DNA of 64,000 nucleotides from a bacterium (lineage in GTDB: Bacteria > CAIWAD01). The position numbers and the translations under genes are program-made. The stretch spans positions 62,001-126,000 of the forward strand of contig JAUIFJ010000010.1 in assembly GCA_030429345.1 (NCBI GenBank), given 5' to 3'. Positions within the stretch are counted from its first letter, which is position 1; each line of letters opens with the position of its first letter. The notes under the pieces were generated by a model. That model did no database searches, was not told where the DNA came from, and was given only the letters and a program-made list of their open reading frames with translations. This document shows positions 1-64,000 of this stretch, one piece after another.

Positions 1-314
1 GCGCTGGTGAAGAGGTAGCGCGTCCATTCCCGGGAAGTATAGGCATTGCACTGCCCGAGCAGGCTGGGGTAGCGCTTGAAGAAGATGCCCGGCACGGGGA
101 AGCGGCGGCTGCCCTGGAGCACGCTGTGCTCGAGAATGTGCGCCACGCCGCTGTCGTCTTCCGGGAAGGTGGCGAACTGCATGGCCCAGGAATGCTGGGG
201 CCGCGCGTGAGACAGGTGCACATGGCGCAGGCCCAGGGTCGGGTGCCGGTATACATCGCAGTGGATCCCGAAGGCGGGGACCTCCTCGGAGCTGATCTTC
301 TCGAAGCCAGTCAT
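1..314 (-). CDS. M16C-family zinc metallopeptidase (presequence-protease-like), N-terminal part
   Basis: The minus-strand frame starts with ATG at 314 and runs off the left edge of the window, so only about 104 N-terminal residues are present. It contains the inverted zinc motif HxxEH in HILEHSVLQGS, preceded by GVA and followed by RRFPVPGIFFKRYP. This arrangement is typical of the M16C subfamily (PreP/Cym1-type peptidases that degrade short peptides) rather than of classical pitrilysin. The two His bind zinc and the Glu is the catalytic base in the family. No signal peptide is visible, so a cytoplasmic peptide-clearing role is likely. It is divergent from the phosphatase gene to its right, across a repeat-bearing gap. 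The family call is firm; cellular substrates are not deducible. Confidence 0.85.
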   Translation of the reverse strand, partial: MTGFEKISSEEVPAFGIHCDVYRHPTLGLRHVHLSHARPQHSWAMQFATFPEDDSGVAHILEHSVLQGSRRFPVPGIFFKRYPSLLGQCNAYTSREWTRYLFTS

Positions 315-374
315 GCCTTCTCCCGATTGATTGATTGTAGTGCAAGGAAGCATTTTCCGGGTACTTGGGAGGCG

Positions 375-481
375 TTCTCACGCAGAGACGCAGAGACGCG
401 GAAGAGACCGAAGAATCATGCAAGGAAGAATGCCGGGAGTCCACGACCTGCTTTCGGCGCCTCTGCGTCTCCGCGCGAGAA
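375..481. repeat. Inverted pair of a dispersed CTCTGCGTCTC-type intergenic element
   Basis: One arm at 375-401 reads TTCTCACGCAGAGACGCAGA followed by GACGCGG. The other at 458-481 is a near-perfect reverse complement (CTCTGCGTCTCCGCGCGAGA core). The arms are separated by about 56 bp with no convincing gene. The word resembles a palindromic intergenic repeat seen in many unrelated bacterial genomes. Here it fills most of the gap between two divergent genes, so it may sit in their promoter region. Its function is unknown. Confidence 0.7.
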
Positions 482-528
482 TCTTATGCTGTTGTGGATC
501 CACCTTCGGCACTCAACAGGAGCCCCCT

Positions 529-1026
529 ATGGAACGCGTCCTTTTCGTCTGTTCGGGAAACATCTGCCGCAGTCCGGCGGGGCAGGAGATCTGCAAGCTG
601 GAAGCCCGGCGCATGGGACTGGAGCTGGAGGTGGGCAGCTGCGGCACCCTTCGTCTTCCCGGCGAACCGGCGGCGCCCTTTACCATAAAAGCCCTGGAGG
701 AACGGGGCGTGGACATGAGCGCCTTCCGCTCCCGGGCGCTGAGCTACTTCCTGCTGCGCGAGGCGGACCACATCCTCTGCATGGAACAGCACCACCTGGA
801 AGAAGTGCTGCACGAACTGGGCGGCGACCGGGACCTGGTCAAGACCCTTGCCGTGATCACCGAGTTCCACCCCGACGAGACCTTCCGCAATGATGCCGGC
901 ATCTACGATTTCGTCCGCGCCGAGTGGCCCGAGTACCGCGAAGGAATTGCCGAAGTCGAAGCCTGCGTGCGGCACTTCCTCCACTTCCTTGACCGATCTG
1001 CCGATAGAAGCTCCGAAGAATCCTGA
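529..1026 (+). CDS. Low-molecular-weight protein tyrosine phosphatase family protein
   Basis: The 165-residue product begins MERVLFVCSGNICRSP, which is the phosphate-binding loop CX5R of this family (nucleophile Cys8, Arg14). The fold normally has a C-terminal DP pair whose Asp is the general acid. Here the matching position reads YDF, keeping the Asp but not the Pro. Length fits the family. The family includes tyrosine phosphatases, arsenate reductases and protein-arginine phosphatases, and the sequence alone does not separate them. The ATG at 529 was chosen because it places the P-loop at residue 7 as in homologues; longer upstream extensions run into repeat DNA. It lies 45 bp upstream of a sensor kinase and may be co-transcribed with it. 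Confidence 0.9.
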   Translation: MERVLFVCSGNICRSPAGQEICKLEARRMGLELEVGSCGTLRLPGEPAAPFTIKALEERGVDMSAFRSRALSYFLLREADHILCMEQHHLEEVLHELGGDRDLVKTLAVITEFHPDETFRNDAGIYDFVRAEWPEYREGIAEVEACVRHFLHFLDRSADRSSEES

Positions 1027-1071
1027 ATCCGGGCTGTATTGTCGCCGGAATCAGGGAAACCCGGAGGCGGC

Positions 1072-2592
1072 ATGAGCGATCTGAGCGGCACTCTGCACTG
1101 TGCCCTGGTGGACGTACAGGCGGAGGCGATCCGCAATACGGAAGAGTCCCTGCGGCCCTTCGGGGTCGAAGTCCGCGCCTGCAACGACTTCGACGCTCTG
1201 CTGGAGCTGATCGGGGCGCACTCCGTGGACGCCGTGCTGCTGGACATCGCCCGCATGGTGCGTGAACCGCTGCAACGCCTGCTCGACCTGCGCGAAGGCC
1301 ACCCGGACCTGCCGATCATCCTGCTGGGCAACATGCCCGTCGACAACGAAAAGGTCGAGGATTGTCTGCGCCATGGCGCTGACAGCTTCCAGGTCAAGCC
1401 GATCCTGGGATTGAACCTGGAACGGGCGATCCGCAACCAGCGCCGACGCAAACGGGATTCCCGCCTGCTGGACAACCAGTCGGATGGCGCGGACCAGGCC
1501 CTGCTCAGCCAGGTCATCAAGGCCAAGCGCGAATTCGAGGACATCTTCGACGCCATGCCCTGGCCGATGGTGCTGGTCAATCCGGAAGGCAGCATCCTGC
1601 GCGCCAATCTGGCGACCACGGGGAATGATCCGGCCTGGTTCCGCCGCATCATCGGACGTCCGGCGCACAAGGATGTGCTCAAGGCCGGCGCGGAAGTGCT
1701 CAAGGAAGGATCCACCCGACGCCGCATCCTGCAGAATGCCTGCACGGTGCAGGAGCTGCCGGGCTCTCCCGTTTTCGAGGTGGCGGAGCTGATCAGCTGG
1801 CCGGTGCACAACGAGCGCGAGGAATGTTCGGGCAGTGTGCACATGCTTGTCGATCGTTCGCGCATCGAGCGACTGGAAACCCTGCTGCGAAGCCAGGAGA
1901 AGCAGTCCACCATCGGCCTGCTCGCTTCCGGGCTGGCCCACAACCTGAGCAGTCCGCTGCAGGCGATCCAGGGCAAGCTGCAGCTGATGGAACTGGCCGA
2001 AAGCGCGCCCGCCCAGGAACTGGAGTTTCTTCGCCGCACGACCACCCGGATGACCGACATGGTCTCGAACCTGATGTACAAGCTGCGGCGCGACCAGGAT
2101 CCGGAACGGCGCCCGGTCAGCCTGAACGAAGTGCTGCACAACGAGATCCAGCTGCTCGAGGCCAACATGGTCTTCAAGCACGAAGTCTCCTGCGAGGTCG
2201 ATCTCGACGAGTCCCTGGAACCGGTGATGGCGGTCCATGGCGATGTCAGCCAGGCGATCAACAACCTGTTGCAGAACGCGGTGCAGGCCATGCACAATTG
2301 TCCGCAGAAGCAGCTCCGCATTCGCAGCCGGCAGGCGGAGTCCGGCTACAGCCGCATCGAGATCGAGGACTCGGGCAAGGGGATCTCCCGCGAGCTGCGT
2401 GAAAGAGTCTGGGAGCCTTTCTTCACCACCAAGCCCATGGCCGGCGAAGCGGCCAACGGCGAACCCACCGGAACCGGCCTGGGGCTCTCGTCCAGCCGCT
2501 ACCTGCTGCGCAAGAACGACCTGGGCCTGGATTTCGAATCCGTCGTCGGCGAGGGCACGACCTTCATCATCAGCTGGCGGCGCTCGAGCTAG
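1072..2592 (+). CDS. Soluble receiver-PAS-histidine kinase
   Basis: The 506-residue protein has no membrane segments. Residues about 8-125 form a receiver-like domain with a candidate phospho-acceptor Asp58 (AVLLD) and Lys109 (QVKP). Residues about 145-265 look like a PAS domain. The HisKA helix has the H-box GLAHNLSSPLQAI with His290. The ATPase domain shows the N box NNLLQNAVQAM, G1 box DSGKGI and G2 box GTGLGLSSSRYLL. An input receiver placed before the kinase core suggests control by another phosphorelay rather than by a direct ligand. The ATG at 1072 was chosen because GGAGG lies 5 bp upstream; an in-frame TTG at 1039 has no such site. No cognate output regulator is adjacent. Confidence 0.88.
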   Translation: MSDLSGTLHCALVDVQAEAIRNTEESLRPFGVEVRACNDFDALLELIGAHSVDAVLLDIARMVREPLQRLLDLREGHPDLPIILLGNMPVDNEKVEDCLRHGADSFQVKPILGLNLERAIRNQRRRKRDSRLLDNQSDGADQALLSQVIKAKREFEDIFDAMPWPMVLVNPEGSILRANLATTGNDPAWFRRIIGRPAHKDVLKAGAEVLKEGSTRRRILQNACTVQELPGSPVFEVAELISWPVHNEREECSGSVHMLVDRSRIERLETLLRSQEKQSTIGLLASGLAHNLSSPLQAIQGKLQLMELAESAPAQELEFLRRTTTRMTDMVSNLMYKLRRDQDPERRPVSLNEVLHNEIQLLEANMVFKHEVSCEVDLDESLEPVMAVHGDVSQAINNLLQNAVQAMHNCPQKQLRIRSRQAESGYSRIEIEDSGKGISRELRERVWEPFFTTKPMAGEAANGEPTGTGLGLSSSRYLLRKNDLGLDFESVVGEGTTFIISWRRSS

Positions 2593-2595
2593 GTC

Positions 2596-2619
2596 GGATT
2601 CCCGCCTGCGCGGGAAGGA
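2596..2619. repeat. Palindromic intergenic element (GGATTCCCGC-type)
   Basis: TTCCCGC (2599-2605) and GCGGGAA (2610-2616) form a 7 bp stem with loop CTGC just after the kinase stop codon. The same word recurs at 28092-28109, and a variant (TCCCCGC/GCGGGGA) occurs at 14277-14294. It has no T run, so it is more likely a dispersed REP-like repeat than a terminator. Confidence 0.65.
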
Positions 2620-2763
2620 CATGAATGGGGCCACCCCTGCTGATCCGGCCAGGACGCGCTTTCGCCCCGGAGTGCGCCGACACCTGCCTCCTTTCCCGTT
2701 CGATTTCGATTCGGGGAATCCCTATCCTCTAGGCCTGTTTGAACGGACAAGCCGGAATTCTCC

Positions 2764-3213
2764 ATGCCCCTGCTGCATCAGCCTGAAACCCTCGAGCACC
2801 TGCTCGCGCGCCTGGAGCGGCTGCGCGAAGGGGATCCGCCCTTGTGGGGCCGAATGAATGCCCTGGAAATGGTGGATCACCTGCGGCGCAGCCTGCGCAT
2901 CGCCCAGGGGAATCCGCCCCAGCGGCGGCAGGTTTCCGCCCTGGTCTCCCTGCTGGCGCGAGCCGTGATCTATCTGCCCGTCCCCATGCCGCGCAACAAG
3001 GAAACGGCGCGGGACTTCCGCGCGGCGCCGAAGGACGCCGCCTTCGAGCAGGCGAAGCGCGCCCTGCGGGAGGAATTCCGCGCCTGCGCCGCCGCCTTGA
3101 GCCGTCCGGGGCCCGCCGTGATCCATCCGCTCTTCGGCGCGATTTCCCCCGGCGCCTGGTCGCGGCTGGCCGTCAAGCACACGGACCACCACCTGCGGCA
3201 GTTCGGAGTGTAG
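2764..3213 (+). CDS. DinB-superfamily protein, DUF1569-like
   Basis: The 149-residue protein matches the DUF1569 pattern of the DinB four-helix fold. An early His (His39, in EMVDHL) and a C-terminal cluster KHTDHHLRQFG (His139, His142, His143) could bind a metal, as in DinB and YfiT proteins. There is also the PLFG motif near residue 121. DinB-like proteins include thiol transferases and metal-dependent hydrolases, but DUF1569 members have no assigned reaction. The stop lies 8 bp before the mutS2 start, so the two are probably co-transcribed. No strong ribosome-binding site is visible at this ATG. Confidence 0.75.
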   Translation: MPLLHQPETLEHLLARLERLREGDPPLWGRMNALEMVDHLRRSLRIAQGNPPQRRQVSALVSLLARAVIYLPVPMPRNKETARDFRAAPKDAAFEQAKRALREEFRACAAALSRPGPAVIHPLFGAISPGAWSRLAVKHTDHHLRQFGV

Positions 3214-3221
3214 CACAGACC

Positions 3222-5636
3222 ATGAGGGATACGACACCCGGCGACCGGGAGCGGCGCCCTGCCCGCCGCCGCCCGGAGATCGAGCCCACGCCGCTGGCGT
3301 CGCCCGGCACCCAGCGCGTGCTGGAACTGGACCGCGTGCTCGCCCTGGCCGCGGAACACGCAGCTTCCGAAGAAGCGCGCCAGGGGCTGCTCGAGCCGCA
3401 CTGGCTGGACGGCATCGAGGAGCTCCGCGAGCGCCTGGAGCAGGTCGTCGAATGCCGCGAGCTGCTGGAACACAAGCGCAGCCTCTCCATGCTGCCCCTC
3501 GCCGACGCGGCCTCGGCCCTGGAAAAACTGCTCGACAGCCCGACCTGGCTCGACGGTTCGGAGCTGAACGAGCTGGCGGCCTTCCTGGAGCTGGTCGAAG
3601 AAGTGGCGAAAGAGGTCGGCGCGGACCTGCCGCGCCTGGCCCTGGCCCTGGAGCGCCTGGCGCCGCTTCCGGAATGCCTGGCGATGATCCGCAAGATGAT
3701 CGACGAGGCCGGCCAGCTCAAGGACAAGGCCTCGCCGGAGCTGCACCGCCTGCGCAAGGACTTCCGCCGCGAGGAAGGGCGCATCCGCGGACGCCTCGAG
3801 AAGCAGGCCAGCGAGTGGATCCAGAAGGGCTGGATCACGGACGCAGGCCTGGGCTGGCGCGACGGGCGCCCGGTGGTACAGGTGCCCGCCGGAGCCGGCG
3901 GCCGCATCGACGGCATCGTCGTCGACCAGAGCCAGAGCGGGCGCACGCTCTTTGTCGAGCCGGCGCTGAGCCTGGAGCACCGCGGCCTGCTCAATCGGCT
4001 GGAGCAGGAGATCCGCCGCGAGGAGCAGCGCCTGTATACGCAGATCGCCGACAGGCTGCGCGGCGAGGCCCGTGTCATGCGCCGCAACCGGGGCCTGCTG
4101 ACGACCCTGGACGGCTGGCTGGCCAGGGCGCGCTATGCCATCGAGACGAAGGGCGAACTGCCGCGTGTCACGGAGGAGGCGCTCCTCGAGATCCGCGAAG
4201 GGCGGCACCCGCTGCTGCTGCGGACCGTCGAGGTGGTGCCGCTGGAGATGCGCCTGGGCCCCCGCGAGCGCGTACTCGTGATCAGCGGTCCCAACGCCGG
4301 CGGCAAGACCGTGGCCATGAAGACCGTCGGCCTCTTCGTGCTGATGATCCGCGCCGGCCTGCTTCCTCCCTGCGCGGAAGGCACCACCCTGCCGCTGGTC
4401 GAGACCGTGTTGTGCGACATCGGCGACCAGCAGAGCATCGACAACGACCTGAGCACCTACAGCTCGCACCTGGAGCGCATGCGCGGCGTCACCGAGCAGA
4501 GCCGCCGCCAGGGCCTGTTCCTGGTCGATGAGCTGGGAAGCGGCACGGACCCCGAAGAGGGCAGCGCGATTGCCATGTCCTTCCTCGAGCGGATGGCGAG
4601 TTCGCCGGGGCTGACCATCGCCAGCACGCACCTGGGCCAGCTGAAGGCCTTCGCCCATGACACGGAGGGCCTGCGCAACGGCTCGATGAGCTTCGACGAG
4701 GAACGGATCACGCCGACCTACCGCTACGTGGACGGGGTGCCGGGGTCGAGCTACGCCCTCGAGATCCTCGAGCGCATGGGCCTGCCCCGCGTAGTACGCG
4801 ATCGCGCCCGCCACTACATGGACAGCGAGCAGAAGAACCTGGCGCGCCTGGTGGCCGACCTGCAGGCGCGGCTGGCGCAGGTCAAGAAGAAGCTTTCGAA
4901 GATCGAGGCGCGCGAGATCGAGCTGGATTCGCTTGTGAGCCAGTACCGCGAGCGGATGAAATCCAGCAGGAAGGAGGCCCGCGAGATCAAGAGGATGGCG
5001 ATGCAGGAGGCCTCGACGATCCTCAAGGAGGCCAACCGGCTGGTCGACCGCACCGTGCGCGACCTGAAGAAGAACGCCCCGGCGCCCGAAGAGGTCCGCA
5101 AGGCGCGTGAGACAATCCGCGAGAAGGACCGCCAGCTGGAGAAGCGCGGGAAGAAGCTCGCGCCCCGCCCCCGCCGCCAGGCTCCGGAACGGCTGCCGCA
5201 GGCCGGCGAGCGCGTGCGCCTGGAAGGGCTGGAGACCCCGGCCGAGGTCCTGCGCGTCGAAGGCCGGCGCATCCAGGTGCAGGCGGGCATCATGAAGATG
5301 AGCGTCGAGATGTCCCGCGTGATCGAGGTGCTGGCGCCCGAAGGGCCGCGGCCGGCGGGAGGCGCCGTGAGACATGGCATGAGCGGTCCGGCCAGCGCCC
5401 GTCTCGACCTGCGCGGCATGACCGGAGACGAGGCGATGAGCGCCGTGGACGCCTACATCGACGAATGCATGATCGGGGGGCTGAGCCCGGTGACCATCGT
5501 CCATGGCAAGGGGGACGGCATCCTGCGGCGCGTGGTGCAGGAGCACCTGGGCCGCTTCGACTGCGTGAGCAGCTTTCGGCGCGGCACCCCCGAGGAGGGC
5601 GGCGACGGGGTGACGATCGTCAAGGTGGATTCCTGA
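3222..5636 (+). CDS. mutS2: Endonuclease MutS2
   Basis: The 804-residue protein has the MutS2 layout: an N-terminal helical lever/clamp region, an ABC-type ATPase with Walker A GPNAGGKT (about residues 356-363) and Walker B LFLVDELGSGTDPEEGSA, a long charged coiled coil, and a C-terminal Smr domain (LDLRGMTGDEA followed by HGKGDGILR). MutS2 proteins act on branched DNA or collided ribosomes; the N-terminal mismatch-recognition domain of MutS is absent, as expected for the family. The LDLR motif, linked to Smr nuclease activity in homologues, is present. The start was placed at ATG 3222, right after the upstream stop. dnaG follows after 1 bp, suggesting a replication/repair operon. Confidence 0.95.
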   Translation: MRDTTPGDRERRPARRRPEIEPTPLASPGTQRVLELDRVLALAAEHAASEEARQGLLEPHWLDGIEELRERLEQVVECRELLEHKRSLSMLPLADAASALEKLLDSPTWLDGSELNELAAFLELVEEVAKEVGADLPRLALALERLAPLPECLAMIRKMIDEAGQLKDKASPELHRLRKDFRREEGRIRGRLEKQASEWIQKGWITDAGLGWRDGRPVVQVPAGAGGRIDGIVVDQSQSGRTLFVEPALSLEHRGLLNRLEQEIRREEQRLYTQIADRLRGEARVMRRNRGLLTTLDGWLARARYAIETKGELPRVTEEALLEIREGRHPLLLRTVEVVPLEMRLGPRERVLVISGPNAGGKTVAMKTVGLFVLMIRAGLLPPCAEGTTLPLVETVLCDIGDQQSIDNDLSTYSSHLERMRGVTEQSRRQGLFLVDELGSGTDPEEGSAIAMSFLERMASSPGLTIASTHLGQLKAFAHDTEGLRNGSMSFDEERITPTYRYVDGVPGSSYALEILERMGLPRVVRDRARHYMDSEQKNLARLVADLQARLAQVKKKLSKIEAREIELDSLVSQYRERMKSSRKEAREIKRMAMQEASTILKEANRLVDRTVRDLKKNAPAPEEVRKARETIREKDRQLEKRGKKLAPRPRRQAPERLPQAGERVRLEGLETPAEVLRVEGRRIQVQAGIMKMSVEMSRVIEVLAPEGPRPAGGAVRHGMSGPASARLDLRGMTGDEAMSAVDAYIDECMIGGLSPVTIVHGKGDGILRRVVQEHLGRFDCVSSFRRGTPEEGGDGVTIVKVDS

Positions 5637-5637
5637 G

Positions 5638-7443
5638 ATGGCGCGGATTCCGGAAAGCGTGATCCAGCAGGTGCTCGACAGCGTCGACGTGGTCGACCTG
5701 GTGGGCGAGTACCTGAGCCTCAAGCGCTCCGGCAGCCATTACAAGGGGCTGTGTCCCTTCCACCAGGAGAAGACCCCCTCCTTCACGGTCAATCCCTCGC
5801 TGCGCATCTTCAAGTGTTTCGGCTGCGGCAAGGGCGGCAACGTGATCGGTTTCCTGATGGAGGCCGAGGGCCTGGGCTACCGCGAGGCCGTGCGCCAGCT
5901 CGCCGAGAAGGCCGGCATCCCCTTCCACCTGGACGGCGAGGAGTCGCCCGAGCGTCGCACACGCAGCGAGCTGCTCTACCGGGTCAACGAAGAGGCCCGC
6001 GACTGGTTCATCCGCAACCTGGACGCCGCCCTGCGGGGCCAGGGGCCGCTGCCGGCCTACCTGGAGAAGCGGGGGCTGGACCACGAGACCCGCAAGCACT
6101 TCCTGCTGGGCTTCGCGCCGGAGGCATGGAGCGGCTTTCTGGATCACGGCCGCAGCCAGGGCTTCGACGAGAAGCTGCTGGTCGACAGCGGCCTGGTCAT
6201 CGAGCGCGAGGACGGCCGCCGCTACGACCGCTACCGCGGGCGGCTGATCTTCCCGATCCGCAACGTGAGCGGCAGCGTGATCGGCTTCGGCGGTCGCGTG
6301 GTCGGCAGCGAGGACAAGGGCGCCAAGTACATCAACAGCCCGGAGACCGAGCTGTACCACAAGGGCCGCGAGCTCTACGGCATCTTCGAGGCCAAGAACG
6401 AGATCCGCCTGGCGGGCAGCGCCGTGCTCGTCGAGGGCTACATGGACGTGATCAGCCTCTGGAAGGCCGGCTTCCGCAACGCGGTGGCCAGCCTGGGCAC
6501 GGCGCTGACGCAGGAGCAGGCCCTGTTGCTGAAGCGCTTCTGCGACAGCGTGATCTTCCTCTACGACGGGGACGATGCCGGCCAGAAGGCGATGGCCCGC
6601 GGCGCGGAAAGCCTGCTGGCGGCCGGGCTGGCGCTGCGCGTCTGCCGCCTGCCGCAGGGACTGGATCCCGACGATGCCGTATCACAACTGGGCCAGGAGG
6701 GCTTCAGGGCCCTGCTGGAGGCTTCCGAGGACTACTTCCTCTACCGCATCGCCGAATACCGGCGTCGGGGGCAGGACGAGGGGCCGCGCGCCTACCGGGA
6801 CTTTGTCACCACCCTTTTGTCCGGCGCCCTGCGCATTGCCGACACCCTGCAGCGCCACGAGCAGCTGCAGCGCATCAGCCGGGCCAGCGGGATTCCGACC
6901 GACGAGCTGCTCGAGCTGGGCAAGGAGCTGCAGCGCGCCGATCGCCCCCGGCCGGAAGAGGAGAGTCCGCGCGCCGAGCTGCGCCCGGAAAGCCTGGACC
7001 GCGAGGGGCGGCGCGTGCTTGGCCTGTTCCAGCTCTTCATGCGCAATCCGGAATTGCGTGATACGATTTCCGACGAGCTGGACCTGGGCGGCTGCGAGCA
7101 TCCCCTGCTGCGCGCCGCCTTCTCCGGCGCTCTCGAGGCGCACCTTGATCCGGAAACCAGCGTCGACAGCTGGGCCCATGCCCTGGAGAACCCGGCCCTG
7201 CGTCGCCTGGCGCTGGACGGGCTGGTGGAGGAACCGCGCCCCGGGGATGCCCGCGAATGCGACGACCTGCTCTTCAACCTGCGCCAGAATGACCTGCGCA
7301 CGCGGCTCAAGGAGATCCAGCGCAGCTTTGCCTCCCCCGAGGAACTGCCGGCAGGGGAACGCGCGGCGCTGGAACAGGAATTCGTCGAATTGAACAGGCA
7401 CCTGCGCGAACTGCTCGTCGCCTATCGCCGCAAGCACCGCTGA
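5638..7443 (+). CDS. dnaG: DNA primase DnaG
   Basis: The 601-residue protein starts MARIPESVIQQVL and carries the CHC2 zinc finger (Cys39, His42, Cys60, Cys63), the RNA-polymerase-like catalytic core and a TOPRIM domain (AVLVEGYMDVI, then IFLYDGDDAGQKA with acidic metal ligands). The C-terminal part is the less conserved helicase-binding region. It makes the RNA primers for replication. The ATG lies 1 bp after the mutS2 stop, so translation is probably coupled. In many bacteria dnaG is followed by rpoD; here it is followed instead by a secreted beta-propeller gene. Confidence 0.97.
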   Translation: MARIPESVIQQVLDSVDVVDLVGEYLSLKRSGSHYKGLCPFHQEKTPSFTVNPSLRIFKCFGCGKGGNVIGFLMEAEGLGYREAVRQLAEKAGIPFHLDGEESPERRTRSELLYRVNEEARDWFIRNLDAALRGQGPLPAYLEKRGLDHETRKHFLLGFAPEAWSGFLDHGRSQGFDEKLLVDSGLVIEREDGRRYDRYRGRLIFPIRNVSGSVIGFGGRVVGSEDKGAKYINSPETELYHKGRELYGIFEAKNEIRLAGSAVLVEGYMDVISLWKAGFRNAVASLGTALTQEQALLLKRFCDSVIFLYDGDDAGQKAMARGAESLLAAGLALRVCRLPQGLDPDDAVSQLGQEGFRALLEASEDYFLYRIAEYRRRGQDEGPRAYRDFVTTLLSGALRIADTLQRHEQLQRISRASGIPTDELLELGKELQRADRPRPEEESPRAELRPESLDREGRRVLGLFQLFMRNPELRDTISDELDLGGCEHPLLRAAFSGALEAHLDPETSVDSWAHALENPALRRLALDGLVEEPRPGDARECDDLLFNLRQNDLRTRLKEIQRSFASPEELPAGERAALEQEFVELNRHLRELLVAYRRKHR

Positions 7444-7519
7444 AACCCTCCCCGCTTTTCCCGGTCTACTCTGCTGTCGCTCTCGTTCTTCCATGACACA
7501 CAGACCCGGAGGAGACCCC

Positions 7520-9247
7520 ATGAAAGTCCCTGTCTTCCTGCTTGCTTTCACGGCTGTGGCACAGGCCCAGCTCTTCGAGGCCCTGCCGACGTCCTTCTCC
7601 GGAACCGCGGAAGACAGCCGTGCCCTGGTCGCCGCCGACTTCGACCATGACGGGCACCTGGACCTGCTGGTCAGCAACAGTTCGCACCAGGACTGCCGTC
7701 TCTATCTCGGCGACGGGGAGGGCGGCTTCACGGAAAGCGCTGCGGGGGACCTGAGTGACAGCGGAGGCCGCAGCGACGGCATGAGCGCGGCGGACTACGA
7801 CGGCGACGGCTGGCTGGACCTGGCACTGGTCAATTGGCACGGGGAAGGTAACCGGCTTTTCCGCGGCGCGGAGAACCTGGCCTTCCAGCGTATCACGGAA
7901 TCGCCGGTGGAGCAGGCGGGCAGCTATTCCGAGACCTGCTCCTGGGAAGACCTGGACGGCGACGGACGCCTGGATCTCTATGTCAGCAACTCCGCCGGGA
8001 ACCTGGCCAACCAGCACTACCGGAACACGGAGGAGGGTTTCGTGTTGCAGGAGGACTCGGAACTCGTCGCCTGGGGCGGCCAGAGCCGCGGCGTGGCCTT
8101 TGCGGACCTGGACGGCGACGGCCTGCGCGACCTGCTGGTCACGAACGAGGGCGGGGACCTGAATCACCCCTTCCGTCAGCAGGAACCCGGTAGCTGGACG
8201 CTCGATTTCACCAGCCCGCTCTACGGGCCTTCCGAGAACACCATGACCGCCAGCTGGGGCGATGTCGACAATGACGGGGACCTGGATCTCTTCCTGGGAA
8301 ATCATGGCCAGCCGGATCACCTGCTGCTCAACGACGGCGCGGGCGGCTTCACGGCGCAGGACGACGCGGTCTTCGCCGCGGACACGCGCACCTTCGGCAG
8401 CGCCTTCGGCGACCTGGACAACGACGGCGACCTGGACCTGGTGACCACGCAGGGCTGGAGTTCGAACGGCAGCGAAAGCTTCACGGATCTCGTCTACCGC
8501 AACGTGGACGGGCAGTTCACGGCCTGGCCGGACACCCTGCTCGCCGGCCGCGAAGGCTGGAGCTACGGCTGCCTGCTCGCGGACCTGGACACGGACGGCG
8601 CCCTCGACCTGGCGGTCGCCTGCTGGCAGGGAGCCGCCGAGGCCAACCGCCTGGCGCGCAACACGGGCAACGCCGGCCACTGGCTGCAGCTGGACCTGGA
8701 AGGGACGGCGCCGAACACGGCGGCCATCGGCGCGACCCTGCGCCTGAAGGCGACCATCCATGGCGAAGTCGTGAGACAGATGCGTGTCGTCGAAGGGCAA
8801 AGCGGCTACTGCGGCCAGAGCCTGCGCCAGCACGTGGGACTGGGAGACGCGGAAGTCGTCGACAGCCTGAGCATCACCTGGCCCGACGGGAGCACGGAGG
8901 TCTGGACGGAAGTCTACGCCAACCAGGTGCTGAGCCTGGTGCAGGGCGTGACCACCAACCTGGAAGACCGCGGGGCGCTTCCCGGAGGCTGGCAGCTGAT
9001 GTCGCCCCGGCCCAACCCCTTCAACGACCGTACGCTCCTGAGCTATGAACTGCCCCTGGCCGGGGAGGTTCGTTTGGCCGTATACAACCTGGCCGGGCAG
9101 GCCGTGCGCGTGCTCCAGGAAGGGCCGCGATCCGCGGGTCTGCACTCCGCGCCCTTTCATGCGGGCGACCTGGCCAGCGGGACCTACCTCGCCGTGCTCG
9201 ATTCACCCGGCGGTCGGCAGGCGCGTCCGCTGCTGCTCCTGCGCTAG
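7520..9247 (+). CDS. Secreted FG-GAP/VCBS beta-propeller protein with ASPIC domain and sorting tail
   Basis: The 575-residue product begins with a signal peptide (MKVPVFLLAFTAVAQA). Seven FG-GAP/VCBS blades follow, each with a calcium-binding DxDxDGxxD signature such as DFDHDGHLDL, DLDGDGRLDL and DVDNDGDLDL. An ASPIC/UnbV domain (about residues 385-480, ending DSLSITWPDGSTEVW) comes next. The C-terminal roughly 85 residues match a type-IX-like sorting or FlgD-like Ig domain (RPNPFNDRTLLSYELP, then DLASGTYLAVL and a terminal LLLLR). It is probably exported and surface-attached or released; the ligand is unknown. ATG 7520 was chosen because GGAGGAG lies just upstream and it opens the signal peptide. 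It shares its tail type with the two beta-helix proteins at 49.5-54.5 kb. Confidence 0.88.
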   Translation: MKVPVFLLAFTAVAQAQLFEALPTSFSGTAEDSRALVAADFDHDGHLDLLVSNSSHQDCRLYLGDGEGGFTESAAGDLSDSGGRSDGMSAADYDGDGWLDLALVNWHGEGNRLFRGAENLAFQRITESPVEQAGSYSETCSWEDLDGDGRLDLYVSNSAGNLANQHYRNTEEGFVLQEDSELVAWGGQSRGVAFADLDGDGLRDLLVTNEGGDLNHPFRQQEPGSWTLDFTSPLYGPSENTMTASWGDVDNDGDLDLFLGNHGQPDHLLLNDGAGGFTAQDDAVFAADTRTFGSAFGDLDNDGDLDLVTTQGWSSNGSESFTDLVYRNVDGQFTAWPDTLLAGREGWSYGCLLADLDTDGALDLAVACWQGAAEANRLARNTGNAGHWLQLDLEGTAPNTAAIGATLRLKATIHGEVVRQMRVVEGQSGYCGQSLRQHVGLGDAEVVDSLSITWPDGSTEVWTEVYANQVLSLVQGVTTNLEDRGALPGGWQLMSPRPNPFNDRTLLSYELPLAGEVRLAVYNLAGQAVRVLQEGPRSAGLHSAPFHAGDLASGTYLAVLDSPGGRQARPLLLLR

Positions 9248-9268
9248 GCCTGCCCGAAACGGATCCGT

Positions 9269-10267
9269 TCAGTGCAGCGGCTCCAGGTAGCACACGGAAA
9301 ACAGCTCTTCCGGATCGCTCCATGTCCGACGGACGGCGAGGCTGGCGCGATCCGCCAGCCGGGCCAGGCTGTCCGGTGTATACTTCCACGAGTTCTCCGT
9401 ATGGATCCGTTCCCCGGCGCGGAACGAAACGAGCTGGCCGCCCAGCGCCGCCTCGTGCTCTCTCAGGCAGAGCAGGTGCATCTCGATGCGGCGTTTCACG
9501 CTGTCGTAGAAGGCCATGTGGCGGAAATCCGTGCGACGAAGCTGTCCCTCCAGCAGGCTGTTGATCCGGTCGATCAGGTGCAGGTTGAATTCGGCGGTGA
9601 TGCCGCGTGCGTCATTGTAGGCCGCTTCCAGGCGCGCCGTGTCCTTGTGGCGATCCACGCCCAGGATCATCCCGCCCTCCGGACCGACCCAGCGCCGCCA
9701 GCGATCGAGGAAGGCCGCCGCCGCCTGCGGGTCCATGTTGCCGATCGTCGAACCGGGATAGAACAGGATCCGCCTCCCCGCGGGAAGGTTCGTCGGCATG
9801 CCGCCCGGCCGCGTGAAATCCGAACACAGGGCATGCACCTTGAGCCAGGGGTTCTCCGCGGCCAGCTCGATGGCCGTCCGCCGCAGGAAGTCGGCGCTGA
9901 TGTCCTGTGGCACGAAGACAGCGGGGCGCAGGGCCTGCAGCAGCAGGCGCACCTTGCGGCAGCTGCCGCAGCCCGGTTCGAGCAGGATGCTTCCCTGTCC
10001 CGCCACCTCGGCGATCTCCCCGGCCCGGGAGCGCAGGACGCGCTCCTCCGTGCGGGTCGGGTAGTACTCGGGCAGGCGCGTGATCTGCTCGAAGAGACGG
10101 CTGCCGTAGTCGTCGTAGAAGAACTTGGGGGGAATGCTCTTTTCTGCTTCCAGCAGGCCTGCCAGCAGTTCCTGCCGGCTGTCGGTCAGGGCGGGGTGGC
10201 GGTCCTCGAAGACCAGGTTGCGCGGCCCGGGATGCTGAAGGGCCGTCGAGAGCTGTGTGTGATGCAT
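9269..10267 (-). CDS. egtD: L-histidine N-alpha-methyltransferase EgtD
   Basis: The 332-residue protein carries the EgtD hallmark YDDYGSRLFEQITRLPEYYP, followed by TRTEERVL, the SAM-binding loop LLEPGCGSCRK, and FYPGSTIGN. In the ergothioneine pathway EgtD makes hercynine from histidine with three SAM-derived methyl groups. The start was set at ATG 10267, two bases after the egtB stop, giving a standard length. It is the second gene of a two-gene egtB-egtD operon on the minus strand. No egtC, egtE or rhodanese-type eanB is in the window, so the C-S lyase step must be encoded elsewhere or be spontaneous. Confidence 0.95.
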   Translation of the reverse strand: MHHTQLSTALQHPGPRNLVFEDRHPALTDSRQELLAGLLEAEKSIPPKFFYDDYGSRLFEQITRLPEYYPTRTEERVLRSRAGEIAEVAGQGSILLEPGCGSCRKVRLLLQALRPAVFVPQDISADFLRRTAIELAAENPWLKVHALCSDFTRPGGMPTNLPAGRRILFYPGSTIGNMDPQAAAAFLDRWRRWVGPEGGMILGVDRHKDTARLEAAYNDARGITAEFNLHLIDRINSLLEGQLRRTDFRHMAFYDSVKRRIEMHLLCLREHEAALGGQLVSFRAGERIHTENSWKYTPDSLARLADRASLAVRRTWSDPEELFSVCYLEPLH

Positions 10268-10269
10268 GA

Positions 10270-11544
10270 TCAGGCCTCCCTTGCCAGTCGAATGCCTGCG
10301 CACTGCCAGCGATCGGCGGGGTAGAAGAAGTTGCGGTAGCTCGGCCGCAGCTGGGCCGGGGGGCTGTAGCACGATCCACCGCGAAGGACCCACTGGTTGC
10401 ACATGAACTTGCCGTTGTACTCGCCGATCACGCCTTCGGGAACCCGGTATCCGGGGTAGGGCCGGTAGGCGCTGGCCGTCCACTGCCAGCAGCTGTCGTA
10501 GAACTGCCGCGGCCCCTGCCCGCCGTCTGCCCCGGGGTGCAGGTCGCAGGCGGGAAGAGTGGGGCGGCCGCCGTAGAGGGCGGCGGCGTGTTCCCACTCG
10601 GCCTCGGTCGGCAGGCGCGCCCCGGCGAAGCGGGCATAGGCATCGGCCTCGTAGGCGCTGAGGTGTGATACAGGAGCGGCGGGATCCCGTTCCCGCAGGC
10701 CGAAGAGCGTGTACTCCAGGGCCTTGCCCTCACGGTCGATCCAGTAGAGCGGCCGCTCGCGGCGGTTTCCGCTGATTTCTGCCCAGCCGTCCGACAACCA
10801 GAACTCGGGGCGCTCGTAGCCGCCCTCGTCCACGAAAGCCTGGTAGTCGGCGTTTGTGACCAGTCCTTCGGCAAGCTGGAAAGGGCGCAGCAGGACCGCG
10901 TGCCGCGGGCATTCGTTGTCGAAGGCGAAGTTCCCGGCCTGCATCGCTTCACCTGTTGCGCCGATTTCCACCTGGCCGCCGTCCTGGTCGAGCCAGCCTT
11001 CCCTGGCCGCGGAGGTCCCCGGAGCGAGCGCGGGGGCTTCGGCAATGGCGGGAAACAACGGATTGTGGAAGAGGCTGTACTTCAGGTCCGTCAGCAGCAG
11101 TTCCTGGTGCTGCATTTCGTGTTCCAGGCCCAGCCGGCAGCGGCGCAGGATCTCCCCGCCGGAAGCATGATCCGTCCTGTCAAGCAGCGCCGCCATGCCC
11201 TCATCGACGGCCTTGCGGTAGCGCAGGACCTCTTGCAGGCCCGGGCGCGACAGCAGCCCCCGCCGCTCGCGGGCGAAGGGGGTGCCGATGCCGTTGTAGT
11301 ACGAATTGAAGAGCTGCTCGTAGGCCGCGCAGGGCGGGGTCCACGACGGATCAAAGGGTTTCAGCAGGAAGGTCTCGAAGAACCAGCTGGTGTGCGCCAG
11401 GTGCCATTTCGGCGGACTGGTGAAGACTTCCGCCTGCAGCGAATGGTCCTCGACTTCCAGGCCGGCGCAGCGCCGCAGGCTTTCCTCGCGCACCCGGCCA
11501 TAGCGCACGGGCCATTCCAGCGAGTCGAGAGTGTCTGGATCCAT
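10270..11544 (-). CDS. egtB: Ergothioneine sulfoxide synthase EgtB
   Basis: The 424-residue protein combines an N-terminal DinB-like domain with a C-terminal formylglycine-generating-enzyme-like domain. The three-His iron site is visible: WHLAHTSWFFE (His51) and EHEMQHQELL (His142, His146), the HX3HXE pattern of EgtB. The C-terminal domain has WEHAA, WQWTASAY and LRGGSCYSP. The enzyme joins hercynine to gamma-glutamylcysteine or cysteine using O2. Which thiol is used depends on active-site residues I cannot assign safely. The start at 11544 (MDPDTLDSLEW) was preferred to an upstream in-frame start because the latter adds residues unlike EgtB. Low-molecular-weight thiol chemistry suggests exposure to oxygen. 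Confidence 0.95.
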   Translation of the reverse strand: MDPDTLDSLEWPVRYGRVREESLRRCAGLEVEDHSLQAEVFTSPPKWHLAHTSWFFETFLLKPFDPSWTPPCAAYEQLFNSYYNGIGTPFARERRGLLSRPGLQEVLRYRKAVDEGMAALLDRTDHASGGEILRRCRLGLEHEMQHQELLLTDLKYSLFHNPLFPAIAEAPALAPGTSAAREGWLDQDGGQVEIGATGEAMQAGNFAFDNECPRHAVLLRPFQLAEGLVTNADYQAFVDEGGYERPEFWLSDGWAEISGNRRERPLYWIDREGKALEYTLFGLRERDPAAPVSHLSAYEADAYARFAGARLPTEAEWEHAAALYGGRPTLPACDLHPGADGGQGPRQFYDSCWQWTASAYRPYPGYRVPEGVIGEYNGKFMCNQWVLRGGSCYSPPAQLRPSYRNFFYPADRWQCAGIRLAREA

Positions 11545-11773
11545 GGGGCAGTCCCTTGTTTCGGCCGGGGCCAGGTCGCAGATCGCCGAAGAAGGCTTGC
11601 GACGTGCATAACAGTATGTAATACAAAAGCCGGTGCCGGCGTCATTCAATTCTTGCATTCAAGGCAGGAAATCAAAAGCCTTTTCCTGCGTCCCGCAATA
11701 CGGAAAAGGTTCTCTGCCAGTCCCAATGGGGCGACTCCAGGAGTCGCCGCAGGTGCAAACCCGCGGAACGGGA
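11545..11773. repeat. Intergenic gap with perfect hairpin between lptG and egtB
   Basis: This 229 bp gap between two minus-strand genes holds a perfect inverted repeat, GGCGACTCC (11730-11738) and GGAGTCGCC (11740-11748), and a weaker one, GCAGGAAA (11664-11671) with TTTTCCTGC (11681-11689). Neither has a clear T run on the minus strand. An AT-richer stretch around 11606-11632 is where an egtB promoter would be expected, but no convincing -35/-10 pair is seen. Confidence 0.5.
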
Positions 11774-12850
11774 TCAGGTATCCAGCCCCCGGTAGAGCGG
11801 CACGGTCAACAGCAGGAAGGCGATGTTGGGCAGCCAGCCGGCGAGCCAGGGATCGATCAGCCCGTTGTAGCCGAAGTTGCGGGCGAAGACCTGGCTGCCG
11901 TAATACAGGAAGCAGCAGAGCAGGCTGATGCCGAAGCCGGCGCCGACACCGCTCAGGCTGCGCCTCATGGCGATGGGCACTCCGAAGAGCACGATCACCA
12001 GGTTGGCGAAGGGCGTCGCCATCTTGACCATGCGGTCGACCTTCCAGCGTATCACGGGCGCGCCCGCCTGTTCCTGGCGGTCGATGAAGGACTGCAGGTC
12101 CTTCAGGTCCATCTCTTCCGGCTTGGCGCGCAGGTTGCGGATGTCGTCCGGATCCAGGTGCAGGCGCGGCAGGGCCAGGCTGTCGAAGGCCTGCCACTGG
12201 TTCCCGCTCCCCATGAGTCGTTCCACGCCCTGGTGGAAACTCCAGCCCGCGCCCTCATGGAAGCGCACCGCGTCCGCGTCCAGGCGCCGGCTGAGGCGCT
12301 GGTTCTCGAACTCGAGCCAGACCGCGCGGTTGCCTTCCCGCTTTTCCAGGTTGAAGTTCTCGAGCGCGAAAATGCTTTCCGAGTCGTTGCGGAAATAGAT
12401 CCGTCCGCTGTTCTGCAGAATGGTCGGAGGGCGCTTCTTGATGCGCGTCTGGTAGATCTCCTGCCGTTCGCGCGCCGTGTCCGGCACGATGGTCTCGCCG
12501 AGCCAGAGAATGCCCAGGCTGACCAGCAGGCCGGCAAAGGCCAGTTCCCGCAGGATGCGCAGGGGATTGACACCGCTGGCCTTGAGCGCCGTGATCTCGA
12601 AGGTGCGCACCAGTCCGCCCAGCGTGAAGGCCGTCGTCAGCAGCAGGGCCACCGGGGACATCAGGTAGACGATGTGCGGCGTATACAGCAGGTAGTAGCG
12701 CAGGATCTCGCCCTTGGGCGTGTTCGTGTCGATGAACTTGTCCAGGTGATCCATCAGGTCGACGGTGATGAAGACCATGATCGCCGAGGCCATGGTCACG
12801 AGGGCGATCGTGGCGAAGCGCTTGAGAATGTATCTCGTGATGATGCTCAC
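11774..12850 (-). CDS. lptG: LPS export permease LptG (YjgP/YjgQ family)
   Basis: The 358-residue protein has the LptF/LptG topology: three N-terminal membrane helices (about residues 10-120, including MSPVALLLTTAFTLGGL and the conserved EITALKASG), a periplasmic beta-jellyroll region, and three C-terminal helices (about 270-355). It would form the inner-membrane half of the LptB2FG transporter that extracts LPS. It overlaps the upstream lptF-like gene by 4 bp (ATGA), showing coupled translation. Assigning G rather than F rests on its position as second gene, on the shorter length and on sequence feel, so the two names could be swapped. lptB, lptC and lptA are not in the window. Confidence 0.85.
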   Translation of the reverse strand: MSIITRYILKRFATIALVTMASAIMVFITVDLMDHLDKFIDTNTPKGEILRYYLLYTPHIVYLMSPVALLLTTAFTLGGLVRTFEITALKASGVNPLRILRELAFAGLLVSLGILWLGETIVPDTARERQEIYQTRIKKRPPTILQNSGRIYFRNDSESIFALENFNLEKREGNRAVWLEFENQRLSRRLDADAVRFHEGAGWSFHQGVERLMGSGNQWQAFDSLALPRLHLDPDDIRNLRAKPEEMDLKDLQSFIDRQEQAGAPVIRWKVDRMVKMATPFANLVIVLFGVPIAMRRSLSGVGAGFGISLLCCFLYYGSQVFARNFGYNGLIDPWLAGWLPNIAFLLLTVPLYRGLDT

Positions 12851-14115
12851 GACGCGTCCTTCCCCTCGCTTTCCTCGCGCAGGGCCTGCGCCAGGTTCGC
12901 CATGGCCTTCTCTTCCGCCTGGTCCTGTTCACTGTCTGTCGCACGGGAGCCGCGGAAGAGGCGGGTGATCCAGCCCGGCAGCTGGAAGGGCGTTCCCTCG
13001 CGGACCGCCGAGCGCAACAGGTGGAGCCCCAGCAGGCCGAGCAGCAGGTTGGGCGTCCACATGGCGATCCAGGGCGGCACGAAGCCGCGGTCGGCAAGGT
13101 CCTCCCCGCCGATCAGGAAGATCCAGTAGATCAGGAAGAAGATCACGCTGAGCATGCCGCTGACCACCAGGCTGCCGCTGCCGGACTTGATGCCCAGCGG
13201 CCCGCCGATCAGCACGAAGATCGCGATCGCCACCGGAATGGTGAACTTCTTGTGGATCTCCACCTCGTAGGTCCGGATCTGGCGCGCGTGTTTCACGGGA
13301 TCCGCCTCTTTCCAGGCGTTCACCCGCGCCAGCAGCTGGGGCAGGGTCTGCTCGCGCTCGCCGCGGTACTTCGAGGTCTGTCGGTGGATGACCATGTTCC
13401 TGGCGGGAATGATGATGTGCGACTCGCGGTAGTCCAGGCGGCTGTACTCGCCCTCCTTGCGCCAGTCCCTTCGGTGGATCTGCCCGGAGAAGAGGCTCAG
13501 GTCGAAGGAGGCCGTGTTCTCGTCGAAGCCCAGATCGGCGCTGTCGGCCTGGATCGTCGTGTGCACACGGCGCTCGTTCTCGTCGAAGATGGTGACGCCG
13601 AACATGCGCTGGGTCTCGTTGTCGATGCGCTCGGCGTGGATCACATAGCCCGGCACCTCGACCAGGAAGAGGCCCTCTTCCATCTGCACCGTGGGCTGCT
13701 TGCGGTAGATCGTCTTGCGCAGCAGGCTCGACTTGTAGTTGAAATCCGGCAGGACCCAGCTGTTGTAGACGATCATCCCCCCCGTCAGCAGCAGGCTGCC
13801 CAGCATGACGGGGCGGATCAGTTTCCAGACGCCGATGCCGCTGGACTTGAGCGCCGTGATCTCCATGTCCCCGGCCAGGCGCCCGAAGGCCATCAGGCTC
13901 GAGATCAGCACCGCCATCGGCACGGCCAGCGCCAGGATCCAGGCCATGTTGTAGACGAAGAACTCGGCGATCAGTCCCCCCGGCAGGCCCTTACCGAGAA
14001 TCCGGCCCAGCACTTGGAAGGCGAAATTGAGCATGAACAGGAAGAGGATCAGCAGCAGGCTGTAAAGGAAAGGCGCGAGGTGTTCGCGAAGAATGTATCT
14101 CGAAAGTTTCGACAA
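12847..14115 (-). CDS. lptF: LPS export permease LptF (YjgP/YjgQ family)
   Basis: The 422-residue protein shares the LptF/LptG architecture: an N-terminal helix block with SRYILREHLAPF, then AVPMAVLISSLMAFGRLAGD and MEITALKSSG, a central periplasmic domain (about residues 130-270) and C-terminal helices (GGPLGIKSGSG, then membrane segments near 310-385). A charged, probably cytoplasmic tail of about 45 residues follows. It pairs with the adjacent gene to move lipopolysaccharide from the inner membrane into the periplasmic bridge. It is the first gene of the operon; the start at 14115 matches the usual N-terminus. The gap upstream holds repeats but no obvious promoter consensus. Confidence 0.88.
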   Translation of the reverse strand: MSKLSRYILREHLAPFLYSLLLILFLFMLNFAFQVLGRILGKGLPGGLIAEFFVYNMAWILALAVPMAVLISSLMAFGRLAGDMEITALKSSGIGVWKLIRPVMLGSLLLTGGMIVYNSWVLPDFNYKSSLLRKTIYRKQPTVQMEEGLFLVEVPGYVIHAERIDNETQRMFGVTIFDENERRVHTTIQADSADLGFDENTASFDLSLFSGQIHRRDWRKEGEYSRLDYRESHIIIPARNMVIHRQTSKYRGEREQTLPQLLARVNAWKEADPVKHARQIRTYEVEIHKKFTIPVAIAIFVLIGGPLGIKSGSGSLVVSGMLSVIFFLIYWIFLIGGEDLADRGFVPPWIAMWTPNLLLGLLGLHLLRSAVREGTPFQLPGWITRLFRGSRATDSEQDQAEEKAMANLAQALREESEGKDAS

Positions 14116-14171
14116 GATTCAGCCAGTCCCTTTTTCAACTCGCTATCGCTGCGCGCACGCAGGCGTGCGCG

Positions 14172-14432
14172 ATCGGGATCGCTATCGACATGCGCCCCTG
14201 GATCACGGTTTCCTCAATCGGTCGACCGACCTCTTCACCTGGTCGAAAGGCCTTCGATTCTCCGCCACCGTGTGGATCCCCGCCTTCGCGGGGAGGACGG
14301 AGTGGGAGTGCAGCGTTCTCCTTGCCGGCGGGAACTTGCTGGTAGTGATCCAGAAGGAGGCCTCTACGCGAGTCCGCGGCGAAGCCGTGTCCAGTGCCTG
14401 CCATCGATAGCGATAGCGATAGCGATCCCGAT
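14172..14432. repeat. Inverted repeat pair with GATAGC hexamer array in the lptF upstream gap
   Basis: A 16 bp perfect inverted repeat (14172-14187 and 14417-14432, core CGATAGCGATCCCGAT) brackets about 230 bp. The right arm is part of a short GATAGC tandem run (14404-14438). A TCCCCGC/GCGGGGA hairpin at 14277-14294 lies between the arms. This fills most of the 451 bp between the lptF start (14115) and the end of the Bax-inhibitor gene (14567). No ORF there looks genuine. These look like dispersed intergenic repeats. Confidence 0.6.
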
Positions 14433-14502
14433 AGCGATGAGGATTCCGCGTGCCGGCGCAATGCAGAATGTACGGCATCGACTGCTTTGGGGTTGCCGGG
14501 TT

Positions 14503-14539
14503 GAAAAAGAACTGCCCGCCTCGTGGAAGAGGCGGGCAG
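14503..14539 (-). terminator. Rho-independent terminator of the BI-1 gene
   Basis: An 11 bp perfect stem, CTGCCCGCCTC (14512-14522) with GAGGCGGGCAG (14529-14539), has a 6 nt loop. Read on the minus strand, it is followed by TTCTTTTTC, matching transcription coming out of the gene that ends at 14567. The plus-strand side also has TTGTTTTC, so weak two-way function is possible. Confidence 0.85.
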
Positions 14540-14566
14540 GTTGTTTTCTGTGGGATTCGTTCCAAC

Positions 14567-15250
14567 CTACTCCCGGTTCCCGCCCAGCAGGTTCAGGATG
14601 AAGAGGAAGAGGTTGAAGATGTCGAGGAAGATCGACAGCGCCGCCTGGGTCGGCGGAATGTAGGTGCTGCTGTTCATCACCCGGCCCAGGTCATAGAGCA
14701 GGAAGCCGTTGAAGAGCAGGACGCCGACGGCCGACAGGCCCATGGCCAGCGCCGAACTGCCGATGAAGAGGTTCAGCAGCATCACCCCGATCATCGTCAG
14801 CAGACCGATGAAGAGGAAGCCGCCCATGAAGCTGAAGTCCTTCTTGCTGACCCAGGTGTAGACCGCCAGCGCGGTGACATTGATCGCCGTCAGCGCGACC
14901 GCGTTGCCCAGGATCTGCGGACCTCCCACGCTGTGGGTGTAGAAGTACATCAGCGGGCCGATCAGAAGGCCCATGCCGAAGCTGAAGGCGAAATAGGCCG
15001 TGCCGGCATGACGCCCCGTACTGGCCTTCTGCGCCCAGAAAACCAGGCCGATCATCACCGCCAGGTGAATGAACCAGCCCAGGCCGGCAATGACCTGCAC
15101 CACGCCGTCCATCATGCCGACGCGGGCGCCGATGAAGGCGGTGGCAAGACCCGTGGCAACATAGCCCAGCACTCGGCGGGTGTAGGCCACGCGCAGATCC
15201 GCGCTCATGGCGCGCAGGGAAGTGGTGTGGGCGGCAGTGAAGTCGTTCAT
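14567..15250 (-). CDS. Bax inhibitor-1 (BI-1/YccA) family membrane protein
   Basis: The 227-residue protein has seven hydrophobic segments, and its C-terminus is typical of the family (STYIPPTQAALSIFLDIFNL, then FLFILNLLGG). The N-terminal roughly 25 residues are cytoplasmic. Bacterial members include YccA, which modulates FtsH, and YetJ, a pH-sensitive calcium leak channel; which role applies here is not visible. The start at 15250 was chosen because AAGGAG precedes it at good spacing; an upstream extension has no such site. The gene is followed by a strong terminator and appears to be monocistronic. Confidence 0.85.
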   Translation of the reverse strand: MNDFTAAHTTSLRAMSADLRVAYTRRVLGYVATGLATAFIGARVGMMDGVVQVIAGLGWFIHLAVMIGLVFWAQKASTGRHAGTAYFAFSFGMGLLIGPLMYFYTHSVGGPQILGNAVALTAINVTALAVYTWVSKKDFSFMGGFLFIGLLTMIGVMLLNLFIGSSALAMGLSAVGVLLFNGFLLYDLGRVMNSSTYIPPTQAALSIFLDIFNLFLFILNLLGGNRE

Positions 15251-15331
15251 CGTTTCCTTTCTCCTTCTGTGACGTGCAGAATATACCCCATTCCAGGTGC
15301 CGGGTTTCACGGATTCGTCAGAATCGAAGGC

Positions 15332-16024
15332 CTATCCGTCGAGATCGCCCAGAGGGGGCCGCAGGACCAGTTCCTCCGGGACGATACCCTGCGGCTGGAG
15401 CAGGATCGCGCAGAGGCTCTTCGCCAGTTCCTCGGGGTCCATGATCCGCTCGCCCAGGCGCTCGCCTTCTTCGCCCCAGGCCGGTGTGCGGGTCGCGCCG
15501 GGCAGCACATTGCAGACGGAGATGCCCTCTTCGCGCAGTTCCTCGCGCAGGCACTGCATGGCCATGCGCAGGCCGGCCTTGCTGGCGCCGTAGACGCTGC
15601 AGCCGGGAAAGACGGTTTCCGCCGCCACGCTCAGAATGTTGACGATGCGCGCGCCCCGCTCGAGCAGGCCCTGCCCGTAGAGTTCTCGCGTCAGCAGGAG
15701 CGGCGCTTCCAGGTTGAGGCGCAGCATGCGCCGCAGGCGGTCCTCGTCCTGGGACAGCAGGGGCGCGGCCTCGAAGACACCCGCATTGTGCACCAGGAGA
15801 TCCAGGGGGCCTTCGGCCGCCAGGTTCCGGGCCAGCCGTCCCAGCTGCTCCCGCTCGCAGAGATCCGCGGGCAGGCAATGCATCTCCCTGAATCCGCCGG
15901 CGGTTTCCTTCAGCGCCTTTTCCCGCCGGCCGCAGATCCAGGTCCGGAAACCCTGGCGGGCCAGTTCCCTGGCCAGTTCCCGTCCGATCCCGCTGCCGCC
16001 GCCAGTGACCAGGGCCTGCCGCAT
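15332..16024 (-). CDS. Short-chain dehydrogenase/reductase
   Basis: The 230-residue protein is a classical SDR: nucleotide-binding TGGGSGIG (residues 8-15), NAG after a core strand (LLVHNAGVF), catalytic Ser in ILSVAAE, and YGASKAG with the Tyr/Lys pair. The cofactor region CGRREK, with Arg after the second strand, hints at NADPH. The substrate is unknown. The start was set at 16024 because AAAGGAG lies just upstream. It is divergent from the HDOD gene to its right across 151 bp, which probably holds both promoters. Confidence 0.88.
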   Translation of the reverse strand: MRQALVTGGGSGIGRELARELARQGFRTWICGRREKALKETAGGFREMHCLPADLCEREQLGRLARNLAAEGPLDLLVHNAGVFEAAPLLSQDEDRLRRMLRLNLEAPLLLTRELYGQGLLERGARIVNILSVAAETVFPGCSVYGASKAGLRMAMQCLREELREEGISVCNVLPGATRTPAWGEEGERLGERIMDPEELAKSLCAILLQPQGIVPEELVLRPPLGDLDG

Positions 16025-16175
16025 GCCGTGCTCCTTTCTTCTTCTGCCGAAGGGCCGAGGCCGCTTCAATCGTCCCCGGCCGCGCGCCGATACTCAACAT
16101 GCCGGAAGCGCAAGGTAGAGCATTCCGGATGCGCGGAAGTGAACTGGAAGCGAAGCCGGTTCGAAAGGAGAGACC

Positions 16176-17030
16176 GTGAGCAAGCGAGACGAGATTCTTG
16201 AGCACCTGAAGACCTTGAAGGGCCTTCCCGCCTCGACGGTGGAGGCCTTCCGCCTGCTGAACGACCCGGGTTTCGATCTGCATGAACTGGCTCACGCCAT
16301 CGAGTTCGATCCGGGCATGACCGTCAACCTGCTGCGTATGGCCAATTCCTCCTATTTCGGGCTGACGCGCGAGATCAGCACGGTGCAGGAGGCCATCATG
16401 CGGCTGGGGCTGCGCAACCTCTTCAATGTACTGGTCACCAGCAGCGCGGCTCCCATGTTCCAGCGCTCCGTCAGCGGGTATGAGATCCCGGCGGGCAAGC
16501 TCTGGGCCCAGGCTGTTGCCACGGCTGTGGCGACGGACAAGCTGGCCGTCGCCTGCGACAAGGCGAGCCCCGACCTGGCCTTTACCACGGGCCTGCTGCT
16601 GGACATCGGCAAGCTGGCCTTGGCCACCTTTGTGGAAGTGGATGCCGAAGAGATCCTGGACCTGGTGGAACTGGACGACCTGAGTTTCGACGCCGCCGAG
16701 CGGGAGATCCTGGGCATTGACCATGCGGAAGTCGGCGCGATCCTGCTCAATCGCTGGCAGTTGCCGGGAGACCTCTGCGAGGCCGTGCGCTGGCACCATC
16801 GACCGGAACTCGCTTCCCGGGACAGCCTGGTCCTGGACCTGGCGCATCTGGCCGATCGTCTGGCCCACGTCAGCGGCATTGGTCTGGGTCTGGACGCCGG
16901 CCGCTATCACTACGCGGAAAGCTCCTTCCTGCGTTTGGGCTACAGTCGAGACCAGGACGGGCAGATCGTCGGCGAGATCCAGCAATCGCTGGAGGAACTG
17001 GACGGCCTCTTTGTCGGCCAGGAGGCCTGA
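16176..17030 (+). CDS. HDOD-domain signalling protein (first copy)
   Basis: The 284-residue product starts at GTG 16176, with AAGGAGAG upstream. An HDOD domain spans about residues 15-215 (LPASTVEAFRLLNDP, then DPGMTVNLLRMANSSYFG and RLGLRNLFNVLVTSS). HDOD domains resemble HD phosphodiesterases but usually lack the full metal site. Here GLLLDIGKLAL replaces the usual HDxG, so hydrolysis is unlikely. The domain often acts as a scaffold in chemosensory and c-di-GMP circuits. A paralogue lies at 25799-26647, closely similar over its whole length. Together they bracket the plus-strand chemotaxis genes. It converges with a CheY-like gene across a bidirectional terminator. Confidence 0.88.
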   Translation: MSKRDEILEHLKTLKGLPASTVEAFRLLNDPGFDLHELAHAIEFDPGMTVNLLRMANSSYFGLTREISTVQEAIMRLGLRNLFNVLVTSSAAPMFQRSVSGYEIPAGKLWAQAVATAVATDKLAVACDKASPDLAFTTGLLLDIGKLALATFVEVDAEEILDLVELDDLSFDAAEREILGIDHAEVGAILLNRWQLPGDLCEAVRWHHRPELASRDSLVLDLAHLADRLAHVSGIGLGLDAGRYHYAESSFLRLGYSRDQDGQIVGEIQQSLEELDGLFVGQEA

Positions 17031-17150
17031 GCTTCCCAGGCAGAAGGGTTTCCGGCCCTCCTGCCTTCCCGCTTCTCCTGCTCCGCGCCTTCTTCCTCTG
17101 CGAAGAGGGGCGTGTGGAAGCGGGGAATCCCTTTCATTGCAACGAAAGAA

Positions 17151-17183
17151 AGCCCGCTTCGAAGGAGGTCCTTCGTGCGGGCT
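17151..17183. terminator. Bidirectional terminator between convergent HDOD and cheY-like genes
   Basis: AGCCCGC (17151-17157) pairs with GCGGGCT (17177-17183), and an inner CGAAGGA/TCCTTCG stem extends the hairpin. It is flanked by AACGAAAGAA on the left and GTCGTTCTC on the right, a modest T-rich tail on each strand. It sits in the 186 bp between two convergent genes. Confidence 0.7.
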
Positions 17184-17216
17184 GTCGTTCTCAAATCGCT
17201 GTAGTGCGCGCTCGGC

Positions 17217-17627
17217 TCAGACCGGGGAAGCCCCCGGGAGCAGGTGCAGGTCTTCCATCTGCTTGAGCAGCTGGCCCTTGGTGATCGGCTTGACCAGGTA
17301 GGCCTCGCATTGGGCGTTGAAGGCGTTCATCACGTTCCTGGGGTCGGACATGGCGGTGGTCATGATCACCTTGGCTCCCTTGCCGTCGGTGATGCCGTGT
17401 TCCGCCTCCTGGCATCGAATCGCTTTCAGGGCCTCCTGCCCGCTCATTGTCGGCATCATGATGTCCAGGCAGATCAGGTCGTAGGGCTGGTTCGCCGCCA
17501 GCGCCAGGCGAACGGCTTCCACGGCTTCCTGGCCGTCGGTCGCGATGTCGCATTCGCCGAACTCGTTCAGATGCTGGGTCAGCACACGCCGGGCGATGAA
17601 GTCGTCTTCGGTGATCAGGATTCGCAT
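17217..17627 (-). CDS. CheY-like single-domain response regulator (first copy)
   Basis: The 136-residue protein is a stand-alone receiver: acidic pocket EDD (residues 7-9), phospho-acceptor Asp55 in LICLDIMMP, Thr in MTTAMSD and Lys in LVKPIT. No output domain is present, so it acts by protein contact, as a CheY or phosphate sink. It is a close paralogue of the gene at 32893-33306, sharing the unusual SGQxALxxIRCxE stretch after the active Asp. Insertion of GITDGKGAKV before the fourth strand is shared in form (LAPKERARL). AGGA lies upstream of ATG 17627. The gene is divergent from cheA1, 305 bp away. Confidence 0.9.
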   Translation of the reverse strand: MRILITEDDFIARRVLTQHLNEFGECDIATDGQEAVEAVRLALAANQPYDLICLDIMMPTMSGQEALKAIRCQEAEHGITDGKGAKVIMTTAMSDPRNVMNAFNAQCEAYLVKPITKGQLLKQMEDLHLLPGASPV

Positions 17628-17932
17628 GGGATCCTCGCAGCTTCAGAAGGAAGAGTGCATGAGTCGCGGGAGAGGGCAAAGCCCGGCTTTGCGCGCAGGG
17701 GCCCTCGCGCCTCCCCTCCGTCCTTCTATCGGCGGATCACACCGCCAACTGGACTGGGGGATCGCCTTCGCCTTCAACAGAGAGTGTTTTCCTCGCTTTC
17801 GCCTTGTTCGGCAGGAAGCAAAGCGCCTTCGCCGGTTCAATTCCGAGAATTAGCCGCCCGATAAGCTGAACGAAACGGCCCGGATACCCGTCCCTGCCAC
17901 ATCGGCCCGGCAGAGGCCCCACAGGAGACCGC
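17628..17932 (+). promoter_or_regulatory. cheA1 upstream region with a weak sigma-28-like promoter
   Basis: This 305 bp gap between the divergent cheY-like gene and cheA1 has no credible ORF. At 17857-17864 it contains CCCGATAA, close to the flagellar sigma-28 -10 consensus GCCGATAA, with TCAA at 17837-17840, where TAAA would be expected. The spacing (16 bp) is plausible but the -35 match is poor. I see no operator-like repeat. Treat the promoter as a suggestion only. Confidence 0.25.
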
Positions 17933-20797
17933 ATGGCGGCAGACCCCGAAACTTCCCTGCAGCAAGGCCTGGAGAAGCTCGCCGAGGAGCTCGTCTTTGC
18001 CGAACTGGGCGAAGCCGACGCTTCCCGGGGGCTGGCCGAGCTCATGGACAAGCTTGCCCAAGGCGCGGAAGAGGCGGGACTGCAGGAGATCCGCCTGCTC
18101 TTTCGCGAAGGGGCGCGCTTCCTGCATCGTCTGGGAAACGGGGAACCGCAGTCCTGCGCGGAACCTGCAGAGAGCCTGACCCTGCTGGTGCAGGCCCTGC
18201 AGCAGCTGGTGGTCGAGAAACGCCCTCTGCGCGAGGTGCTCCTGCCGGGCGACATGGATCTGCCGCTGGAGGAGCTGGGCCTGGCTTCTTCCAGCGACGA
18301 GGATCCGGAGCTCCAGGGCTGGGCCTGGTGCCTGGCCCAGCTGCCCCGCAGCGCCGGCGAGGAGATGCTCGCCGAGTTCCTGCAGGACCAGATCGGAATC
18401 CTGGAAGAAATGGAAGAGCTGCTCCTGCGCCTGGAGCAGCAGCCTCTGGCGGAGGACCTGGGCGAGCTGAAACGCCGGATCCACACGCTGAAGGGCGAGG
18501 CCGGCCTGCTTGGCCTGGCGGAAGTGGGCCGCCTGTGTCACGCCCTCGAATCGGCGATCGAAAGCCGTCCTTTCGGGAAAATCGACAGCCTGGTCTTCGA
18601 ATGCCGCGACTGGCTGATGAAGAAGCTGCTCTGGTGCGAGGACAAGGGGCCGCGTCCGGAAAGCCCGGATACGCTGATCGAGCGCCTGCTCGAACAGGAG
18701 GAGGCCGATTCCGGTCCGGTGATGGCCGCCGCGGACCTGGAGCACACGGGCGCTGGCGACTTCCTGCGGATTCCGGACGACACGGACATGCTGGCCGACT
18801 TCATCCAGGAGTCCCGTGATCACCTGGAGCACGTGGAGCTGCAGCTGCTGCGCCTGGAATCCGACGAGTACAACGAAGAAGACCTGAACGCCGTCTTCCG
18901 CGCCTTCCACACCATCAAGGGCCTGGCCGGATTCTTCCAGCTGGACGCCATCCAGTCCATGGCACACGAATCGGAGAGCCTGCTGGACAAGGTACGTTCC
19001 GGCAAGGTGGCCATCGTCGCGAGTACCCTGGACATCATCTTCGACTGCGCCGACATGCTGAAGAAGATGGTCGCCGCCCTGGCAGAGGCCCTGGAGAGCG
19101 GACAGCCGACGGCGGCGATCCCCCCCAGGGACGAGCTGCTGCACCGTGTGACAACTCTGCGATCGGCGCCCGCCGCCCGGAACACGAAACCGGATGAGCG
19201 CCCGCTGGGACAGATCCTGGTGGAGAACAGGGCCTTGCCCGTGGAGGAGCTGGAAGCCGCGCTGGAGAAGCAGCGCGACCTCCGTGTGCCGAAAGTGGGC
19301 GAGATCCTGGTCGAGGACGGCATGGCCCCCCGCCGCGTGGTCGACGAGGCCCTGCGCAGGCAGCGCGAGGAAGCGCCGCAGAAGCCGATCGGCCAGTTGC
19401 TGGTCGGCAACCGCCAACTGAACCCCGAAGACCTGGACGCGGCGCTCAAGCGCCAGCAGGAGCCGCGGGCCCCCCGCCTGGGCGAAGTGCTCGTCCGCGA
19501 AGGCAAGGCCAGCGCCGGCGATGTACGACAAGCGCTCAAGGGCCAGGGTCGAAATGGCGCGCAGGCCCGGGCGCGCGTCAGCGACATCGTCAAGGTCGAA
19601 TCGCACCGGCTCGACCTGCTGGTGGACACGATCGGCGAACTGGTGATCGCCGAGACGATGGTCGTGCGCAATCCGGAGATCCTCGAGCAGGGGGGCGAGA
19701 ACGGCCGGCACCGCATCCTGGGGCAGCTGGACAAGATCACGCGCGAGCTGCAGGAAATGGCCATGTCCCTGCGCATGGTCTCGCTGCGGAACACCTTCCA
19801 GAAGATGGCCCGTCTGACACGGGATGTGTCACGAAAGGTCGGCAAGCCTGTCGCCTTCCGCACGGAAGGGGAAGAGACCGAACTGGACAAGAACCTGGTG
19901 GACCGCATCGGCGATCCTCTGGTGCACATGATCCGCAACGCGGTGGATCACGGAATCGAGGACGATCCCGCCGAACGCCTGGCGGTCGGCAAGCCCGAGG
20001 CGGGGCAGGTGACACTGCGCGCGAGTCACAAGGGCGGCGGGATCTGGATCGAGGTCGCCGACGACGGCAAGGGGCTGGACCCGGAAAAGATCCGCGCCAA
20101 GGCCATCGAGCGCGGCCTGCTGGCCCCCGAGGACCGGCCCAGCGAGCGCGAGCTGCTGCACATGATCTTCGAGCCCGGCTTCTCGACGGCCAAGACCGTC
20201 ACCGATGTCTCCGGCCGCGGGGTCGGCATGGATGTGGTACGCCGCAGCATCGAGGTCCTGCGCGGATCGATCGAGGTGCAGAGCGAGCCCGGCAGGGGCA
20301 CGCGCTTCATGATCCGCCTGCCGCTGACCCTGGCGATCATCGAGGGCATGGTGACGCGGATCCAGGATGTGTGCTACATCTTTCCCACGCTGTCCATCGT
20401 GCGCCTGCTCGATCCGGAGGACGCGCACTTCGAGACGGTCGGGCGGACCCAGCTGCTTCTTCGCCTGGGGCAGGAACTCGTGCCGGCCTTCGACCTGGCC
20501 GAGGTCTACGGACTGCATCGGCGCTCGGACCGGAAGCCGCACGGGGTCTGCGTCATCGTAGAGGACGACAACGGCCGCGCCGCCTTCTTCGTCGACGAGC
20601 TTGTCGGACAGCAGCAGATCGTCATCAAGAGCCTGGGACAGACCTTCCAGGACCTGAAAGGCCTGAGCGGCGGGGCGATCATGCCCGACGGCCGCGTGGG
20701 ATTGATTGTAGACGTGGCCGGGCTCGTAAGACAGGCGATGCCGGCGGGATCAGGACGGCGAGCCGTCCATGAAACGGCACCGGCACTGCCGGCATAG
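17933..20797 (+). CDS. cheA: Chemotaxis histidine kinase CheA1 with two HPt domains and MshEN-like repeats
   Basis: The 954-residue protein has an N-terminal helical region, HPt1 with His184 ([12 protein letters not shown]) and HPt2 with His326 ([11 protein letters not shown]). Four about 30-residue repeats follow (residues about 424-540) in the form xLGxxLVxxxxLxxxxLxxALxxQ. Next come the dimerisation helices, the HATPase ([19 protein letters not shown], then [13 protein letters not shown]) and a C-terminal CheW-like domain. CheA proteins autophosphorylate and pass phosphate to CheY and CheB. The repeats occupy the place of the usual CheY-binding P2 domain and resemble MshEN, a c-di-GMP-binding module of type II/IV secretion ATPases. 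The kinase heads a plus-strand operon with MCPs, cheW and cheR. Confidence 0.93.
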
Positions 20798-20822
20798 TGG
20801 ATCACAAAGCGAGGGCATGGAC

Positions 20823-22736
20823 ATGAGTTTGACGAGCACTTTCGGAATCAACGAGCAGAACCTCGAAATACGGCGTCGATTCATCCGCCTCGACGAGGAC
20901 GACCGGCAGCGCCTGCTCGAGCTGAAGGACTGGGCCGAGGAAGTCGCCGCCGACGTGGCGCGGGAGTTCTACGACTTCCAGTTCTCCTTTCCCCGTACCA
21001 AGGCCTTTTTCGACGACATCGCCGCGAAAAAGAACATTCCCCTGCCGCAGCTGCGCCAGGCCCTGGAAGCAGCGCAGGCCGGGTATTTCCGGGAAGTCTT
21101 CCGCGGAGCGGAGAGCAACTGGGGCGTGGAGTACTTCGAGAAGCGGCTGTTCGTCGGGGCGACGCACGACCGGATCAACCTGCCCTTCAAGTGGTACATC
21201 GGCTCCTACACCGAGTACATGGCGGTCGCGCGCAAGATGCTGGACCGGAAGTTTCCGGACGACCCTGCCAAGGTCCTGGACGCCCTGCTCAGCCTGTCCA
21301 AGGTCTTCAACTACGACATGCAGGCCATCGGCGACAGCTTCCTGCTGACCACCCTGCAGTCGGTGGGCATCGATGTCGAGTCGGTGGAGGCCGCTTCCGA
21401 CGAGGATCGCACCGAGCATGTAGGCACCATGAAGGAGCAGATCGGCCTGCTCATGGAGCAGATCTCGGCCATTGCGCAGGACCAGCTGGACGAGCCCTGT
21501 CTGGACACCGCGGTTCCCGGGCGGCTGGGCTTCGCCTTCAAGGAGGCTGTTACACGCCTGCGCTCGGCTTCCGACGACCTGCGCGACCTGGCGGAAGGGA
21601 CGATTCCCGAATTCCTGGACGACAGCGTCCAGGGCACGATCGCCGGTTCGGTCCACCGCACGCGGCATGTGATCCGCGACCTGATCGGGACCATCGAGGA
21701 GCAGGTGGAACGGGCGCAGCGTGGCGAGCTGAAGAGCCGCATCGACAGCTCGACCTTCAAGGGGGCCTTCCGCAAGCAGCTCGACGGCATCAACACCATG
21801 CTCGACCGCATTCTCGAACCGATGAATCACACCTTCGAGACCCTGGACAAGATGGCCCAGGGCGACCTGACGGCGCGCATCGAGGGCGAGTTCGAGGGTG
21901 ACCACAAGCAGGTCCAGCTGCAGGTCAACAGCGCTCTCGAGTCCATGGAAAGCACCTTCGGCAGCATTGTCGAGTCCGTGGTGCAGGTCAAGAGCGCCAG
22001 CGGGCAGATCGCCGACGGAGCCAAGACCTTCGCCGACGGGGCCAACATGCAGGCGGCGAGCATCGAGCAGATCTCGAGCTCAATCGAGCAGATGTCGGCC
22101 ACTGTCGAACAGAACGCCGACAACGCCCAGAACGCCAGCGGCCTGGCCCATGAATCACGGACGCATGCCAGCGCCGGGGGCGAGGCGATGACCCGCATGA
22201 TCGAGGCGATCCAGCGCATCAAGGACAGCAGCGACCAGACGGCGAAGATCGTCAAGACCATCGACCAGATCGCCAGCCAGACCAACCTGCTGGCGCTCAA
22301 CGCCGCCGTGGAGGCCGCGCGCGCCGGCGACGCCGGCCGCGGATTCGCCGTCGTCGCCGAGGAGGTGCGCAATCTGGCCCAGCGTACGACAGAAGCCGCC
22401 CGTTCGACCTCGGACATGATCTCCGATTCCGTGCGCAACGCGGATTCCGGAGTGCGCATCACATCCGAAGTCAACCAGGTGCTGAAGGACATCGTCCAGG
22501 GAACCACCAGCGTCAACGACCTGGTGGCCGAGATCGCCCGCAGCAGCAAGGAGCAGGCGGAAGGCGTGCGACAGATCAATGCCGCCGTCGCCGACATGGA
22601 TCGTGTGACGCAAAGCAATGCCGCCGGCAGCGAGCAGTCCGCCGGCGCGGCGCAGAGCCTGGACAACCAGATGGTCAGCCTGAACCGCCTGGTGTCCCGC
22701 TTCCGCATTGGCGCACAGGCTCAGAGCCAGTTCTAG
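20823..22736 (+). CDS. Globin-coupled methyl-accepting chemotaxis protein (HemAT-like)
   Basis: The 637-residue protein has no membrane helices. Residues about 12-160 match the globin-sensor (protoglobin) fold, with a candidate proximal heme ligand His115 in [19 protein letters not shown]. HemAT has the similar HVRIGLEPKWY. A helical linker and HAMP-like region (about 320-380) lead to the signalling hairpin, with tip [20 protein letters not shown]. It would sense O2 or another diatomic gas and control CheA1 through CheW. I chose ATG 20823 because GAGGG lies 7 bp upstream; an in-frame ATG at 20817 is too close. It follows cheA1 by 25 bp. Its C-terminus ends in SQF and lacks the acidic tail seen on the next MCP. 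Confidence 0.9.
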
Positions 22737-22745
22737 GAGGACCGG

Positions 22746-23270
22746 ATGAATTCCGTCGACGAAACGGCCGCCGCGCCCTTCGGCAAGTACCTGACCTTCA
22801 ACCTCTGCGAGGAGCAGTACGGGCTGGAGATCCTCAAGGTGCGCGAGATCATCGGCATGATGGACATTACTCCCGTGCCGCAGACCCGCGACCACGTGCG
22901 CGGCGTGATCAACCTGCGCGGCAAGATCATTCCGGTGATCGACCTGCGCACCAAGTTCGGCATGCCGCAGGGGGAAGACACGGAGGAGACCTGCATCATC
23001 GTGGTCGAGATGGACTACGACGGCGAGATGATCCTGATGAGCATCATCGTCGACTCGGTCAGCGAGGTGATGGACATCGAGGGAGCGGCCATCGAGGAGC
23101 CGCTTTCCTTCGGCGCAGGCTCGACCGGCCGCTACATCCTGGGCTTCGCCAAGGTCCGTGATACCATGAAGATCCTCCTGGACGTCGAGGCCGTGCTGAA
23201 GGCCGAAGAGAACATCGACCTGCCCAGTGTCGGCACTGTGGCAGAAGCTGCCGAAACCATGGGGGCGTGA
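22746..23270 (+). CDS. cheW: Chemotaxis coupling protein CheW
   Basis: The 174-residue protein is a single CheW domain: [19 protein letters not shown], then [20 protein letters not shown] and [11 protein letters not shown], the conserved receptor/CheA contact region. It bridges the two MCPs to the CheA kinase. A strong AGGAGG site precedes ATG 22746. It sits between the two MCP genes, and its stop overlaps the next start by one base. It is the only cheW in the window, so it probably serves both CheA1 and CheA2 or CheA2 has a partner elsewhere. Confidence 0.95.
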
Positions 23271-24892
23271 TGAGTACTGGTACACCCGAACACGGCGAGA
23301 CGCAACACGGTGACATGCTGCGTTCCCTGGTCGAGGGAGCGAAGGCCCACTTCATGGCCTGCGACATGAACTTCGTCGTGACCTACGCCAATCCTTCGGT
23401 GATCGAGATGATGCGCCGCTACCAGTCGGACATCCGCCGGGTCATGCCCGACTTCGATGTGCGCTCCCTGGTCGGCTCGCGGCTGGACCGGTTCCACAAG
23501 CGCCCGGAGAAGCAGGAGGCGCTGCTGAGGGATCCCGCGAAGTTGCCGCTGCAGGCCGAAGTGGCCATCGGCGAGCTGCGCTTCGCCTTGAACGCCGCGC
23601 CGCTGAAGAACGCCGAGGGCGAGATGATCGGCATCGGCGTGGAGTGGACGGACCTGAACGACCGCGAGAACTATCGCCGCGAAGTCCAGCGCGTGATCGG
23701 CGCCGTGCGCGAAGGGGATCTGTCCCTGCGCGGGGACCTGGGACGGCTGAGCGAGAACTACCGTCCGATGATGGCCGGCATCAACGAGATTCTCGATGCC
23801 GTGATCGCACCCATGACCGAAGCCAGCGAGGCCCTGCAGAAGATCAGCACCAAGGACCTGCGTGTCCGCATGAAGGGGGAGTATCACGGGGATCACGCGC
23901 GCATCCAGAAGAGCCTCAACCTGACGATGGAGACCCTGGACCAGGCGATCCTGCAGGTGGCGGATTCTGTATCACGGGTCGGATCGGCCAGCGGCCAGAT
24001 CGCGGAAGGCTCCAAGCGCATTGCCGACGGGGCCAGTCAGCAGGCCTCGAGCATCGAGCAGATCAGCAGCTCCCTGGAGGAGATGGGCTCGATGGTGTCC
24101 CAGAACGCCGACAACGCGGACCAGGCGCGCAAGCTCTCTCGCCAGGCCTTCGAAGCCGCCGAGCGCGGGGGGCAGGCCATGGAGCGCATGACCGAGGCCA
24201 TCCTGCGCATCAAGCAGAGCAGCGACCAGACCTCGCGCATCATCCGCACCATCGACGAGATCGCCTTCCAGACCAACCTGCTGGCGCTCAACGCGGCCGT
24301 CGAGGCGGCGCGCGCCGGGCAGGCGGGCAAGGGCTTCGCCGTCGTCGCCGAGGAGGTTCGCAGCCTGGCCCAGCGCAGCGCCGAGGCCGCCCGTGACACG
24401 ACGGAAATGATCGAGCAATCGGTGGTGCACGCCGATTCCGGTGTGCGGATCACGGACGAGATCCGCCTGGTGCTGAAGGACATCCTGAAGCACAACACGC
24501 GCTCCAACGACCTGATCAACGAGATCGCCGCCGCTTCCCAGGAGCAGTCGGACGGCGTCCAGCAGATCAACCAGGCCGTGGTCTCCATGGATCGTGTAAC
24601 ACAGGAGAACGCCGCCGGCTCGGAAGAGAGCGCCGGCGCCGCCCAGCAGCTCAACGAGCAGGTGGTCTCGCTGTCGGCACTCGTGCGCACCTTCCGGACC
24701 AGCGCCGGTGTCCGCACTTCGACCGGAGCGGAAGCGGCACCGGCGGCCATCTCCGCACCGGCCATGGAACACGAAGAGGCTGCCTGCCCTGTCTCGGCGG
24801 CCATGGCGCACAAGGCCCCGGAGCCGACCCGCTCCGGCCGTTCGGCCGAGGACCTGATTCCACTGGACGAGGACGACTTTGGCGACTTCTAG
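23270..24892 (+). CDS. Soluble PAS-domain methyl-accepting chemotaxis protein
   Basis: The 540-residue protein has no signal peptide or membrane helix. Residues about 15-135 form a PAS domain ([14 protein letters not shown], then FHKRPEKQE, a motif of MCP PAS domains). A HAMP-like linker is followed by the signalling domain with tip [20 protein letters not shown]. The tail ends in DEDDFGDF, an acidic, Phe-ended peptide like the C-terminal tethers that recruit CheR or CheB in other bacteria. ATG 23270 shares its A with the cheW stop. The last 14 bases overlap cheR, which starts at a TTG inside this gene. The ligand is unknown; PAS domains of this class may bind heme or flavin. Confidence 0.9.
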
Positions 24893-25727
24893 CCCCACAG
24901 CGGACAAGGCGCGCTTCGACGAGCACAGCTTCAAGCGCTTCTGCGAGATTGTATACGACAGCAGCGGCATCCTGCTCGGCGAGAAGAAACGCTCGCTGGT
25001 AGAGGCCCGGCTGGGCAAGCGCCTGCGCGAGCTCGGTCTGGCTCGTCTCAAGGACTACCTGCCGCGCCTGGCCGGCAAGGAGGGGCGCGCCGAGATGGTG
25101 CAGATGCTGGACCTGATCTCGACCAATGTCACCAGCTTCTACCGCGAGGCGGATCATTTCCGCCAACTGGGAGAGATCATCGATGGCTGGGCCTCCTCCG
25201 GACAGAAGAAACTGCGCATCTGGTGCGCCGCCGCCTCGTCGGGCGAGGAGCCCTATACCCTGGCGATCACGGCGCTCGAAGCTTCGCGCGGCCGGATTCC
25301 CGACCTGAAGATCCTGGGAACGGACATCTCGACGCGTGTGCTGAAGAAGTGCGTGGCAGGTGTATACGAAGAAGCCAAGGTGGCTCCGGTTCCCGAGAAG
25401 CTGAAGCAGGAATACTTCGAGGCCGGTGTCGCTCCCGGCGGCCAGCGGATCTATTCGGTGCGCGAGAACATGCGCCGCATCCTGCTCTTCCGGCGCATGA
25501 ATCTCGTTGAGACACCCTATCCCCTGAAGGGGCCGATCGACGTGATCTTCTGCCGCAACGTGATGATCTACTTCGACAACAGGACACGCGCCCGGCTGCT
25601 GGCCGAAATGGAGCGCGTGCTGCGTCCCGGAGGGTACCTGATGGTCGGCCACTCGGAAAGCCTTGCCGGACGGCTCTGCAACCTGGAGCGGGCCGCCCCC
25701 TCGACCTACCGCAAGCGAGATTCCTGA
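24879..25727 (+). CDS. cheR: Chemotaxis protein methyltransferase CheR
   Basis: The 282-residue protein has the CheR N-terminal helical domain ([12 protein letters not shown], then [12 protein letters not shown]) and SAM-binding domain ([24 protein letters not shown], then [13 protein letters not shown]). It methylates glutamates on MCPs using SAM. The start is TTG at 24879, overlapping the upstream MCP by 14 bp. It is supported by GAGGA 6 bp before it and by the lack of any later start that keeps the N-terminal helix. A TTG start inside the previous gene suggests low, coupled expression. The substrate MCP immediately upstream carries a possible CheR-docking tail. Confidence 0.93.
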
Positions 25728-25798
25728 ACACATTCCCCAATCGCGCACGGAGAAGCCGCTTCACGCTTCTCCCGGCAAGCCCACCTGCAGGAGACACC

Positions 25799-26647
25799 AT
25801 GAGCCGACGTGACGAGGTCCTGAAGCACATCGCGGAGTTGGAGGGACTTCCCGCCTCCACCGTAGACGCCTTTCGCCTGCTGAGCGACCCGGACTTCGAT
25901 GTCCGCGAGCTCTCGCAGGCCGTGCAACTGGATCCGGGCATGACCGCCAACCTGCTGCGCATTGCCAACTCGGGCTATTTCGGCGCAGCGCGCGAGATCC
26001 GGACCGTGGAAGAGGCGATCACGCGCCTGGGTCTGCGCAACCTCTTCAACATGCTCGTCACCTCCTCGACGGCGCCGCTGTTCCAGGAAGAGGTCCGCGG
26101 CTACGAAATCCCGGCCGGCCGCCTCTGGTCGCGTTCGGTGGCTACGGCCGTGGCGACCGACGAGATCGGCCGCAGCTGCCCTTCGCAGTTGCCGGAGCTG
26201 GCTTTCACGGCCGGATTGCTGCTGGACGCGGGGAAACTTGTGCTCGCGCCTTTCGTCGAGGACGAAGCAGAGGAGATCGCAGACCTGGTCGACGAGGGGC
26301 TGCCCTTCGACGAGGCGGAACGCGAGGTGCTGGGCATTGATCACGGGGAGGCGGGAAGCCTGCTGCTTGAGCGCTGGCACCTGCCGGAAGAGCTGTGTGA
26401 CGCCGTGTTCTGGCATCACCGACCGGAGGACGCCGGTTCGGGCGGGCCGGTGCTGGACTACACCCACCTGGCCGATCGCCTGGCCCTGGCGGCCGGTTTC
26501 GGCGAGGGCCTGGATACGACGAACTACCGCTTCTCCGGCAAGGCGATCACGCGCCTGGGCTACAATGTCAAGTGGGACCGGAAGTCCGTGAGACATATTC
26601 TCGAGGAAATGAAGGAACTGGAAGGGGCCTTCGCCGCTCCCGCCTGA
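25799..26647 (+). CDS. HDOD-domain signalling protein (second copy)
   Basis: The 282-residue protein is a full-length paralogue of the protein at 16176-17030: same opening (SRRDEVLKHI), DPGMTANLLRIANSGYFG, RLGLRNLFNMLVTSS, ATAVATDEI and EREVLGIDHGEAG. As in the other copy, the HD metal motif is degenerate (GLLLDAGKLVL), so a scaffold or regulatory role is more likely than phosphohydrolase activity. AGGAG precedes ATG 25799. It lies between cheR and cheB, which points to a role in adaptation or output of this chemosensory system. Confidence 0.88.
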   Translation: MSRRDEVLKHIAELEGLPASTVDAFRLLSDPDFDVRELSQAVQLDPGMTANLLRIANSGYFGAAREIRTVEEAITRLGLRNLFNMLVTSSTAPLFQEEVRGYEIPAGRLWSRSVATAVATDEIGRSCPSQLPELAFTAGLLLDAGKLVLAPFVEDEAEEIADLVDEGLPFDEAEREVLGIDHGEAGSLLLERWHLPEELCDAVFWHHRPEDAGSGGPVLDYTHLADRLALAAGFGEGLDTTNYRFSGKAITRLGYNVKWDRKSVRHILEEMKELEGAFAAPA

Positions 26648-27718
<1,071 letters not shown>

Positions 27719-27780
27719 GCCGGAGCCGGGCAGGTAGCCGCACATTCGAAGCGTCTCACGGCGCGCAGACCTGCCCCCCA

Positions 27781-27920
27781 GTCATTCCGTCGTCCCCGCC
27801 TCCCACGGCTGTCATCCCTGCCCCCAAGGCTGTCAACCCGCGCCCCCACGGCTGGCATTCCCCGCCCCCAAGGCTGTCAACTCGCGCCCCCACGGCTGGC
27901 ATTCCCCGCCCCCCACGGCT
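27781..27920. repeat. Tandem array of ~22 bp GC-rich units
   Basis: Six units of 21-30 bp run head to tail. Each begins GTCA or GGCA and ends CCCACGGCT or CCCAAGGCT. Units at 27832-27853 and 27876-27897 are almost identical, as are 27854-27875 and 27898-27920, so a 44 bp dimer is repeated. The array abuts a REP-like palindrome whose left edge (GTCATCCCGC) matches the unit start. There are no spacers, so it is not CRISPR. It lies in the 430 bp between convergent cheB and cheD-receiver genes. Confidence 0.75.
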
Positions 27921-27923
27921 GTC

Positions 27924-28109
27924 ATCCCGCGGCTTGACCGCGGGATCCTTGTCCGCGTCGCAGACCGGAGTGCCATTCGGCCTGACCATCAGTGATACAC
28001 TGCCTTGGGAGCACTTCTGCCTGCGGCCATGAGGCGGATTCCGCGGTCAAGCCGCGGAATGACAGCGGGGCGGAAGAAGCATGGGTCGGGATTCCCGCCT
28101 GCGCGGGAA
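27924..28109. repeat. Cluster of REP-like palindromes between convergent chemotaxis operons
   Basis: Three hairpins are visible. ATCCCGCGG/CCGCGGGAT with loop CTTGA lies at 27924-27946. TTCCGCGG/CCGCGGAA with loop TCAAG lies at 28039-28059; it is the first element inverted. TTCCCGC/GCGGGAA lies at 28092-28109. The facing pair resembles a BIME-type arrangement. With the tandem array to the left, these fill the gap at the meeting point of the two chemosensory operons and could block read-through in both directions. No gene is seen here. Confidence 0.65.
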
Positions 28110-28148
28110 TGACGGGTCTGCGGCGCGCGTGTGCGGATGTGTGACGTG

Positions 28149-29084
28149 CTACATCGCCTCGACGACCGTGGTGGCGGCGCGGCGCAGGGCCGGCAGGTAT
28201 TGCCTGGCGGCGTAGTCCAGGCCCTGGTAGATCTTCAGCTCGTCCTTGTCGAAGATCTCGATAGCGCCGTTGTTCTTTAGCTTGGCGCTCATCGCCGATC
28301 CCTGCTTGGCAATGGTGCTGACGATCACGACCGGGATCGGCTTGTACTTCATCAGTTTCTTGAGAAAGGTATTGCCGTCCATGCGCGGCATGACCACGTC
28401 CAGGGAAATCACGTCCGGGTCGCTCTCGAGGATCTTCTCTCGCGCCTCGTAGGGATCCTCGGCATAGGCGCAGACTTCCAGGTCCTCGCTGTCCGAGATG
28501 CAGCTGCCCAGCAGCCGTCTCACGGTTGGACTGTCGTCGACGACCAGCACGCGGATCTTGCGTCCCCGAATCTTGCGGACCTTGTCCTCCTGCTGCACAT
28601 TTTCGCTCAGCCGTTGGATGGGCGTGCAGCGTACCTCGCCCGTGCCGGAGTGCATGTGGATCTTGCGCCCCAGGTTCCCGCCCAGGTCTTCCTCGACAAT
28701 GGGGATCGAGAGCTTCTTCATGAATTCCCGCGCCACTTCCGCGTTGCGTTCCGGAATGCCCGAGACGGAGGTGGTGGGAGTCGAGCCCGCGGCTCCCAGG
28801 TGACCGATCACGTGGCCGCCGCCATAGAGCTTCGCCACCAGGTCGTTCTTGCGGCAGCCGGAGGTGCGCGCCACCTGGATCAGGTTGCGGATCGCGACGT
28901 CGCCGTACTTCCCCGGCTCCAGCCCGCCGCCCGTGTCTTCCGGCAGCATGTAGTGGTTCATGCCGCCCCAGCCGTTTCTTGCGTCGTGGAGACACACGGC
29001 GACACAGGAGCCGAGCAGGGTCGAGATCATGGTCTCGCTGCGGCAGAAGGTGGATTCGCCCGGAAGCAGAAAGCGGCGTTCCAT
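28149..29084 (-). CDS. CheD-receiver fusion protein
   Basis: The 311-residue protein joins two chemotaxis domains. Residues 1-160 are CheD, the receptor glutamine deamidase: STLLGSCVAVCL supplies Cys27 and GGMNHYMLP supplies His44, matching the known catalytic pair in number and context. Residues about 177-300 are a receiver (VVDDSPTVRRLL, phospho-acceptor Asp229 in SLDVVMPRMDG, VSTIAKQGS, then a degenerate FDKDEL where Lys normally follows). The receiver is most like the N-terminal domain of CheB, yet no methylesterase domain follows. It would couple phosphorylation to receptor deamidation. It is the last gene of the minus-strand operon, 1 bp after the cheA2 stop, with AGGAG upstream. Confidence 0.9.
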   Translation of the reverse strand: MERRFLLPGESTFCRSETMISTLLGSCVAVCLHDARNGWGGMNHYMLPEDTGGGLEPGKYGDVAIRNLIQVARTSGCRKNDLVAKLYGGGHVIGHLGAAGSTPTTSVSGIPERNAEVAREFMKKLSIPIVEEDLGGNLGRKIHMHSGTGEVRCTPIQRLSENVQQEDKVRKIRGRKIRVLVVDDSPTVRRLLGSCISDSEDLEVCAYAEDPYEAREKILESDPDVISLDVVMPRMDGNTFLKKLMKYKPIPVVIVSTIAKQGSAMSAKLKNNGAIEIFDKDELKIYQGLDYAARQYLPALRRAATTVVEAM

Positions 29085-29085
29085 G

Positions 29086-31221
29086 CTAGTGCTCCTGGTC
29101 TTGGGATTTCAGATCGTCGTACAAACGGTCGATGTCCAGGATCAGGGCCACGGTTCCGTCGCCCATCAGCGCACCGCCGGAGATCATCTCGGATGCCATC
29201 GGCAGGCCGTCGATGCGGCGGTGGACCACCTGCTGCACTCCGAGCACATCGTCTACACAAAGGGCGAAGACCTCGCCGCGGCTCTCCACGGTGACCAGGG
29301 TCTCTTCCTCGACCCACTCGCGGCTCGTGCGACGCGTGCAGAGGATTTCCTGCATGCGGGCCATGGGCAGGATGCGTCCGTGCCGCTTCACGCAGTTCTT
29401 GAGCCCGCCGACGGAGTGGACCTCCTCGCGGCGCAGGCCGGAGGTCTCGGCCACCCGCTCCATGGGAAGGACGTAGCTCTGTCCGTTGACGCGGATCATG
29501 TAGCCGTTCATGATCTGTGTTGTCACACTCTGCGGCAGGTGGATCACGAAACGGCTGCCTTCGCCGGCTTTCGTCTCGATGGAGATCGAGCCGCCGGCCT
29601 CGATGATCTGCCGCTTGACCACGTCCATGCCCACGCCGCGGCCGGAGACATCCGTCACCTCCCTGGCCGTGGACACGCCGGAGCTGAAGATCAGGTCGAC
29701 CAGGTCCTTCTCGGTCAGCGGCTGGTCGGGACGGATCAGGCCCATGGACTCGGCCTTTCCGCGGATCGCGTCAAGGTCGAGGCCGGCGCCGTCGTCGCTG
29801 ACGCTGAGCTCCACGTGGGTGTCGGTCAGGCTGGCCGACACGGTGACCGTGCCGCTTCTGGGCTTGCCTTTTTCTTCGCGCTGCTCGGGAGTCTCGATGC
29901 CGTGATCCGCCGCGTTGCGCACCATGTGAGTCAGGGGCGCGTCGAGCAGGTCGATCAGGCTCTTGTCGACCTCGATGCCTTCGCCCGTGATCTCGACGGC
30001 GATCTCCTTGCCCTTCGCCTGGGCAATGTCGCGGATCATGCGCGGGATCTTCTGCAGCAGGGAGCGCACACTGACCTTGCGGATCGACATGATGCTGCGC
30101 TGCAGGTCGCTGGACAGGCTGTCGAAGGTTTCGTTGGCCCGCCGGAACTCGGCGATCGCCCGGCTCTCCAGGTTCGAGCGCGCCATGCGCTTTTCCAGAT
30201 GCTCGAACATGTCCCCGACCACGAGCAGCTCGCCCACGTAGGCCAGGAAGGTGTCGATGTGCGCCTCGTTGACGCGCATGGTCTTGGTATCGTTCGAGTT
30301 GCCGGCGGCGCGCGCGGGAGCGGCTTTCGGCTCGCTCCTGGGCGCGGCCCCGCCGTTCTCGTCGGCAGCCTGCGGCTCCTGGGCCTGCGCCTCCCTGGGC
30401 GGTGAAAAGGCGCCGGCCGCGACAGGCGGGCCCAGCTTTTCGCGCAGCAGGTCGCGCAGCAGCGGGTCGAAGCCCATGGCGCCCATGATCGTGTCGTAGT
30501 TGTCCAGGCAGTCGCTGATCACCGCCCGGGCCTCGTCGTTCTGCGCCGTATCACGAAGCGCGGAGATCGAGCCGCGGAGCTCCACCAGCTCCAGCTCTTC
30601 CAGGTTCTCGCTCTCGCTCCGACCCAGCAGGGTGGTGATCCGGCGGTAGGGAGCGGGGACCTCGTCGTTGGAGGCTTCGTCGCCCAGCAGCTCGTGGATC
30701 GACTGGATCACCTCCCCCAGGCTCGCGGACAGGTCCGTGTTGCCTTCGCCGTGGCTCTGGAGAATGCCCTGCAGCATGCCGAGCACGCCGTCGAGCTCGA
30801 TCTCGCCCCCGCCGCGCCGGTCGGCAAGACCGGATATGCGCGTGCGCAGCTCGGCGATCGCGTGCTCGTCGGTGACCTCGCCTTCGCCGTTGCGCACGCG
30901 CTCGAGCATGCTCTTCAGCTCGTCGAGCCCCTCGAGCAGGGTGCTGATCACGGCGCGTCCGGCGCGCATGCGGTCCTTGCGCACGTGATCCAGGATCGTC
31001 TCCATCTCGTGCGCCAGCGACTTGATCTGCTGGAAGCCGAAAAAGGCCGAGTTGCCCTTGATCGAATGGACAGGGCGGAAGATGGCGTTGACCAGGTCCG
31101 TGTCGTCGGGCCGCTCCTCCAGGTCGACGAAGAGCGAATCGAGGGAGGCCAGCAGGTCGGTGGATTCGTCGATGAATTCGACCAGCAGGTCCTGGTCTAC
31201 GGAAAGGGTGGGATCGGACAT
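29086..31221 (-). CDS. cheA: Chemotaxis histidine kinase CheA2
   Basis: The 711-residue protein has one HPt domain with His52 (RPVHSIKGNSAFFG), a long helical and low-complexity linker rich in Ala, Pro and Glu (about residues 270-310), dimerisation helices, the HATPase core ([32 protein letters not shown]) and a C-terminal CheW-like domain. Unlike CheA1 it lacks a second HPt domain and the MshEN-like repeats. It is encoded with a CheY-like protein, a hybrid kinase and a CheD-receiver fusion but without its own cheW, MCP, cheR or cheB. It may share those from the facing operon. Confidence 0.95.
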   Translation of the reverse strand: MSDPTLSVDQDLLVEFIDESTDLLASLDSLFVDLEERPDDTDLVNAIFRPVHSIKGNSAFFGFQQIKSLAHEMETILDHVRKDRMRAGRAVISTLLEGLDELKSMLERVRNGEGEVTDEHAIAELRTRISGLADRRGGGEIELDGVLGMLQGILQSHGEGNTDLSASLGEVIQSIHELLGDEASNDEVPAPYRRITTLLGRSESENLEELELVELRGSISALRDTAQNDEARAVISDCLDNYDTIMGAMGFDPLLRDLLREKLGPPVAAGAFSPPREAQAQEPQAADENGGAAPRSEPKAAPARAAGNSNDTKTMRVNEAHIDTFLAYVGELLVVGDMFEHLEKRMARSNLESRAIAEFRRANETFDSLSSDLQRSIMSIRKVSVRSLLQKIPRMIRDIAQAKGKEIAVEITGEGIEVDKSLIDLLDAPLTHMVRNAADHGIETPEQREEKGKPRSGTVTVSASLTDTHVELSVSDDGAGLDLDAIRGKAESMGLIRPDQPLTEKDLVDLIFSSGVSTAREVTDVSGRGVGMDVVKRQIIEAGGSISIETKAGEGSRFVIHLPQSVTTQIMNGYMIRVNGQSYVLPMERVAETSGLRREEVHSVGGLKNCVKRHGRILPMARMQEILCTRRTSREWVEEETLVTVESRGEVFALCVDDVLGVQQVVHRRIDGLPMASEMISGGALMGDGTVALILDIDRLYDDLKSQDQEH

Positions 31222-31232
31222 TGTCGTCGTCC

Positions 31233-31652
31233 TCAGCTGACAGGTTTCATGGCGCGCAGTTCATTGAGCAGGTTCAGCCAGTGCTGAATGCGCTCGACAG
31301 CGCGCTGGACCGCCTGCTCGAGCTGGCTCAGGTCCTCCAGGGGCTTGAAGACCATCGTGTCCGCTCCCAGGCGCATGGCGGCCATGGCGTTGACCAGTGT
31401 CACATAGCCCGTAATCATGATCGTGTGGATGCCAGGGTACTCCTCGCGCACCACGCCGATCAGCTCGATGCCGTTCATTTCCGGCATCATGATGTCGCTG
31501 ATCACGATGTCCGTTTTCGTCTCGGCCAGCTTCTCCAGGGCCTCGCGCCCGTTGCAGGCCGTGTCCGTGGAATAGCCCAGGAAGCGGAAGTGCCTCGAGA
31601 GCATCTCGCGGATCTCGACCTCGTCGTCTACGATCAGGATGTGTACGTTCAT
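31233..31652 (-). CDS. Single-domain response regulator
   Basis: The 139-residue protein is a receiver with Asp9/Asp10 (LIVDDE), phospho-acceptor Asp53 (VISDIMMPEMNG), Thr in MITGY and Lys in VFKPLED. A helical C-terminal extension of about 15 residues (LNELRAMKPVS) has no known output fold. The start at 31652 overlaps the stop of the hybrid kinase by 4 bp, so the kinase is its likely partner. It could relay phosphate between that kinase and CheA2 or act as a diffusible output. Confidence 0.9.
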   Translation of the reverse strand: MNVHILIVDDEVEIREMLSRHFRFLGYSTDTACNGREALEKLAETKTDIVISDIMMPEMNGIELIGVVREEYPGIHTIMITGYVTLVNAMAAMRLGADTMVFKPLEDLSQLEQAVQRAVERIQHWLNLLNELRAMKPVS

Positions 31653-32896
31653 TGCACGACCACGCTTTCCATGGCCGGAAGCGTGATGCAGAATCTCGCA
31701 CCGCCTTCCGGCCGGTTGTCGACTTTCACTTGCCCTTTGTGCCGCTCGATAATGCCCAGGGAGATGGCGAGTCCCAGGCCGGTTCCCTTGCCCACGCCCT
31801 TGGTCGTGAAGAAGGGATCCCAGATCCGCTCCAGCAGGTCCTTGGGAATCCCGCTGCCGTTGTCCTGCACCGTGATCCCGATCCGGCCGTCTTCGTGAGA
31901 CGTCCACAGTTCCAGCGTACCGCCCCCCTGGCGCTCCATGGCGTCAGCGGCGTTGACCAGCAGGTTGATGAAGACCTGCTCCAGTTCCTGCGGATTGCCC
32001 TGCAGCCGCGGCAGGTCTTCCGCGAAGCGCTTCTCGACGGTCACGTGCTGCTTGAGCCTGTTCGTCGACAACAGGAGCGCGTTCTCGATGACCTCGTGCA
32101 GGTCGACGGACTCGAACTCCTCGCCCGTCCGCGAGCTGTAGCTCTTCAGGCCCTTGACGATTCTCGTGATCCGTCTCACGCCCTCGCGGATCCCGTTGAG
32201 CACCTGCGGCGTCTCTTCGCGAATGAACTCGAAGCGCCGGGCAAGCTGTTCCGGAAGGGGAAAGTCCTTCATCATCTCGTCCACGACCTGCCAGAACTGT
32301 TCCAGGGTCTGCACATTGCCGGAGATGAAGGCCGTCGGATTGTTGATCTCGTGGGCGATGCCGGCCGACATGGTGCCCAGCGTCGCCAGGCGGTCGCTGT
32401 GTACGAGCTGCCGGGCGCGCTCTTCCGCCAGCTCTTCCATTTCGCCGGCATAGCGTTTGAGGCTCTCGTTGGCCCTGGCCAGCCGTGTTTCATAGGCCAG
32501 GATGCGCAGGCCGGCCTCGACGCGGCTGCGCAGCTCGCGGGGCTGGAAGGGCTTGCCCTGGTAGTCGTTGGCGCCGGCCTCCAGGCCCTCGACAACGTCG
32601 GCGACCTCCTTGCGGCTTGTCAGCAGGATCGTGTATACGAAGCGCCCCGCCTCGCCGTCGCGCAGGCGCCGGCAGAGCTCGATGCCGTCCATTTCCGGCA
32701 TCATCCAGTCGGCGATCACCAGGCGGATCTCCGGCCTTTCCAGCAGCAGCTCCATCGCCTGTCGGCCGTTCTCGGCCGTTGTCACACGGAATCCCCAGCG
32801 CGAAAGGTTGGCCCGCAGCAGCATCAGGCTGGTGCGGTCGTCATCCGTGATCAGGATCTCCGCGTCTTGCTCTTTCCGTGGCAAGGCCTCGCTCAT
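31649..32896 (-). CDS. Receiver-histidine kinase hybrid
   Basis: The 415-residue protein begins with a receiver (ITDDDRTSLMLL, phospho-acceptor Asp63 in IADWMMPEMDG, QGKPFQP). A coiled coil leads to a HisKA domain (LATLGTMSAGIAHEINNPTAF) and ATPase (NLLVNAADAM, DNGSGI, GTGLGLAISLGIIERH). There are no membrane helices, so it is a cytoplasmic relay component with an N-terminal input receiver, like the kinase at 1072-2592. It overlaps genes on both sides by 4 bp, which ties it to the CheY-like protein before it and the regulator after it. Confidence 0.92.
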   Translation of the reverse strand: MSEALPRKEQDAEILITDDDRTSLMLLRANLSRWGFRVTTAENGRQAMELLLERPEIRLVIADWMMPEMDGIELCRRLRDGEAGRFVYTILLTSRKEVADVVEGLEAGANDYQGKPFQPRELRSRVEAGLRILAYETRLARANESLKRYAGEMEELAEERARQLVHSDRLATLGTMSAGIAHEINNPTAFISGNVQTLEQFWQVVDEMMKDFPLPEQLARRFEFIREETPQVLNGIREGVRRITRIVKGLKSYSSRTGEEFESVDLHEVIENALLLSTNRLKQHVTVEKRFAEDLPRLQGNPQELEQVFINLLVNAADAMERQGGGTLELWTSHEDGRIGITVQDNGSGIPKDLLERIWDPFFTTKGVGKGTGLGLAISLGIIERHKGQVKVDNRPEGGARFCITLPAMESVVVQ

Positions 32897-33306
32897 GCCC
32901 GCTGATTCTCCCTGGCATGCAGCCCCATGCCGGCAAGAGCCTTGTGCAGGCGTTCCGGCGTCACGGGCTTGACCAGGTAGCCGTCGCAGTCCGCGCGAAA
33001 GGCCTGCTTCATGTTCTGCGAATCGTCGTGCACCGTGACCATCAGCAGGCGGGCGCGCTCCTTCGGCGCCAGGCGGTGCTTGTCCTCCAGGCAGCGGATG
33101 CGCAGCAGGGCGTCCTGGCCGCTCAGGCGCGGCATGCCGATGTCGAGGCAGATCAGGCCATAGGGCTGTCCCTCGTCCAGCGATGCCTCGACGGCCTCGA
33201 CGGCCTCCTCGCCGTCCAGGGCCACTTCGCAGTCTCCCCAGGGCGCCAGAAGCTTGAGCATCAGACTGCGCGAGATGAAATCGTCCTCGCAAACCAGGAT
33301 TCTCAT
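32893..33306 (-). CDS. CheY-like single-domain response regulator (second copy)
   Basis: The 137-residue stand-alone receiver has an acidic pocket at residues 7-9, phospho-acceptor Asp55 (LICLDIGMPRLSGQDAL), Thr in MVTVHDD and Lys in LVKPVT. It is a paralogue of the regulator at 17217-17627, with the same start (MRIL-EDDFI-R), active-site context and IRCxE segment. It is the first gene of the minus-strand chemosensory operon. The 197 bp between it and the divergent VOC gene probably holds both promoters; no clear consensus is seen. Confidence 0.92.
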   Translation of the reverse strand: MRILVCEDDFISRSLMLKLLAPWGDCEVALDGEEAVEAVEASLDEGQPYGLICLDIGMPRLSGQDALLRIRCLEDKHRLAPKERARLLMVTVHDDSQNMKQAFRADCDGYLVKPVTPERLHKALAGMGLHARENQRA

Positions 33307-33503
33307 GGGATTGCCTCCAGCTTGCCATTTACGGACCTTGATCCGGTGTCGCTTTCGCAAGCAGTTCTCGGCACCGGCTGGAAGCGGCTTACAGCTTTTG
33401 CTCCCCGTGAGCTTATCGTCGATGCAGGCTCCCATCTGGACTCCCTGCAATGGAAAAAGGAGTGCCTTCGGTAGCCGGCGGACGGCGTCAACAGGAGAGA
33501 TAA

Positions 33504-33914
33504 ATGGCCCTTTGCAGCTTGCATCATGTGGAACGCTACGTGGCGGATCTGAAGGCCTGCCGCCCCTTCTGGCAGGACCTGTTCCGGGAGCTGGGCTGGG
33601 AAGCCTGGCAGGACTGGGAGGGCGGATTCAGCTTCCGCAACCCCGCCGGAGGAGCCTACATCACCCTGGTCCAGGTGGAGCCGGCCTTTCTCGACATTCC
33701 CTATCACCGCTGTCGCGCGGGCTTGAATCACCTGGCCTTCGCCGCCGCGGACCGCGGGGAAGTCGATCGATTGCGCGACTGGGCGCTCCGCAAGGGGGCG
33801 CGCCTGCTCTACGAGGATCGCTGGCCCCACGCCGGCGGACCGGAGTGCTACAGCCTCTTCTTCGAGGATCCGGAAGGAATGAAAGTCGAAGTGATCGCCG
33901 AGGAAAGGCCATGA
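33504..33914 (+). CDS. VOC-superfamily (glyoxalase/dioxygenase-fold) protein
   Basis: The 136-residue protein shows two beta-alpha-beta-beta-beta halves: SLHHVERYVADLKACRPFWQ with FRNPAGGAYITLVQVEP, then LNHLAFAAADRGEVDRLRDW with YSLFFEDPEGMKVEVI. His7/His8, a central His (LNH) and Glu near the end (VEVI) are in the usual metal-ligand positions, so it may be an active metalloenzyme. The VOC fold covers lyases, dioxygenases and binding proteins, and the substrate cannot be told. AGGAGAG lies just upstream. It overlaps the next gene by 4 bp. Confidence 0.85.
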   Translation: MALCSLHHVERYVADLKACRPFWQDLFRELGWEAWQDWEGGFSFRNPAGGAYITLVQVEPAFLDIPYHRCRAGLNHLAFAAADRGEVDRLRDWALRKGARLLYEDRWPHAGGPECYSLFFEDPEGMKVEVIAEERP

Positions 33915-34495
33915 AGTCCCCTTCCCTGGCGGCCTTGGCGGCGCTGGTCCTTGTGGTGTTGTCCTGCAGCCGGCCGCCCGAGCATTCCATGGCCTTCTTC
34001 CCGGACAGCAGCGGCATGGTGCGGGTGGTCGAGGTTCGCCAGATGGGCAAGGTGGCCGGCCGCTATGAGCTGCTGACCCGCATAGCCGAGCGGCGAGCGG
34101 AAAGGCTGGGACTGCAGATGGGCGATCCCCGACACGCCGGCATCCTGGGCGACTGGCAACTGCTCGCTGACGACAAGGGGCTGCAGATCAACATGCCGGC
34201 GCGCAACTGGGGCATGGACATTCTGCCCTGGCCGCTGCCTGAAGCGGAGGCCTTGCCCCTGGAACCGCACCCGGGCCTGGAACTGGTCGGCCTGGACTGG
34301 GAAAGAGTCCGGCTGCACAGCGGGGCGAAGGCGCGGGCCTTGCGCATCGACTACATTCTGCGACCGGAACTGCTGGCGCAGCTGGAACTGATCCTGGAAG
34401 GCCCCGGGCTGCCGGCCAGTCTGTGGCTGGTGCCGGACTACGGGTTCCATTCCTTCAGGATCGACCAGGGCTATTCGGAGAAACGCGTGCAATGA
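33911..34495 (+). CDS. Hypothetical lipoprotein
   Basis: The 194-residue product starts with a hydrophobic signal ending in a lipobox-like VVLSC (Cys19), so it is predicted to be lipid-anchored. The rest is about 170 soluble residues without a motif I recognise, ending in a predicted strand-rich part (SLWLVPDYGFHSFRIDQGY). It overlaps both neighbours by 4 bp (ATGA), so it is translationally coupled to the VOC and inositol-phosphatase-like genes. No function is proposed. Confidence 0.7.
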   Translation: MKSPSLAALAALVLVVLSCSRPPEHSMAFFPDSSGMVRVVEVRQMGKVAGRYELLTRIAERRAERLGLQMGDPRHAGILGDWQLLADDKGLQINMPARNWGMDILPWPLPEAEALPLEPHPGLELVGLDWERVRLHSGAKARALRIDYILRPELLAQLELILEGPGLPASLWLVPDYGFHSFRIDQGYSEKRVQ

Positions 34496-35346
34496 AGACG
34501 ACCAGCGATCTGCAAGGGCTGCAGGACGCGGCCTCCGCCGCCGCCGAACGGGCGGCGGCCTTCATTCGACAGGCCTTTCGCTCACGCGGCGGCCTGCAGG
34601 TGCGCTCCAAAGGGCATCTGGACTTCGTCACGGAGGTCGACGAGAGCTGCGAAGCCATGCTGCGGAAGGACCTTCGAAAGGCCGCGCCGGGCATCGGGCT
34701 GATCGGGGAAGAAGGCAGCCGCCTGGCGGGGGAGGACGATCGCTGCTGGCTGATCGACCCCCTGGACGGCACAAGCAATTTCGTGCACGGCTATCCCGCC
34801 TTCGCGGTCTCCATCGGGCTGGTCGAACTCGACCCCGCGGATTCGCCGGAGGGGCCGGGGCGCTTTCCGGAACTGGCGCGGGCCCGGCCGCTGCTGGGGG
34901 TCATCGACGAGGTCTGCCTGCAGCGGCAATTCCTGGCTCACGCCGGCGGCGGGGCCTGGCTGGTCGAGCAGGGAGAACGGCGCCGGCTGCGGGCCAGCTC
35001 CTGCAGCCGTGTGGAAGAGGCCTTCCTGGCCTCCGGCTTTCCGGTGCGCCAGCGGGACCTGTCCCGCCTCTACAGCCACCTCTTCGCCCGTGTGCTCCCC
35101 CGCTGCGGAGGCCTGCGCCGGGGCGGCAGCGCCGCGCTGGACCTGGCCTACACTGCCGCGGGCATTTTCGACGGCTTTTTCGAGATCCATCTCTCGCCCT
35201 GGGACATCGGCGCGGGGCTGTGCCTGGTGGAGGAGGCCGGCGGTCGCTGCCTCGGGCTGGATGGAAAGACGCCTCTCGCCAGCGGAGATCTTCTGGCAGG
35301 ATCCGGCCCTCTCTGTGAGCGGCTGGCGGAGATCCTGGCGCTCTAA
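34492..35346 (+). CDS. Inositol monophosphatase family protein
   Basis: The 284-residue protein carries the family metal site: Glu73 (GEEG), Asp89 and Asp92 in WLIDPLDGTSNFVHG, and a C-terminal WDIGAG with a further Asp. Members remove phosphate from inositol phosphates, 3'-phosphoadenosine-5'-phosphate or other sugar phosphates; which one applies here is open. Length is typical. It is the last gene of a three-gene operon with 4 bp overlaps, followed by an independent promoter at 35362. Confidence 0.9.
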   Translation: MKTTSDLQGLQDAASAAAERAAAFIRQAFRSRGGLQVRSKGHLDFVTEVDESCEAMLRKDLRKAAPGIGLIGEEGSRLAGEDDRCWLIDPLDGTSNFVHGYPAFAVSIGLVELDPADSPEGPGRFPELARARPLLGVIDEVCLQRQFLAHAGGGAWLVEQGERRRLRASSCSRVEEAFLASGFPVRQRDLSRLYSHLFARVLPRCGGLRRGGSAALDLAYTAAGIFDGFFEIHLSPWDIGAGLCLVEEAGGRCLGLDGKTPLASGDLLAGSGPLCERLAEILAL

Positions 35347-35361
35347 AGAGCAGCCCGGCCG

Positions 35362-35390
35362 TTGATCGATCCTAACACCCTTACTATACT
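35362..35390 (+). promoter_or_regulatory. Consensus-like sigma-70 promoter
   Basis: TTGATC (35362-35367) and TATACT (35385-35390) are separated by exactly 17 bp. This is among the best sigma-70 matches in the window. The predicted start near 35397 lies just upstream of a GGGAGG ribosome-binding site, a 20-codon ORF and a strong terminator ending at 35514. Confidence 0.75.
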
Positions 35391-35420
35391 GGTAGACTTC
35401 TATTTGAAACGGGAGGACCG

Positions 35421-35483
35421 GTGAACAAAGCCGGCATTTTCGGGACACCGCGTCCCACCATCCTGATTGATGTGACTTGCTGA
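35421..35483 (+). CDS. Short ORF (20 codons), possible leader peptide
   Basis: A GTG start at 35421 follows GGGAGGACCG at ideal spacing. The ORF encodes 20 residues (MNKAGIFGTP..., ending IDVTC) and stops at TGA 35481-35483. The stop lies 3 bp before the 5' arm of a strong terminator hairpin, so a ribosome paused near the stop would cover that arm and could let transcription continue into the zinc-ribbon gene at 35536. There is no run of one amino acid as in classical attenuators; a Cys codon is last. It may instead be a free-standing small protein, or the transcript may act as an sRNA. Confidence 0.45.
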   Translation: MNKAGIFGTPRPTILIDVTC

Positions 35484-35486
35484 TCC

Positions 35487-35514
35487 ATGCACCCCGCCGG
35501 GGTGCATTTTTTTT
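35487..35514 (+). terminator. Strong Rho-independent terminator
   Basis: ATGCACCCC (35487-35495) and GGGGTGCAT (35499-35507) form a 9 bp perfect stem with loop GCC, followed by eight T residues (35507-35514). It lies between the short ORF and the zinc-ribbon gene, 21 bp before the latter's start codon. It either ends a roughly 118 nt transcript or acts as an attenuator. Confidence 0.9.
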
Positions 35515-35535
35515 GATCGCCATTGGAGGAGCACC

Positions 35536-36258
35536 TTGAAGACAGAGCTCAGCTTGTTGATGGAGTTGCAGTCGATTGACGACCGCTTCCGGGACCTGGA
35601 GGTATCCAAGGGTACCCTGCCCATGGAACTGAAGAAGATCCAGAAGTCCTTTGCGGATCTGAAGCAGCGTCGCAGCGGCGCGGAAACCGCGAAATCGGAA
35701 TTGAGCGTCGAAGTCAGCAAGCGGGAAAAAAAGGCCGACGAATGCAAGGAGAAGATCTCCGCATTGCAGGAGCGCCTCTTCCAGACGCAGACCAATCAGG
35801 AATACGAGGCGGTCACCAAGGAAATCGACTACCAGCAGGAGCTGCTGGCCAGCAATGATACGGCCCTCAATCGGGCCATGGAAACCTTGACTGAAACCGA
35901 AGCCGAGCTGGGCACCAGCGCCGAAGAGCTCAAGGAGCTCGAAGAGAAGCTGGCCGCCATGAAGGCCCGTTCGGAAGAATTCAACCAGAAGACCGCGGCC
36001 AAGTCCTCTGAACTGCAGGGCGAGCGCGACGGGGTTGCCGACAAGCTGCCCAAGCGCCTGCTGGCGCACTACGAGCGCATTCGCCAGGCCAAGGATGGCC
36101 GGGGCGTGGTGCAGATCGCCCGCGGTTCCAGTTGCGGTGGCTGTTTCCATCGTCTTCCTCCGCAGACCATCAACCAGATTCGCAAGATGAATGACCTCAT
36201 TCTCTGCGAAACCTGCGGCCGGGTCCTGGTCAGCGACCTGATCGTCCAGGAGGATTGA
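35536..36258 (+). CDS. C4-type zinc-ribbon coiled-coil protein (DUF164-like)
   Basis: The 240-residue protein is mostly a long antiparallel coiled coil (residues about 5-175, rich in Glu, Lys and Leu) followed by a zinc ribbon: SCGGCF about residue 200 and LCETCGR near residue 225. This is the zf-RING_7/DUF164 layout, a widespread bacterial family of unclear role sometimes linked to nucleic-acid or cell-envelope processes. The start is TTG at 35536, chosen because GGAGGA lies 6 bp upstream and the coiled coil starts at once. Expression may be set by the terminator 21 bp upstream. The RNase P RNA gene begins 32 bp after the stop. Confidence 0.88.
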   Translation: MKTELSLLMELQSIDDRFRDLEVSKGTLPMELKKIQKSFADLKQRRSGAETAKSELSVEVSKREKKADECKEKISALQERLFQTQTNQEYEAVTKEIDYQQELLASNDTALNRAMETLTETEAELGTSAEELKELEEKLAAMKARSEEFNQKTAAKSSELQGERDGVADKLPKRLLAHYERIRQAKDGRGVVQIARGSSCGGCFHRLPPQTINQIRKMNDLILCETCGRVLVSDLIVQED

Positions 36259-36290
36259 GGGGTTCTTTCGGGAACCCTGGAGTACAAAGA

Positions 36291-36663
36291 GAAGTCGATC
36301 CGGTGGCCGCGTCGCGCCAACTCGCTTGGTGCGCTGAGGAAAGTCCGGACTTCACAGGGCAGGATGCCTTCGGGGCGCCGCAAGGCGACGGAAAGTGCCA
36401 CAGAAAACAAACCGCCAAGGCGCGCGCTCGCGCGCGTCCGGTAAGGGTGAAAAGGTGCGGCCTGCGAGCAAGCGGGCTTAATGTAAGAGCGCACCGCGCG
36501 GCGGGAAACCGTCGTGGCAGGGTAAACCCCATCTGAAGCAAGACCAAGCAGAGGCGAGGGCGGCCCGTCCTTCCGGCTTTGGCCGGAACGCCTCGGGTAG
36601 GTCGCAAAGATCAATGGCCACCCTTCCTTCGGGAAGACAGAATCCGGCTTATGGATCGGCTTC
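36291..36663 (+). ncRNA. rnpB: RNase P RNA (bacterial type A)
   Basis: Conserved blocks appear in order: GAGGAAAGTCCGGACTTC (36335 on), ACAGGGCAGG, AGTGCCACAGAAAACAAACC (36395 on), GGGTGAAAAGGTGCGG, AGAGCGCACCG, GGTAAACCCCATCTGAAGCA and AGAATCCGGCTTATGG near the 3' end. The P1 helix forms between GAAGTCGATCC (36291-36301) and GGATCGGCTTC (36653-36663), which sets both ends. It is the catalytic RNA that trims tRNA 5' leaders. It lies between the zinc-ribbon gene and recJ on the same strand. A GCGCCCG/CGGGCGC hairpin at 36682-36698 could end the transcript, but there is no T run. Confidence 0.97.
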
Positions 36664-36745
36664 ATTTTCGGAGAAGGACGTGCGCCCGGTTCGGGCGCCC
36701 CTTCCCGCAACCATGGTGAGAATGTGAAGAATAGATGGAGCAACA

Positions 36746-38497
36746 ATGGACGTACTCTGGGAGCACCCAGGGGAACGCTCGTCCAGGAACAGGGCCTCGG
36801 AACTTGCTGACAAACTGAACATCTCGCCGATCATTGCGGAAATCCTGCTGAATCGCGGACTGCGTGACGAAGCGGAGATCGAGGCCTTTTTCAGTCCGGA
36901 TCTGGGCAATCTGCACGATCCCATGTTGATGAAAGACATGGATCGCGCGGTGGAAGTCCTGGAGGCGGCCTTGTACGACCGGCGTCGAATCCTCATTTAC
37001 GGGGATTACGACGTGGACGGGGTAACCAGCGTTTCGCTGCTGTACCTGGCTTTGAAGGACCTGGGTGGACGGGTGCAATACCGCATCCCCGAACGACAGC
37101 ATGACGGCTACGGATTGTCGGAGCAGGCGATCCGCGAAGCCTGGGAGCAGGGCGCGCGACTCCTGGTGACCGTGGACACGGGCACCACGGCCGTGGAACA
37201 GGTGCGTTACGCGCGGGAGATGGGCATGCAGGTGGTGATCTGCGATCATCATCGTCCCGGCGAGGAACTGCCCGACGCCGACGCCGTGCTCAACCCCAAG
37301 CAGGCCGATTGTCCCTACCCCTTCAAGGATCTGGCCGCCGTCGGCGTGGTCTTCAAGCTGGTGCAGGCCCTGGGCGAGCATCTGCAGCTGGAGCCCGCCG
37401 CCATCCGCAAATATCTTGACCTGGCCGCCCTGGGCAGCGCTGCCGACATCGTGCCGCTCATGGGCGAGAACCGGATCCTGGTCAGCCATGGACTGGAGAA
37501 GCTCAACTTGCGTCCGCTGACGGGCATTCGGGCGCTGCTGGATGTCAGCAGTCCCCGCAACCGTGAAGTGGATGTGAGCCACATCATCTTCGGCATGGCG
37601 CCGCGCATCAATGCCGTGGGACGCATGGGCAACGCCGAACGAGCCGTCGAACTCCTGATCACGCGCAACCGCGACAAGGCGCGCGACATTGCCCGCGTGT
37701 TGGAGAAGGAGAACACGGCGCGCAAGTGCATTGACCAGGACACCCTGGAAGCCGCCCTGCACAAGGTCGAGGAAGAGGTCAACCTGGAGGACGACCGGGT
37801 GATCGTGCTCGATCGCCGCGACTGGCACTGCGGCGTGATCGGCATTGTCGCCTCGCGCATCATCGAGAAGTTCCACCGCCCGACCGTGCTGATCTCGGTG
37901 GACGACGACGGCATCGGCAAGGGGAGCGCACGCAGTATACCCGGTTTTGATGTCTACAGCGCGCTCAACGAGAACCGGCACCTGCTGGAACAATTCGGCG
38001 GACACAAGTACGCCGCCGGGTTGACCATCCGCGAGGAGAACATTCCCCTTTTCCGGACCCGACTCAAGGAGTACTGCGACAAGGTCCTGGAAGCGGGCGA
38101 CCTGGTGCCGCGGCTGGAAATCGCCGCCGAACTACCGCTGAGTTTCATCAACCGCGATTTTGTCCAGACCCTCTCGCGCTTTGCTCCCTTCGGGCCGCGC
38201 AACGGGCGCGCGCTCTTCCTTTCGCGTGGAGTCAGGGCCAGCAGCTCGATTCGCCAGGTGGGCAACGGCCACCTCTTCCTCAAACTCGAGCAGGACGGCT
38301 ACGAGTTCGAGGCCATCGGCTACGGGCTGGGCTGGCTGCGCGAGGAGTTGCAGGAGGCGGGAGGAGCCATGGACGCCGTCTACACGGTCGAGGACAACAG
38401 CTGGCAGGGCAAGCGCAGCATCCAGCTGCACCTGAAGGACATCTGCCCGACCGGCGCAAGACAAATCGTCGAGGCGCGACTGAACATGGCCGTGTAA
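36746..38497 (+). CDS. recJ: Single-stranded-DNA-specific exonuclease RecJ
   Basis: The 583-residue protein shows the DHH phosphoesterase motifs: DYDVDG (residues 87-92), VDTGTT, CDHHRPG (DHH at 167-169) and a DHHA1-like GG motif (FGGHKYAAGLTI). RecJ degrades 5' single-stranded ends during recombination and mismatch repair. Length is normal. ATG 36746 has GGAG 5-8 bp upstream. Two GC-rich hairpins follow the gene. Confidence 0.96.
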   Translation: MDVLWEHPGERSSRNRASELADKLNISPIIAEILLNRGLRDEAEIEAFFSPDLGNLHDPMLMKDMDRAVEVLEAALYDRRRILIYGDYDVDGVTSVSLLYLALKDLGGRVQYRIPERQHDGYGLSEQAIREAWEQGARLLVTVDTGTTAVEQVRYAREMGMQVVICDHHRPGEELPDADAVLNPKQADCPYPFKDLAAVGVVFKLVQALGEHLQLEPAAIRKYLDLAALGSAADIVPLMGENRILVSHGLEKLNLRPLTGIRALLDVSSPRNREVDVSHIIFGMAPRINAVGRMGNAERAVELLITRNRDKARDIARVLEKENTARKCIDQDTLEAALHKVEEEVNLEDDRVIVLDRRDWHCGVIGIVASRIIEKFHRPTVLISVDDDGIGKGSARSIPGFDVYSALNENRHLLEQFGGHKYAAGLTIREENIPLFRTRLKEYCDKVLEAGDLVPRLEIAAELPLSFINRDFVQTLSRFAPFGPRNGRALFLSRGVRASSSIRQVGNGHLFLKLEQDGYEFEAIGYGLGWLREELQEAGGAMDAVYTVEDNSWQGKRSIQLHLKDICPTGARQIVEARLNMAV

Positions 38498-38527
38498 TAC
38501 ACATCCATGCCGCCGCGCCCCCCCGTA

Positions 38528-38564
38528 GGGGCGCCCTGCGGGCGCCCATGCCGCAAGGCATGGG
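38528..38564. repeat. Double hairpin after recJ (REP-like or terminator)
   Basis: GGGCGCCC (38529-38536) repeats at 38540-38547 with a TGC loop. Overlapping it, CCCATGCC (38545-38552) pairs with GGCATGGG (38557-38564) around a GCAA loop. The preceding CCGTAGGGGCG is a word common in dispersed intergenic repeats. No T run follows, so Rho-independent termination is uncertain. Confidence 0.55.
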
Positions 38565-38630
38565 CAACGCAACACGAAATGGCCGAACACGCGCCCACCT
38601 CCGGGCGCACGAACAAACCGGACGAACACA

Positions 38631-39773
38631 ATGGCCGCAGAATTCCTGACTGAAGAGCAGCGCATGCTGCTGGAGATGGTTCGCGACTTCGCCGAGCGCG
38701 AAGTCAAGCCCATTGCCGCGGACCTGGACCGCAACGAGCACTTTCCCCGCGAGGTCTTCGCCAAGATGGCCGAGCTGGGCTTGCTCGGCATTCCCTACCC
38801 GGAGGAGTACGGCGGCGCCGGCATGGACACCGTGTGCTACGCGCTCGCCGTAGAGGAGGTCAGCTGGGCCTGCGGCAGCACCGGCCTGGGCATGGCGGCG
38901 CACACCTCGCTGGGCACCAACCCGATCTTCATGTTCGGCACGGAAGAGCAGAAGCAGCGCTACCTGCCGCGCCTCTGCAGCGGCGAGACCCTGGGCGCCT
39001 TCGGGCTGACCGAGCCCGGGGCAGGGAGCGACGCCGGGGGCACGAAGACCCATGCCGTGCTCGAGGGCGATGAGTGGGTGATCAACGGCAGCAAAATGTG
39101 GATCACGAACGCGGCCTACGCCGACTACCTGGTGCTGACCGCGGTCACGGATCCGCAGACGCGCGAGATCAGCTGCTTCATCGTCGAGAAGGGCACGCCG
39201 GGGTATCACATCGGCGCCGAGGAGAAGAAGATGGGGCTGCGAGGCAGCGACACGCACGCCCTGACCTTCGAGAATGTCCGCGTGCCGAAGGGAAACCTGC
39301 TCGGCGAGCGCGGCAAGGGCTTCAAGCAGATGCTGAAGACCCTCGACGGCGGCCGCATCAGCATCGGCGCCATGTCGGTGGGCCTTGCGCGCCGCGCCCT
39401 GGAGGAGGCGGTGCAGTACAGCCAGGACCGCGTGCAGTTCGGCAAGCCGATCAGCGCCAACCAGGTGATCCAGGGCTACCTGGCCGACATGGCCGTGCGC
39501 GTGGAGGCCAGCCGGGAGCTGGTGCTCAAGGCCGCCAGGCTCAAGGATGCCGGGCTGGACTACCACCAGGCAGCGGCGATGGCCAAGCTCTATGCCAGCG
39601 AGACCGCCAGCTGGTGCGCCGATCGCGCGATCCAGATCCACGGCGGCTACGGCTATACCCGCGAGTATCCGGTGGAACGCATCTACCGCGAGGCGAAGCT
39701 TTGCGAGATCGGCGAAGGCACGAGTGAGATCCAGCGCATGGTGATCGCGCGCGGCCTCGTGGGACGCCACTAG
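38631..39773 (+). CDS. Acyl-CoA dehydrogenase
   Basis: The 380-residue flavoenzyme has the standard signatures: [15 protein letters not shown] (FAD and substrate binding), [28 protein letters not shown] and the catalytic base Glu362 in IGEGTSEIQ. The Glu position is that of short- and medium-chain acyl-CoA dehydrogenases. It oxidises acyl-CoA to enoyl-CoA, passing electrons to an electron-transfer flavoprotein not seen here. It starts a same-strand block of acyl-CoA genes running to 43874. A second dehydrogenase lies at 42723. Confidence 0.93.
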
Positions 39774-39781
39774 GAGAGGAT

Positions 39782-40579
39782 GTGTATACGGATTGCTGGA
39801 AAGGCGGCGACTGGCAGGTCGAAGCGCTCGATGGCGGCCGGCTGCGTGTCCTGCGGGAGGGAACGACCCGGGGCGGCCTGCGCAGCCGGGGCTTCGTGCT
39901 ACACCTGGCGCCGGCCCTTGTGAGACACCCGGAAGGCTGGATGCTGGTCGATCCCGGCCTCGAACCGGCCTGGATCCGCGGGGAGGAGGACCTGGAGTTC
40001 CAGCCCCCGGAAAGTGGCCTGCGCCAGCAGCTGGCCGAACGTGGCCTGGAGCCCGGGGAGATCGGCGACGTGGTGCTGAGCCACCTGGACGGGGACCATG
40101 CCAGCGGCCTCTATGACGACGAGGCGGAAGGCAGCCTGTTTCCCGGCGCGCGCGTCCACGTGCAGCGCCGGGCCCTGGACTGGTGGGAGCACCGCTTCCG
40201 CAGCAAGCGGCGTGTGCGCTACCTGCATCGCCGGGTCTTCGACGCGCTGCTGGCCTGCGAGGATCTCGTGATCCACGAGGGCACGGGAGCTCCGGCGCGC
40301 GGCATTCTGCTGCGTCAGACGGACGGCCACACGCCGGGCCACCAGGTGACACTGGTCGGCGAGGAGCGGCCGCTGGTCCTCGGCGGCGACCTGCTGTCGA
40401 CGCGCGCCTCCTTCCGCGAGGGAGTCGTCGCCGACGCGGACCACGACGCGGAAACCGCCGACCGCCAACGGCGCGAGCTGCTTTCCGAGCCGGCATCCGG
40501 CTGGTTCTTGTATCACGGCCTTCCCGGAAGAAGAATCCTGGCGACCCGGACGAGCAAAGAGACGGAAAAGAACAGATAA
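39782..40579 (+). CDS. Metallo-beta-lactamase-fold hydrolase
   Basis: The 265-residue protein has the MBL metal motif as SHLDGDH (His101, Asp103, Asp105, His106). The second His of the usual HxHxDH is therefore replaced by Asp, as in some lactonase-like members. TDGHTPGHQ and LGGDLL supply further ligands. GTG 39782 was chosen because AGGAGAGG overlaps the previous stop; the out-of-frame ATG two bases earlier gives a nonsense frame. Its place inside an acyl-CoA gene block suggests a thioesterase- or lactonase-type reaction, which is inference. Confidence 0.85.
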   Translation: MYTDCWKGGDWQVEALDGGRLRVLREGTTRGGLRSRGFVLHLAPALVRHPEGWMLVDPGLEPAWIRGEEDLEFQPPESGLRQQLAERGLEPGEIGDVVLSHLDGDHASGLYDDEAEGSLFPGARVHVQRRALDWWEHRFRSKRRVRYLHRRVFDALLACEDLVIHEGTGAPARGILLRQTDGHTPGHQVTLVGEERPLVLGGDLLSTRASFREGVVADADHDAETADRQRRELLSEPASGWFLYHGLPGRRILATRTSKETEKNR

Positions 40580-40600
40580 ACGAGCAAGGAGCGCAGCATC

Positions 40601-41776
40601 ATGCGTGAAGTCGTCATCGCGGGCGCGGCCCGCACCCCCATCGCCAGCTTCAATGGAAGCCTGAGCTCGATTCCCGCCCCGCAGCTGGGCGCCGTCGCCA
40701 TCAAGGCCGCCCTCGCGCGCGCCGGGCTTTCTCCCGACCAGGTGGACGAGGTGCTCATGGGAACGGTGCTTCCCGCCGGCGTCGGTCAGGCCCCGGCCCG
40801 GCAGGCCGCCCTGGCCGCCGGCCTGCCGGAAGGCACGCCCTGCACCACGGTGAACAAGGTCTGCGGCAGCGGCCTGAAGACCGTGATGCTCGCCGCCCAG
40901 GCCATTGCCTGCGGAGATGCCGAGATCATCGTCGCCGGCGGCATGGAGAACATGAGCCAGGTGCCCTACTACCTGCCCAAGGCCCGCAACGGCTACCGCC
41001 TGGGACACGGCCAGCTGCTGGACGGCATGGTGCACGACGGGCTGTGGGACGTCTACAACAACTTCCACATGGGCAACGCTGCCGAACTGTGCTCCAGCGA
41101 GATGTGCATCACGCGGGAGCAGCAGGACGAGTTCGCCGCCGAGTCCTACAAGCGCGCTCTTTCCGCCATCAAGGGCGGCCTGTTCAAGGAGGAGATCGCT
41201 CCCGTCGAGGTGCCGCAGCGCAAGGGCGATCCGCTGGTCGTCGACACGGACGAGGAGCCCGGCCGCGGCAACCCGGCCAAGCTCTCCGCCCTGCGGCCGG
41301 CCTTCAAGAAGGACGGCACGGTGACCGCCGGCAACGCCAGCTCGATCAACGACGGCGGAGCGGCGGTCGTGCTCTGCAGCGCGGAGAAGGCGAAAGAGCT
41401 GGGTCTCACGCCGCTGGCGAGGATTGTCGGACAGGCCAGCGCCGCGCAGAAGCCGGAATGGTTCACCACGGCTCCCGCGGCCAGCATCCGGAACGTCTTC
41501 GCGAAAACCGGCCTCGGCGCAGGGGACATCGACGTCTACGAGATCAACGAGGCCTTCTCGGTGGTTTCCCTGGCCAACAACCAGCTGCTCGAGCTGGATC
41601 CGGCCAAGGTGAATCCCCGCGGCGGCGCGGTCAGCCTGGGACACCCCATCGGCGCCAGCGGCACGCGCATCCTGGTGACGCTGCTGTATACGCTGAAGAG
41701 CACCGGGGCGCAGCGCGGCCTGGCCAGCCTCTGCATCGGCGGCGGCGAAGCGGTGGCGCTGATTGTCGAGCGCTAG
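40601..41776 (+). CDS. atoB: Acetyl-CoA acetyltransferase (thiolase)
   Basis: The 391-residue protein has the thiolase active site: nucleophile Cys88 in NKVCGSGLK, NEAF, His in GGAVSLGHPIGASG, and Cys378 in CIGGGEA. Sequence and length fit the biosynthetic type II class that joins two acetyl-CoA into acetoacetyl-CoA, reversible in beta-oxidation. It is followed by 3-hydroxybutyryl-CoA dehydrogenase and an acyl-CoA dehydrogenase. AAGGAG precedes the ATG. The gene symbol is assigned by family, not by proof of direction. Confidence 0.92.
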   Translation: MREVVIAGAARTPIASFNGSLSSIPAPQLGAVAIKAALARAGLSPDQVDEVLMGTVLPAGVGQAPARQAALAAGLPEGTPCTTVNKVCGSGLKTVMLAAQAIACGDAEIIVAGGMENMSQVPYYLPKARNGYRLGHGQLLDGMVHDGLWDVYNNFHMGNAAELCSSEMCITREQQDEFAAESYKRALSAIKGGLFKEEIAPVEVPQRKGDPLVVDTDEEPGRGNPAKLSALRPAFKKDGTVTAGNASSINDGGAAVVLCSAEKAKELGLTPLARIVGQASAAQKPEWFTTAPAASIRNVFAKTGLGAGDIDVYEINEAFSVVSLANNQLLELDPAKVNPRGGAVSLGHPIGASGTRILVTLLYTLKSTGAQRGLASLCIGGGEAVALIVER

Positions 41777-41845
41777 CAAACGGAAACGGCTGCCCGCCCG
41801 GGGATCGACCCGGCCGGGCGTGACGCAATACAGGGAGCGTGTGAC

Positions 41846-42694
41846 ATGAAGAAGACTGTCGCCGTCATCGGCGCCGGAACCATGGGCAACGGCATCGCCC
41901 ACGTCTTCGCGAAGACGGGCTGGGATGTCCGCCTGATCGACATCAACGAGAAGGCCCTGGAAAAGGGCCTGGCGACCATCCGCAAGAACCTGGACCGCGA
42001 GGTGGCCAAGGAGAAGATCAGCGCCGCCGACGGGGAGGCCGCCTTTGCCCGGATCACGGGGCAGGGCAGCCTGGAAGCCGTCAAGGGCTGCGGCCTGGTG
42101 GTCGAGGCCGTCGTCGAGAACGCGGAACTGAAGAAGAAGATCTTCGCCGAGCTGGACCAGCTGGCGGACGCAGACGCCATCCTGGCGAGCAACACGAGTT
42201 CGATCAGCATCAGCCTGATCGCCAGCGCGACGAAGCGCCCGGGCCAGGTGATCGGCATGCATTTCATGAACCCCGTCCCGATGATGAAGCTGGTCGAGGT
42301 GATCCGCGGACACGACACCAGCGACGAGACCAACGCTGCCGTGCTCGCCTGCTGCGAGGAGCTGGGCAAGACCCCGCTGGTCTCGGAGGATTATCCGGGC
42401 TTCGTCGCCAACCGCATCCTCATGCCGATGATCAACGAGGCGGTCTTCGCGCTCTTCGAGGGCGTCGCCACGCGCGAGGCCATCGACGGCATCATGAAGC
42501 TGGGCATGGCTCACCCCATGGGGCCGCTGACCCTGGCCGATTTCATCGGGCTGGATGTCTGCCTGGCGATTCTCGAGGTGCTGCACCGCGAACTGGGCGA
42601 TCCCAAGTACCGACCCTGTCCGCTGCTGCGCAAGCTGGTTGCCGCAGGCCACCTGGGCCGCAAGAGCGGACGCGGCTTCTACGACTACTCCTGA
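41846..42694 (+). CDS. hbd: 3-hydroxybutyryl-CoA dehydrogenase
   Basis: The 282-residue protein starts with the NAD-binding [14 protein letters not shown] and has [36 protein letters not shown] and a C-terminal helical domain ending [14 protein letters not shown], all typical of Hbd/PaaH. It interconverts acetoacetyl-CoA and 3-hydroxybutyryl-CoA. It sits between thiolase and acyl-CoA dehydrogenase, with a 69 bp gap upstream and 28 bp downstream. A crotonase to complete the cycle is not in this block. Confidence 0.95.
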
Positions 42695-42722
42695 GACCCT
42701 GTCTCACGAAACCGGAGCATTC

Positions 42723-43874
42723 ATGGATTTCCGACTGAACGAGGAGCAGCTCGCCGTCCAGGAGATGACGCGCCGCTTCGTCCGCGACAAGGTCCTGCCC
42801 GGAGTCCGGGAGCGGGACGAGCGCGGCGAGATCCCCGACGAGCTGCGCCGCGAGCTGCTCGAGATGGGCTATGGCGGCATGATGATCCCCGAGGACTGGG
42901 GCGGCATGGGCATGGACAGCATCAGCTATTCCCTGGCCCTGGAGGAGATCAGCGCCGCGGACGCCTCGCTGGCCGTGGCCCTGAGTGTCACGAACTCGCT
43001 GGGCTGCGCCCCGGTGGAGCGCTTCGGCACGCCGGAGCAGAAGGAGCGCTTCCTGCGCAAGTTGGCCTCCGGCGAATGGCTGGGTGCTTTCTGTCTTACG
43101 GAAGCCAACGCGGGCAGCGACGCCTCCGGGCTGCAGACCACCGCCGTGCGCGACGGTGACGACTGGGTGATCAACGGCACCAAGTCCTACGTGACCAACG
43201 GCAGCCGGGCCGACACCTTCCTGGTGATCGCCGTCACCGGCGAGCAGGGCGGCAAGTCCCGCAAGTCGGCCTTCCTGGTCGAGAAGGGCACGCCGGGTCT
43301 CACGGTGGGCAAGCTGGAGGACAAGCTCGGCCTGCGCTGCAGCGACACGGCGATGATGCACTTCGACCAGGTGCGCGTGCCACACGGAAACCTGCTGCAC
43401 GAGGAAGGCAAGGGCATGCACGTGGCCCTGGGCATGCTCGACGGAGGCCGCATCGGCATTGCCAGCCAGTCCCTGGGACTGGCGCGGGGCGCCTTCGAGC
43501 TGGCGCTGGCCTACGCCAGGGAGCGCGAGCAGTTCGGCAAGTCCATCGACAACTACCAGTTCATCCAGTTCAAGTTCGCCGAGATGGCGACACGCATCGA
43601 GGCCGCGCGCAACCTGACCTGGAAGGCCTGCAGCCTGCGCGACGCCGGCGAGGAGTACTCGCGCTACGCGGCCATGGCCAAGGTCTGCGCCAGCGAGACC
43701 GCCAACTTCTGCGCCCGCGAGTGCGTGCAGATCCACGGCGGCTACGGCTACAGCCGCGAGTATCACGCCGAGCGCTTCATGCGCGACGCCCGTGTCACGG
43801 AAATCTACGAGGGAACCAGCGAGATCCAGCGGATCGTGATCGCCCGTTCCGTAATGGCCGAAGGGATCTCCTAG
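42723..43874 (+). CDS. Acyl-CoA dehydrogenase (short-chain/butyryl-CoA type)
   Basis: The 383-residue protein begins MDFRLNEEQLAVQEM and has [50 protein letters not shown] and catalytic Glu363 in IYEGTSEIQ. It is distinct from the dehydrogenase at 38631, so the block has two. With thiolase and Hbd beside it, a butyryl-CoA/crotonyl-CoA role is the most natural guess. The ATG at 42723 gives the normal N-terminus; the in-frame upstream extension overlaps hbd and is not used. Confidence 0.93.
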   Translation: MDFRLNEEQLAVQEMTRRFVRDKVLPGVRERDERGEIPDELRRELLEMGYGGMMIPEDWGGMGMDSISYSLALEEISAADASLAVALSVTNSLGCAPVERFGTPEQKERFLRKLASGEWLGAFCLTEANAGSDASGLQTTAVRDGDDWVINGTKSYVTNGSRADTFLVIAVTGEQGGKSRKSAFLVEKGTPGLTVGKLEDKLGLRCSDTAMMHFDQVRVPHGNLLHEEGKGMHVALGMLDGGRIGIASQSLGLARGAFELALAYAREREQFGKSIDNYQFIQFKFAEMATRIEAARNLTWKACSLRDAGEEYSRYAAMAKVCASETANFCARECVQIHGGYGYSREYHAERFMRDARVTEIYEGTSEIQRIVIARSVMAEGIS

Positions 43875-43900
43875 GTCCCCGGGCCGAGGCCGGTAGGCAT

Positions 43901-44398
43901 ATGCCGCAGCAGAACCCCAACACGCGCCGCCTGGCGCGCGAACACGCGATCGCCGTGATCTACGCGCATCACATGAGCCATCGCCCCCTGGGCGAGGTCA
44001 TGGAGGCCGTGCTCTCCCTCATCAAGCGACTCGAGGAGCATCCGGAAGAGGACACGCCCCTCGAATCCGTTCCCCGGGACCCCGAGCGCCAGGCCTTCTT
44101 CAAGGAGCTGGTGCTCAAGACCGTCCGGGACTCGGACAGCATCGACGAGCTGATCGCGACCAAGGCCCACAAGTGGGACCTGGAACGTATTGCCCTGCTG
44201 GATCGCATCATCCTGCGGCTGGCGATCGCCGAGATGCTGCACACGGATATTCCGACAAAGGTCTCGATCAACGAGGCCATCGAGATCGCCAAGAAATTCT
44301 CGACCGAGAACAGCGGCAAGTTCGTCAACGGGATTCTCGACAGCATCAAGGCCGACGTGGAGCTTCGTCGCGCGGACAACAGGGACGCCCCCCTGTGA
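43901..44398 (+). CDS. nusB: Transcription antitermination factor NusB
   Basis: The 165-residue all-helical protein starts RRLAREHAIAVIYA and has the conserved C-terminal half LLDRIILRLAIAEMLH, then IPTKVSINEAIEIAKKF and KFVNGILDSI. NusB binds boxA RNA with S10 to suppress termination in rRNA operons. Its start at 43901 has only a weak upstream site. Its stop overlaps the ggt GTG start by 4 bp. Confidence 0.95.
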   Translation: MPQQNPNTRRLAREHAIAVIYAHHMSHRPLGEVMEAVLSLIKRLEEHPEEDTPLESVPRDPERQAFFKELVLKTVRDSDSIDELIATKAHKWDLERIALLDRIILRLAIAEMLHTDIPTKVSINEAIEIAKKFSTENSGKFVNGILDSIKADVELRRADNRDAPL

Positions 44399-46056
44399 AG
44401 TGGCTCCTCCTGCTGCTGCTGTGTCACAGCGCCTTCGCGGCGGAGGGGCGTCGGGGCATGGTGGCCAGCGCCGACAGCCTGGCCACCCGGGCCGGACTGT
44501 CGATCCTGCAGCAGGGGGGCAGCGCCGCAGACGCGGCGATCGCGACGGCCCTGGCCCTCGGGGTCTGCGAGCCCTACTCCTCGGGGATCGGCGGCGGGCT
44601 GTTCATTGTCACACGAAGTGCCGACAGCGGAAAGGTGGAGGCGCTCAGCGGCCGGGAGACCGCCCCGGTGGCCACTCGCGCCTCGGACTACCTGGATGCC
44701 GAGGGCGAAGTGCTCCCCGGGCGCTCCTCGAAAGGCGTCCACGCCGTCGCCGTTCCCGGTGCCCTGCAGGCCCTCGACGAGCTGCACCGCGAAAAGGGAC
44801 GCCTGCCCTGGGCCGTACTCGTCGAACCGGCGCGCCGCCTGGCCGCCGAAGGCTTCGTGATCCGTTCCCGCCTGGCGGCCGTCCTGGCCGCAAGGGACTC
44901 CACGCTCAAGGCGCACAGTGGTCCTGCCTGCGGGACCTGGTGGCACCCGGACGGACGCGTGCTCGGCCCCGGCGACACGCTGCGCCAGCCCGAGTTGGCG
45001 CGCAGCCTGGCGCGGATCGCCGTGCTCGGCGCGCGGACTTGGATCGATGAATACTTTGCACCCGCCCTGGAGAAGCTGATGCTTGAACGGGGCGGCCCCC
45101 TGCGGGCTTCCGACCTACGCGGCTACCGTGTGACAGCGGAAGAATGCGTCAGCGGCGGCTACCGGGACTGGACGCTCCATTCCATCGGATCGCCCTCCAG
45201 CGGGGGAGCGCTGCTGGTCCAGATGCTGGGAGTGCTGGAAGGCCTGGAGACCCATGAGCTGGAGCCCCGCTCGGCACAGCGGGTCGATATTGTCTCACGT
45301 GTCATGGAGTACGCCTTCGCCGACCGGGCCCGCTGGTTCGGCGACGACCGTTTCACGCCGATCCCGCTCGACCACCTGCTCTCGCCCGTCTACGCGGACA
45401 GCCTGCGTCGGCTCGTACTTGCGGGCCAACGCACGGATGCCGCCTGGCCGGGCCTGGAGGAACAGATCGCCGAAGGGGATCACACCACCCATTTGTGTGT
45501 CGTCGACAGCCTGGGCAACGCAGTCTCCCTGACGGCGACCATCAACACCTGGTTCGGAAGCTGCATCACGGAGCCGCGCACCGGCGTCGTCCTCAACAAC
45601 GAAATGGATGACTTCGTGATGCGTCCGGGCGTGCCCAATTCCTTCGGCCTGGTGGGCAGTCCGCGCAACGCGGTGCGCCCCGGTGCACGGCCCCTCTCCA
45701 GCATGAGCCCGTTGATCGTCACGCGCGGGGACCGGCTGGTGGCCGTCCTGGGCAGCGAAGGCGGTCCGAAGATCATTTCCACCGTGCTCAATCTCTGCCT
45801 GGAACTGCTGGATCACGGCCTTAGCCCGGAGGAAGCGCTGGCCTTGCCCCGTTTCCACCAGCAGTGGCGACCGGCCAGCCTGCACCTGGAACCCGGTTTC
45901 GATGGCGGCCTGGTCCTGGACCTGGAAGCCCGGGGCTGGCAGACCGACTGGCGGGAAGTCCCGTGGAGTACGGCGCAGGTGATCCGCGTGCATGAGGACG
46001 GGCTGCTGCAGGGCGCTGCCGATCCACGCGCCAACGGCAGCGCGGCGGGCTACTAG
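44395..46056 (+). CDS. ggt: Gamma-glutamyltransferase, exported
   Basis: The 553-residue precursor has a short signal peptide (MKWLLLLLLCHSAFA) and the family pattern. GGSAADAAIATALALGVCEP begins the large subunit, and SSGIGGGLFIV and MEYAFADRARWFGD follow. The autocleavage site is GDHTTH, where Thr364 becomes the small-subunit N-terminal nucleophile. RPLSSMSP and SEGGPKI bind the substrate. It cleaves glutathione and related gamma-glutamyl amides in the periplasm. GTG 44395 overlaps the nusB stop; its stop TAG overlaps the lpxB GTG by one base. With EgtB in the genome, gamma-glutamyl thiols may be substrates. Confidence 0.93.
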   Translation: MKWLLLLLLCHSAFAAEGRRGMVASADSLATRAGLSILQQGGSAADAAIATALALGVCEPYSSGIGGGLFIVTRSADSGKVEALSGRETAPVATRASDYLDAEGEVLPGRSSKGVHAVAVPGALQALDELHREKGRLPWAVLVEPARRLAAEGFVIRSRLAAVLAARDSTLKAHSGPACGTWWHPDGRVLGPGDTLRQPELARSLARIAVLGARTWIDEYFAPALEKLMLERGGPLRASDLRGYRVTAEECVSGGYRDWTLHSIGSPSSGGALLVQMLGVLEGLETHELEPRSAQRVDIVSRVMEYAFADRARWFGDDRFTPIPLDHLLSPVYADSLRRLVLAGQRTDAAWPGLEEQIAEGDHTTHLCVVDSLGNAVSLTATINTWFGSCITEPRTGVVLNNEMDDFVMRPGVPNSFGLVGSPRNAVRPGARPLSSMSPLIVTRGDRLVAVLGSEGGPKIISTVLNLCLELLDHGLSPEEALALPRFHQQWRPASLHLEPGFDGGLVLDLEARGWQTDWREVPWSTAQVIRVHEDGLLQGAADPRANGSAAGY

Positions 46057-47219
46057 TGGCGGCCGGCGGCGGCCTGATGGTGGTCTGCGGCGAACCCAGC
46101 GGGGACGCGATCGCCGCCCGCGCGCTGCAGGAGCTGCGCCTGCTGCGTCCGGAACTGCAGGTCTTCGGGGTGGGCGGCGACCAGCTGCAGCAGGCCGGCA
46201 TGGAGGTCGTGCAACACATTCGCGAGCTCAGCGTGATGGGCCTGTGGGACGTGATCCGTCGGCTGCCCGCGATCCTGGGACGCCTGAAGCAGGTCGAGGA
46301 CCTGGCGATGCAGCGGCGTCCCGACCTGCTGCTGCTGGTCGATTATCCCGGCTTCAATCTTCGGCTGGCGCGTCGGCTGCATGGCCGAGTGCCGCACATC
46401 CTGTACTACATCTCCCCCAAGTACTGGGCCTGGAAGAAGGGCCGCAGGGGCCAGGTGGCCCGCTACGCGGACTCCGCCGCGCTGATCTTCCCCTTCGAGG
46501 AAGCCGACTACCGGGAGCTGGACTTCGACGCCAGCTATGTGGGACACCCGGTGCTCGACCTGGTCGAGAACGCGCCGGATCGACACACGGCCCGCTCCCG
46601 GCTTTCTTCCCTGGCCGGTGTAGAGGAGATCGGCCAGGAGGAGGCCCTTGTCTGCTTCTGCCCCGGCAGCCGCGAGACCGAACTGCGCCGGCATCTCCCC
46701 GTACTGGCCGACACGGCCGAGCGCCTGCGCCGGGGCGCACATCCGCCGCGCATCCTGCTGCAGCTGGCGGATGCCTTCGATCCGTCGCTGCGGCAAGAGG
46801 CGGCCCGTTCGATTCCGGGCTGCACGGTGATCCAGGGACATTTCCATGCCTGCCTGCGGGCGGCGGACCTGGCGCTCGTCGCCAGCGGCACGGCCAGCCT
46901 GGAGGCCGCGGCGCTGGGAACGCCGCACCTCGTGTTCTACCGTATGGATGCCTTCAGCATTTGGCTCGCGCACCGGGTGGTCGACCTGCGCTGGGTCTCG
47001 CCGGTGAACATCAGCGCCGGGCGGGAAGTGGTTCCCGAACTGCTGCAGAACCGGGCCAACGGCAAGGCGCTGGCCGACTGGTGCAGCCAGCAGCTCCGTT
47101 CCGGCCCCGGCGAAGACGCGTCGGGCGGTCTGCGCGCTTCCGTCGAAGAGGCCCTGGGCGGTCCCGGCGCTTCCCGCCGAGTCGCCGGCATGATCGTGGA
47201 CAAACTGGAGAACCCCTAG
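46056..47219 (+). CDS. lpxB: Lipid-A-disaccharide synthase LpxB
   Basis: The 387-residue GT-B enzyme shows CGEPSGDAIAARAL at its N-terminus, GVGGDQLQQAGM, LLVDYPGFNLRLA, YYISPKYWAWKKGR, VGHPVLD, PGSRETELRRHLP and VASGTASLEAAALGTP. It joins UDP-2,3-diacylglucosamine to lipid X to make the lipid A disaccharide. The start is GTG 46056, sharing its G with the ggt stop (TAGTG). It is followed by an lpxJ-like acyltransferase and lpxK, a compact lipid A segment. Confidence 0.96.
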   Translation: MAAGGGLMVVCGEPSGDAIAARALQELRLLRPELQVFGVGGDQLQQAGMEVVQHIRELSVMGLWDVIRRLPAILGRLKQVEDLAMQRRPDLLLLVDYPGFNLRLARRLHGRVPHILYYISPKYWAWKKGRRGQVARYADSAALIFPFEEADYRELDFDASYVGHPVLDLVENAPDRHTARSRLSSLAGVEEIGQEEALVCFCPGSRETELRRHLPVLADTAERLRRGAHPPRILLQLADAFDPSLRQEAARSIPGCTVIQGHFHACLRAADLALVASGTASLEAAALGTPHLVFYRMDAFSIWLAHRVVDLRWVSPVNISAGREVVPELLQNRANGKALADWCSQQLRSGPGEDASGGLRASVEEALGGPGASRRVAGMIVDKLENP

Positions 47220-47222
47220 ACC

Positions 47223-47894
47223 ATGGCCCGCTCGCGCAAGCTGGGATCCCGTATCACAACCTGGCTCGGCCTGCGCCTGGGCTGGCTGCTGCTTCTGTTC
47301 CTGCGGCTTCTCGTGCGTGTCCGCGTGGCCAACGGGGAGGTCTTCGAAGAGCTGAAACGAAACAGCCGGCCGATCCTGATCGCCGTGTGGCACGGCCGGA
47401 TCCTGCTGCCGATCCTGGTGCACCGCAACCAGGGAATCATCCCGATGATCAGCCAGAGCCGCGACGGGGAACTGATCACACGCGCCGTGGAGAAACTGGG
47501 CTACCGGGCAATTCGAGGCAGCAGCAGCCGGCGCAGCAAGGAGGCGATGCAGGAGATGATCGCCGCCCTGGCGCAGCCTTCCGCCGTCGCCGCCATCATG
47601 CCTGACGGCCCCACCGGTCCGCGACACAAGGCGAAGCCGGGCGTGATCCGCATCGCCCGGGAAGCCGGGGCCGTGATCCTCCCGATGAGTTTCGCCTGCC
47701 GCAGGCCCAAGATCTTCCGCAGCTGGGACCGCTTCCAGCTCTGGAAACCCTTCAGCCGCGCCGTCGTGCTCTACGGCGAGCCGATCCACCTGGACCCGGA
47801 GGCGAACCCCGAAGCGGATCGCCTGCGTGTCGAGGCCGCCCTGATCGCCGTCGAGGAAAGGTGTGACAACTGGTTTACCCGGGAGTCCGCATGA
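47223..47894 (+). CDS. DUF374 lysophospholipid-acyltransferase family protein (LpxJ-like)
   Basis: The 223-residue protein has an N-terminal membrane anchor (LGWLLLLFLRLLV), then VWHGRILLPILV, QSRDGELITRAVEKLGY, RGSSSRRSKEAM and MPDGPTGPRHKAKPGVI, the DUF374 signature. LpxJ of Campylobacterota is a DUF374 secondary acyltransferase of lipid A. The location between lpxB and lpxK supports the same role here, replacing LpxL/LpxM. It starts 3 bp after lpxB and overlaps lpxK by 4 bp. The exact acyl position cannot be told. Confidence 0.85.
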   Translation: MARSRKLGSRITTWLGLRLGWLLLLFLRLLVRVRVANGEVFEELKRNSRPILIAVWHGRILLPILVHRNQGIIPMISQSRDGELITRAVEKLGYRAIRGSSSRRSKEAMQEMIAALAQPSAVAAIMPDGPTGPRHKAKPGVIRIAREAGAVILPMSFACRRPKIFRSWDRFQLWKPFSRAVVLYGEPIHLDPEANPEADRLRVEAALIAVEERCDNWFTRESA

Positions 47895-48931
47895 TCGTCG
47901 GAGGTGAGCTGCTCGAGACCCTGAAGGGCCGTACGCCCTTGAGTCGCCTGCTCTCCCTGCCCTGGGGATGGCTCACGGACGCGCGCACGAAGGCCTACGC
48001 GGAAGGGCGCCTGAAGAGCGGCGGTGTCTCCGTTCCTGTGCTCTGCGTCGGAAACATCAGCGTCGGCGGAAGCGGCAAGTCGCCGCTCGTGATGCACCTG
48101 GCCCGCGAGCTCTCGGCCGCCAGGCCCCTGCCCTGGCTGGACGCCTCCTTTGCCGGGCGCAGAACCGCCATCCTCAGCCGGGGATACGGGCGCAAGAGCC
48201 GCGGCTTCGTCATGGTCAGCGAGGGCGAGGGGCCTCTGGTGGATGCCCGGCTCAGCGGGGACGAACCGGCCCTCTTCGCCCGAAGCCTTCCCGGTGTGAC
48301 GATCGCCGTCTGCGAGAACCGCCTCCATGGAGCACGCCAGCTGCAGGAACGGGGCATCGAACTGATCCTGCTCGACGACGGATTCCAGCATTTCCGCCTG
48401 CAGCGGGACCTGGACATCCTCGTCTGGGACTGCCGCATCGACCCGGCCCGCGAGTCCCTGCTGCCCTTCGGCAGGCTGCGCGAGAAGCCCGCGGCCGCCT
48501 CCCGCGCCGGCATCCTGGTGCTCAACCACTGCGCCAGCACCCGACGCGCGCTCCTGAGGCTGAACTGGTTCCGCCGGTATACGCAGGCGCCAGCCCTGGC
48601 CATGCGCACGCGTCACACGGGCCTGCGTGATCCGCAGACCGGCCTTGGGGAGCGGGCGCCTGGCGGGCGCTACGGGCTCTTCAGCGGCCTGGGCAATCCC
48701 CGCGCCTTCGAGGCGGAACTTTCCATGGAGTACGGGCTTCCCGCCTGGAGCCGACGATTCCGGGATCACCACTGGTTCGGTTCCCGGGACCTGGAGGAGC
48801 TCCGGCAGGCCGTCCACCGGCAGCGCCTGGACAGCCTGGTCTGCACCTGGAAGGATGTGGTACGCCTGCCGGAAGGCCACGGCCTGCCGATCCTGGTGGC
48901 GGAGCAGGAGGTGGAGTTGGTGGAGTTGTAA
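47891..48931 (+). CDS. lpxK: Tetraacyldisaccharide 4'-kinase LpxK
   Basis: The 346-residue protein has the LpxK P-loop variant GNISVGGSGKSP (residues 54-65, where GGTGKTP is usual), SRGYGRKSRGF, VCENRLHGARQL, LILLDDGFQHFRLQRD and DHHWF near the C-terminus. It phosphorylates the 4' position of the lipid A disaccharide at the inner membrane. ATG 47891 overlaps the preceding stop by 4 bp. The last 127 bp (from 48805) recur as a direct repeat at 54481-54610, after the beta-helix islet. Confidence 0.95.
   Translation: MIVGGELLETLKGRTPLSRLLSLPWGWLTDARTKAYAEGRLKSGGVSVPVLCVGNISVGGSGKSPLVMHLARELSAARPLPWLDASFAGRRTAILSRGYGRKSRGFVMVSEGEGPLVDARLSGDEPALFARSLPGVTIAVCENRLHGARQLQERGIELILLDDGFQHFRLQRDLDILVWDCRIDPARESLLPFGRLREKPAAASRAGILVLNHCASTRRALLRLNWFRRYTQAPALAMRTRHTGLRDPQTGLGERAPGGRYGLFSGLGNPRAFEAELSMEYGLPAWSRRFRDHHWFGSRDLEELRQAVHRQRLDSLVCTWKDVVRLPEGHGLPILVAEQEVELVEL
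48805..48931. repeat. Direct repeat, left copy: 3' end of lpxK
   Basis: These 127 bp, from GCAGGCCGTCC to the lpxK stop, match 54481-54610 with five substitutions and a 2-3 bp difference at the stop. Left and right copies have the same orientation and bracket the two beta-helix genes. Confidence 0.9.
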
Positions 48932-49226
48932 CACGCCGCCGACTCATACAGGGACGCGTCCCTGGATCGTTGCTGCATGATCCGGCAATTGGCGGCTGGC
49001 CGATGTCTCTGTTCGGTTCGTTTGTTTCCGCAGACAAACGGCACAGGAGGGGTTGCCCTGTAGAACTGCCGGCGCAGGCCGTTGGACGGAAGAGGCCGTT
49101 CATCTGCCGTTGAAATAATGACCAGCGCCTGGTTGGGAGTTTTGGATTCCGCTCTAGCCACCTCGCGGATTATCACTCCTTGACATTCGTCAAGAGAAAA
49201 CTGTTTCCAGAAATTCGCTCAGCGCG

Positions 49227-49254
49227 TTGACAATGACGACTGGGGGTGTATACT
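49227..49254 (+). promoter_or_regulatory. Near-consensus sigma-70 promoter for the beta-helix genes
   Basis: TTGACA (49227-49232) and TATACT (49249-49254) with 16 bp spacing make a near-perfect promoter. It lies in the 557 bp gap (48932-49488) after lpxK. Upstream at 49180-49193 is a short palindrome, TTGAC-ATTC-GTCAA, that could be an operator. The predicted start near 49261 leaves a roughly 228 nt leader containing the decayed sorting-domain remnant. Nothing else gene-like is seen in 48932-49226. Confidence 0.7.
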
Positions 49255-49370
49255 TAGTGCAGTAGATCTCGCCCCGGATTTCCATGTCTTTGCGGAGGGC
49301 TCGATCAGTCCCTACCCACTGATATAGAGTTCAGAATCCTGAGTTAGTGCCTGTAAGTCTGCATGGTTAA

Positions 49371-49478
49371 CAGAGAGAGCTCCTAACGGATGGCTCACAG
49401 CTTGCCAGCGGCGTCTACTTTGTTCAGGCAAATAGTCCGCTGGGCAGCGTGAGCAGGAAGATTCTCTTGCTCAAGTAG
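49371..49478 (+). pseudogene. Decayed C-terminal sorting-domain remnant
   Basis: In one frame this stretch reads LLTDGSQLASGVYFVQANS, then PLGSVSRKILLLK and a stop at 49476-49478. It aligns with the last 33 residues of the beta-helix proteins (LLRGDGLASGVYFVRVEAG, then RKVLLLK). A TAA at 49368-49370 closes the frame upstream and there is no start, so it is only the tail of a lost gene. It ends 10 bp before the next ATG; the AGGAGAG after its stop now serves as that gene's ribosome-binding site. Confidence 0.8.
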
Positions 49479-49488
49479 GAGAGATCCC

Positions 49489-51936
49489 ATGTTGGTCTCG
49501 TATCGATTGCTGGGGTGGATCCTGGGATTCCTGGGGTCCACCCCCTTTTTGCTTGCGGAACAACTCTATGTCCCGCAAGAATATCCAACCATCCAGGCTG
49601 CCCTGGATGCAACAGGCAGTGCGGATACAGTCTGGGTCAGCCCGGGCACCTACCAAGAACACCTGCTCATTCCCAGCCACGGTGTGACACTGCTTTCCAA
49701 TTATGTCGTCAGTTCGGATTCCAGCGACTGGCTGGGCACCGTGCTGGATGGTACGCACACTGGCACGGTACTGACTCTTCCTGACTGTTTTGGGAATCTG
49801 GTGCGCCTGCAGGGCTTTGTCATTGCCAACGGCTACGGCGCTGGAGAAACATCCGGTGGAATTCACTCATTCGATTCCGCTTCACTGGATTTAGAAGACA
49901 TCCTTTTTCAAGGGAATTTTACAGAGAACCAAGGGGCTTGCATGTATGTCAGACATGTTCACCCTGAAATTAGACTTAAAAACATCCTCGTCAGAAACCA
50001 ATCAACTTGTAGAGAAAGGAATATTCATATTTCGATTACAGGCAATATCTACGCAGACTCACTTCAGTTTGATGGAACAGACGATCAAGGAGCAGCAGGA
50101 ATAATTGATGCGACAGATAGTTTGTTTGTCTCCAATGTGCTCTTCCACAACTATAATACCAGCAGTAGCGCGAGGCTAAGCCTCGGTGGTCGGGAGTACA
50201 CGAAGATTGACAATGTTGAGATTACAAACAGCACTGGGCGAATTGCCACAATCTGCAGTCTGGGTGGCGGATACTCATACATTCGAAATGTCCACTTTCA
50301 TGACAACACCGTGCTTGCGCTGGATCCAAGTGGCGGCAACGTTGGACTACACTTCGACGGGAACCAGGTGTTCGCGGATAGCATCGTTGTAGAAGACTCC
50401 TATTCTGAATCGTGGCAATTGCTTTTCATAGAGCCGATGCGCGATGACCTGAATCTGTTCGATACCGGAAACGTCTCCAACCTGATTGTGCGCAACAATA
50501 TCGTGGGGGATACCCTCCTGCATGATGGGGATGGTTTCCATGGGCAAGTGGCCCGCATTCAGGACTGCAACCTTCGCAACAGCATCTTCACCGGAAACGT
50601 CAGTCAACTGCCAGTCTGGCCCCATGAGCACTTGTACTCCATTCGTGGGGGCGTCCTGTACATGACGCATGGCGGACTCGATACGCTGTACATGGAGAAT
50701 GTGGAAATCAGCCACAACATCCTGCATGATCCGGATGATTACGATGCTGTATCCTTCCAGGATCTGGAGCTGATTCTCGGCAACTGGGGCCGGGCACTGT
50801 ACCTGGAGTTGGGTACTTCCTTCGCCGTCTTCATGCGCGATTGCGTGTTCCATGAGAACCGGGAACCGAATCCTACACCCGAGACGGACTGGTATTGGAG
50901 CTTGGGGTCAACCTTGCACATCTTTTCGAATGGCTGGGGCCCGGGAGTAACGGAGACCCATATCGAGAATTGTTCATTCACGGATAACGACAATGGGGGA
51001 TTGGCGGCATGGTGGGCAAGTCACACAATCATTCGCAATTCGAATTTTACGAACAACAGGCGATACGGGCTTTGGTTAAATGGATACTATGCTGATGTCA
51101 GAAATACGCAAATTTCCGGAACAGTATCAGAATACTATGCACTGTCAACACGTCCCTCAAGGCAATGTGCGATTACAATCCATACGAATGATCCAGTGCC
51201 TCCGGTGCTGGACAATCTCACCATTACCGACAATGAATGCATCAACCTCTTTGCAACAACTCTAGCCGATCAACCAACCTCAACCATTCGAAACAGCTTG
51301 ATTGCACATAACAGCTATCAGCATTTGACAGCATTTTGGAATAACCCGGACCTGGACCAACCCACCAGCTTTGAATACTGCATCCTGCCCGAGCAACCAG
51401 ATGTCGGCGAGAACAACTTGATCGGGATCGATCCTCTTTTTGATGAGGAGCTGGGCGCGCCCTGGCTCTCCCCGGCTTCGCCGGCCATCGATGCCGGGGA
51501 TAGTGCTGCGGAATACAATGATCTGGAAGATCCCGCCGACCCCGGCTTTGCCCTCTGGCCCAGCCAGGGCGGCCTGCGCAACGACATCGGCTACACGGGC
51601 GGCCCTTATGCCGGGACTCTGGATCACCTGGTCCGCGTGACACCCAGCCCGGAGGACCGTGGACTCCTGCCGGCCACACTGCAGTTGCTTCCGAACTATC
51701 CGAATCCCTTCAACAGCCAGACCCGCCTGGAGTACGTCCTGCCGACAACAGGGTATGTGGCCATTCGCCTGTATGACATCCGGGGGCGGATGGTGAAGGA
51801 GCTGTTCCAGGGCAGCCAGGCAGTCGGCCTGCATCAGATGCTGCTGCGGGGGGACGGCCTGGCCAGCGGGGTATACTTCGTGCGGGTGGAGGCGGGAGGA
51901 GAGTCCGAGGTGCGGAAGGTGTTGCTGTTGAAGTGA
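49489..51936 (+). CDS. Secreted right-handed beta-helix protein with sorting domain (copy 1)
   Basis: The 815-residue protein has a signal peptide (MLVSYRLLGWILGFLGSTPFLLA). The beta-helix entry motif follows (YPTIQAALDATGSADTVWVS, then PGTYQEHLL), and after it many parallel beta-helix rungs with N-x-F-x-x-N turns (residues about 60-650). A T9SS-like C-terminal domain closes the protein (LLPNYPNPFNSQTRLEYVLP, then LASGVYFVRVEAG and RKVLLLK). Such proteins are usually exported polysaccharide-binding or -cleaving proteins or adhesins; I see no lyase catalytic signature. It has a strong promoter upstream. Base composition in the middle is visibly lower in GC than in the rest of the window. The paralogue follows 84 bp downstream. 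Confidence 0.85.
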   Translation: MLVSYRLLGWILGFLGSTPFLLAEQLYVPQEYPTIQAALDATGSADTVWVSPGTYQEHLLIPSHGVTLLSNYVVSSDSSDWLGTVLDGTHTGTVLTLPDCFGNLVRLQGFVIANGYGAGETSGGIHSFDSASLDLEDILFQGNFTENQGACMYVRHVHPEIRLKNILVRNQSTCRERNIHISITGNIYADSLQFDGTDDQGAAGIIDATDSLFVSNVLFHNYNTSSSARLSLGGREYTKIDNVEITNSTGRIATICSLGGGYSYIRNVHFHDNTVLALDPSGGNVGLHFDGNQVFADSIVVEDSYSESWQLLFIEPMRDDLNLFDTGNVSNLIVRNNIVGDTLLHDGDGFHGQVARIQDCNLRNSIFTGNVSQLPVWPHEHLYSIRGGVLYMTHGGLDTLYMENVEISHNILHDPDDYDAVSFQDLELILGNWGRALYLELGTSFAVFMRDCVFHENREPNPTPETDWYWSLGSTLHIFSNGWGPGVTETHIENCSFTDNDNGGLAAWWASHTIIRNSNFTNNRRYGLWLNGYYADVRNTQISGTVSEYYALSTRPSRQCAITIHTNDPVPPVLDNLTITDNECINLFATTLADQPTSTIRNSLIAHNSYQHLTAFWNNPDLDQPTSFEYCILPEQPDVGENNLIGIDPLFDEELGAPWLSPASPAIDAGDSAAEYNDLEDPADPGFALWPSQGGLRNDIGYTGGPYAGTLDHLVRVTPSPEDRGLLPATLQLLPNYPNPFNSQTRLEYVLPTTGYVAIRLYDIRGRMVKELFQGSQAVGLHQMLLRGDGLASGVYFVRVEAGGESEVRKVLLLK

Positions 51937-52020
51937 TGTTTTCTGCAGGAGTGATACGGCGAAGCTGAATCGACGAAATGGCTTTCGATTCTACGAGGGC
52001 CTGTTGCCCAGAGGCTTAGA

Positions 52021-54462
52021 ATGCGTGTCCTGCTTCTCATCCTGCTTGTCCTGCCCTCCGCCTGGGGGGAGATTCGGCATGTGCCTGAGGACTACGGGAC
52101 GATCCAGGAGGCCCTGGATGCCACGGATCCGGCGGATACAGTCTGGGTCAGCCCGGGCACCTATCATGAGCACCTTCTAGGTCCGACACATGGTTTCACT
52201 CTAATGTCGAACTATCCATTCTCTGGGGACAGTCTTGATATTTACAATACCATCCTCGATGGTTCTGAAACTGGAACATGCCTTAAGCTACGGAGTACCA
52301 ATTACAGCTGGGCTCGTTTACAGGGATTAACCGTTCAAAACGGTTATGGGACCGACCTTCCCGGCGGTTTGTTTTGTAATGACAGTACGCGAGTGGAGAT
52401 ATCACACGTACGAATTCTGAACCATCAATCCACGGGCCCCCCATACGATAATGCTGAGGCATCCTGTATCCGGATTCGGGTGCCTGTAATCGAAGCAGTG
52501 CTAAAGGATGTCGTGATCAGGAATCAAAGTGGTGATATAAGATCCGATATCACAGTTGATGTGGTTGAGAAACTGCAAGTTGATGGACTAGTGTTTGCTG
52601 GAAGTGATAGCACTTGGTACGGAAGTAGATTGCTTAGCATTGACTCACTTTTTGTTAGTGACCTGTCAGTGCAAAATTTCCAGCGAGTTTCTCAATCACT
52701 TCGCCTAGCAGGGTACCAGTATGTTCGATTAGATGATGTAGCTGTCTCCAATTGCAATGCTGATGGAGAGCCTATGATTGCGGTAGGGGGCGGAGTTGCA
52801 GAGCTTAACAGATTCAGCCTTACGGATTGTAATCATGTGGATAATGGTCAACACACGAATGCAACGATAGCCCTCATAAGCGTAGATCATCTAAAAGCAG
52901 ACTCACTTGTGATCCAAAGCAATACTGTGCTTGAAGACGACATCATCGAGTTTAGAGTCTCTGAAGAGGGTGCACAGAATTCACCCGGAAGCTCAATTCG
53001 ACGACTGCATCTGATAGGCAATGCAGCAGGACCGAATCCAACAAATCTCGATTCTCCATCGCCGCGAATAGCGTCCATACAGCGCTGCAGCCTATACGAC
53101 AGTTTCATCATAGGGAACCGTGTCCAACTTCCTGACTTCAGTGAGCAAGGCCTAGGAGTCTCCCTTCGTAGGGGTGCCGGCATGTACATCCATCACGATG
53201 TTCAAGATTCTCTTGTGCTATCTAACGTTGAATTCAGTAACAATGAAATATTGGATCCGGACGATCACTACAGTCTTATTCAGTCCCACGGTGCAGACCA
53301 GGTTCTGGGCAGTTTAGGAGGCGCACTCTACCTGAGTCTACATCACACTGGGAGTACTATTATTCGTGACTGTGTATTCGATCATAACAGAATAGAGAAT
53401 GTGGTTCCGGAAACGGACTTCTACTGGAGCATGGGAGCTACCGTATATATCTGGCAAGGATATCCTGGCGGAGTGGATAACACTATCATAGAGAACTGCA
53501 CCTTCACAAGAAATGATGAAGGCGGACTGATGGTTGCGGGAGAAGGTAACATTACTATACGTCAGTGCACCCTCAAAAATAACTTTCGGTATGGTCTTAC
53601 TCTGACTGGTCACAGATTCGATATGCAGAACGTGATGATTGATGGCGTCATTGCGCACGATTTTTTGCTGCAAGGATTCCCTAGTCGGCAATGTGCAATC
53701 AGCTTGGCTCAGCTTGATGCCGTTCCAAGCATATTCAGAAATGTAACCATCAGTGGCTGTGATGTCAGAAATCTCTTTTCTGGTACGTTCCCCGCTGTTG
53801 CTGAAACACAGTTTCAAAGTTTCCTGGTAACAGGGAACACCTACGATCACTTGCAAACACATTGGAATAACCCTGAGTATGATCAGGCCATCCGCTTTGA
53901 CTATTCGGTACTTCCAGAAGTGCCACAGGTTGGTGCGGATAACATCATCACAGAAGAGAACCAGTTTCATTTGGAACTAGGTGCACCCTGGTTGTCGGAA
54001 TCTTCGATTTGTATTGATAATGGTTCTGCAGATGTTGCATGGAATGACCCTGAAGATCCCGACAACCCCGGCTTTGCCCGCTGGCCCAGCCAGGGCGACC
54101 TGCGCAACGACATCGGCTACACGGGCGGCCCTTATGCCGGGACTCTGGATCACATCGTCCGCGTAGCGCCTCGCCCGGAGGACCGTGGACTCCTGCCGGC
54201 CAGACTGCAGTTGCTTCCGAACTACCCGAATCCCTTCAACAGCCAGACCCGTCTGGAATATGACCTGCCGACCACAGGGCCTGTATCCATTCGTCTGTAT
54301 GACATCCAGGGGCGAATGGTGAAGGAGCTGTTCCAGGGCAGTCAGGCGGTCGGCCGGCATCAAATGCTGCTGCGGGGGGACGGCCTGGCCAGCGGGGTAT
54401 ACTTCGTGCGGGTGGAGGCGGGAGGAGAGTCCGAGGTGCGGAAGGTGTTGCTGTTGAAGTGA
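52021..54462 (+). CDS. Secreted right-handed beta-helix protein with sorting domain (copy 2)
   Basis: The 813-residue protein is a paralogue of copy 1: signal peptide (MRVLLLILLVLPSAWG), YGTIQEALDATDPADTVWVS, a long beta-helix, and a C-terminal domain almost identical to copy 1. DNA identity is very high in the first ~150 bp (a 32 bp exact match at 52132-52163 and 49621-49652) and in the last 411 bp (54052-54462 and 51526-51936, no indels). The middle is diverged and AT-richer than any other gene in the window. This pattern suggests recombination or fast change of the surface-exposed part. Function is unknown. It is probably co-transcribed with copy 1. Confidence 0.85.
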   Translation: MRVLLLILLVLPSAWGEIRHVPEDYGTIQEALDATDPADTVWVSPGTYHEHLLGPTHGFTLMSNYPFSGDSLDIYNTILDGSETGTCLKLRSTNYSWARLQGLTVQNGYGTDLPGGLFCNDSTRVEISHVRILNHQSTGPPYDNAEASCIRIRVPVIEAVLKDVVIRNQSGDIRSDITVDVVEKLQVDGLVFAGSDSTWYGSRLLSIDSLFVSDLSVQNFQRVSQSLRLAGYQYVRLDDVAVSNCNADGEPMIAVGGGVAELNRFSLTDCNHVDNGQHTNATIALISVDHLKADSLVIQSNTVLEDDIIEFRVSEEGAQNSPGSSIRRLHLIGNAAGPNPTNLDSPSPRIASIQRCSLYDSFIIGNRVQLPDFSEQGLGVSLRRGAGMYIHHDVQDSLVLSNVEFSNNEILDPDDHYSLIQSHGADQVLGSLGGALYLSLHHTGSTIIRDCVFDHNRIENVVPETDFYWSMGATVYIWQGYPGGVDNTIIENCTFTRNDEGGLMVAGEGNITIRQCTLKNNFRYGLTLTGHRFDMQNVMIDGVIAHDFLLQGFPSRQCAISLAQLDAVPSIFRNVTISGCDVRNLFSGTFPAVAETQFQSFLVTGNTYDHLQTHWNNPEYDQAIRFDYSVLPEVPQVGADNIITEENQFHLELGAPWLSESSICIDNGSADVAWNDPEDPDNPGFARWPSQGDLRNDIGYTGGPYAGTLDHIVRVAPRPEDRGLLPARLQLLPNYPNPFNSQTRLEYDLPTTGPVSIRLYDIQGRMVKELFQGSQAVGRHQMLLRGDGLASGVYFVRVEAGGESEVRKVLLLK

Positions 54463-54480
54463 TGTCTGCTGGTACCAAGT

Positions 54481-54610
54481 GCAGGCCGTCCGCAAGCAGC
54501 GCCTGGACAGCCTGGTCTGCACCTGGAAGGATGTGGTACGCCTGCCGGAAGGCCACGGCCTGCCGATCCTCGTGGCGGAGCAGGAGGTGGAGCTGGTGGA
54601 GTTGGGTTAA
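54481..54610 (+). pseudogene. lpxK 3' fragment (right copy of direct repeat)
   Basis: This fragment encodes the last ~41 residues of LpxK (RLDSLVCTWKDVVRLPEG, then HGLPILVAEQEVELVELG) with no start or N-terminal part. It matches 48805-48931 at about 96 percent by direct alignment, with the differences grouped at the left edge (ACCGG/GCAAG), one in the middle, one near the end, and GGTTAA for TAA. It begins 18 bp after the stop of beta-helix copy 2. It marks the right boundary of the islet. Confidence 0.88.
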
Positions 54611-54645
54611 GTATGAAGTATGAAGTATGAAGTATGAAGTATGAA
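54611..54645. repeat. Heptamer microsatellite (GTATGAA)5
   Basis: Five perfect tandem copies of GTATGAA directly follow the lpxK fragment and fade into related words (GGCTGAA, GTCTAAG). The array abuts the islet boundary. The period of seven is not a multiple of three, but no gene spans it. Confidence 0.9.
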
Positions 54646-54905
54646 GGCTGAAGTCTAAGTCTGAAGAAATGATCGTGTAGACTTTGCTTTCTCTGTGTTC
54701 TCATTCTTCTTTGTGCTCTCTGTGCGAGTTCTTCCCGGAGGCAAGCTCTGCCTAGCCCGGTCATTCCTGCCGCCTTCCGTAGCTCTTGGCTTCTTGAGTT
54801 CTGAAGTTTCAAGCTCATGAAATTCAGGTACTTGAAACTGAAGCCCATCTTGGCATCCCGCTTGCGTTTCCCGCCGTGTCATTTCTTCGAAACGGGAACG
54901 GGATC
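54646..54905. other. Intergenic gap before the glycan operon
   Basis: No gene is seen. An inverted repeat AGTTTCAAG (54805-54813) and CTTGAAACT (54831-54839) could form a 9 bp hairpin. The stretch around 54690-54730 (CTCTGTGTTCTCATTC, then CTCTGTGCGAG) looks like a worn copy of the dispersed element at 375-481. No strong promoter for the downstream operon was recognised. Confidence 0.5.
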
Positions 54906-55280
54906 ATGCGAAAGAAGAACCGGATCAAGGGCAAGAAGGCTTTGTTCGTGCTGGGCCTCGGCCTGGGCTACCAGGTCAGCGCCCTGCGCGATCGCAAGGA
55001 CGAGTCGGCGAAGATCTATGCCATCGAACGCTACGAGGATGTCTTCGAGCGCGCCCGGCAGGCCCAGCAATGGGACGAGGGCGTCGGCGAGGATGTGGAG
55101 TTCCTGATCGGCAGGGACATGGACTCGGTGATGGCCCACCTGGACCAGGTCACGCGGAAGATGGAAGACGAGGACTGGGACGTGATCACGAACCAGCCCT
55201 CGATCCGCCTGGACCCCAAGTACTACAAGACCATGCTGCGCGCCTGGCGCAAGCGCAAGGCCCTGGTGTCCGAGGACTAG
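54906..55280 (+). CDS. Small MptE-like (DUF115-type) protein
   Basis: The 124-residue protein has a Rossmann-type opening KALFVLGLGLGYQVSALRDR, then KIYAIERYEDVFERA and VEFLIGRDMDSVM. This matches the start of the MptE-like/DUF115 domain found in motility-accessory-factor glycosyltransferases. It stops after about 120 residues, where family members continue for hundreds. It may be a truncated relic or a small accessory subunit. ATG 54906 has only a weak upstream site; an in-frame GTG lies at 54876. It is the first gene of the glycan run, and another MptE-like protein starts at 63784. Confidence 0.6.
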   Translation: MRKKNRIKGKKALFVLGLGLGYQVSALRDRKDESAKIYAIERYEDVFERARQAQQWDEGVGEDVEFLIGRDMDSVMAHLDQVTRKMEDEDWDVITNQPSIRLDPKYYKTMLRAWRKRKALVSED

Positions 55281-55284
55281 ACGC

Positions 55285-56118
55285 GTGACACCCCGCATCC
55301 ACCGGAAGCCTCGTGTGCTGGCCCACCTGGGCCTGAATCACGACGGCTCGCTAGCCCGGGCCCTGGCCCTGGTCGAGGAGGCGGCCGCCAGCGGTGTTGC
55401 CGGCGTAGCGCTTCCCCTCTATTTCCATGCACCCGTCTCCGGGGACGAGGATCCATCCTGCCCCGTGGCGATGGTGGACGCGGAGGACCGGGACCTGGCT
55501 GCCTGCGAGCTGCAGGCAGCAGCCATCGAGCACATCCTGGACAAGGCGCGCCGGCTGGGCCTGGTGACGGTTCTGGAACTTTGTGATCCCCTGTCCCTCA
55601 TGCTGGCCTCCGGCATGGATGTGCATGCCTACTGCCTGCACCTGGGGCGGCCCGGCATGATCGATCATGTGCCGGAGCTGCTGGAACACGGACGCCGACT
55701 CTTCCTGCTGACGCCCCTGGCCGATACGCTCGAGCTCGCCGCCCTGCGCGAGAGGATCCCGGAGAATCGCATGCAGCAGGTGACCCTTGTCTGCGGCGCG
55801 CTGCGCCCGCAGGAGCCCTCCGCGGACTGCCTGGAGCTGACGCGCCGCTTCTTCGGGAATGTCGGTTTCTGTGATACGGACCCCGCATCGGGAACGGCCC
55901 GCCGTGCCGCCGCAGCCGGAGCGGACTGGATCCTGAGCTACATCACACTGGATCGCGCCTCCCGCGGACCGGGACACTACTGGGCCCGCGACCGCGAAGG
56001 TCTGCGCCGGCTGTGCTCCTCGCTGGGGCACCGGCAGCGCGCACTTCCCGGGTCCCGCAACCGATCTCTCGGTTCGGGATTCCGCGACTCCCTAGGAAAT
56101 CATCCTCATGCATCCTGA
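55285..56118 (+). CDS. NeuB-like protein lacking catalytic residues
   Basis: The 277-residue protein aligns with the TIM-barrel of N-acetylneuraminate/pseudaminate synthases: AHLGLNHDGSLARALALVEE for AEIGxNHxG, ASGVAGVALPL for AGADAVKFQ, GFCDTDPASGTARRAAAAGA for GYSDHTxG, and ADWILSYITLDR for IEKHFTLDR, ending GPGHYW. The Lys of KFQ and both metal-binding His (SDHT, EKHFT) are missing, and there is no C-terminal antifreeze-like domain. It should therefore be unable to condense PEP with a sugar. GTG 55285 follows GAGGA; the end overlaps the next gene by 11 bp. It is best called a NeuB-family pseudoenzyme of unknown role. Confidence 0.65.
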   Translation: MTPRIHRKPRVLAHLGLNHDGSLARALALVEEAAASGVAGVALPLYFHAPVSGDEDPSCPVAMVDAEDRDLAACELQAAAIEHILDKARRLGLVTVLELCDPLSLMLASGMDVHAYCLHLGRPGMIDHVPELLEHGRRLFLLTPLADTLELAALRERIPENRMQQVTLVCGALRPQEPSADCLELTRRFFGNVGFCDTDPASGTARRAAAAGADWILSYITLDRASRGPGHYWARDREGLRRLCSSLGHRQRALPGSRNRSLGSGFRDSLGNHPHAS

Positions 56119-57142
56119 TACAGCCCTGATGACCGACCTGCTCGGGGACATCGAGCGGGGCCTCGGTTCCACCCGAGTCAAGCGACTGGAGGAGCTGGTC
56201 GCGCTTTACCTTGGACCCGGTGCCCATTGCGCGGCCCTGAGCAACCCTGCGCCGGCCCTGCAGCTGGCTCTGGGGGCCCTGGGACTGCGCCCGGGGGAAC
56301 GGGTCCTCCTGCCGGCCCTGATCGAGCCGCAGCTGGTTCATCCCGTGTTGCACCTGGGAGCCGAACCGGTCTTCCTGGACGTGCACCCTCACAGCCTGTG
56401 TCCGGATCCCGGGCGCATGCGCGACTGGATCGAGAGCCGCGCCCTGAGACACAGCGGATCCTGGTTCGAGCGCGAAAGCGGACACCGGCTGGCGGCCTTC
56501 GTTTTCGCCAACCGCGACGGGCTTCCCGCCCCGGTGGAGGAGTATCACGAAATCGCGGGGCGCTATGGGCTGCGCCTGGTGGAGTGCTGTGCTGCCGCGG
56601 AAGGAGCGGGCTCCGGTCCATTGCCTGACATACGCCTCGTCGACCTGCGCTCCGCGCCCTTCGGACTGGATTCCGGAGCCCTGTTGATCAGCCAGGACGC
56701 GGACCTTCGCCGCAGCGCGGTCCACTGGGCGGAACTCTGTGCGACAAACAGCGATGCCGGGCATGACGGCTTCGGTTTCCAGTACCGCCTGTCGGCCCTG
56801 CTCGCGGGTCTGGCGGCGGAGCGCTTCGAACGCTGGCAGGCAAGCACCCGCACACGGGAGGAAAAGCCGTCCAGGCGGCCGCGCAAGCTCTGGCGCCTGC
56901 CGGGCGGCGAGAATGTGCGCCAGTTCAGCGCCCACCTCTTCGAGCACGGCTGGACTCCGCTTTCCCTGCCTCCCTGCCTGCCGGACCAGGAACTGTACTC
57001 CGGGTTTGCCGGCGAAGCGACCCCCGAAGCCAGCCAGGCGGCGCAGCACTGCCTGCTGGCAGAACGTCGTACGGATGCGCTGACGGCGCCGCTGCTGCAT
57101 GCGACACCCGGAATCCCTGCAACGAAAGGCGCACACGCATGA
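56108..57142 (+). CDS. DegT/DnrJ-like aminotransferase homologue lacking the PLP lysine
   Basis: The 344-residue protein keeps the sugar-aminotransferase scaffold: CAALSNPAPALQLALGALGL, then RPGERVLLPALIEPQLVHPV, GAEPVFLDVHPHSL and GFQYRLSALLAGLAAERFER, matching the usual GxNYRM helix. The PLP-binding Lys region, normally SFxxxKxLxxGEGG, reads APFGLDSGALLI with no Lys, and the pyridine-binding Asp (xEDAA) is replaced in VECCAAAEGA. It is therefore predicted to be inactive as a transaminase. It overlaps the NeuB-like gene by 11 bp and the next glycosyltransferase by 4 bp. Together the pair looks like relics or repurposed parts of nonulosonic-acid synthesis. Confidence 0.7.
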   Translation: MHPDTALMTDLLGDIERGLGSTRVKRLEELVALYLGPGAHCAALSNPAPALQLALGALGLRPGERVLLPALIEPQLVHPVLHLGAEPVFLDVHPHSLCPDPGRMRDWIESRALRHSGSWFERESGHRLAAFVFANRDGLPAPVEEYHEIAGRYGLRLVECCAAAEGAGSGPLPDIRLVDLRSAPFGLDSGALLISQDADLRRSAVHWAELCATNSDAGHDGFGFQYRLSALLAGLAAERFERWQASTRTREEKPSRRPRKLWRLPGGENVRQFSAHLFEHGWTPLSLPPCLPDQELYSGFAGEATPEASQAAQHCLLAERRTDALTAPLLHATPGIPATKGAHA

Positions 57143-60100
57143 ACTTCCTGATCGCCGGCATCAAGAACTGGCCCATGCATCACGCCTGGGAGCATGCCAT
57201 CGCCGAGGCGCTGCAGGCCGCCGGACACCGTGTCACCTTCCTGGGATGCGCGCCGGGCGCCTTCAACAGCTGTGAATGCGTGGACCGCAACACCGTATCC
57301 GCTCACGGGGACCATGCCGCCTTCTGCGCGGGCTGCGTCCAGCAGCAGCAGGGAGTGCATGCCCGGGCCGGATTCGCCGAAAGGTCCCTGGCGGCCGACG
57401 AAGAAAGCGAAACCCGCCTGAGGCAGGACGTGCTCGGGCGCTCGATCGGCGAGCTGCTCGCCGAGGACTTCGAGGGACAGCCGGTGGAGAAGCTGCTGCT
57501 GCCCTCGCTGCGCCGCTGGGGCAAGAGCGGCGAGTCCCTGGACAGCTTCGTGCCGCCGCGCGTGCTGCAGGAGCATCTGCTGACCGTGCACCGTATACGC
57601 CGGCAGCTCCCGGACCTGCTCGAGAACGAGGCCATCGACACGGTCATCGTGCTCAACGGGCTCTTCGCGGCCGAGCAGGCGATCAGCCTGGTCGCCGCCC
57701 GCCATGGCTGCCGCGTGATCAACTACGAGCGCGGCCACGTGCGGAACACACTGATGCTTTCCGACGGCGGCCCCTCCTGCCACCTTGAACTCGGCAGCCG
57801 GCTGCCCCGGGACCTGGACGCCGAGCTGGATCCGGTCTCCGCCGGCCTGCTGGACCGCTACCTGGACGGCCGGCACGACAACCAGGACAGCAATGTGCGC
57901 TTCGGAACCGACGGGGCGGGCCTGGAAGGGACCAGGACACGCGTCTGCGCCTTCGCCAACGTCAGCTGGGACTCGAGCATCTGTTCGCGCTCCACCGTGT
58001 TCGGCGAGTACCGCGAGTGGCTGCGCGCCCTGCTGTCCCTGGCCCGCAACAATCCGGACCTGGAAGTCGTGATCCGCGTGCATCCCGGCGAGGCAAGCCT
58101 CAGGACGGATCCCACCATCGACCGGACCGGGCGCTGGATCCGTGCGCAGCAGCCGCCGGAGAACCTGGTGCTCGTGGACGCCGAGGATCCGCTCAGCTCC
58201 CGCCAGCTGGCCAACCAGTCGGACCTGGTAGTGGTCTTCTGCACCACCTTCGGTCTCGAGCTGGCCTGCCAGGGGCGCACCGTGTTGACCTGCGGCGAAG
58301 TGCACTACGCCGGTCACGGCTTCACGGTCGACCTGGAAAGCGCGGAGTGCTTCGAGCAGACTGTGAGACAGAGGATCGCCGAACCGCTCGAGGCGGAAAC
58401 CGTCAGGCGCCGTGCGCGCTCCTATGCCTATGCCCTGTTCTTCGAGGCGCCGCTGCCCTTTCCCTGGGTCGAGGAGGTGGAGTACGGCGTGCCGCAGCGC
58501 CTGGCGCCGGCGATCACGACCGAGTGGCTGGGAAGCGACGAGCTCCTGCGCGGACTGCTGTCCTGGTTCTGCGGGGAACGGGCCCTGCCGCCTTCCCTGC
58601 GCGACCTGCTCGACCGTCCGGAAGCCTGCCCCCTGCCCTGGTGCTACAACTCGAGGCTGGAGCGCCCGAAAGGCGCCCTGGCCGTCCTGATTCCGGCTTT
58701 CGAGCGCCCCGATTCCCTGCGCAAGGTCCTGGAGGGCTATGCCGCCCAGGACTGCGGCAGCCGCTCCTTCCGTGTTCTCGTCGTCGATGACGGCAGTTCT
58801 TCGCCCCTGGAGGACTCCTTTTGCGACCTGGAATCCCGGCTGGACCTGGAATGGCTCCGCCTGCCGCACAACAGTGGACCGGCAAGAGCGCGTAACACGG
58901 GGATCGAGCACCTGCTCCGGGCGGGCAGCGGCATCGGGCAGATCTTCATCACGGGCGCGGACATGATACCGGCGCAGGACCTGGTCGCGGGGCTGCAGAA
59001 GGCCCGTCGCGGCTGGGGCGATCCACGCGTCGCGCTGCTGGCGCACGTGGACTGGGCCGAAGGGCTGCCGGTCAACCGGGTGATGGACCTGGTGACACGC
59101 AACGGCATGCAGTTCGGCTTCTCGGGCCTGCCGGCCCGCGCGATCCTTCCACCGCAGTACCTGTACACAAGCGGAGTGGCCCTGGATGCCGGCTTCCTGC
59201 GCAGCAGCGGCCTGCGTTTCAGGGAAGACTTTCCCTACGCCGCCTGGGAAGACACCGAATTCAGCCTGCGCGCCTGGAAGGCGGGGCTGGTGCTGGCCTA
59301 CGACCGCGATCTGCGTGTGTACCACGATCATCCGATGACCCTGGATTCCTTCTGCGAGCGCCAGGTTCGAGCAGGCGCGGCAGCCAGGGTCTTCGAGCGT
59401 CTCGAGCCGCAGGCCTATCGCAGTGTGGCCGGCCAGCCGCCGGAGAATCCCCCCGATCGGCGGCAGATGCACGCCCTGCGGGAAGCGGCCCGGGAACTGG
59501 ACAAGCTCGACACGGAGCGCTTGCGCGGGGTGCAGGGGCCGAGGGGAGACCTGGGCGAAAGCCTGGATCGCGAGCAGAACGACCTGCTCGCGCAGCTCTT
59601 CCGTCTGCATCACGAAGCCGGCTGGTTCTCCGAGCCGCAGATCGCGCCTGGGGAAGGAGTCGAGGGCCTGCTGAGCATCCTGATCCCGGTCAGGGACCGC
59701 TGGGCCCTGACGCGGGACTGCCTGGAGGCCATTCGACGGAACACGAAGGGTCCCTGGGAAGTGATCGTCGTCGACAACGGCTCCTCGGACGAGACGGCCG
59801 CGAAGCTTGCCGGCATGGAGGACGTGCTGGTCCTGCGCAGCGAAAGCAACCTGGGCTTCGCCCGGGCCAACAACCTGGCGGCGGGACACGCCCGCGGCGA
59901 GCTGTTGGTGCTGCTCAACAACGACACGATCGTGCAGGAGGGCTGGGACGAACCGCTGCGCCGGGAGCTGGCTGATCGTGTGACAGGAATCGTGGGCCTG
60001 CGCCTGGTCTACCCGGACGGCACGATCCAGCATGCCGGCGTGGCCTTCGGCGAGAACGGCCTGCCCTGGCACATCTATCGCGGACTTCCCGGAATGGCGG

Positions 60101-60702
60101 ACCCCGTGATGCATCGCCGCGAGCTTTCCGCGGTGACCGGCGCCTGTCTCGGAATCCGCCGGGATCTCTACGCGGCCATGAAGGGCCTCGACGAGAATTT
60201 TGTCAATTGCTACGAGGACATCGACCTCTGCCTGCGCGTCCGCGCCGCCGGATTCCGGGTCGTCTACAATCCGGAAGGAAGCGTGATCCACCTGGAAGGA
60301 AAGACCGCGGGACGCAACGACCGGGTGGCGCACAGTTGGCGCGTGCTGCTGGATCGCTGGGAAGGGCGCTTGCCCAGGGACCAGGAGCGTCTGCTGGCCG
60401 AGGACGGCCTCGAGCTGGAAAGCAGCGAGCAGGGCGTGCGCTACCGCCGCATGCCAAGGCTGAGCGCCGAGCAGGAGATCGACCGCCTGCTGAAGCAGGG
60501 AGAGCGCGACAAGGCGCGAAAGGTCCTGCGTTTCCGGGTCAATCAGCATCCGGATGATCTCGGCGCCCGCCTGAGGCTGCTGGACCTGGAACTGGATGCC
60601 GGAAACCTGTCGGCCGCCCAGGCGCTTAGCCGCGGATTCACCCTGGACGAGAAGAGGCGCGAGCGGATGGCGGTTCTTGCGGCCGGCGGGGAAGACGCGT
60701 GA
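57139..60702 (+). CDS. Three-module glycosyltransferase
   Basis: The 1187-residue protein has three parts. Residues 1-510 look like a capsule-type GT-B transferase (INYERGHVRNTLML, then RVHPGEAS and VVVFCTTFGLELACQGRTVL) with a Cys-rich patch early on (CEC and CAGC). Residues about 513-780 are a GT2 domain (AVLIPAFERPDSL, VLVVDDGSS, AWEDTEFSLRAW). Residues about 844-1090 are a second GT2 domain (SILIPVRDRWALT, VIVVDNGSSDET, NNDTIVQEGW, CYEDIDLCLRVRAAG). A helical, TPR-like tail follows. It could add several sugars to one acceptor. The start overlaps the previous gene by 4 bp. Confidence 0.85.
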   Translation: MNFLIAGIKNWPMHHAWEHAIAEALQAAGHRVTFLGCAPGAFNSCECVDRNTVSAHGDHAAFCAGCVQQQQGVHARAGFAERSLAADEESETRLRQDVLGRSIGELLAEDFEGQPVEKLLLPSLRRWGKSGESLDSFVPPRVLQEHLLTVHRIRRQLPDLLENEAIDTVIVLNGLFAAEQAISLVAARHGCRVINYERGHVRNTLMLSDGGPSCHLELGSRLPRDLDAELDPVSAGLLDRYLDGRHDNQDSNVRFGTDGAGLEGTRTRVCAFANVSWDSSICSRSTVFGEYREWLRALLSLARNNPDLEVVIRVHPGEASLRTDPTIDRTGRWIRAQQPPENLVLVDAEDPLSSRQLANQSDLVVVFCTTFGLELACQGRTVLTCGEVHYAGHGFTVDLESAECFEQTVRQRIAEPLEAETVRRRARSYAYALFFEAPLPFPWVEEVEYGVPQRLAPAITTEWLGSDELLRGLLSWFCGERALPPSLRDLLDRPEACPLPWCYNSRLERPKGALAVLIPAFERPDSLRKVLEGYAAQDCGSRSFRVLVVDDGSSSPLEDSFCDLESRLDLEWLRLPHNSGPARARNTGIEHLLRAGSGIGQIFITGADMIPAQDLVAGLQKARRGWGDPRVALLAHVDWAEGLPVNRVMDLVTRNGMQFGFSGLPARAILPPQYLYTSGVALDAGFLRSSGLRFREDFPYAAWEDTEFSLRAWKAGLVLAYDRDLRVYHDHPMTLDSFCERQVRAGAAARVFERLEPQAYRSVAGQPPENPPDRRQMHALREAARELDKLDTERLRGVQGPRGDLGESLDREQNDLLAQLFRLHHEAGWFSEPQIAPGEGVEGLLSILIPVRDRWALTRDCLEAIRRNTKGPWEVIVVDNGSSDETAAKLAGMEDVLVLRSESNLGFARANNLAAGHARGELLVLLNNDTIVQEGWDEPLRRELADRVTGIVGLRLVYPDGTIQHAGVAFGENGLPWHIYRGLPGMADPVMHRRELSAVTGACLGIRRDLYAAMKGLDENFVNCYEDIDLCLRVRAAGFRVVYNPEGSVIHLEGKTAGRNDRVAHSWRVLLDRWEGRLPRDQERLLAEDGLELESSEQGVRYRRMPRLSAEQEIDRLLKQGERDKARKVLRFRVNQHPDDLGARLRLLDLELDAGNLSAAQALSRGFTLDEKRRERMAVLAAGGEDA

Positions 60703-61985
60703 TGCGCTGCACCGTGATCCAGCTGGCCCGCGTGGGCGATCTGGCGCAGAGTGTCCCCCTGCTGCGCGCTCTGAAGAGCTCCGGCAGGCGTGTGACTCTC
60801 ATCTGCCCGGCGGACCCGGGAACATGGATTCGCCACTGGGCCGATGAGTTGCGCGTGGTCGATCTGCAGGGAATCAGCGGGCTCGCCGGAGACCCGGTGG
60901 GACTGATGCGGGAACTGCACAAGTCCCTGGGTGATCTGCTTTCCTCAGAAGTCGATGAGCTCTACTGCCTCAACGAAGCCGCTCCGGCATTGGGCCTGCG
61001 AGCCCTTCTGCCGGCAAGGCGCTGCTGGGGATTCGGTGACGAGACCCACCCCGCCGTCGCCTGGATGCGCGAACTCACGACACGTCGGGTCGAAAACCGC
61101 ATCCACCTGAGCGAGTGGCAACTGGCGCTGCGGCCGGATCTGGAGGCGGAAGTCTCCGCTGCTCGCACGCGCGCGCAAGGACCTCTTGTGATTCATGCCG
61201 GGTCCGGGCACCCCGCGCGACGCCTGGAAGGGGAGTTCTGGAAAGCCCTCCTGAAGGAGCTGGGAACACGGATGCCCGGAACGAGAATCCTGCTGAGCGG
61301 CAGCGGGAGCGAAGCCTCCTTCTGCGAAGCGCTGGCCGCCGGGCAAGCCCACGTGGAATCGCTGGCCGGCCGGACCTCGCTGGATGATCTCCTGGGGCTG
61401 ATCGGGGAGGCGCGCCTGTTGCTGGCGCAGGACACGGGAGTGCTGCACCTGGCGGCGCTGACGGATACCCCGCTGCTGGGACTGTATCACGCCAGCGCGC
61501 GGGCCTTCGAGACCGGGCCCTTCCAGCATGGCGCACGCGTGCTCGAGATCGTGGCCGATTGCCACCCCTGTGTCGAAGGGCTTCCCCCCTGCGGAGACTT
61601 CACCTGCCGTGCCAGCCTCGATCCGGCGCGTGTCGCGGCGGAGGCCGCCGCCCTGGCCGTCGGGGATCCGCCTCCGCCCGCGGACGAAAGCCTGCTGCGC
61701 GGGTATACGGTCGACTTCGGCGAGGAACTCTATCTCCTGCAGCCCGCGGAAGGGCTGGACCAGGACCGGATCGAGGAGAAGCGGCGTCAGCTGGCCCAGG
61801 TCCGCGGCGAGCTGCCCTTCAAGCTGCCCGGAGTATCACGCGCAGCCCTCGAGGATCTGCGGACACGCGGACTTGGCTTCGTCGACCTGCAGCGGCGATT
61901 CGGTCTGCCGGAAGCCGGGAGCCTGTCCCTGGGAGCCCGCTACCGCGAAGCGGCGGCCTGCCTGTCGAGCGGGGAAAGCCGATGA
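60702..61985 (+). CDS. GT9-family (heptosyltransferase-like) glycosyltransferase
   Basis: The 427-residue protein begins MRCTVIQLARVGDLAQSVPL, the GT9 entry motif, and has VIHAGSGHPARRLEGEFW, LLSGSGSEASFCEAL, LAGRTSLDDLLGLIGEARLL and AQDTGVLHLAALTDTPLLGLY, typical of ADP-heptose-LPS heptosyltransferases. A further ~120-residue C-terminal region has no clear match. It may transfer a heptose or related sugar to the surface glycan. ATG 60702 shares its A with the upstream stop. The end overlaps the next start by 4 bp. Confidence 0.85.
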   Translation: MRCTVIQLARVGDLAQSVPLLRALKSSGRRVTLICPADPGTWIRHWADELRVVDLQGISGLAGDPVGLMRELHKSLGDLLSSEVDELYCLNEAAPALGLRALLPARRCWGFGDETHPAVAWMRELTTRRVENRIHLSEWQLALRPDLEAEVSAARTRAQGPLVIHAGSGHPARRLEGEFWKALLKELGTRMPGTRILLSGSGSEASFCEALAAGQAHVESLAGRTSLDDLLGLIGEARLLLAQDTGVLHLAALTDTPLLGLYHASARAFETGPFQHGARVLEIVADCHPCVEGLPPCGDFTCRASLDPARVAAEAAALAVGDPPPPADESLLRGYTVDFGEELYLLQPAEGLDQDRIEEKRRQLAQVRGELPFKLPGVSRAALEDLRTRGLGFVDLQRRFGLPEAGSLSLGARYREAAACLSSGESR

Positions 61986-63784
61986 AGATCCTCCTGCTGG
62001 ACATCCCTCTCTTCCGCGAAGAGCTCCGTCAGCTGGGGCACGAGGTCTGCAGCCTGGGACCGGATCCGGCCTGTGATACGGTGATCCCGCCTGGCCAATG
62101 GACCCTGGAGAGCATTCGCGCCTCACGCCCGGCAGGATTCGAGCCGGACATTGTGCTCCAGAGCGAGAGCCTGAAACAAAGGCACTTTCCGCTGGAGCTG
62201 GCGCGCCTGCCCTGGCCCAGCGTGTGGTATTCGATCGACGGACACCTGCACCTGGACTGGCACCTGCAGATGGGCCGCCTGGTGGACCGCGTGCTCTGCA
62301 GCCAGCTCGACGTCTGCCGCGCGTTCCGGGGGCGGGGCCTGCGCGCGGACTGGCTTCCCTGGAGCGTCAACGCGCCGGCAGAGCTCCCCGCAGGGCGGGA
62401 TCTGCCCCTCGCCATGGTCGGCAGTTTCCACCCGGGGCATCGTCCGCGGCGCATGCAGCTGCTCGAGAAGTTGAAGCGACGTTTCCCCCTGGAGCTTTTC
62501 GGCCCTCCGTATACGCCATTCCTTTCGGCGCCTGAGCAGGAGGAGATCTATGGACGCTCGCGAATCGTCTTCAACGAGTCGATCGGGGGCGAGATCAACT
62601 TCCGCCTGCTGGAGGCGGCGGCCTGCGGCGCCTGTGTTCTCAGCGACGAGGCGGACAACGGGCAGGACATGCTGCTGGCTCCCGGTAGCGAGTACATCCC
62701 CTGGACCACGGCAAGCCTGGAAGAACGGGTCGAGGAACTGCTCGAGGATCCGGAACGCTGTCTGGAAGTGGGGCACAGGGCCCGAAAGCGCGTTCTCGCC
62801 GAGCACGGCCGCCTGTCCCGGGCCCGCCAGCTCGTGCAGCTTGTCCAGGGCACGGACATCCGCCCCGGGCGGGTCGAAGTGGATCACGGTCCGGTCGAAG
62901 ATGGTGTGAGACGCAGGCTGCAGGCCAACGGCCTGGGGCCGGGAGAGTTCGGCGGATCACGGCAGGTTCCAGATTGTCGTTCGGAGGAGGACCTGCTGCC
63001 CTGCCTGGAATGGCTGCGCGCCGGTGGCGAGGCATCACGCCTGCAGGGAGCGCACCCGGTGCTCGACCTGGCAATCCATGCCGATCGACTGCTGCAGGAC
63101 TTGAAGGCCCGTGCCCTGGGTGTCGACGAGGCCAAGGCCGCGGCATTCCTGCTCTGCGAAGCCTTCGTCTCGGCAGGCCGCAGGCGCACCCCCGGCATGT
63201 GGAACGGCCCCTCGGGAGAGCTTCGTTACCCGGCCTGGGAGCTGCAGCTGATCGAAGCCATGGCCCACGTCATGCCGGGGGATCCGGACTTGATTGTGGC
63301 ACATGCCCGCTGCCTGGTGCAGAGCGGCCAGCCGGAGGCGGCCCTCGATTCCCTGACGCTGCTGCTGAAGCACATTCTTTCCAGGGAGCAGAGAGTGTCC
63401 GCAGCCTTTCTCCACGAAGTCGCGGGTCTCCAGGAACAGTGCGGTTTTCGCGAGCAGGCCCTGCTGACCCTGCTGGCGCTTCCGCCGGAGGAACTGCTGC
63501 AACGGGCCACGAGTCCCCTGGCGAAGAGGGCACTCCTGCTGGCCGGAAGCACCTGGGAGGAACTGGAAGCACTGTGCAGCAGGCAACCGGATTCCGCGGC
63601 GCTCGAGCGGCTCCTGCAACAGGCGCGGACCGACACGCAGCGGCAGCGGGCCGAAGACGCATTGCAGCGCGCCCTGGCTTTCGCGCCGAACTGCTCGCGT
63701 ATACGTCGCCTGGCCGCGCAATGGAAATCGCAACCCGTTCCGGAACGAGTCCGGAGCACGGCAACCGGTGGAAAGGTTCTGTGA
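61982..63784 (+). CDS. CgeB-like glycosyltransferase with helical-repeat tail
   Basis: Residues 1-300 of this 600-residue protein resemble CgeB/YkvP-type GT-B transferases: VWYSIDGHLHLDWHLQ, LCSQLDVCRAFRGRGLRADW, LAMVGSFHPGHRPRRMQLLE, IVFNESIGGEINFRLLEAAA and CGACVLSDEADNGQDML. Residues about 330-600 are all helical with TPR-like spacing (LIVAHARCLVQSGQPEAALD). Such a tail often holds protein partners or acceptors. It overlaps the preceding gene by 4 bp and shares one base with the next start, so the whole cluster is translationally coupled. Confidence 0.82.
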   Translation: MKILLLDIPLFREELRQLGHEVCSLGPDPACDTVIPPGQWTLESIRASRPAGFEPDIVLQSESLKQRHFPLELARLPWPSVWYSIDGHLHLDWHLQMGRLVDRVLCSQLDVCRAFRGRGLRADWLPWSVNAPAELPAGRDLPLAMVGSFHPGHRPRRMQLLEKLKRRFPLELFGPPYTPFLSAPEQEEIYGRSRIVFNESIGGEINFRLLEAAACGACVLSDEADNGQDMLLAPGSEYIPWTTASLEERVEELLEDPERCLEVGHRARKRVLAEHGRLSRARQLVQLVQGTDIRPGRVEVDHGPVEDGVRRRLQANGLGPGEFGGSRQVPDCRSEEDLLPCLEWLRAGGEASRLQGAHPVLDLAIHADRLLQDLKARALGVDEAKAAAFLLCEAFVSAGRRRTPGMWNGPSGELRYPAWELQLIEAMAHVMPGDPDLIVAHARCLVQSGQPEAALDSLTLLLKHILSREQRVSAAFLHEVAGLQEQCGFREQALLTLLALPPEELLQRATSPLAKRALLLAGSTWEELEALCSRQPDSAALERLLQQARTDTQRQRAEDALQRALAFAPNCSRIRRLAAQWKSQPVPERVRSTATGGKVL

Positions 63785-64000
63785 TGCAACGACTGGATCT
63801 CGGCGCCCTGCGTCGCGTGGCACGCGAAGCGGATGCCTACCCCCTGCTGAGTACCCGTGAAGGCGCGCAGAGTTGCCGGCTGCCCCAGGGGCAGCTCCTT
63901 CACAGCGCCTACGACCCCTGGAGCGAGGCCCGTCGGCAGGTCCGCGAGGCCGGCGTGGGCCCCTCCTCCCGTCCCCTGCTGCTGGGAGCCGGGCTGGGCT
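63784..64000 (+). CDS. MptE-like (DUF115) protein, N-terminal part
   Basis: The gene runs off the right edge after 72 codons. The visible part (LLHSAYDPWSEARRQVREAG, then PLLLGAGLG) matches the beginning of the MptE-like/DUF115 Rossmann domain of motility-accessory-factor-type glycosyltransferases, in the same pattern as the small protein at 54906. Such proteins often glycosylate flagellin or make surface glycans. ATG 63784 shares one base with the upstream stop. Confidence 0.65.
   Translation, partial: MQRLDLGALRRVAREADAYPLLSTREGAQSCRLPQGQLLHSAYDPWSEARRQVREAGVGPSSRPLLLGAGLG

Follow-up and report, generated by a model that had tools for sequence, protein, structure and literature searches.

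How might a chemotaxis histidine kinase respond to c-di-GMP; could the messenger be bound within the kinase polypeptide itself? The question is raised by a gene in a 64,000-nucleotide stretch of bacterial DNA (GTDB lineage CAIWAD01; assembly GCA_030429345.1, contig JAUIFJ010000010.1, forward-strand positions 62,001 to 126,000), referred to here as the window. The gene encodes a CheA of 954 residues (open reading frame list and Pfam), which we call CheA1 and which carries four repeats resembling those of MshEN domains. An earlier reading of this DNA, made from the sequence only, had proposed CheA1 as a possible sensor of c-di-GMP, and in that hedged form the claim is supported; the open reading frame, the position and all four motifs that it quoted agree with the translation. 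Our own answer is that the MshEN_N modules of CheA1 probably bind c-di-GMP in at least one pair and tune the output of the kinase, a reading for which the support lies in homology, a predicted fold, and the conservation of Gly and Gln across many related CheAs. The features on which the argument draws are as follows.

17933-20797, plus strand: CheA1, with two HPt domains, four MshEN_N motifs, and dimerisation, ATPase and CheW-like domains (open reading frame, Pfam)
~18362-18652, plus strand: HPt1, with the motif IHTLKG; the second of two Pfam Hpt stretches, its limits estimated from the sequence
18785-19087, plus strand: HPt2, residues 285-385; the best Hpt stretch (Pfam PF01627)
19202-19273, plus strand: MshEN_N motif 1, residues 424-447, with Pro at position 1 and Arg at position 10
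19292-19363, plus strand: MshEN_N motif 2, residues 454-477, with Lys at position 1
19385-19456, plus strand: MshEN_N motif 3, residues 485-508, with Pro at position 1 and Arg at position 10
19475-19546, plus strand: MshEN_N motif 4, residues 515-538, with Arg at position 1; the nearest to consensus at the contact positions
19202-19363, plus strand: predicted c-di-GMP module A, motifs 1+2; the second NF053729 copy, 35.5 bits alone and above the cut-off together with its neighbour
19385-19546, plus strand: predicted c-di-GMP module B, motifs 3+4, the likelier binder; NF053729 40.5 bits, with a model like MshE:c-di-GMP (TM 0.82)
19583-19768, plus strand: dimerisation domain (H-kinase_dim), residues 551-612 (Pfam PF02895)
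19913-20329, plus strand: HATPase_c, residues 661-799 (Pfam PF02518)
20345-20734, plus strand: CheW-like domain, residues 805-934 (Pfam PF01584)

The HPt, dimerisation, HATPase and CheW-like domains stand in CheA order, all above their Pfam cut-offs, and among the Pfam hits of CheA1 there is none to a P2 (CheY-docking) model. P2 is common but not universal in CheA and is not a defining feature of the family. As the sequence-only reading had placed them, the four 24-residue repeats (residues 424-538, window 19202-19546) lie in the usual P2 stretch, between HPt2, which ends at residue 385, and the dimerisation domain, which starts at residue 551, about 12 residues past motif 4. The spacers between the repeats are 6, 7 and 6 residues long. 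Additionally, the two HPt domains give CheA1 two phosphoacceptors.

What are these repeats? CheA1 scores 64.2 bits, against a cut-off of 38, with the curated NCBIfam model NF053729 ("cyclic di-GMP-binding domain-containing protein, MshE-related"). The match falls into two stretches, one on motifs 3+4 and one on motifs 1+2, which bears out the proposal that four repeats make two domains. A separate profile of 53 positions, built from 29 MshEN_N stretches of T2SSE-type secretion ATPases only, gives CheA1 46.0 bits, whereas none of 5000 shuffled versions of the segment exceeds 10.9 and no other open reading frame of the window exceeds 3.9. When a CheA profile is searched against PDB sequences, the top matches are PilF (1e-28), PilB (1e-10) and MshE (5htl; 1.5e-6). 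A profile match to MshEN had been suggested as a check, and its outcome is split between databases: the match to NF053729 is significant, but Pfam PF05157 (MshEN) does not match the CheA1 segment even at E = 10 in a search of the whole genome. In secretion ATPases, the motif pair of 53 residues is directly followed, downstream, by the PF05157 match (for example at 6746-6904 and 6485-6745, respectively, of contig G048:C233, both on the minus strand); in other words, PF05157 models a C-terminal subdomain that CheA1 lacks. The model misses the CheA1 segment because it covers that neighboring subdomain. We therefore dropped PF05157 as a test of MshEN membership and file CheA1 under MshEN_N only; the Pfam MshEN model alone overlooks proteins of this kind.

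Structure prediction points the same way. A model of all four repeats, computed from an alignment of 10 sequences, has a mean pLDDT of 75 and a pTM of 0.48; each repeat forms one short and one long helix, eight in total. Foldseek ranks PilF, c-di-GMP-bound PilF GSPII-B and c-di-GMP-bound MshE highest among the matches to this model, and several of them superpose with an rmsd of 1.0-1.5 Å across some 56 columns, although no E-value is better than 0.25. Motifs 3+4 modeled by themselves give a mean pLDDT of 85 and a pTM of 0.66; the alignment took in three ATPase sequences, a mild bias. MshEN structures were probably also part of the training data of AlphaFold. The first Foldseek match of this smaller model is MshE:c-di-GMP (5htl; TM 0.82, rmsd 1.5 Å, 58 columns), with an E-value of 0.2 that, like the other Foldseek E-values here (0.2 or worse), is not significant on its own. 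The same model aligns with Xanthomonas citri PilB, solved with a bound PilZ protein, at TM 0.66-0.67 and with the non-binding XpsE at TM 0.57. Thus, the structure prediction that the sequence-only reading had called for places the 3+4 model closest to ligand-bound MshE, and each CheA1 module (1+2 and 3+4) is predicted to be a four-helix bundle like that of 5HTL.

Which repeats pair with which? Identical residues number 14 of 24 between motifs 1 and 3 and 10 of 24 between motifs 2 and 4, with 7-9 in every other combination, and at the DNA level the two pairs share 57% identity, where codon shuffles average 34% and reach 48% at most; the motif pair thus looks like the unit of duplication in CheA1. 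In two four-repeat relatives (L005 and L124), the linker between motifs 2 and 3 is 13-14 residues long and the within-pair linkers are 7, which favors the pairing 1+2 and 3+4. We also considered a 2+3 pairing, since the four-repeat model is most confident there; the long 2-3 linker in these two orthologues and the pairwise pattern of duplication argue against it and make it the less likely arrangement.

A c-di-GMP-binding role further depends on the residues that touch the ligand. According to the text of Wang et al. (PMC5013675), the residues of a motif that contact c-di-GMP are Arg at position 1, Leu at positions 2, 17 and 21, Gly at position 3 and Gln at position 24. In CheA1, Gly3 and Gln24 are present in all four motifs, and positions 2, 17 and 21 are Leu, Ile or Val. 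Position 1 reads Pro, Lys, Pro and Arg in motifs 1 to 4. Of the ligand positions whose loss would have counted against the sequence-only reading, the Gly, aliphatic and Gln positions are thus kept in every repeat, and the Arg position holds Lys or Arg in two repeats and Pro in the other two. Motifs 2 and 4 keep six of six contact positions; in motifs 1 and 3, Arg replaces the turn Gly at position 10, and Ala or Gln stands at position 11. How damaging is a Pro at the start of a motif? The extended consensus drawn from PilF has Arg, Lys or Leu at position 1 (PMC11731258), and the GSPII-C domain of PilF, which includes a Pro-started motif (P335), binds c-di-GMP with a KD of about 0.3-0.5 µM (PMC11731258, PMC12002112). 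Pro at position 1 alone therefore does not exclude binding, and by this analogy Arg, Lys or Leu at position 1 would not be strictly defining for MshEN_N. Equally, overall similarity alone is no proof of binding, because the similar PilF GSPII-A does not bind c-di-GMP (PMC12002112).

Conservation across other CheAs speaks to the same positions. In 62 of them, aligned with a profile in which columns 3 and 24 were masked, Gly3 is found in 92 of 93 motifs and Gln24 in 89 of 93, counts that are not independent, as many of these CheAs are kin; the neighboring positions 22 and 23 vary freely. An initial count by a regular expression that itself required Gly3 and Gln24 was circular and was replaced by the masked profile.

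How widespread is the arrangement? A simple pattern finds two or four tandem motifs in 37 CheA loci, the window's included, from a set gathered by similarity to CheA1, which makes it a sample and not a census. Four-repeat CheAs occur in Hydrogenedentota (L034-L037) as well as at L005 and L124, and two-repeat CheAs with a spacer of 1-3 residues are common in Desulfuromonadales and Desulfobulbales. All 10 of the collected CheA segments that we tested exceed the NF053729 cut-off, and NF053729 matches inside a CheA in at least 7 of 60 relatives of the genome (G001, G002, G003, G021, G038, G052 and G056). The survey of CheA homologues that had been proposed thus turns up the same kind of insertion in all three of these groups and in others. 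Some of the hits come from cultured, named organisms such as Desulfuromusa kysingii and Malonomonas rubra. In the two-repeat proteins (L041, L046, L053, L059, L063, L067, L071, L077 and similar), the single pair has a spacer of 1-3 residues and not 5; in the Desulfuromonadales and Desulfobulbales pairs, the first motif usually starts with Arg or Lys and the second with Pro. The two other CheAs of the same genome lack the repeats. One of these motif-free CheAs (L125, on G000:C28) has apparent counterparts with one pair in three genomes of the same family (L018, L019 and L022), and these sequences suggest that the MshEN_N module has been gained or lost between CheAs.

The neighborhood of CheA1 is a chemotaxis cluster in the order HDOD, REC (opposite strand), CheA1, a protoglobin-MCP, CheW, MCP, CheR, HDOD and CheB; past CheB, on the other strand, follow CheD-REC, a second CheA, REC and a hybrid kinase. 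Directly downstream of CheA1, the MCP at 20829-22736 (plus strand) has an N-terminal protoglobin domain (Pfam PF11563, E 1e-24) and is likely an oxygen or gas sensor. The gene at 28149-29084 (minus strand) fuses CheD to a response-regulator receiver domain, to our knowledge an unusual combination. The sequence-only reading had linked the HDOD proteins of the cluster to c-di-GMP; the two HDOD genes are real, but they carry no evidence for c-di-GMP, and we rejected them as support, since HDOD is not, as far as we know, a recognized c-di-GMP domain. The genome encodes five GGDEF proteins, four of them with an intact GGEEF or GGDEF motif, so that c-di-GMP is probably available. It also encodes FliG, one EAL match, two PilZ proteins and one MshEN ATPase. 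A second chemotaxis locus (L136, G000:C28:112000-129000) encodes a CheA, CheW, CheR and a CheX-like protein; a PilZ match some 4 kb away from this CheA hints that c-di-GMP may be linked to that locus as well.

What would the modules do? We propose that two tandem MshEN_N modules (1+2 and 3+4) replace a recognizable P2 in CheA1 and that at least one of them, most likely 3+4, binds c-di-GMP with the sub-micromolar to low-micromolar affinity expected from characterized MshEN and GSPII domains. Pair 3+4 is the likelier binder because it has the higher score, its motif 4 is intact at the contact positions, and it adjoins the dimerisation domain. Because the modules sit in the linker between HPt and dimerisation domains, binding there may, more speculatively, alter the reach of the HPt domains to the ATPase domain or the arrangement of the dimer. 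Cellular c-di-GMP would thereby tune autophosphorylation and the signal to CheY-type regulators, in either direction.

Three rival explanations were weighed against this proposal. That the repeats are chance or unrelated helical repeats that happen to resemble MshEN seems to us scarcely credible: the silence of PF05157 and the first rank of DUF4388 among the Pfam matches to the segment would fit such an origin, but PF05157 covers the subdomain downstream of the motif pair and not the motif, and NF053729, the separate profile set against shuffled segments, and the searches of PDB sequences and of folds concur on the MshEN identity that the sequence-only reading had assigned. The main rival accepts that identity and supposes that ligand binding has been lost and that the modules now dock another protein (for instance a response regulator, taking over from P2, or a PilZ protein) or serve as a structured spacer. 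Such a scaffold would suit the P2 slot that the segment occupies, as well as two changes seen in motifs 1 and 3, Pro at position 1 and Arg where the turn Gly would be; PilF GSPII-A is an example of a domain that naturally does not bind, and the N-terminal domain of X. citri PilB, the same fold in company with a PilZ protein, is among the fold matches. On the other hand, Gln24 and Gly3, known ligand contacts, are nearly invariant in the CheAs by the masked profile, motifs 2 and 4 keep every contact position, and the non-binders XpsE and GSPII-A have, in the accounts given in their papers, lost the Gln and Gly positions (PMC5013675, PMC12002112). We regard loss of binding as a serious but unlikely alternative.

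Still less probable, in our estimation, is that CheA1 binds c-di-GMP solely for control of its localization or clustering and not of kinase activity; MshEN modules are known for varied outputs, but the short distance from the linker site to the dimerisation domain makes catalytic coupling plausible. We thus return to direct tuning of the kinase as our preferred reading, an idea that is directly testable thanks to the conserved Gly/Gln pattern and the cultured relatives. It is possible, if slightly more doubtful than probable, that CheA1 and a class of its relatives across several phyla act as direct receptors for c-di-GMP with one or two sites per protomer, in which the messenger would gate the kinase directly and not via receptors, CheR or the motor. 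If so, the messenger that governs the motile-sessile switch would reach the central kinase through a c-di-GMP module in the kinase's own polypeptide. CheA-MshEN fusions recur widely.

How does CheA1 compare with known systems? The MshEN_N of Vibrio cholerae MshE (PDB 5HTL; NF053729) resembles a CheA1 module in its two 24-residue motifs, with positions 2, 3, 17, 21 and 24 kept or conservatively changed, and in its fold. CheA1 differs in having two pairs and not one, no C-terminal subdomain, Pro for Arg at position 1 of motifs 1 and 3, a within-pair spacer of 6 where MshE has 5, and a kinase in place of an ATPase context. The motifs are joined by short linkers, of 5 residues for MshE, 7 for the matches in PilB and PilF, and 6, 7 and 6 for CheA1. 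The best PDB sequence match, GSPII-C of Thermus thermophilus PilF (within PDB 6F8L), shares with CheA1 several motifs in a row and a Pro-started motif and has a 7-residue spacer, but it belongs to a pilus ATPase and has three motifs with a C-terminal subdomain behind them. The two-motif CheAs of Desulfuromonadales and Desulfobulbales likewise have an NF053729-positive segment before the dimerisation domain, although as one pair with the shorter spacer.

The co-occurrence of MshEN with CheA and CheX was stated in 2016 (Wang et al., PMC5013675), and the association with CheA is what CheA1 shares with those proteins; the main text of that paper neither describes the architecture of a CheA of this sort nor reports a test of one, and CheA1 stands beside them with two tandem pairs, two HPt domains, Pro-started motifs and 6-residue spacers. 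In the open-access literature, we found no published test of c-di-GMP acting on CheA or of binding or regulation by a CheA-MshEN protein. CheA1 is thus a two-module example of a known, apparently uncharacterized kind. Among chemotaxis proteins with c-di-GMP inputs, the receptors Tlp1 and Cbp1 each carry a PilZ domain. The inputs described, as far as we found them, act at receptors or at CheR: the chemoreceptors are Azospirillum Tlp1 and Azorhizobium Cbp1, and MapZ acts on CheR1, in the account given by PMC12564702. Tlp1, Cbp1 and MapZ thus work at the level of the receptor or of methylation, whereas the input of CheA1 would be in the kinase itself.

Follow-up and report, generated by a model that had tools for sequence, protein, structure and literature searches.

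Probable in-place remnants of a legionaminate-type cassette: NeuB-like and LegC-like proteins without active-site residues in a bacterial glycosyltransferase locus

The two proteins described here are related to the NeuB/legionaminate and pseudaminate synthase family (PF03102, TIGR03569, TIGR03586) and to the LegC type of DegT/DnrJ/EryC1/StrS aminotransferases (PF01041, TIGR04181). With the first family the NeuB-like protein shares the TIM-barrel fold, a sequence relation and the locus seen in sister genomes, but it lacks the metal-binding and PEP/sugar-binding residues and the SAF domain. With LegC the DegT-like protein shares the fold of the large domain and a grouping with the sister LegCs, but the PLP lysine, aspartate and phosphate-binding turn are missing from it, and its C-terminal part is eroded. 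DegT relatives of the dehydratase type, in which the lysine is replaced by alanine or histidine, keep PLP binding; the DegT-like protein differs from them in having lost the aspartate too. A dead gene in a legionaminate cluster is described for Aliivibrio salmonicida, in which NeuA is a pseudogene (PMC7371886). The present locus is similar in that part of a legionaminate-type cluster has been lost, but differs in that two enzyme genes remain open and encode proteins whose folds persist without their active sites, the remaining sugar pathway being gone. Like pseudoenzymes in general (PMC10211241), the two proteins have the family fold without the conserved catalytic motifs; they differ in being orthologues in place, not paralogues accompanying a living copy, and in coming from one pathway. 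Among titles and abstract openings, our search found no NeuB or LegC pseudoenzyme, and nothing joining "pseudoenzyme" with "nonulosonic acid" was found in the literature searched.

The DNA analysed (the window, 64,000 nucleotides) belongs to contig C40; the genome measures 4.2 Mb and is 98% complete. The features at issue are as follows.

54906..55280, +: small Maf_N-like ORF (Pfam Maf_flag10_N, 23.1 bits, slightly under the 23.5 cut-off)
55285..56118, +: NeuB-like pseudoenzyme, TIM barrel only (GTG start, 277 aa)
56035..56115, +: tail of the NeuB-like ORF, its final 27 codons, in which the coding signature is missing
56050..56082, +: strong hairpin within this tail (from folding, z -2.0 for a 96-nt stretch)
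56108..57142, +: DegT/LegC-like pseudoenzyme, large PLP-type domain retained, C-terminal part eroded (ATG start, 344 aa)
57139..60702, +: large glycosyltransferase with a Capsule_synth-like N-terminus and two GT2 domains, orthologue of the gene 3' of LegC in the sisters
60702..61985, +: GT9 glycosyltransferase, next in order in the sisters as well
61982..63784, +: CgeB-like glycosyltransferase (Glyco_trans_1_2, from a Pfam scan of 61976-63784)

The initial annotation gave the two central ORFs as intact, overlapping and translationally coupled to glycosyltransferases. Their coordinates, reading frames and mutual overlap are correct, and neither contains an internal stop. The NeuB-like and DegT-like ORFs overlap by 11 nt, and the DegT-like ORF overlaps the glycosyltransferase ORF at 57139-60702 by 4 nt, so the overlaps stand, whereas translational coupling itself is something we infer solely from them. 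Further downstream are several glycosyltransferases, a FliT-like ORF that scores under its cut-off and an MptE-like gene (PF01973, which we take to be the core domain of Maf proteins); flagellins occur in all five genomes of the phylum that were compared. Judging from gene content, this is likely to be a flagellin glycosylation locus.

The Maf_N-like ORF, for which an alternative GTG start at 54876 is possible, marks the left edge of the cassette in the sisters, where an ORF in the equivalent place is 55% identical, and it is also present in a genome from another family (G001). At the cassette head, two families of the phylum share a stand-alone protein of 118-134 aa that resembles part of the Maf N-terminal domain (window 54906-55280; L015 8103-8492; L028 3460-3849; L197 2248-2604). 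The sister record L028 (DYSB01000028.1) bears the title "Acetofilamentum sp.", which NCBI taxonomy lists among the Bacteroidaceae genera; in view of the gene content and GC-rich coding here, this label looks doubtful. Upstream of the cassette, at 49489-51936 and 52021-54462 (both +), two large repeat proteins of secreted appearance (815 and 813 aa) are encoded in tandem; their N-terminal parts diverge, and their C-terminal ~100 residues are nearly identical (PNPFNSQTRLEY... type, sorting-domain-like). The hairpin at 56050-56082 (8+6 bp with one bulge) lies 26 nt upstream of the DegT-like start; it is present in a single copy in the genome, which rules it out as a member of a repeat family.

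The phylum-level comparison covered the window's own genome and four others (G001 to G004). In the three sister-genus genomes (G002, G003 and G004), the NeuB match sits in a block that shares the window's neighbours, in the order Maf_N, formyltransferase, CMP-NulO synthetase, NeuB, NeuC, CBS/nucleotidyltransferase, LegC, large glycosyltransferase (~1200 aa) and GT9. The sister NeuB and LegC are canonical, NeuC matches TIGR03568 above cut-off, and the combination of CBS and nucleotidyltransferase domains is presumably the make-up of PtmE in the GDP-linked legionaminate route. The family scan was done on G003, with G002 and G004 assigned by gene order and identity; the G004 contig ends short of Maf_N, and the GT9 alignment covers G003 only. 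In G001, Maf_N, formyltransferase, CMP-NulO synthetase and NeuB follow each other as in the sisters, the last being cut by the contig end and carrying canonical motifs. Because the order matches in the sisters and G001, the fuller cassette is most simply ancestral and the state in the window derived.

The window retains Maf_N, the NeuB-like and DegT-like genes, the large glycosyltransferase and GT9 in sister order, and the formyltransferase, CMP-NulO synthetase, NeuC and CBS/nucleotidyltransferase are missing. A working legionaminate-type cassette is therefore not found at this locus, from which NeuC, CBS/nucleotidyltransferase, CMP-NulO synthetase and a working NeuB are all absent. Synteny and alignment together indicate that both ORFs are very probably what is left, in place, of a nonulosonate cassette of the legionaminate type, with four genes gone and the catalysis of NeuB and LegC lost; the tail at 56035-56115 is probably the remainder at a deletion junction. 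The initial observation of adjacent pseudoenzymes in a glycan operon is confirmed and its interpretation is right in part, but it overlooked this origin, visible in the sister genomes.

The NeuB-like ORF matches Pfam NeuB (E=2.5e-07, 30.8 bits vs a cut-off of 22.1), and its top NCBIfam models are NeuB_NnaB/PseI, with scores far under the equivalog cut-offs. When it was aligned with canonical relatives (73 other rows) and positions were mapped by alignment from the window protein to a sister NeuB and on to Neisseria meningitidis NeuB, all 13 mapped active-site positions differed. The changes include, in N. meningitidis numbering, E25>H14, K53>A42, Q55>P44, K129>C117, Y186>R174, S213>C196, H215>T198, E234>L217, H236>Y219 and D247>G230. 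Three of the mapped positions (K53, H236 and D247), with their roles, are ones that we take to belong to the active site. Another of the 13, N184, is Ser in most relatives and hence has no diagnostic value. Ten of the 13 come from the residue list in PMC6795526, which itself names 13 residues, Asn74, Phe288 and Arg314 being outside the mapped set. The metal-binding histidines and the catalytic lysine and glutamate that NeuB requires are not found in the protein, and the ORF stops after the barrel, so that the SAF/antifreeze-like domain with its Arg, present in sister NeuB, is missing. The absence of the active lysine, both metal-binding histidines and the antifreeze-like domain, noted initially, is thus borne out.

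The same holds for the claimed loss of the PLP lysine and the pyridine aspartate from the DegT-like protein, each of which is present in 78/78 other DegT rows. This ORF matches Pfam DegT_DnrJ_EryC1 (E=1e-22, 81.3 bits vs a cut-off of 19.8), and its top NCBIfam models are of the LegC type, again far under the equivalog cut-offs. In the numbering of sister G003, the lysine is replaced (K198>P184, or A183 in a smaller alignment), as are the aspartate (D169>C160) and other residues (S193>D179, G56-T57>P47-A48, N240>Q225), and the phosphate-binding turn is lost; altogether 8/8 examined positions, a set that we assume to represent the DegT active site, are changed. With the catalytic residues gone in both proteins, the earlier statement that they are not biosynthetic enzymes is upheld. 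Since the active-site columns vary little or not at all within the NeuB and DegT families, chance or a single sequencing slip is not the cause. The viral NeuB rows came from 80 loci, reduced to 69 when 6 loci whose matched frame contained stops, as well as identical sequences, were removed; the viral DegT rows likewise came from 80 loci, reduced to 71 when 1 locus with stops and identical sequences were removed.

Structure prediction and superposition, one of the checks proposed with the initial annotation, showed core folds that match the NeuB/PseI and DegT structures. For modelling, each window protein was aligned with two sister rows and with 51 (NeuB) or 48 (DegT) of the viral rows; these alignments are rich in canonical relatives, which biases both models toward the family fold. 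The NeuB-like model is a complete eight-strand barrel (pLDDT 84) that superimposes on NeuB and PseI structures with Z ~26 and rmsd 2.4-2.5 over 235-238 residues. The DegT-like model retains a well-modelled large domain, most of residues 251-344 being poor, and matches sugar aminotransferases with Z ~28 and rmsd ~3 over ~300 residues. Both proteins thus combine a retained family fold with a lost catalytic motif, as expected of pseudoenzymes.

Identity between the window and the sisters is 55% for Maf_N, 49-50% for the large glycosyltransferase, 38% for GT9, 31.5-31.7% for the DegT-like protein and 27-28% for the NeuB-like protein; among the sisters it is 66-70% for NeuB, 74-76% for DegT and 61-65% for the glycosyltransferase. 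NeuB and DegT are therefore more conserved than the glycosyltransferase among the sisters, whereas these two are the least conserved against the window. Rate ratios are 6.0 for Maf_N, 7.5 for DegT, 13.7 for NeuB and 2.0 for the glycosyltransferase, and because the Maf_N ratio is also high the ratio by itself is a weak sign of special acceleration; absolute distances (Maf_N 1.0, glycosyltransferase 1.7, DegT 3.4, NeuB 10.4) are the better measure. In trees with 28 viral rows each, the DegT-like gene clusters with the sister LegCs (SH-aLRT 98), with which it has an insertion in common that the other DegTs of its own genome lack. The NeuB-like branch (length 4.8) is not placed by the NeuB tree: constraining it with the sisters (p-AU 0.944) or with the NeuB of a second cassette on contig C11 (p-AU 0.87) raised the likelihood in each case. 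As the branch is too long to place, orthology of the NeuB-like gene rests on its position.

Several observations indicate that the pair consists of decommissioned enzymes left in place and not simply decaying. (i) The frames are open, and stop-free ends occurred in at most 4.3% of runs of a neutral simulation that started from the sister genes and was run until all active-site residues had changed (300 runs per setting). (ii) GC3 is 0.78 in both ORFs, matching the adjoining GT9, and GC2 is 0.51-0.52. (iii) In columns at least 90% conserved, active-site residues are retained at 0/10 positions in NeuB and 0/6 in DegT (0/16 together) and other residues at 11/18 and 14/17 (25/35 together; Fisher p 0.0016 for NeuB and 0.0008 for DegT). 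Looser columns (80% and 70%) gave p of 0.0007 and 0.00008 for NeuB and 0.006 and 0.010 for DegT. (iv) The simulation retained a mean of 0.14-0.24 of the other conserved residues, compared with 0.61-0.82 observed, a level reached or exceeded in at most 1% of the 300 runs at each setting. Neutral pseudogene decay in its simple form is rejected because the frames are open, GC3 is preserved and scaffold residues are retained, and the earlier impression that the ORFs are maintained is supported on the same grounds. The erasure of every active-site residue beside retained scaffold residues is the main argument that the fold is still selected, although it cannot separate function from the avoidance of misfolding, and with the dead pair in one genome only, selection on it is gauged indirectly. 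Erosion fits the C-terminal part of the DegT-like protein and the non-coding-like NeuB tail, where GC3 is 0.52 against 0.81 in the core and the coding score is -0.098 per codon against 0.223.

The search of the window's own genome for pathway genes took in NeuC and CBS/nucleotidyltransferase. It found no NeuC above cut-off (best 74.8 bits vs 235.9); a full-length relative of CBS/nucleotidyltransferase was likewise not found (best 74.9 bits; sisters 662-807). The genome does carry a second, canonical NeuB/DegT/CMP-NulO synthetase cassette on C11 (L013 9082-12899, -), which has no NeuC and includes, between the named genes, one (10948-11826) without an NCBIfam match. In the other four genomes the same search turned up the one NeuB of their cassette and no second copy that would correspond to the C11 gene. 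The dead pair is present in one of the five genomes. The NeuB-like protein had no relative in genome_contigs at close-relative sensitivity and none in plasmids, and the two sister records were the only matches to the glycosyltransferase N-terminal alignment; the idea that dead NeuB/DegT pairs form a widespread family thus finds no support here.

A folded, non-catalytic role appears most likely for the pair. The explanation that we favour, by a little more than even confidence, starts from the very probable loss of the four cassette genes before and between the two, along with NeuB and LegC catalysis. On this view both proteins are still expressed and kept stably folded, as statistics and models support, and would serve as non-catalytic folded partners of the co-encoded glycosyltransferases in an apparent flagellin or surface glycosylation locus. 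Sugar supply may have passed to the C11 cassette, which would have released the pair from catalysis. Docking subunits are one candidate form of such partners, to which we give somewhat less than even credence. Unlikely, though far from negligible, is the fuller proposition that, once the pathway was lost, dead NeuB and LegC stayed on as a co-encoded structural pair, docking or regulating the glycosyltransferases of an operon for a flagellin or surface glycan. The roles suggested initially, those of repurposed scaffolds or of binders of sugar nucleotides, are possible.

The pair could instead be functionless leftovers kept open because translation of the coupled glycosyltransferase ORF requires ribosomes to traverse them first, polarity selecting against stops and frameshifts and toxicity against gross misfolding. 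We regard this as a lesser but real possibility: the 11-nt and 4-nt overlaps (with 4-nt overlaps in the intact sister operon too), the steep divergence (27% and 32% identity vs 66-76% among sisters), the eroded ends and the prior deletion of intervening pathway genes all agree with it. Polarity, however, would guard the frame and not the scaffold residues, which are retained far above the neutral simulation, so that misfolding avoidance is required as an extra cause. That either fold was rebuilt for another reaction is improbable; the folds are retained, the pockets are altered at every mapped position and new Cys or His residues occupy old NeuB active-site positions (H14, C100, C117, C196), but no relative sharing these residues was found in the searches above, and cysteine is no more abundant than in relatives, on which ground a cysteine-based rebuild of the barrel pocket was rejected. 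Least probable by far is that both enzymes are still active with migrated catalytic residues, as the match of the overall folds to NeuB/PseI and DegT structures might suggest: no replacement Lys or His lies beside the lost positions, lysine is scarce in both proteins (0.7% and 1.2%), the DegT-like one having none between residues 25 and 252, and the pathway partners are missing.

Pseudoenzymes are usually recognised as paralogues next to a living enzyme. Here the dead copies are orthologues by position, two from one pathway, at the site of a living sister operon, and comparing the sisters with this locus, as the states before and after, lets one ask what preserves a fold once its chemistry is unneeded. 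The locus also carries a warning, as automated annotation could assign it to a nonulosonate pathway that cannot run. If the structural-subunit proposition is correct, two enzymes of one pathway would have become pseudoenzymes together, in place, with the ancestral operon intact in the nearest relatives.
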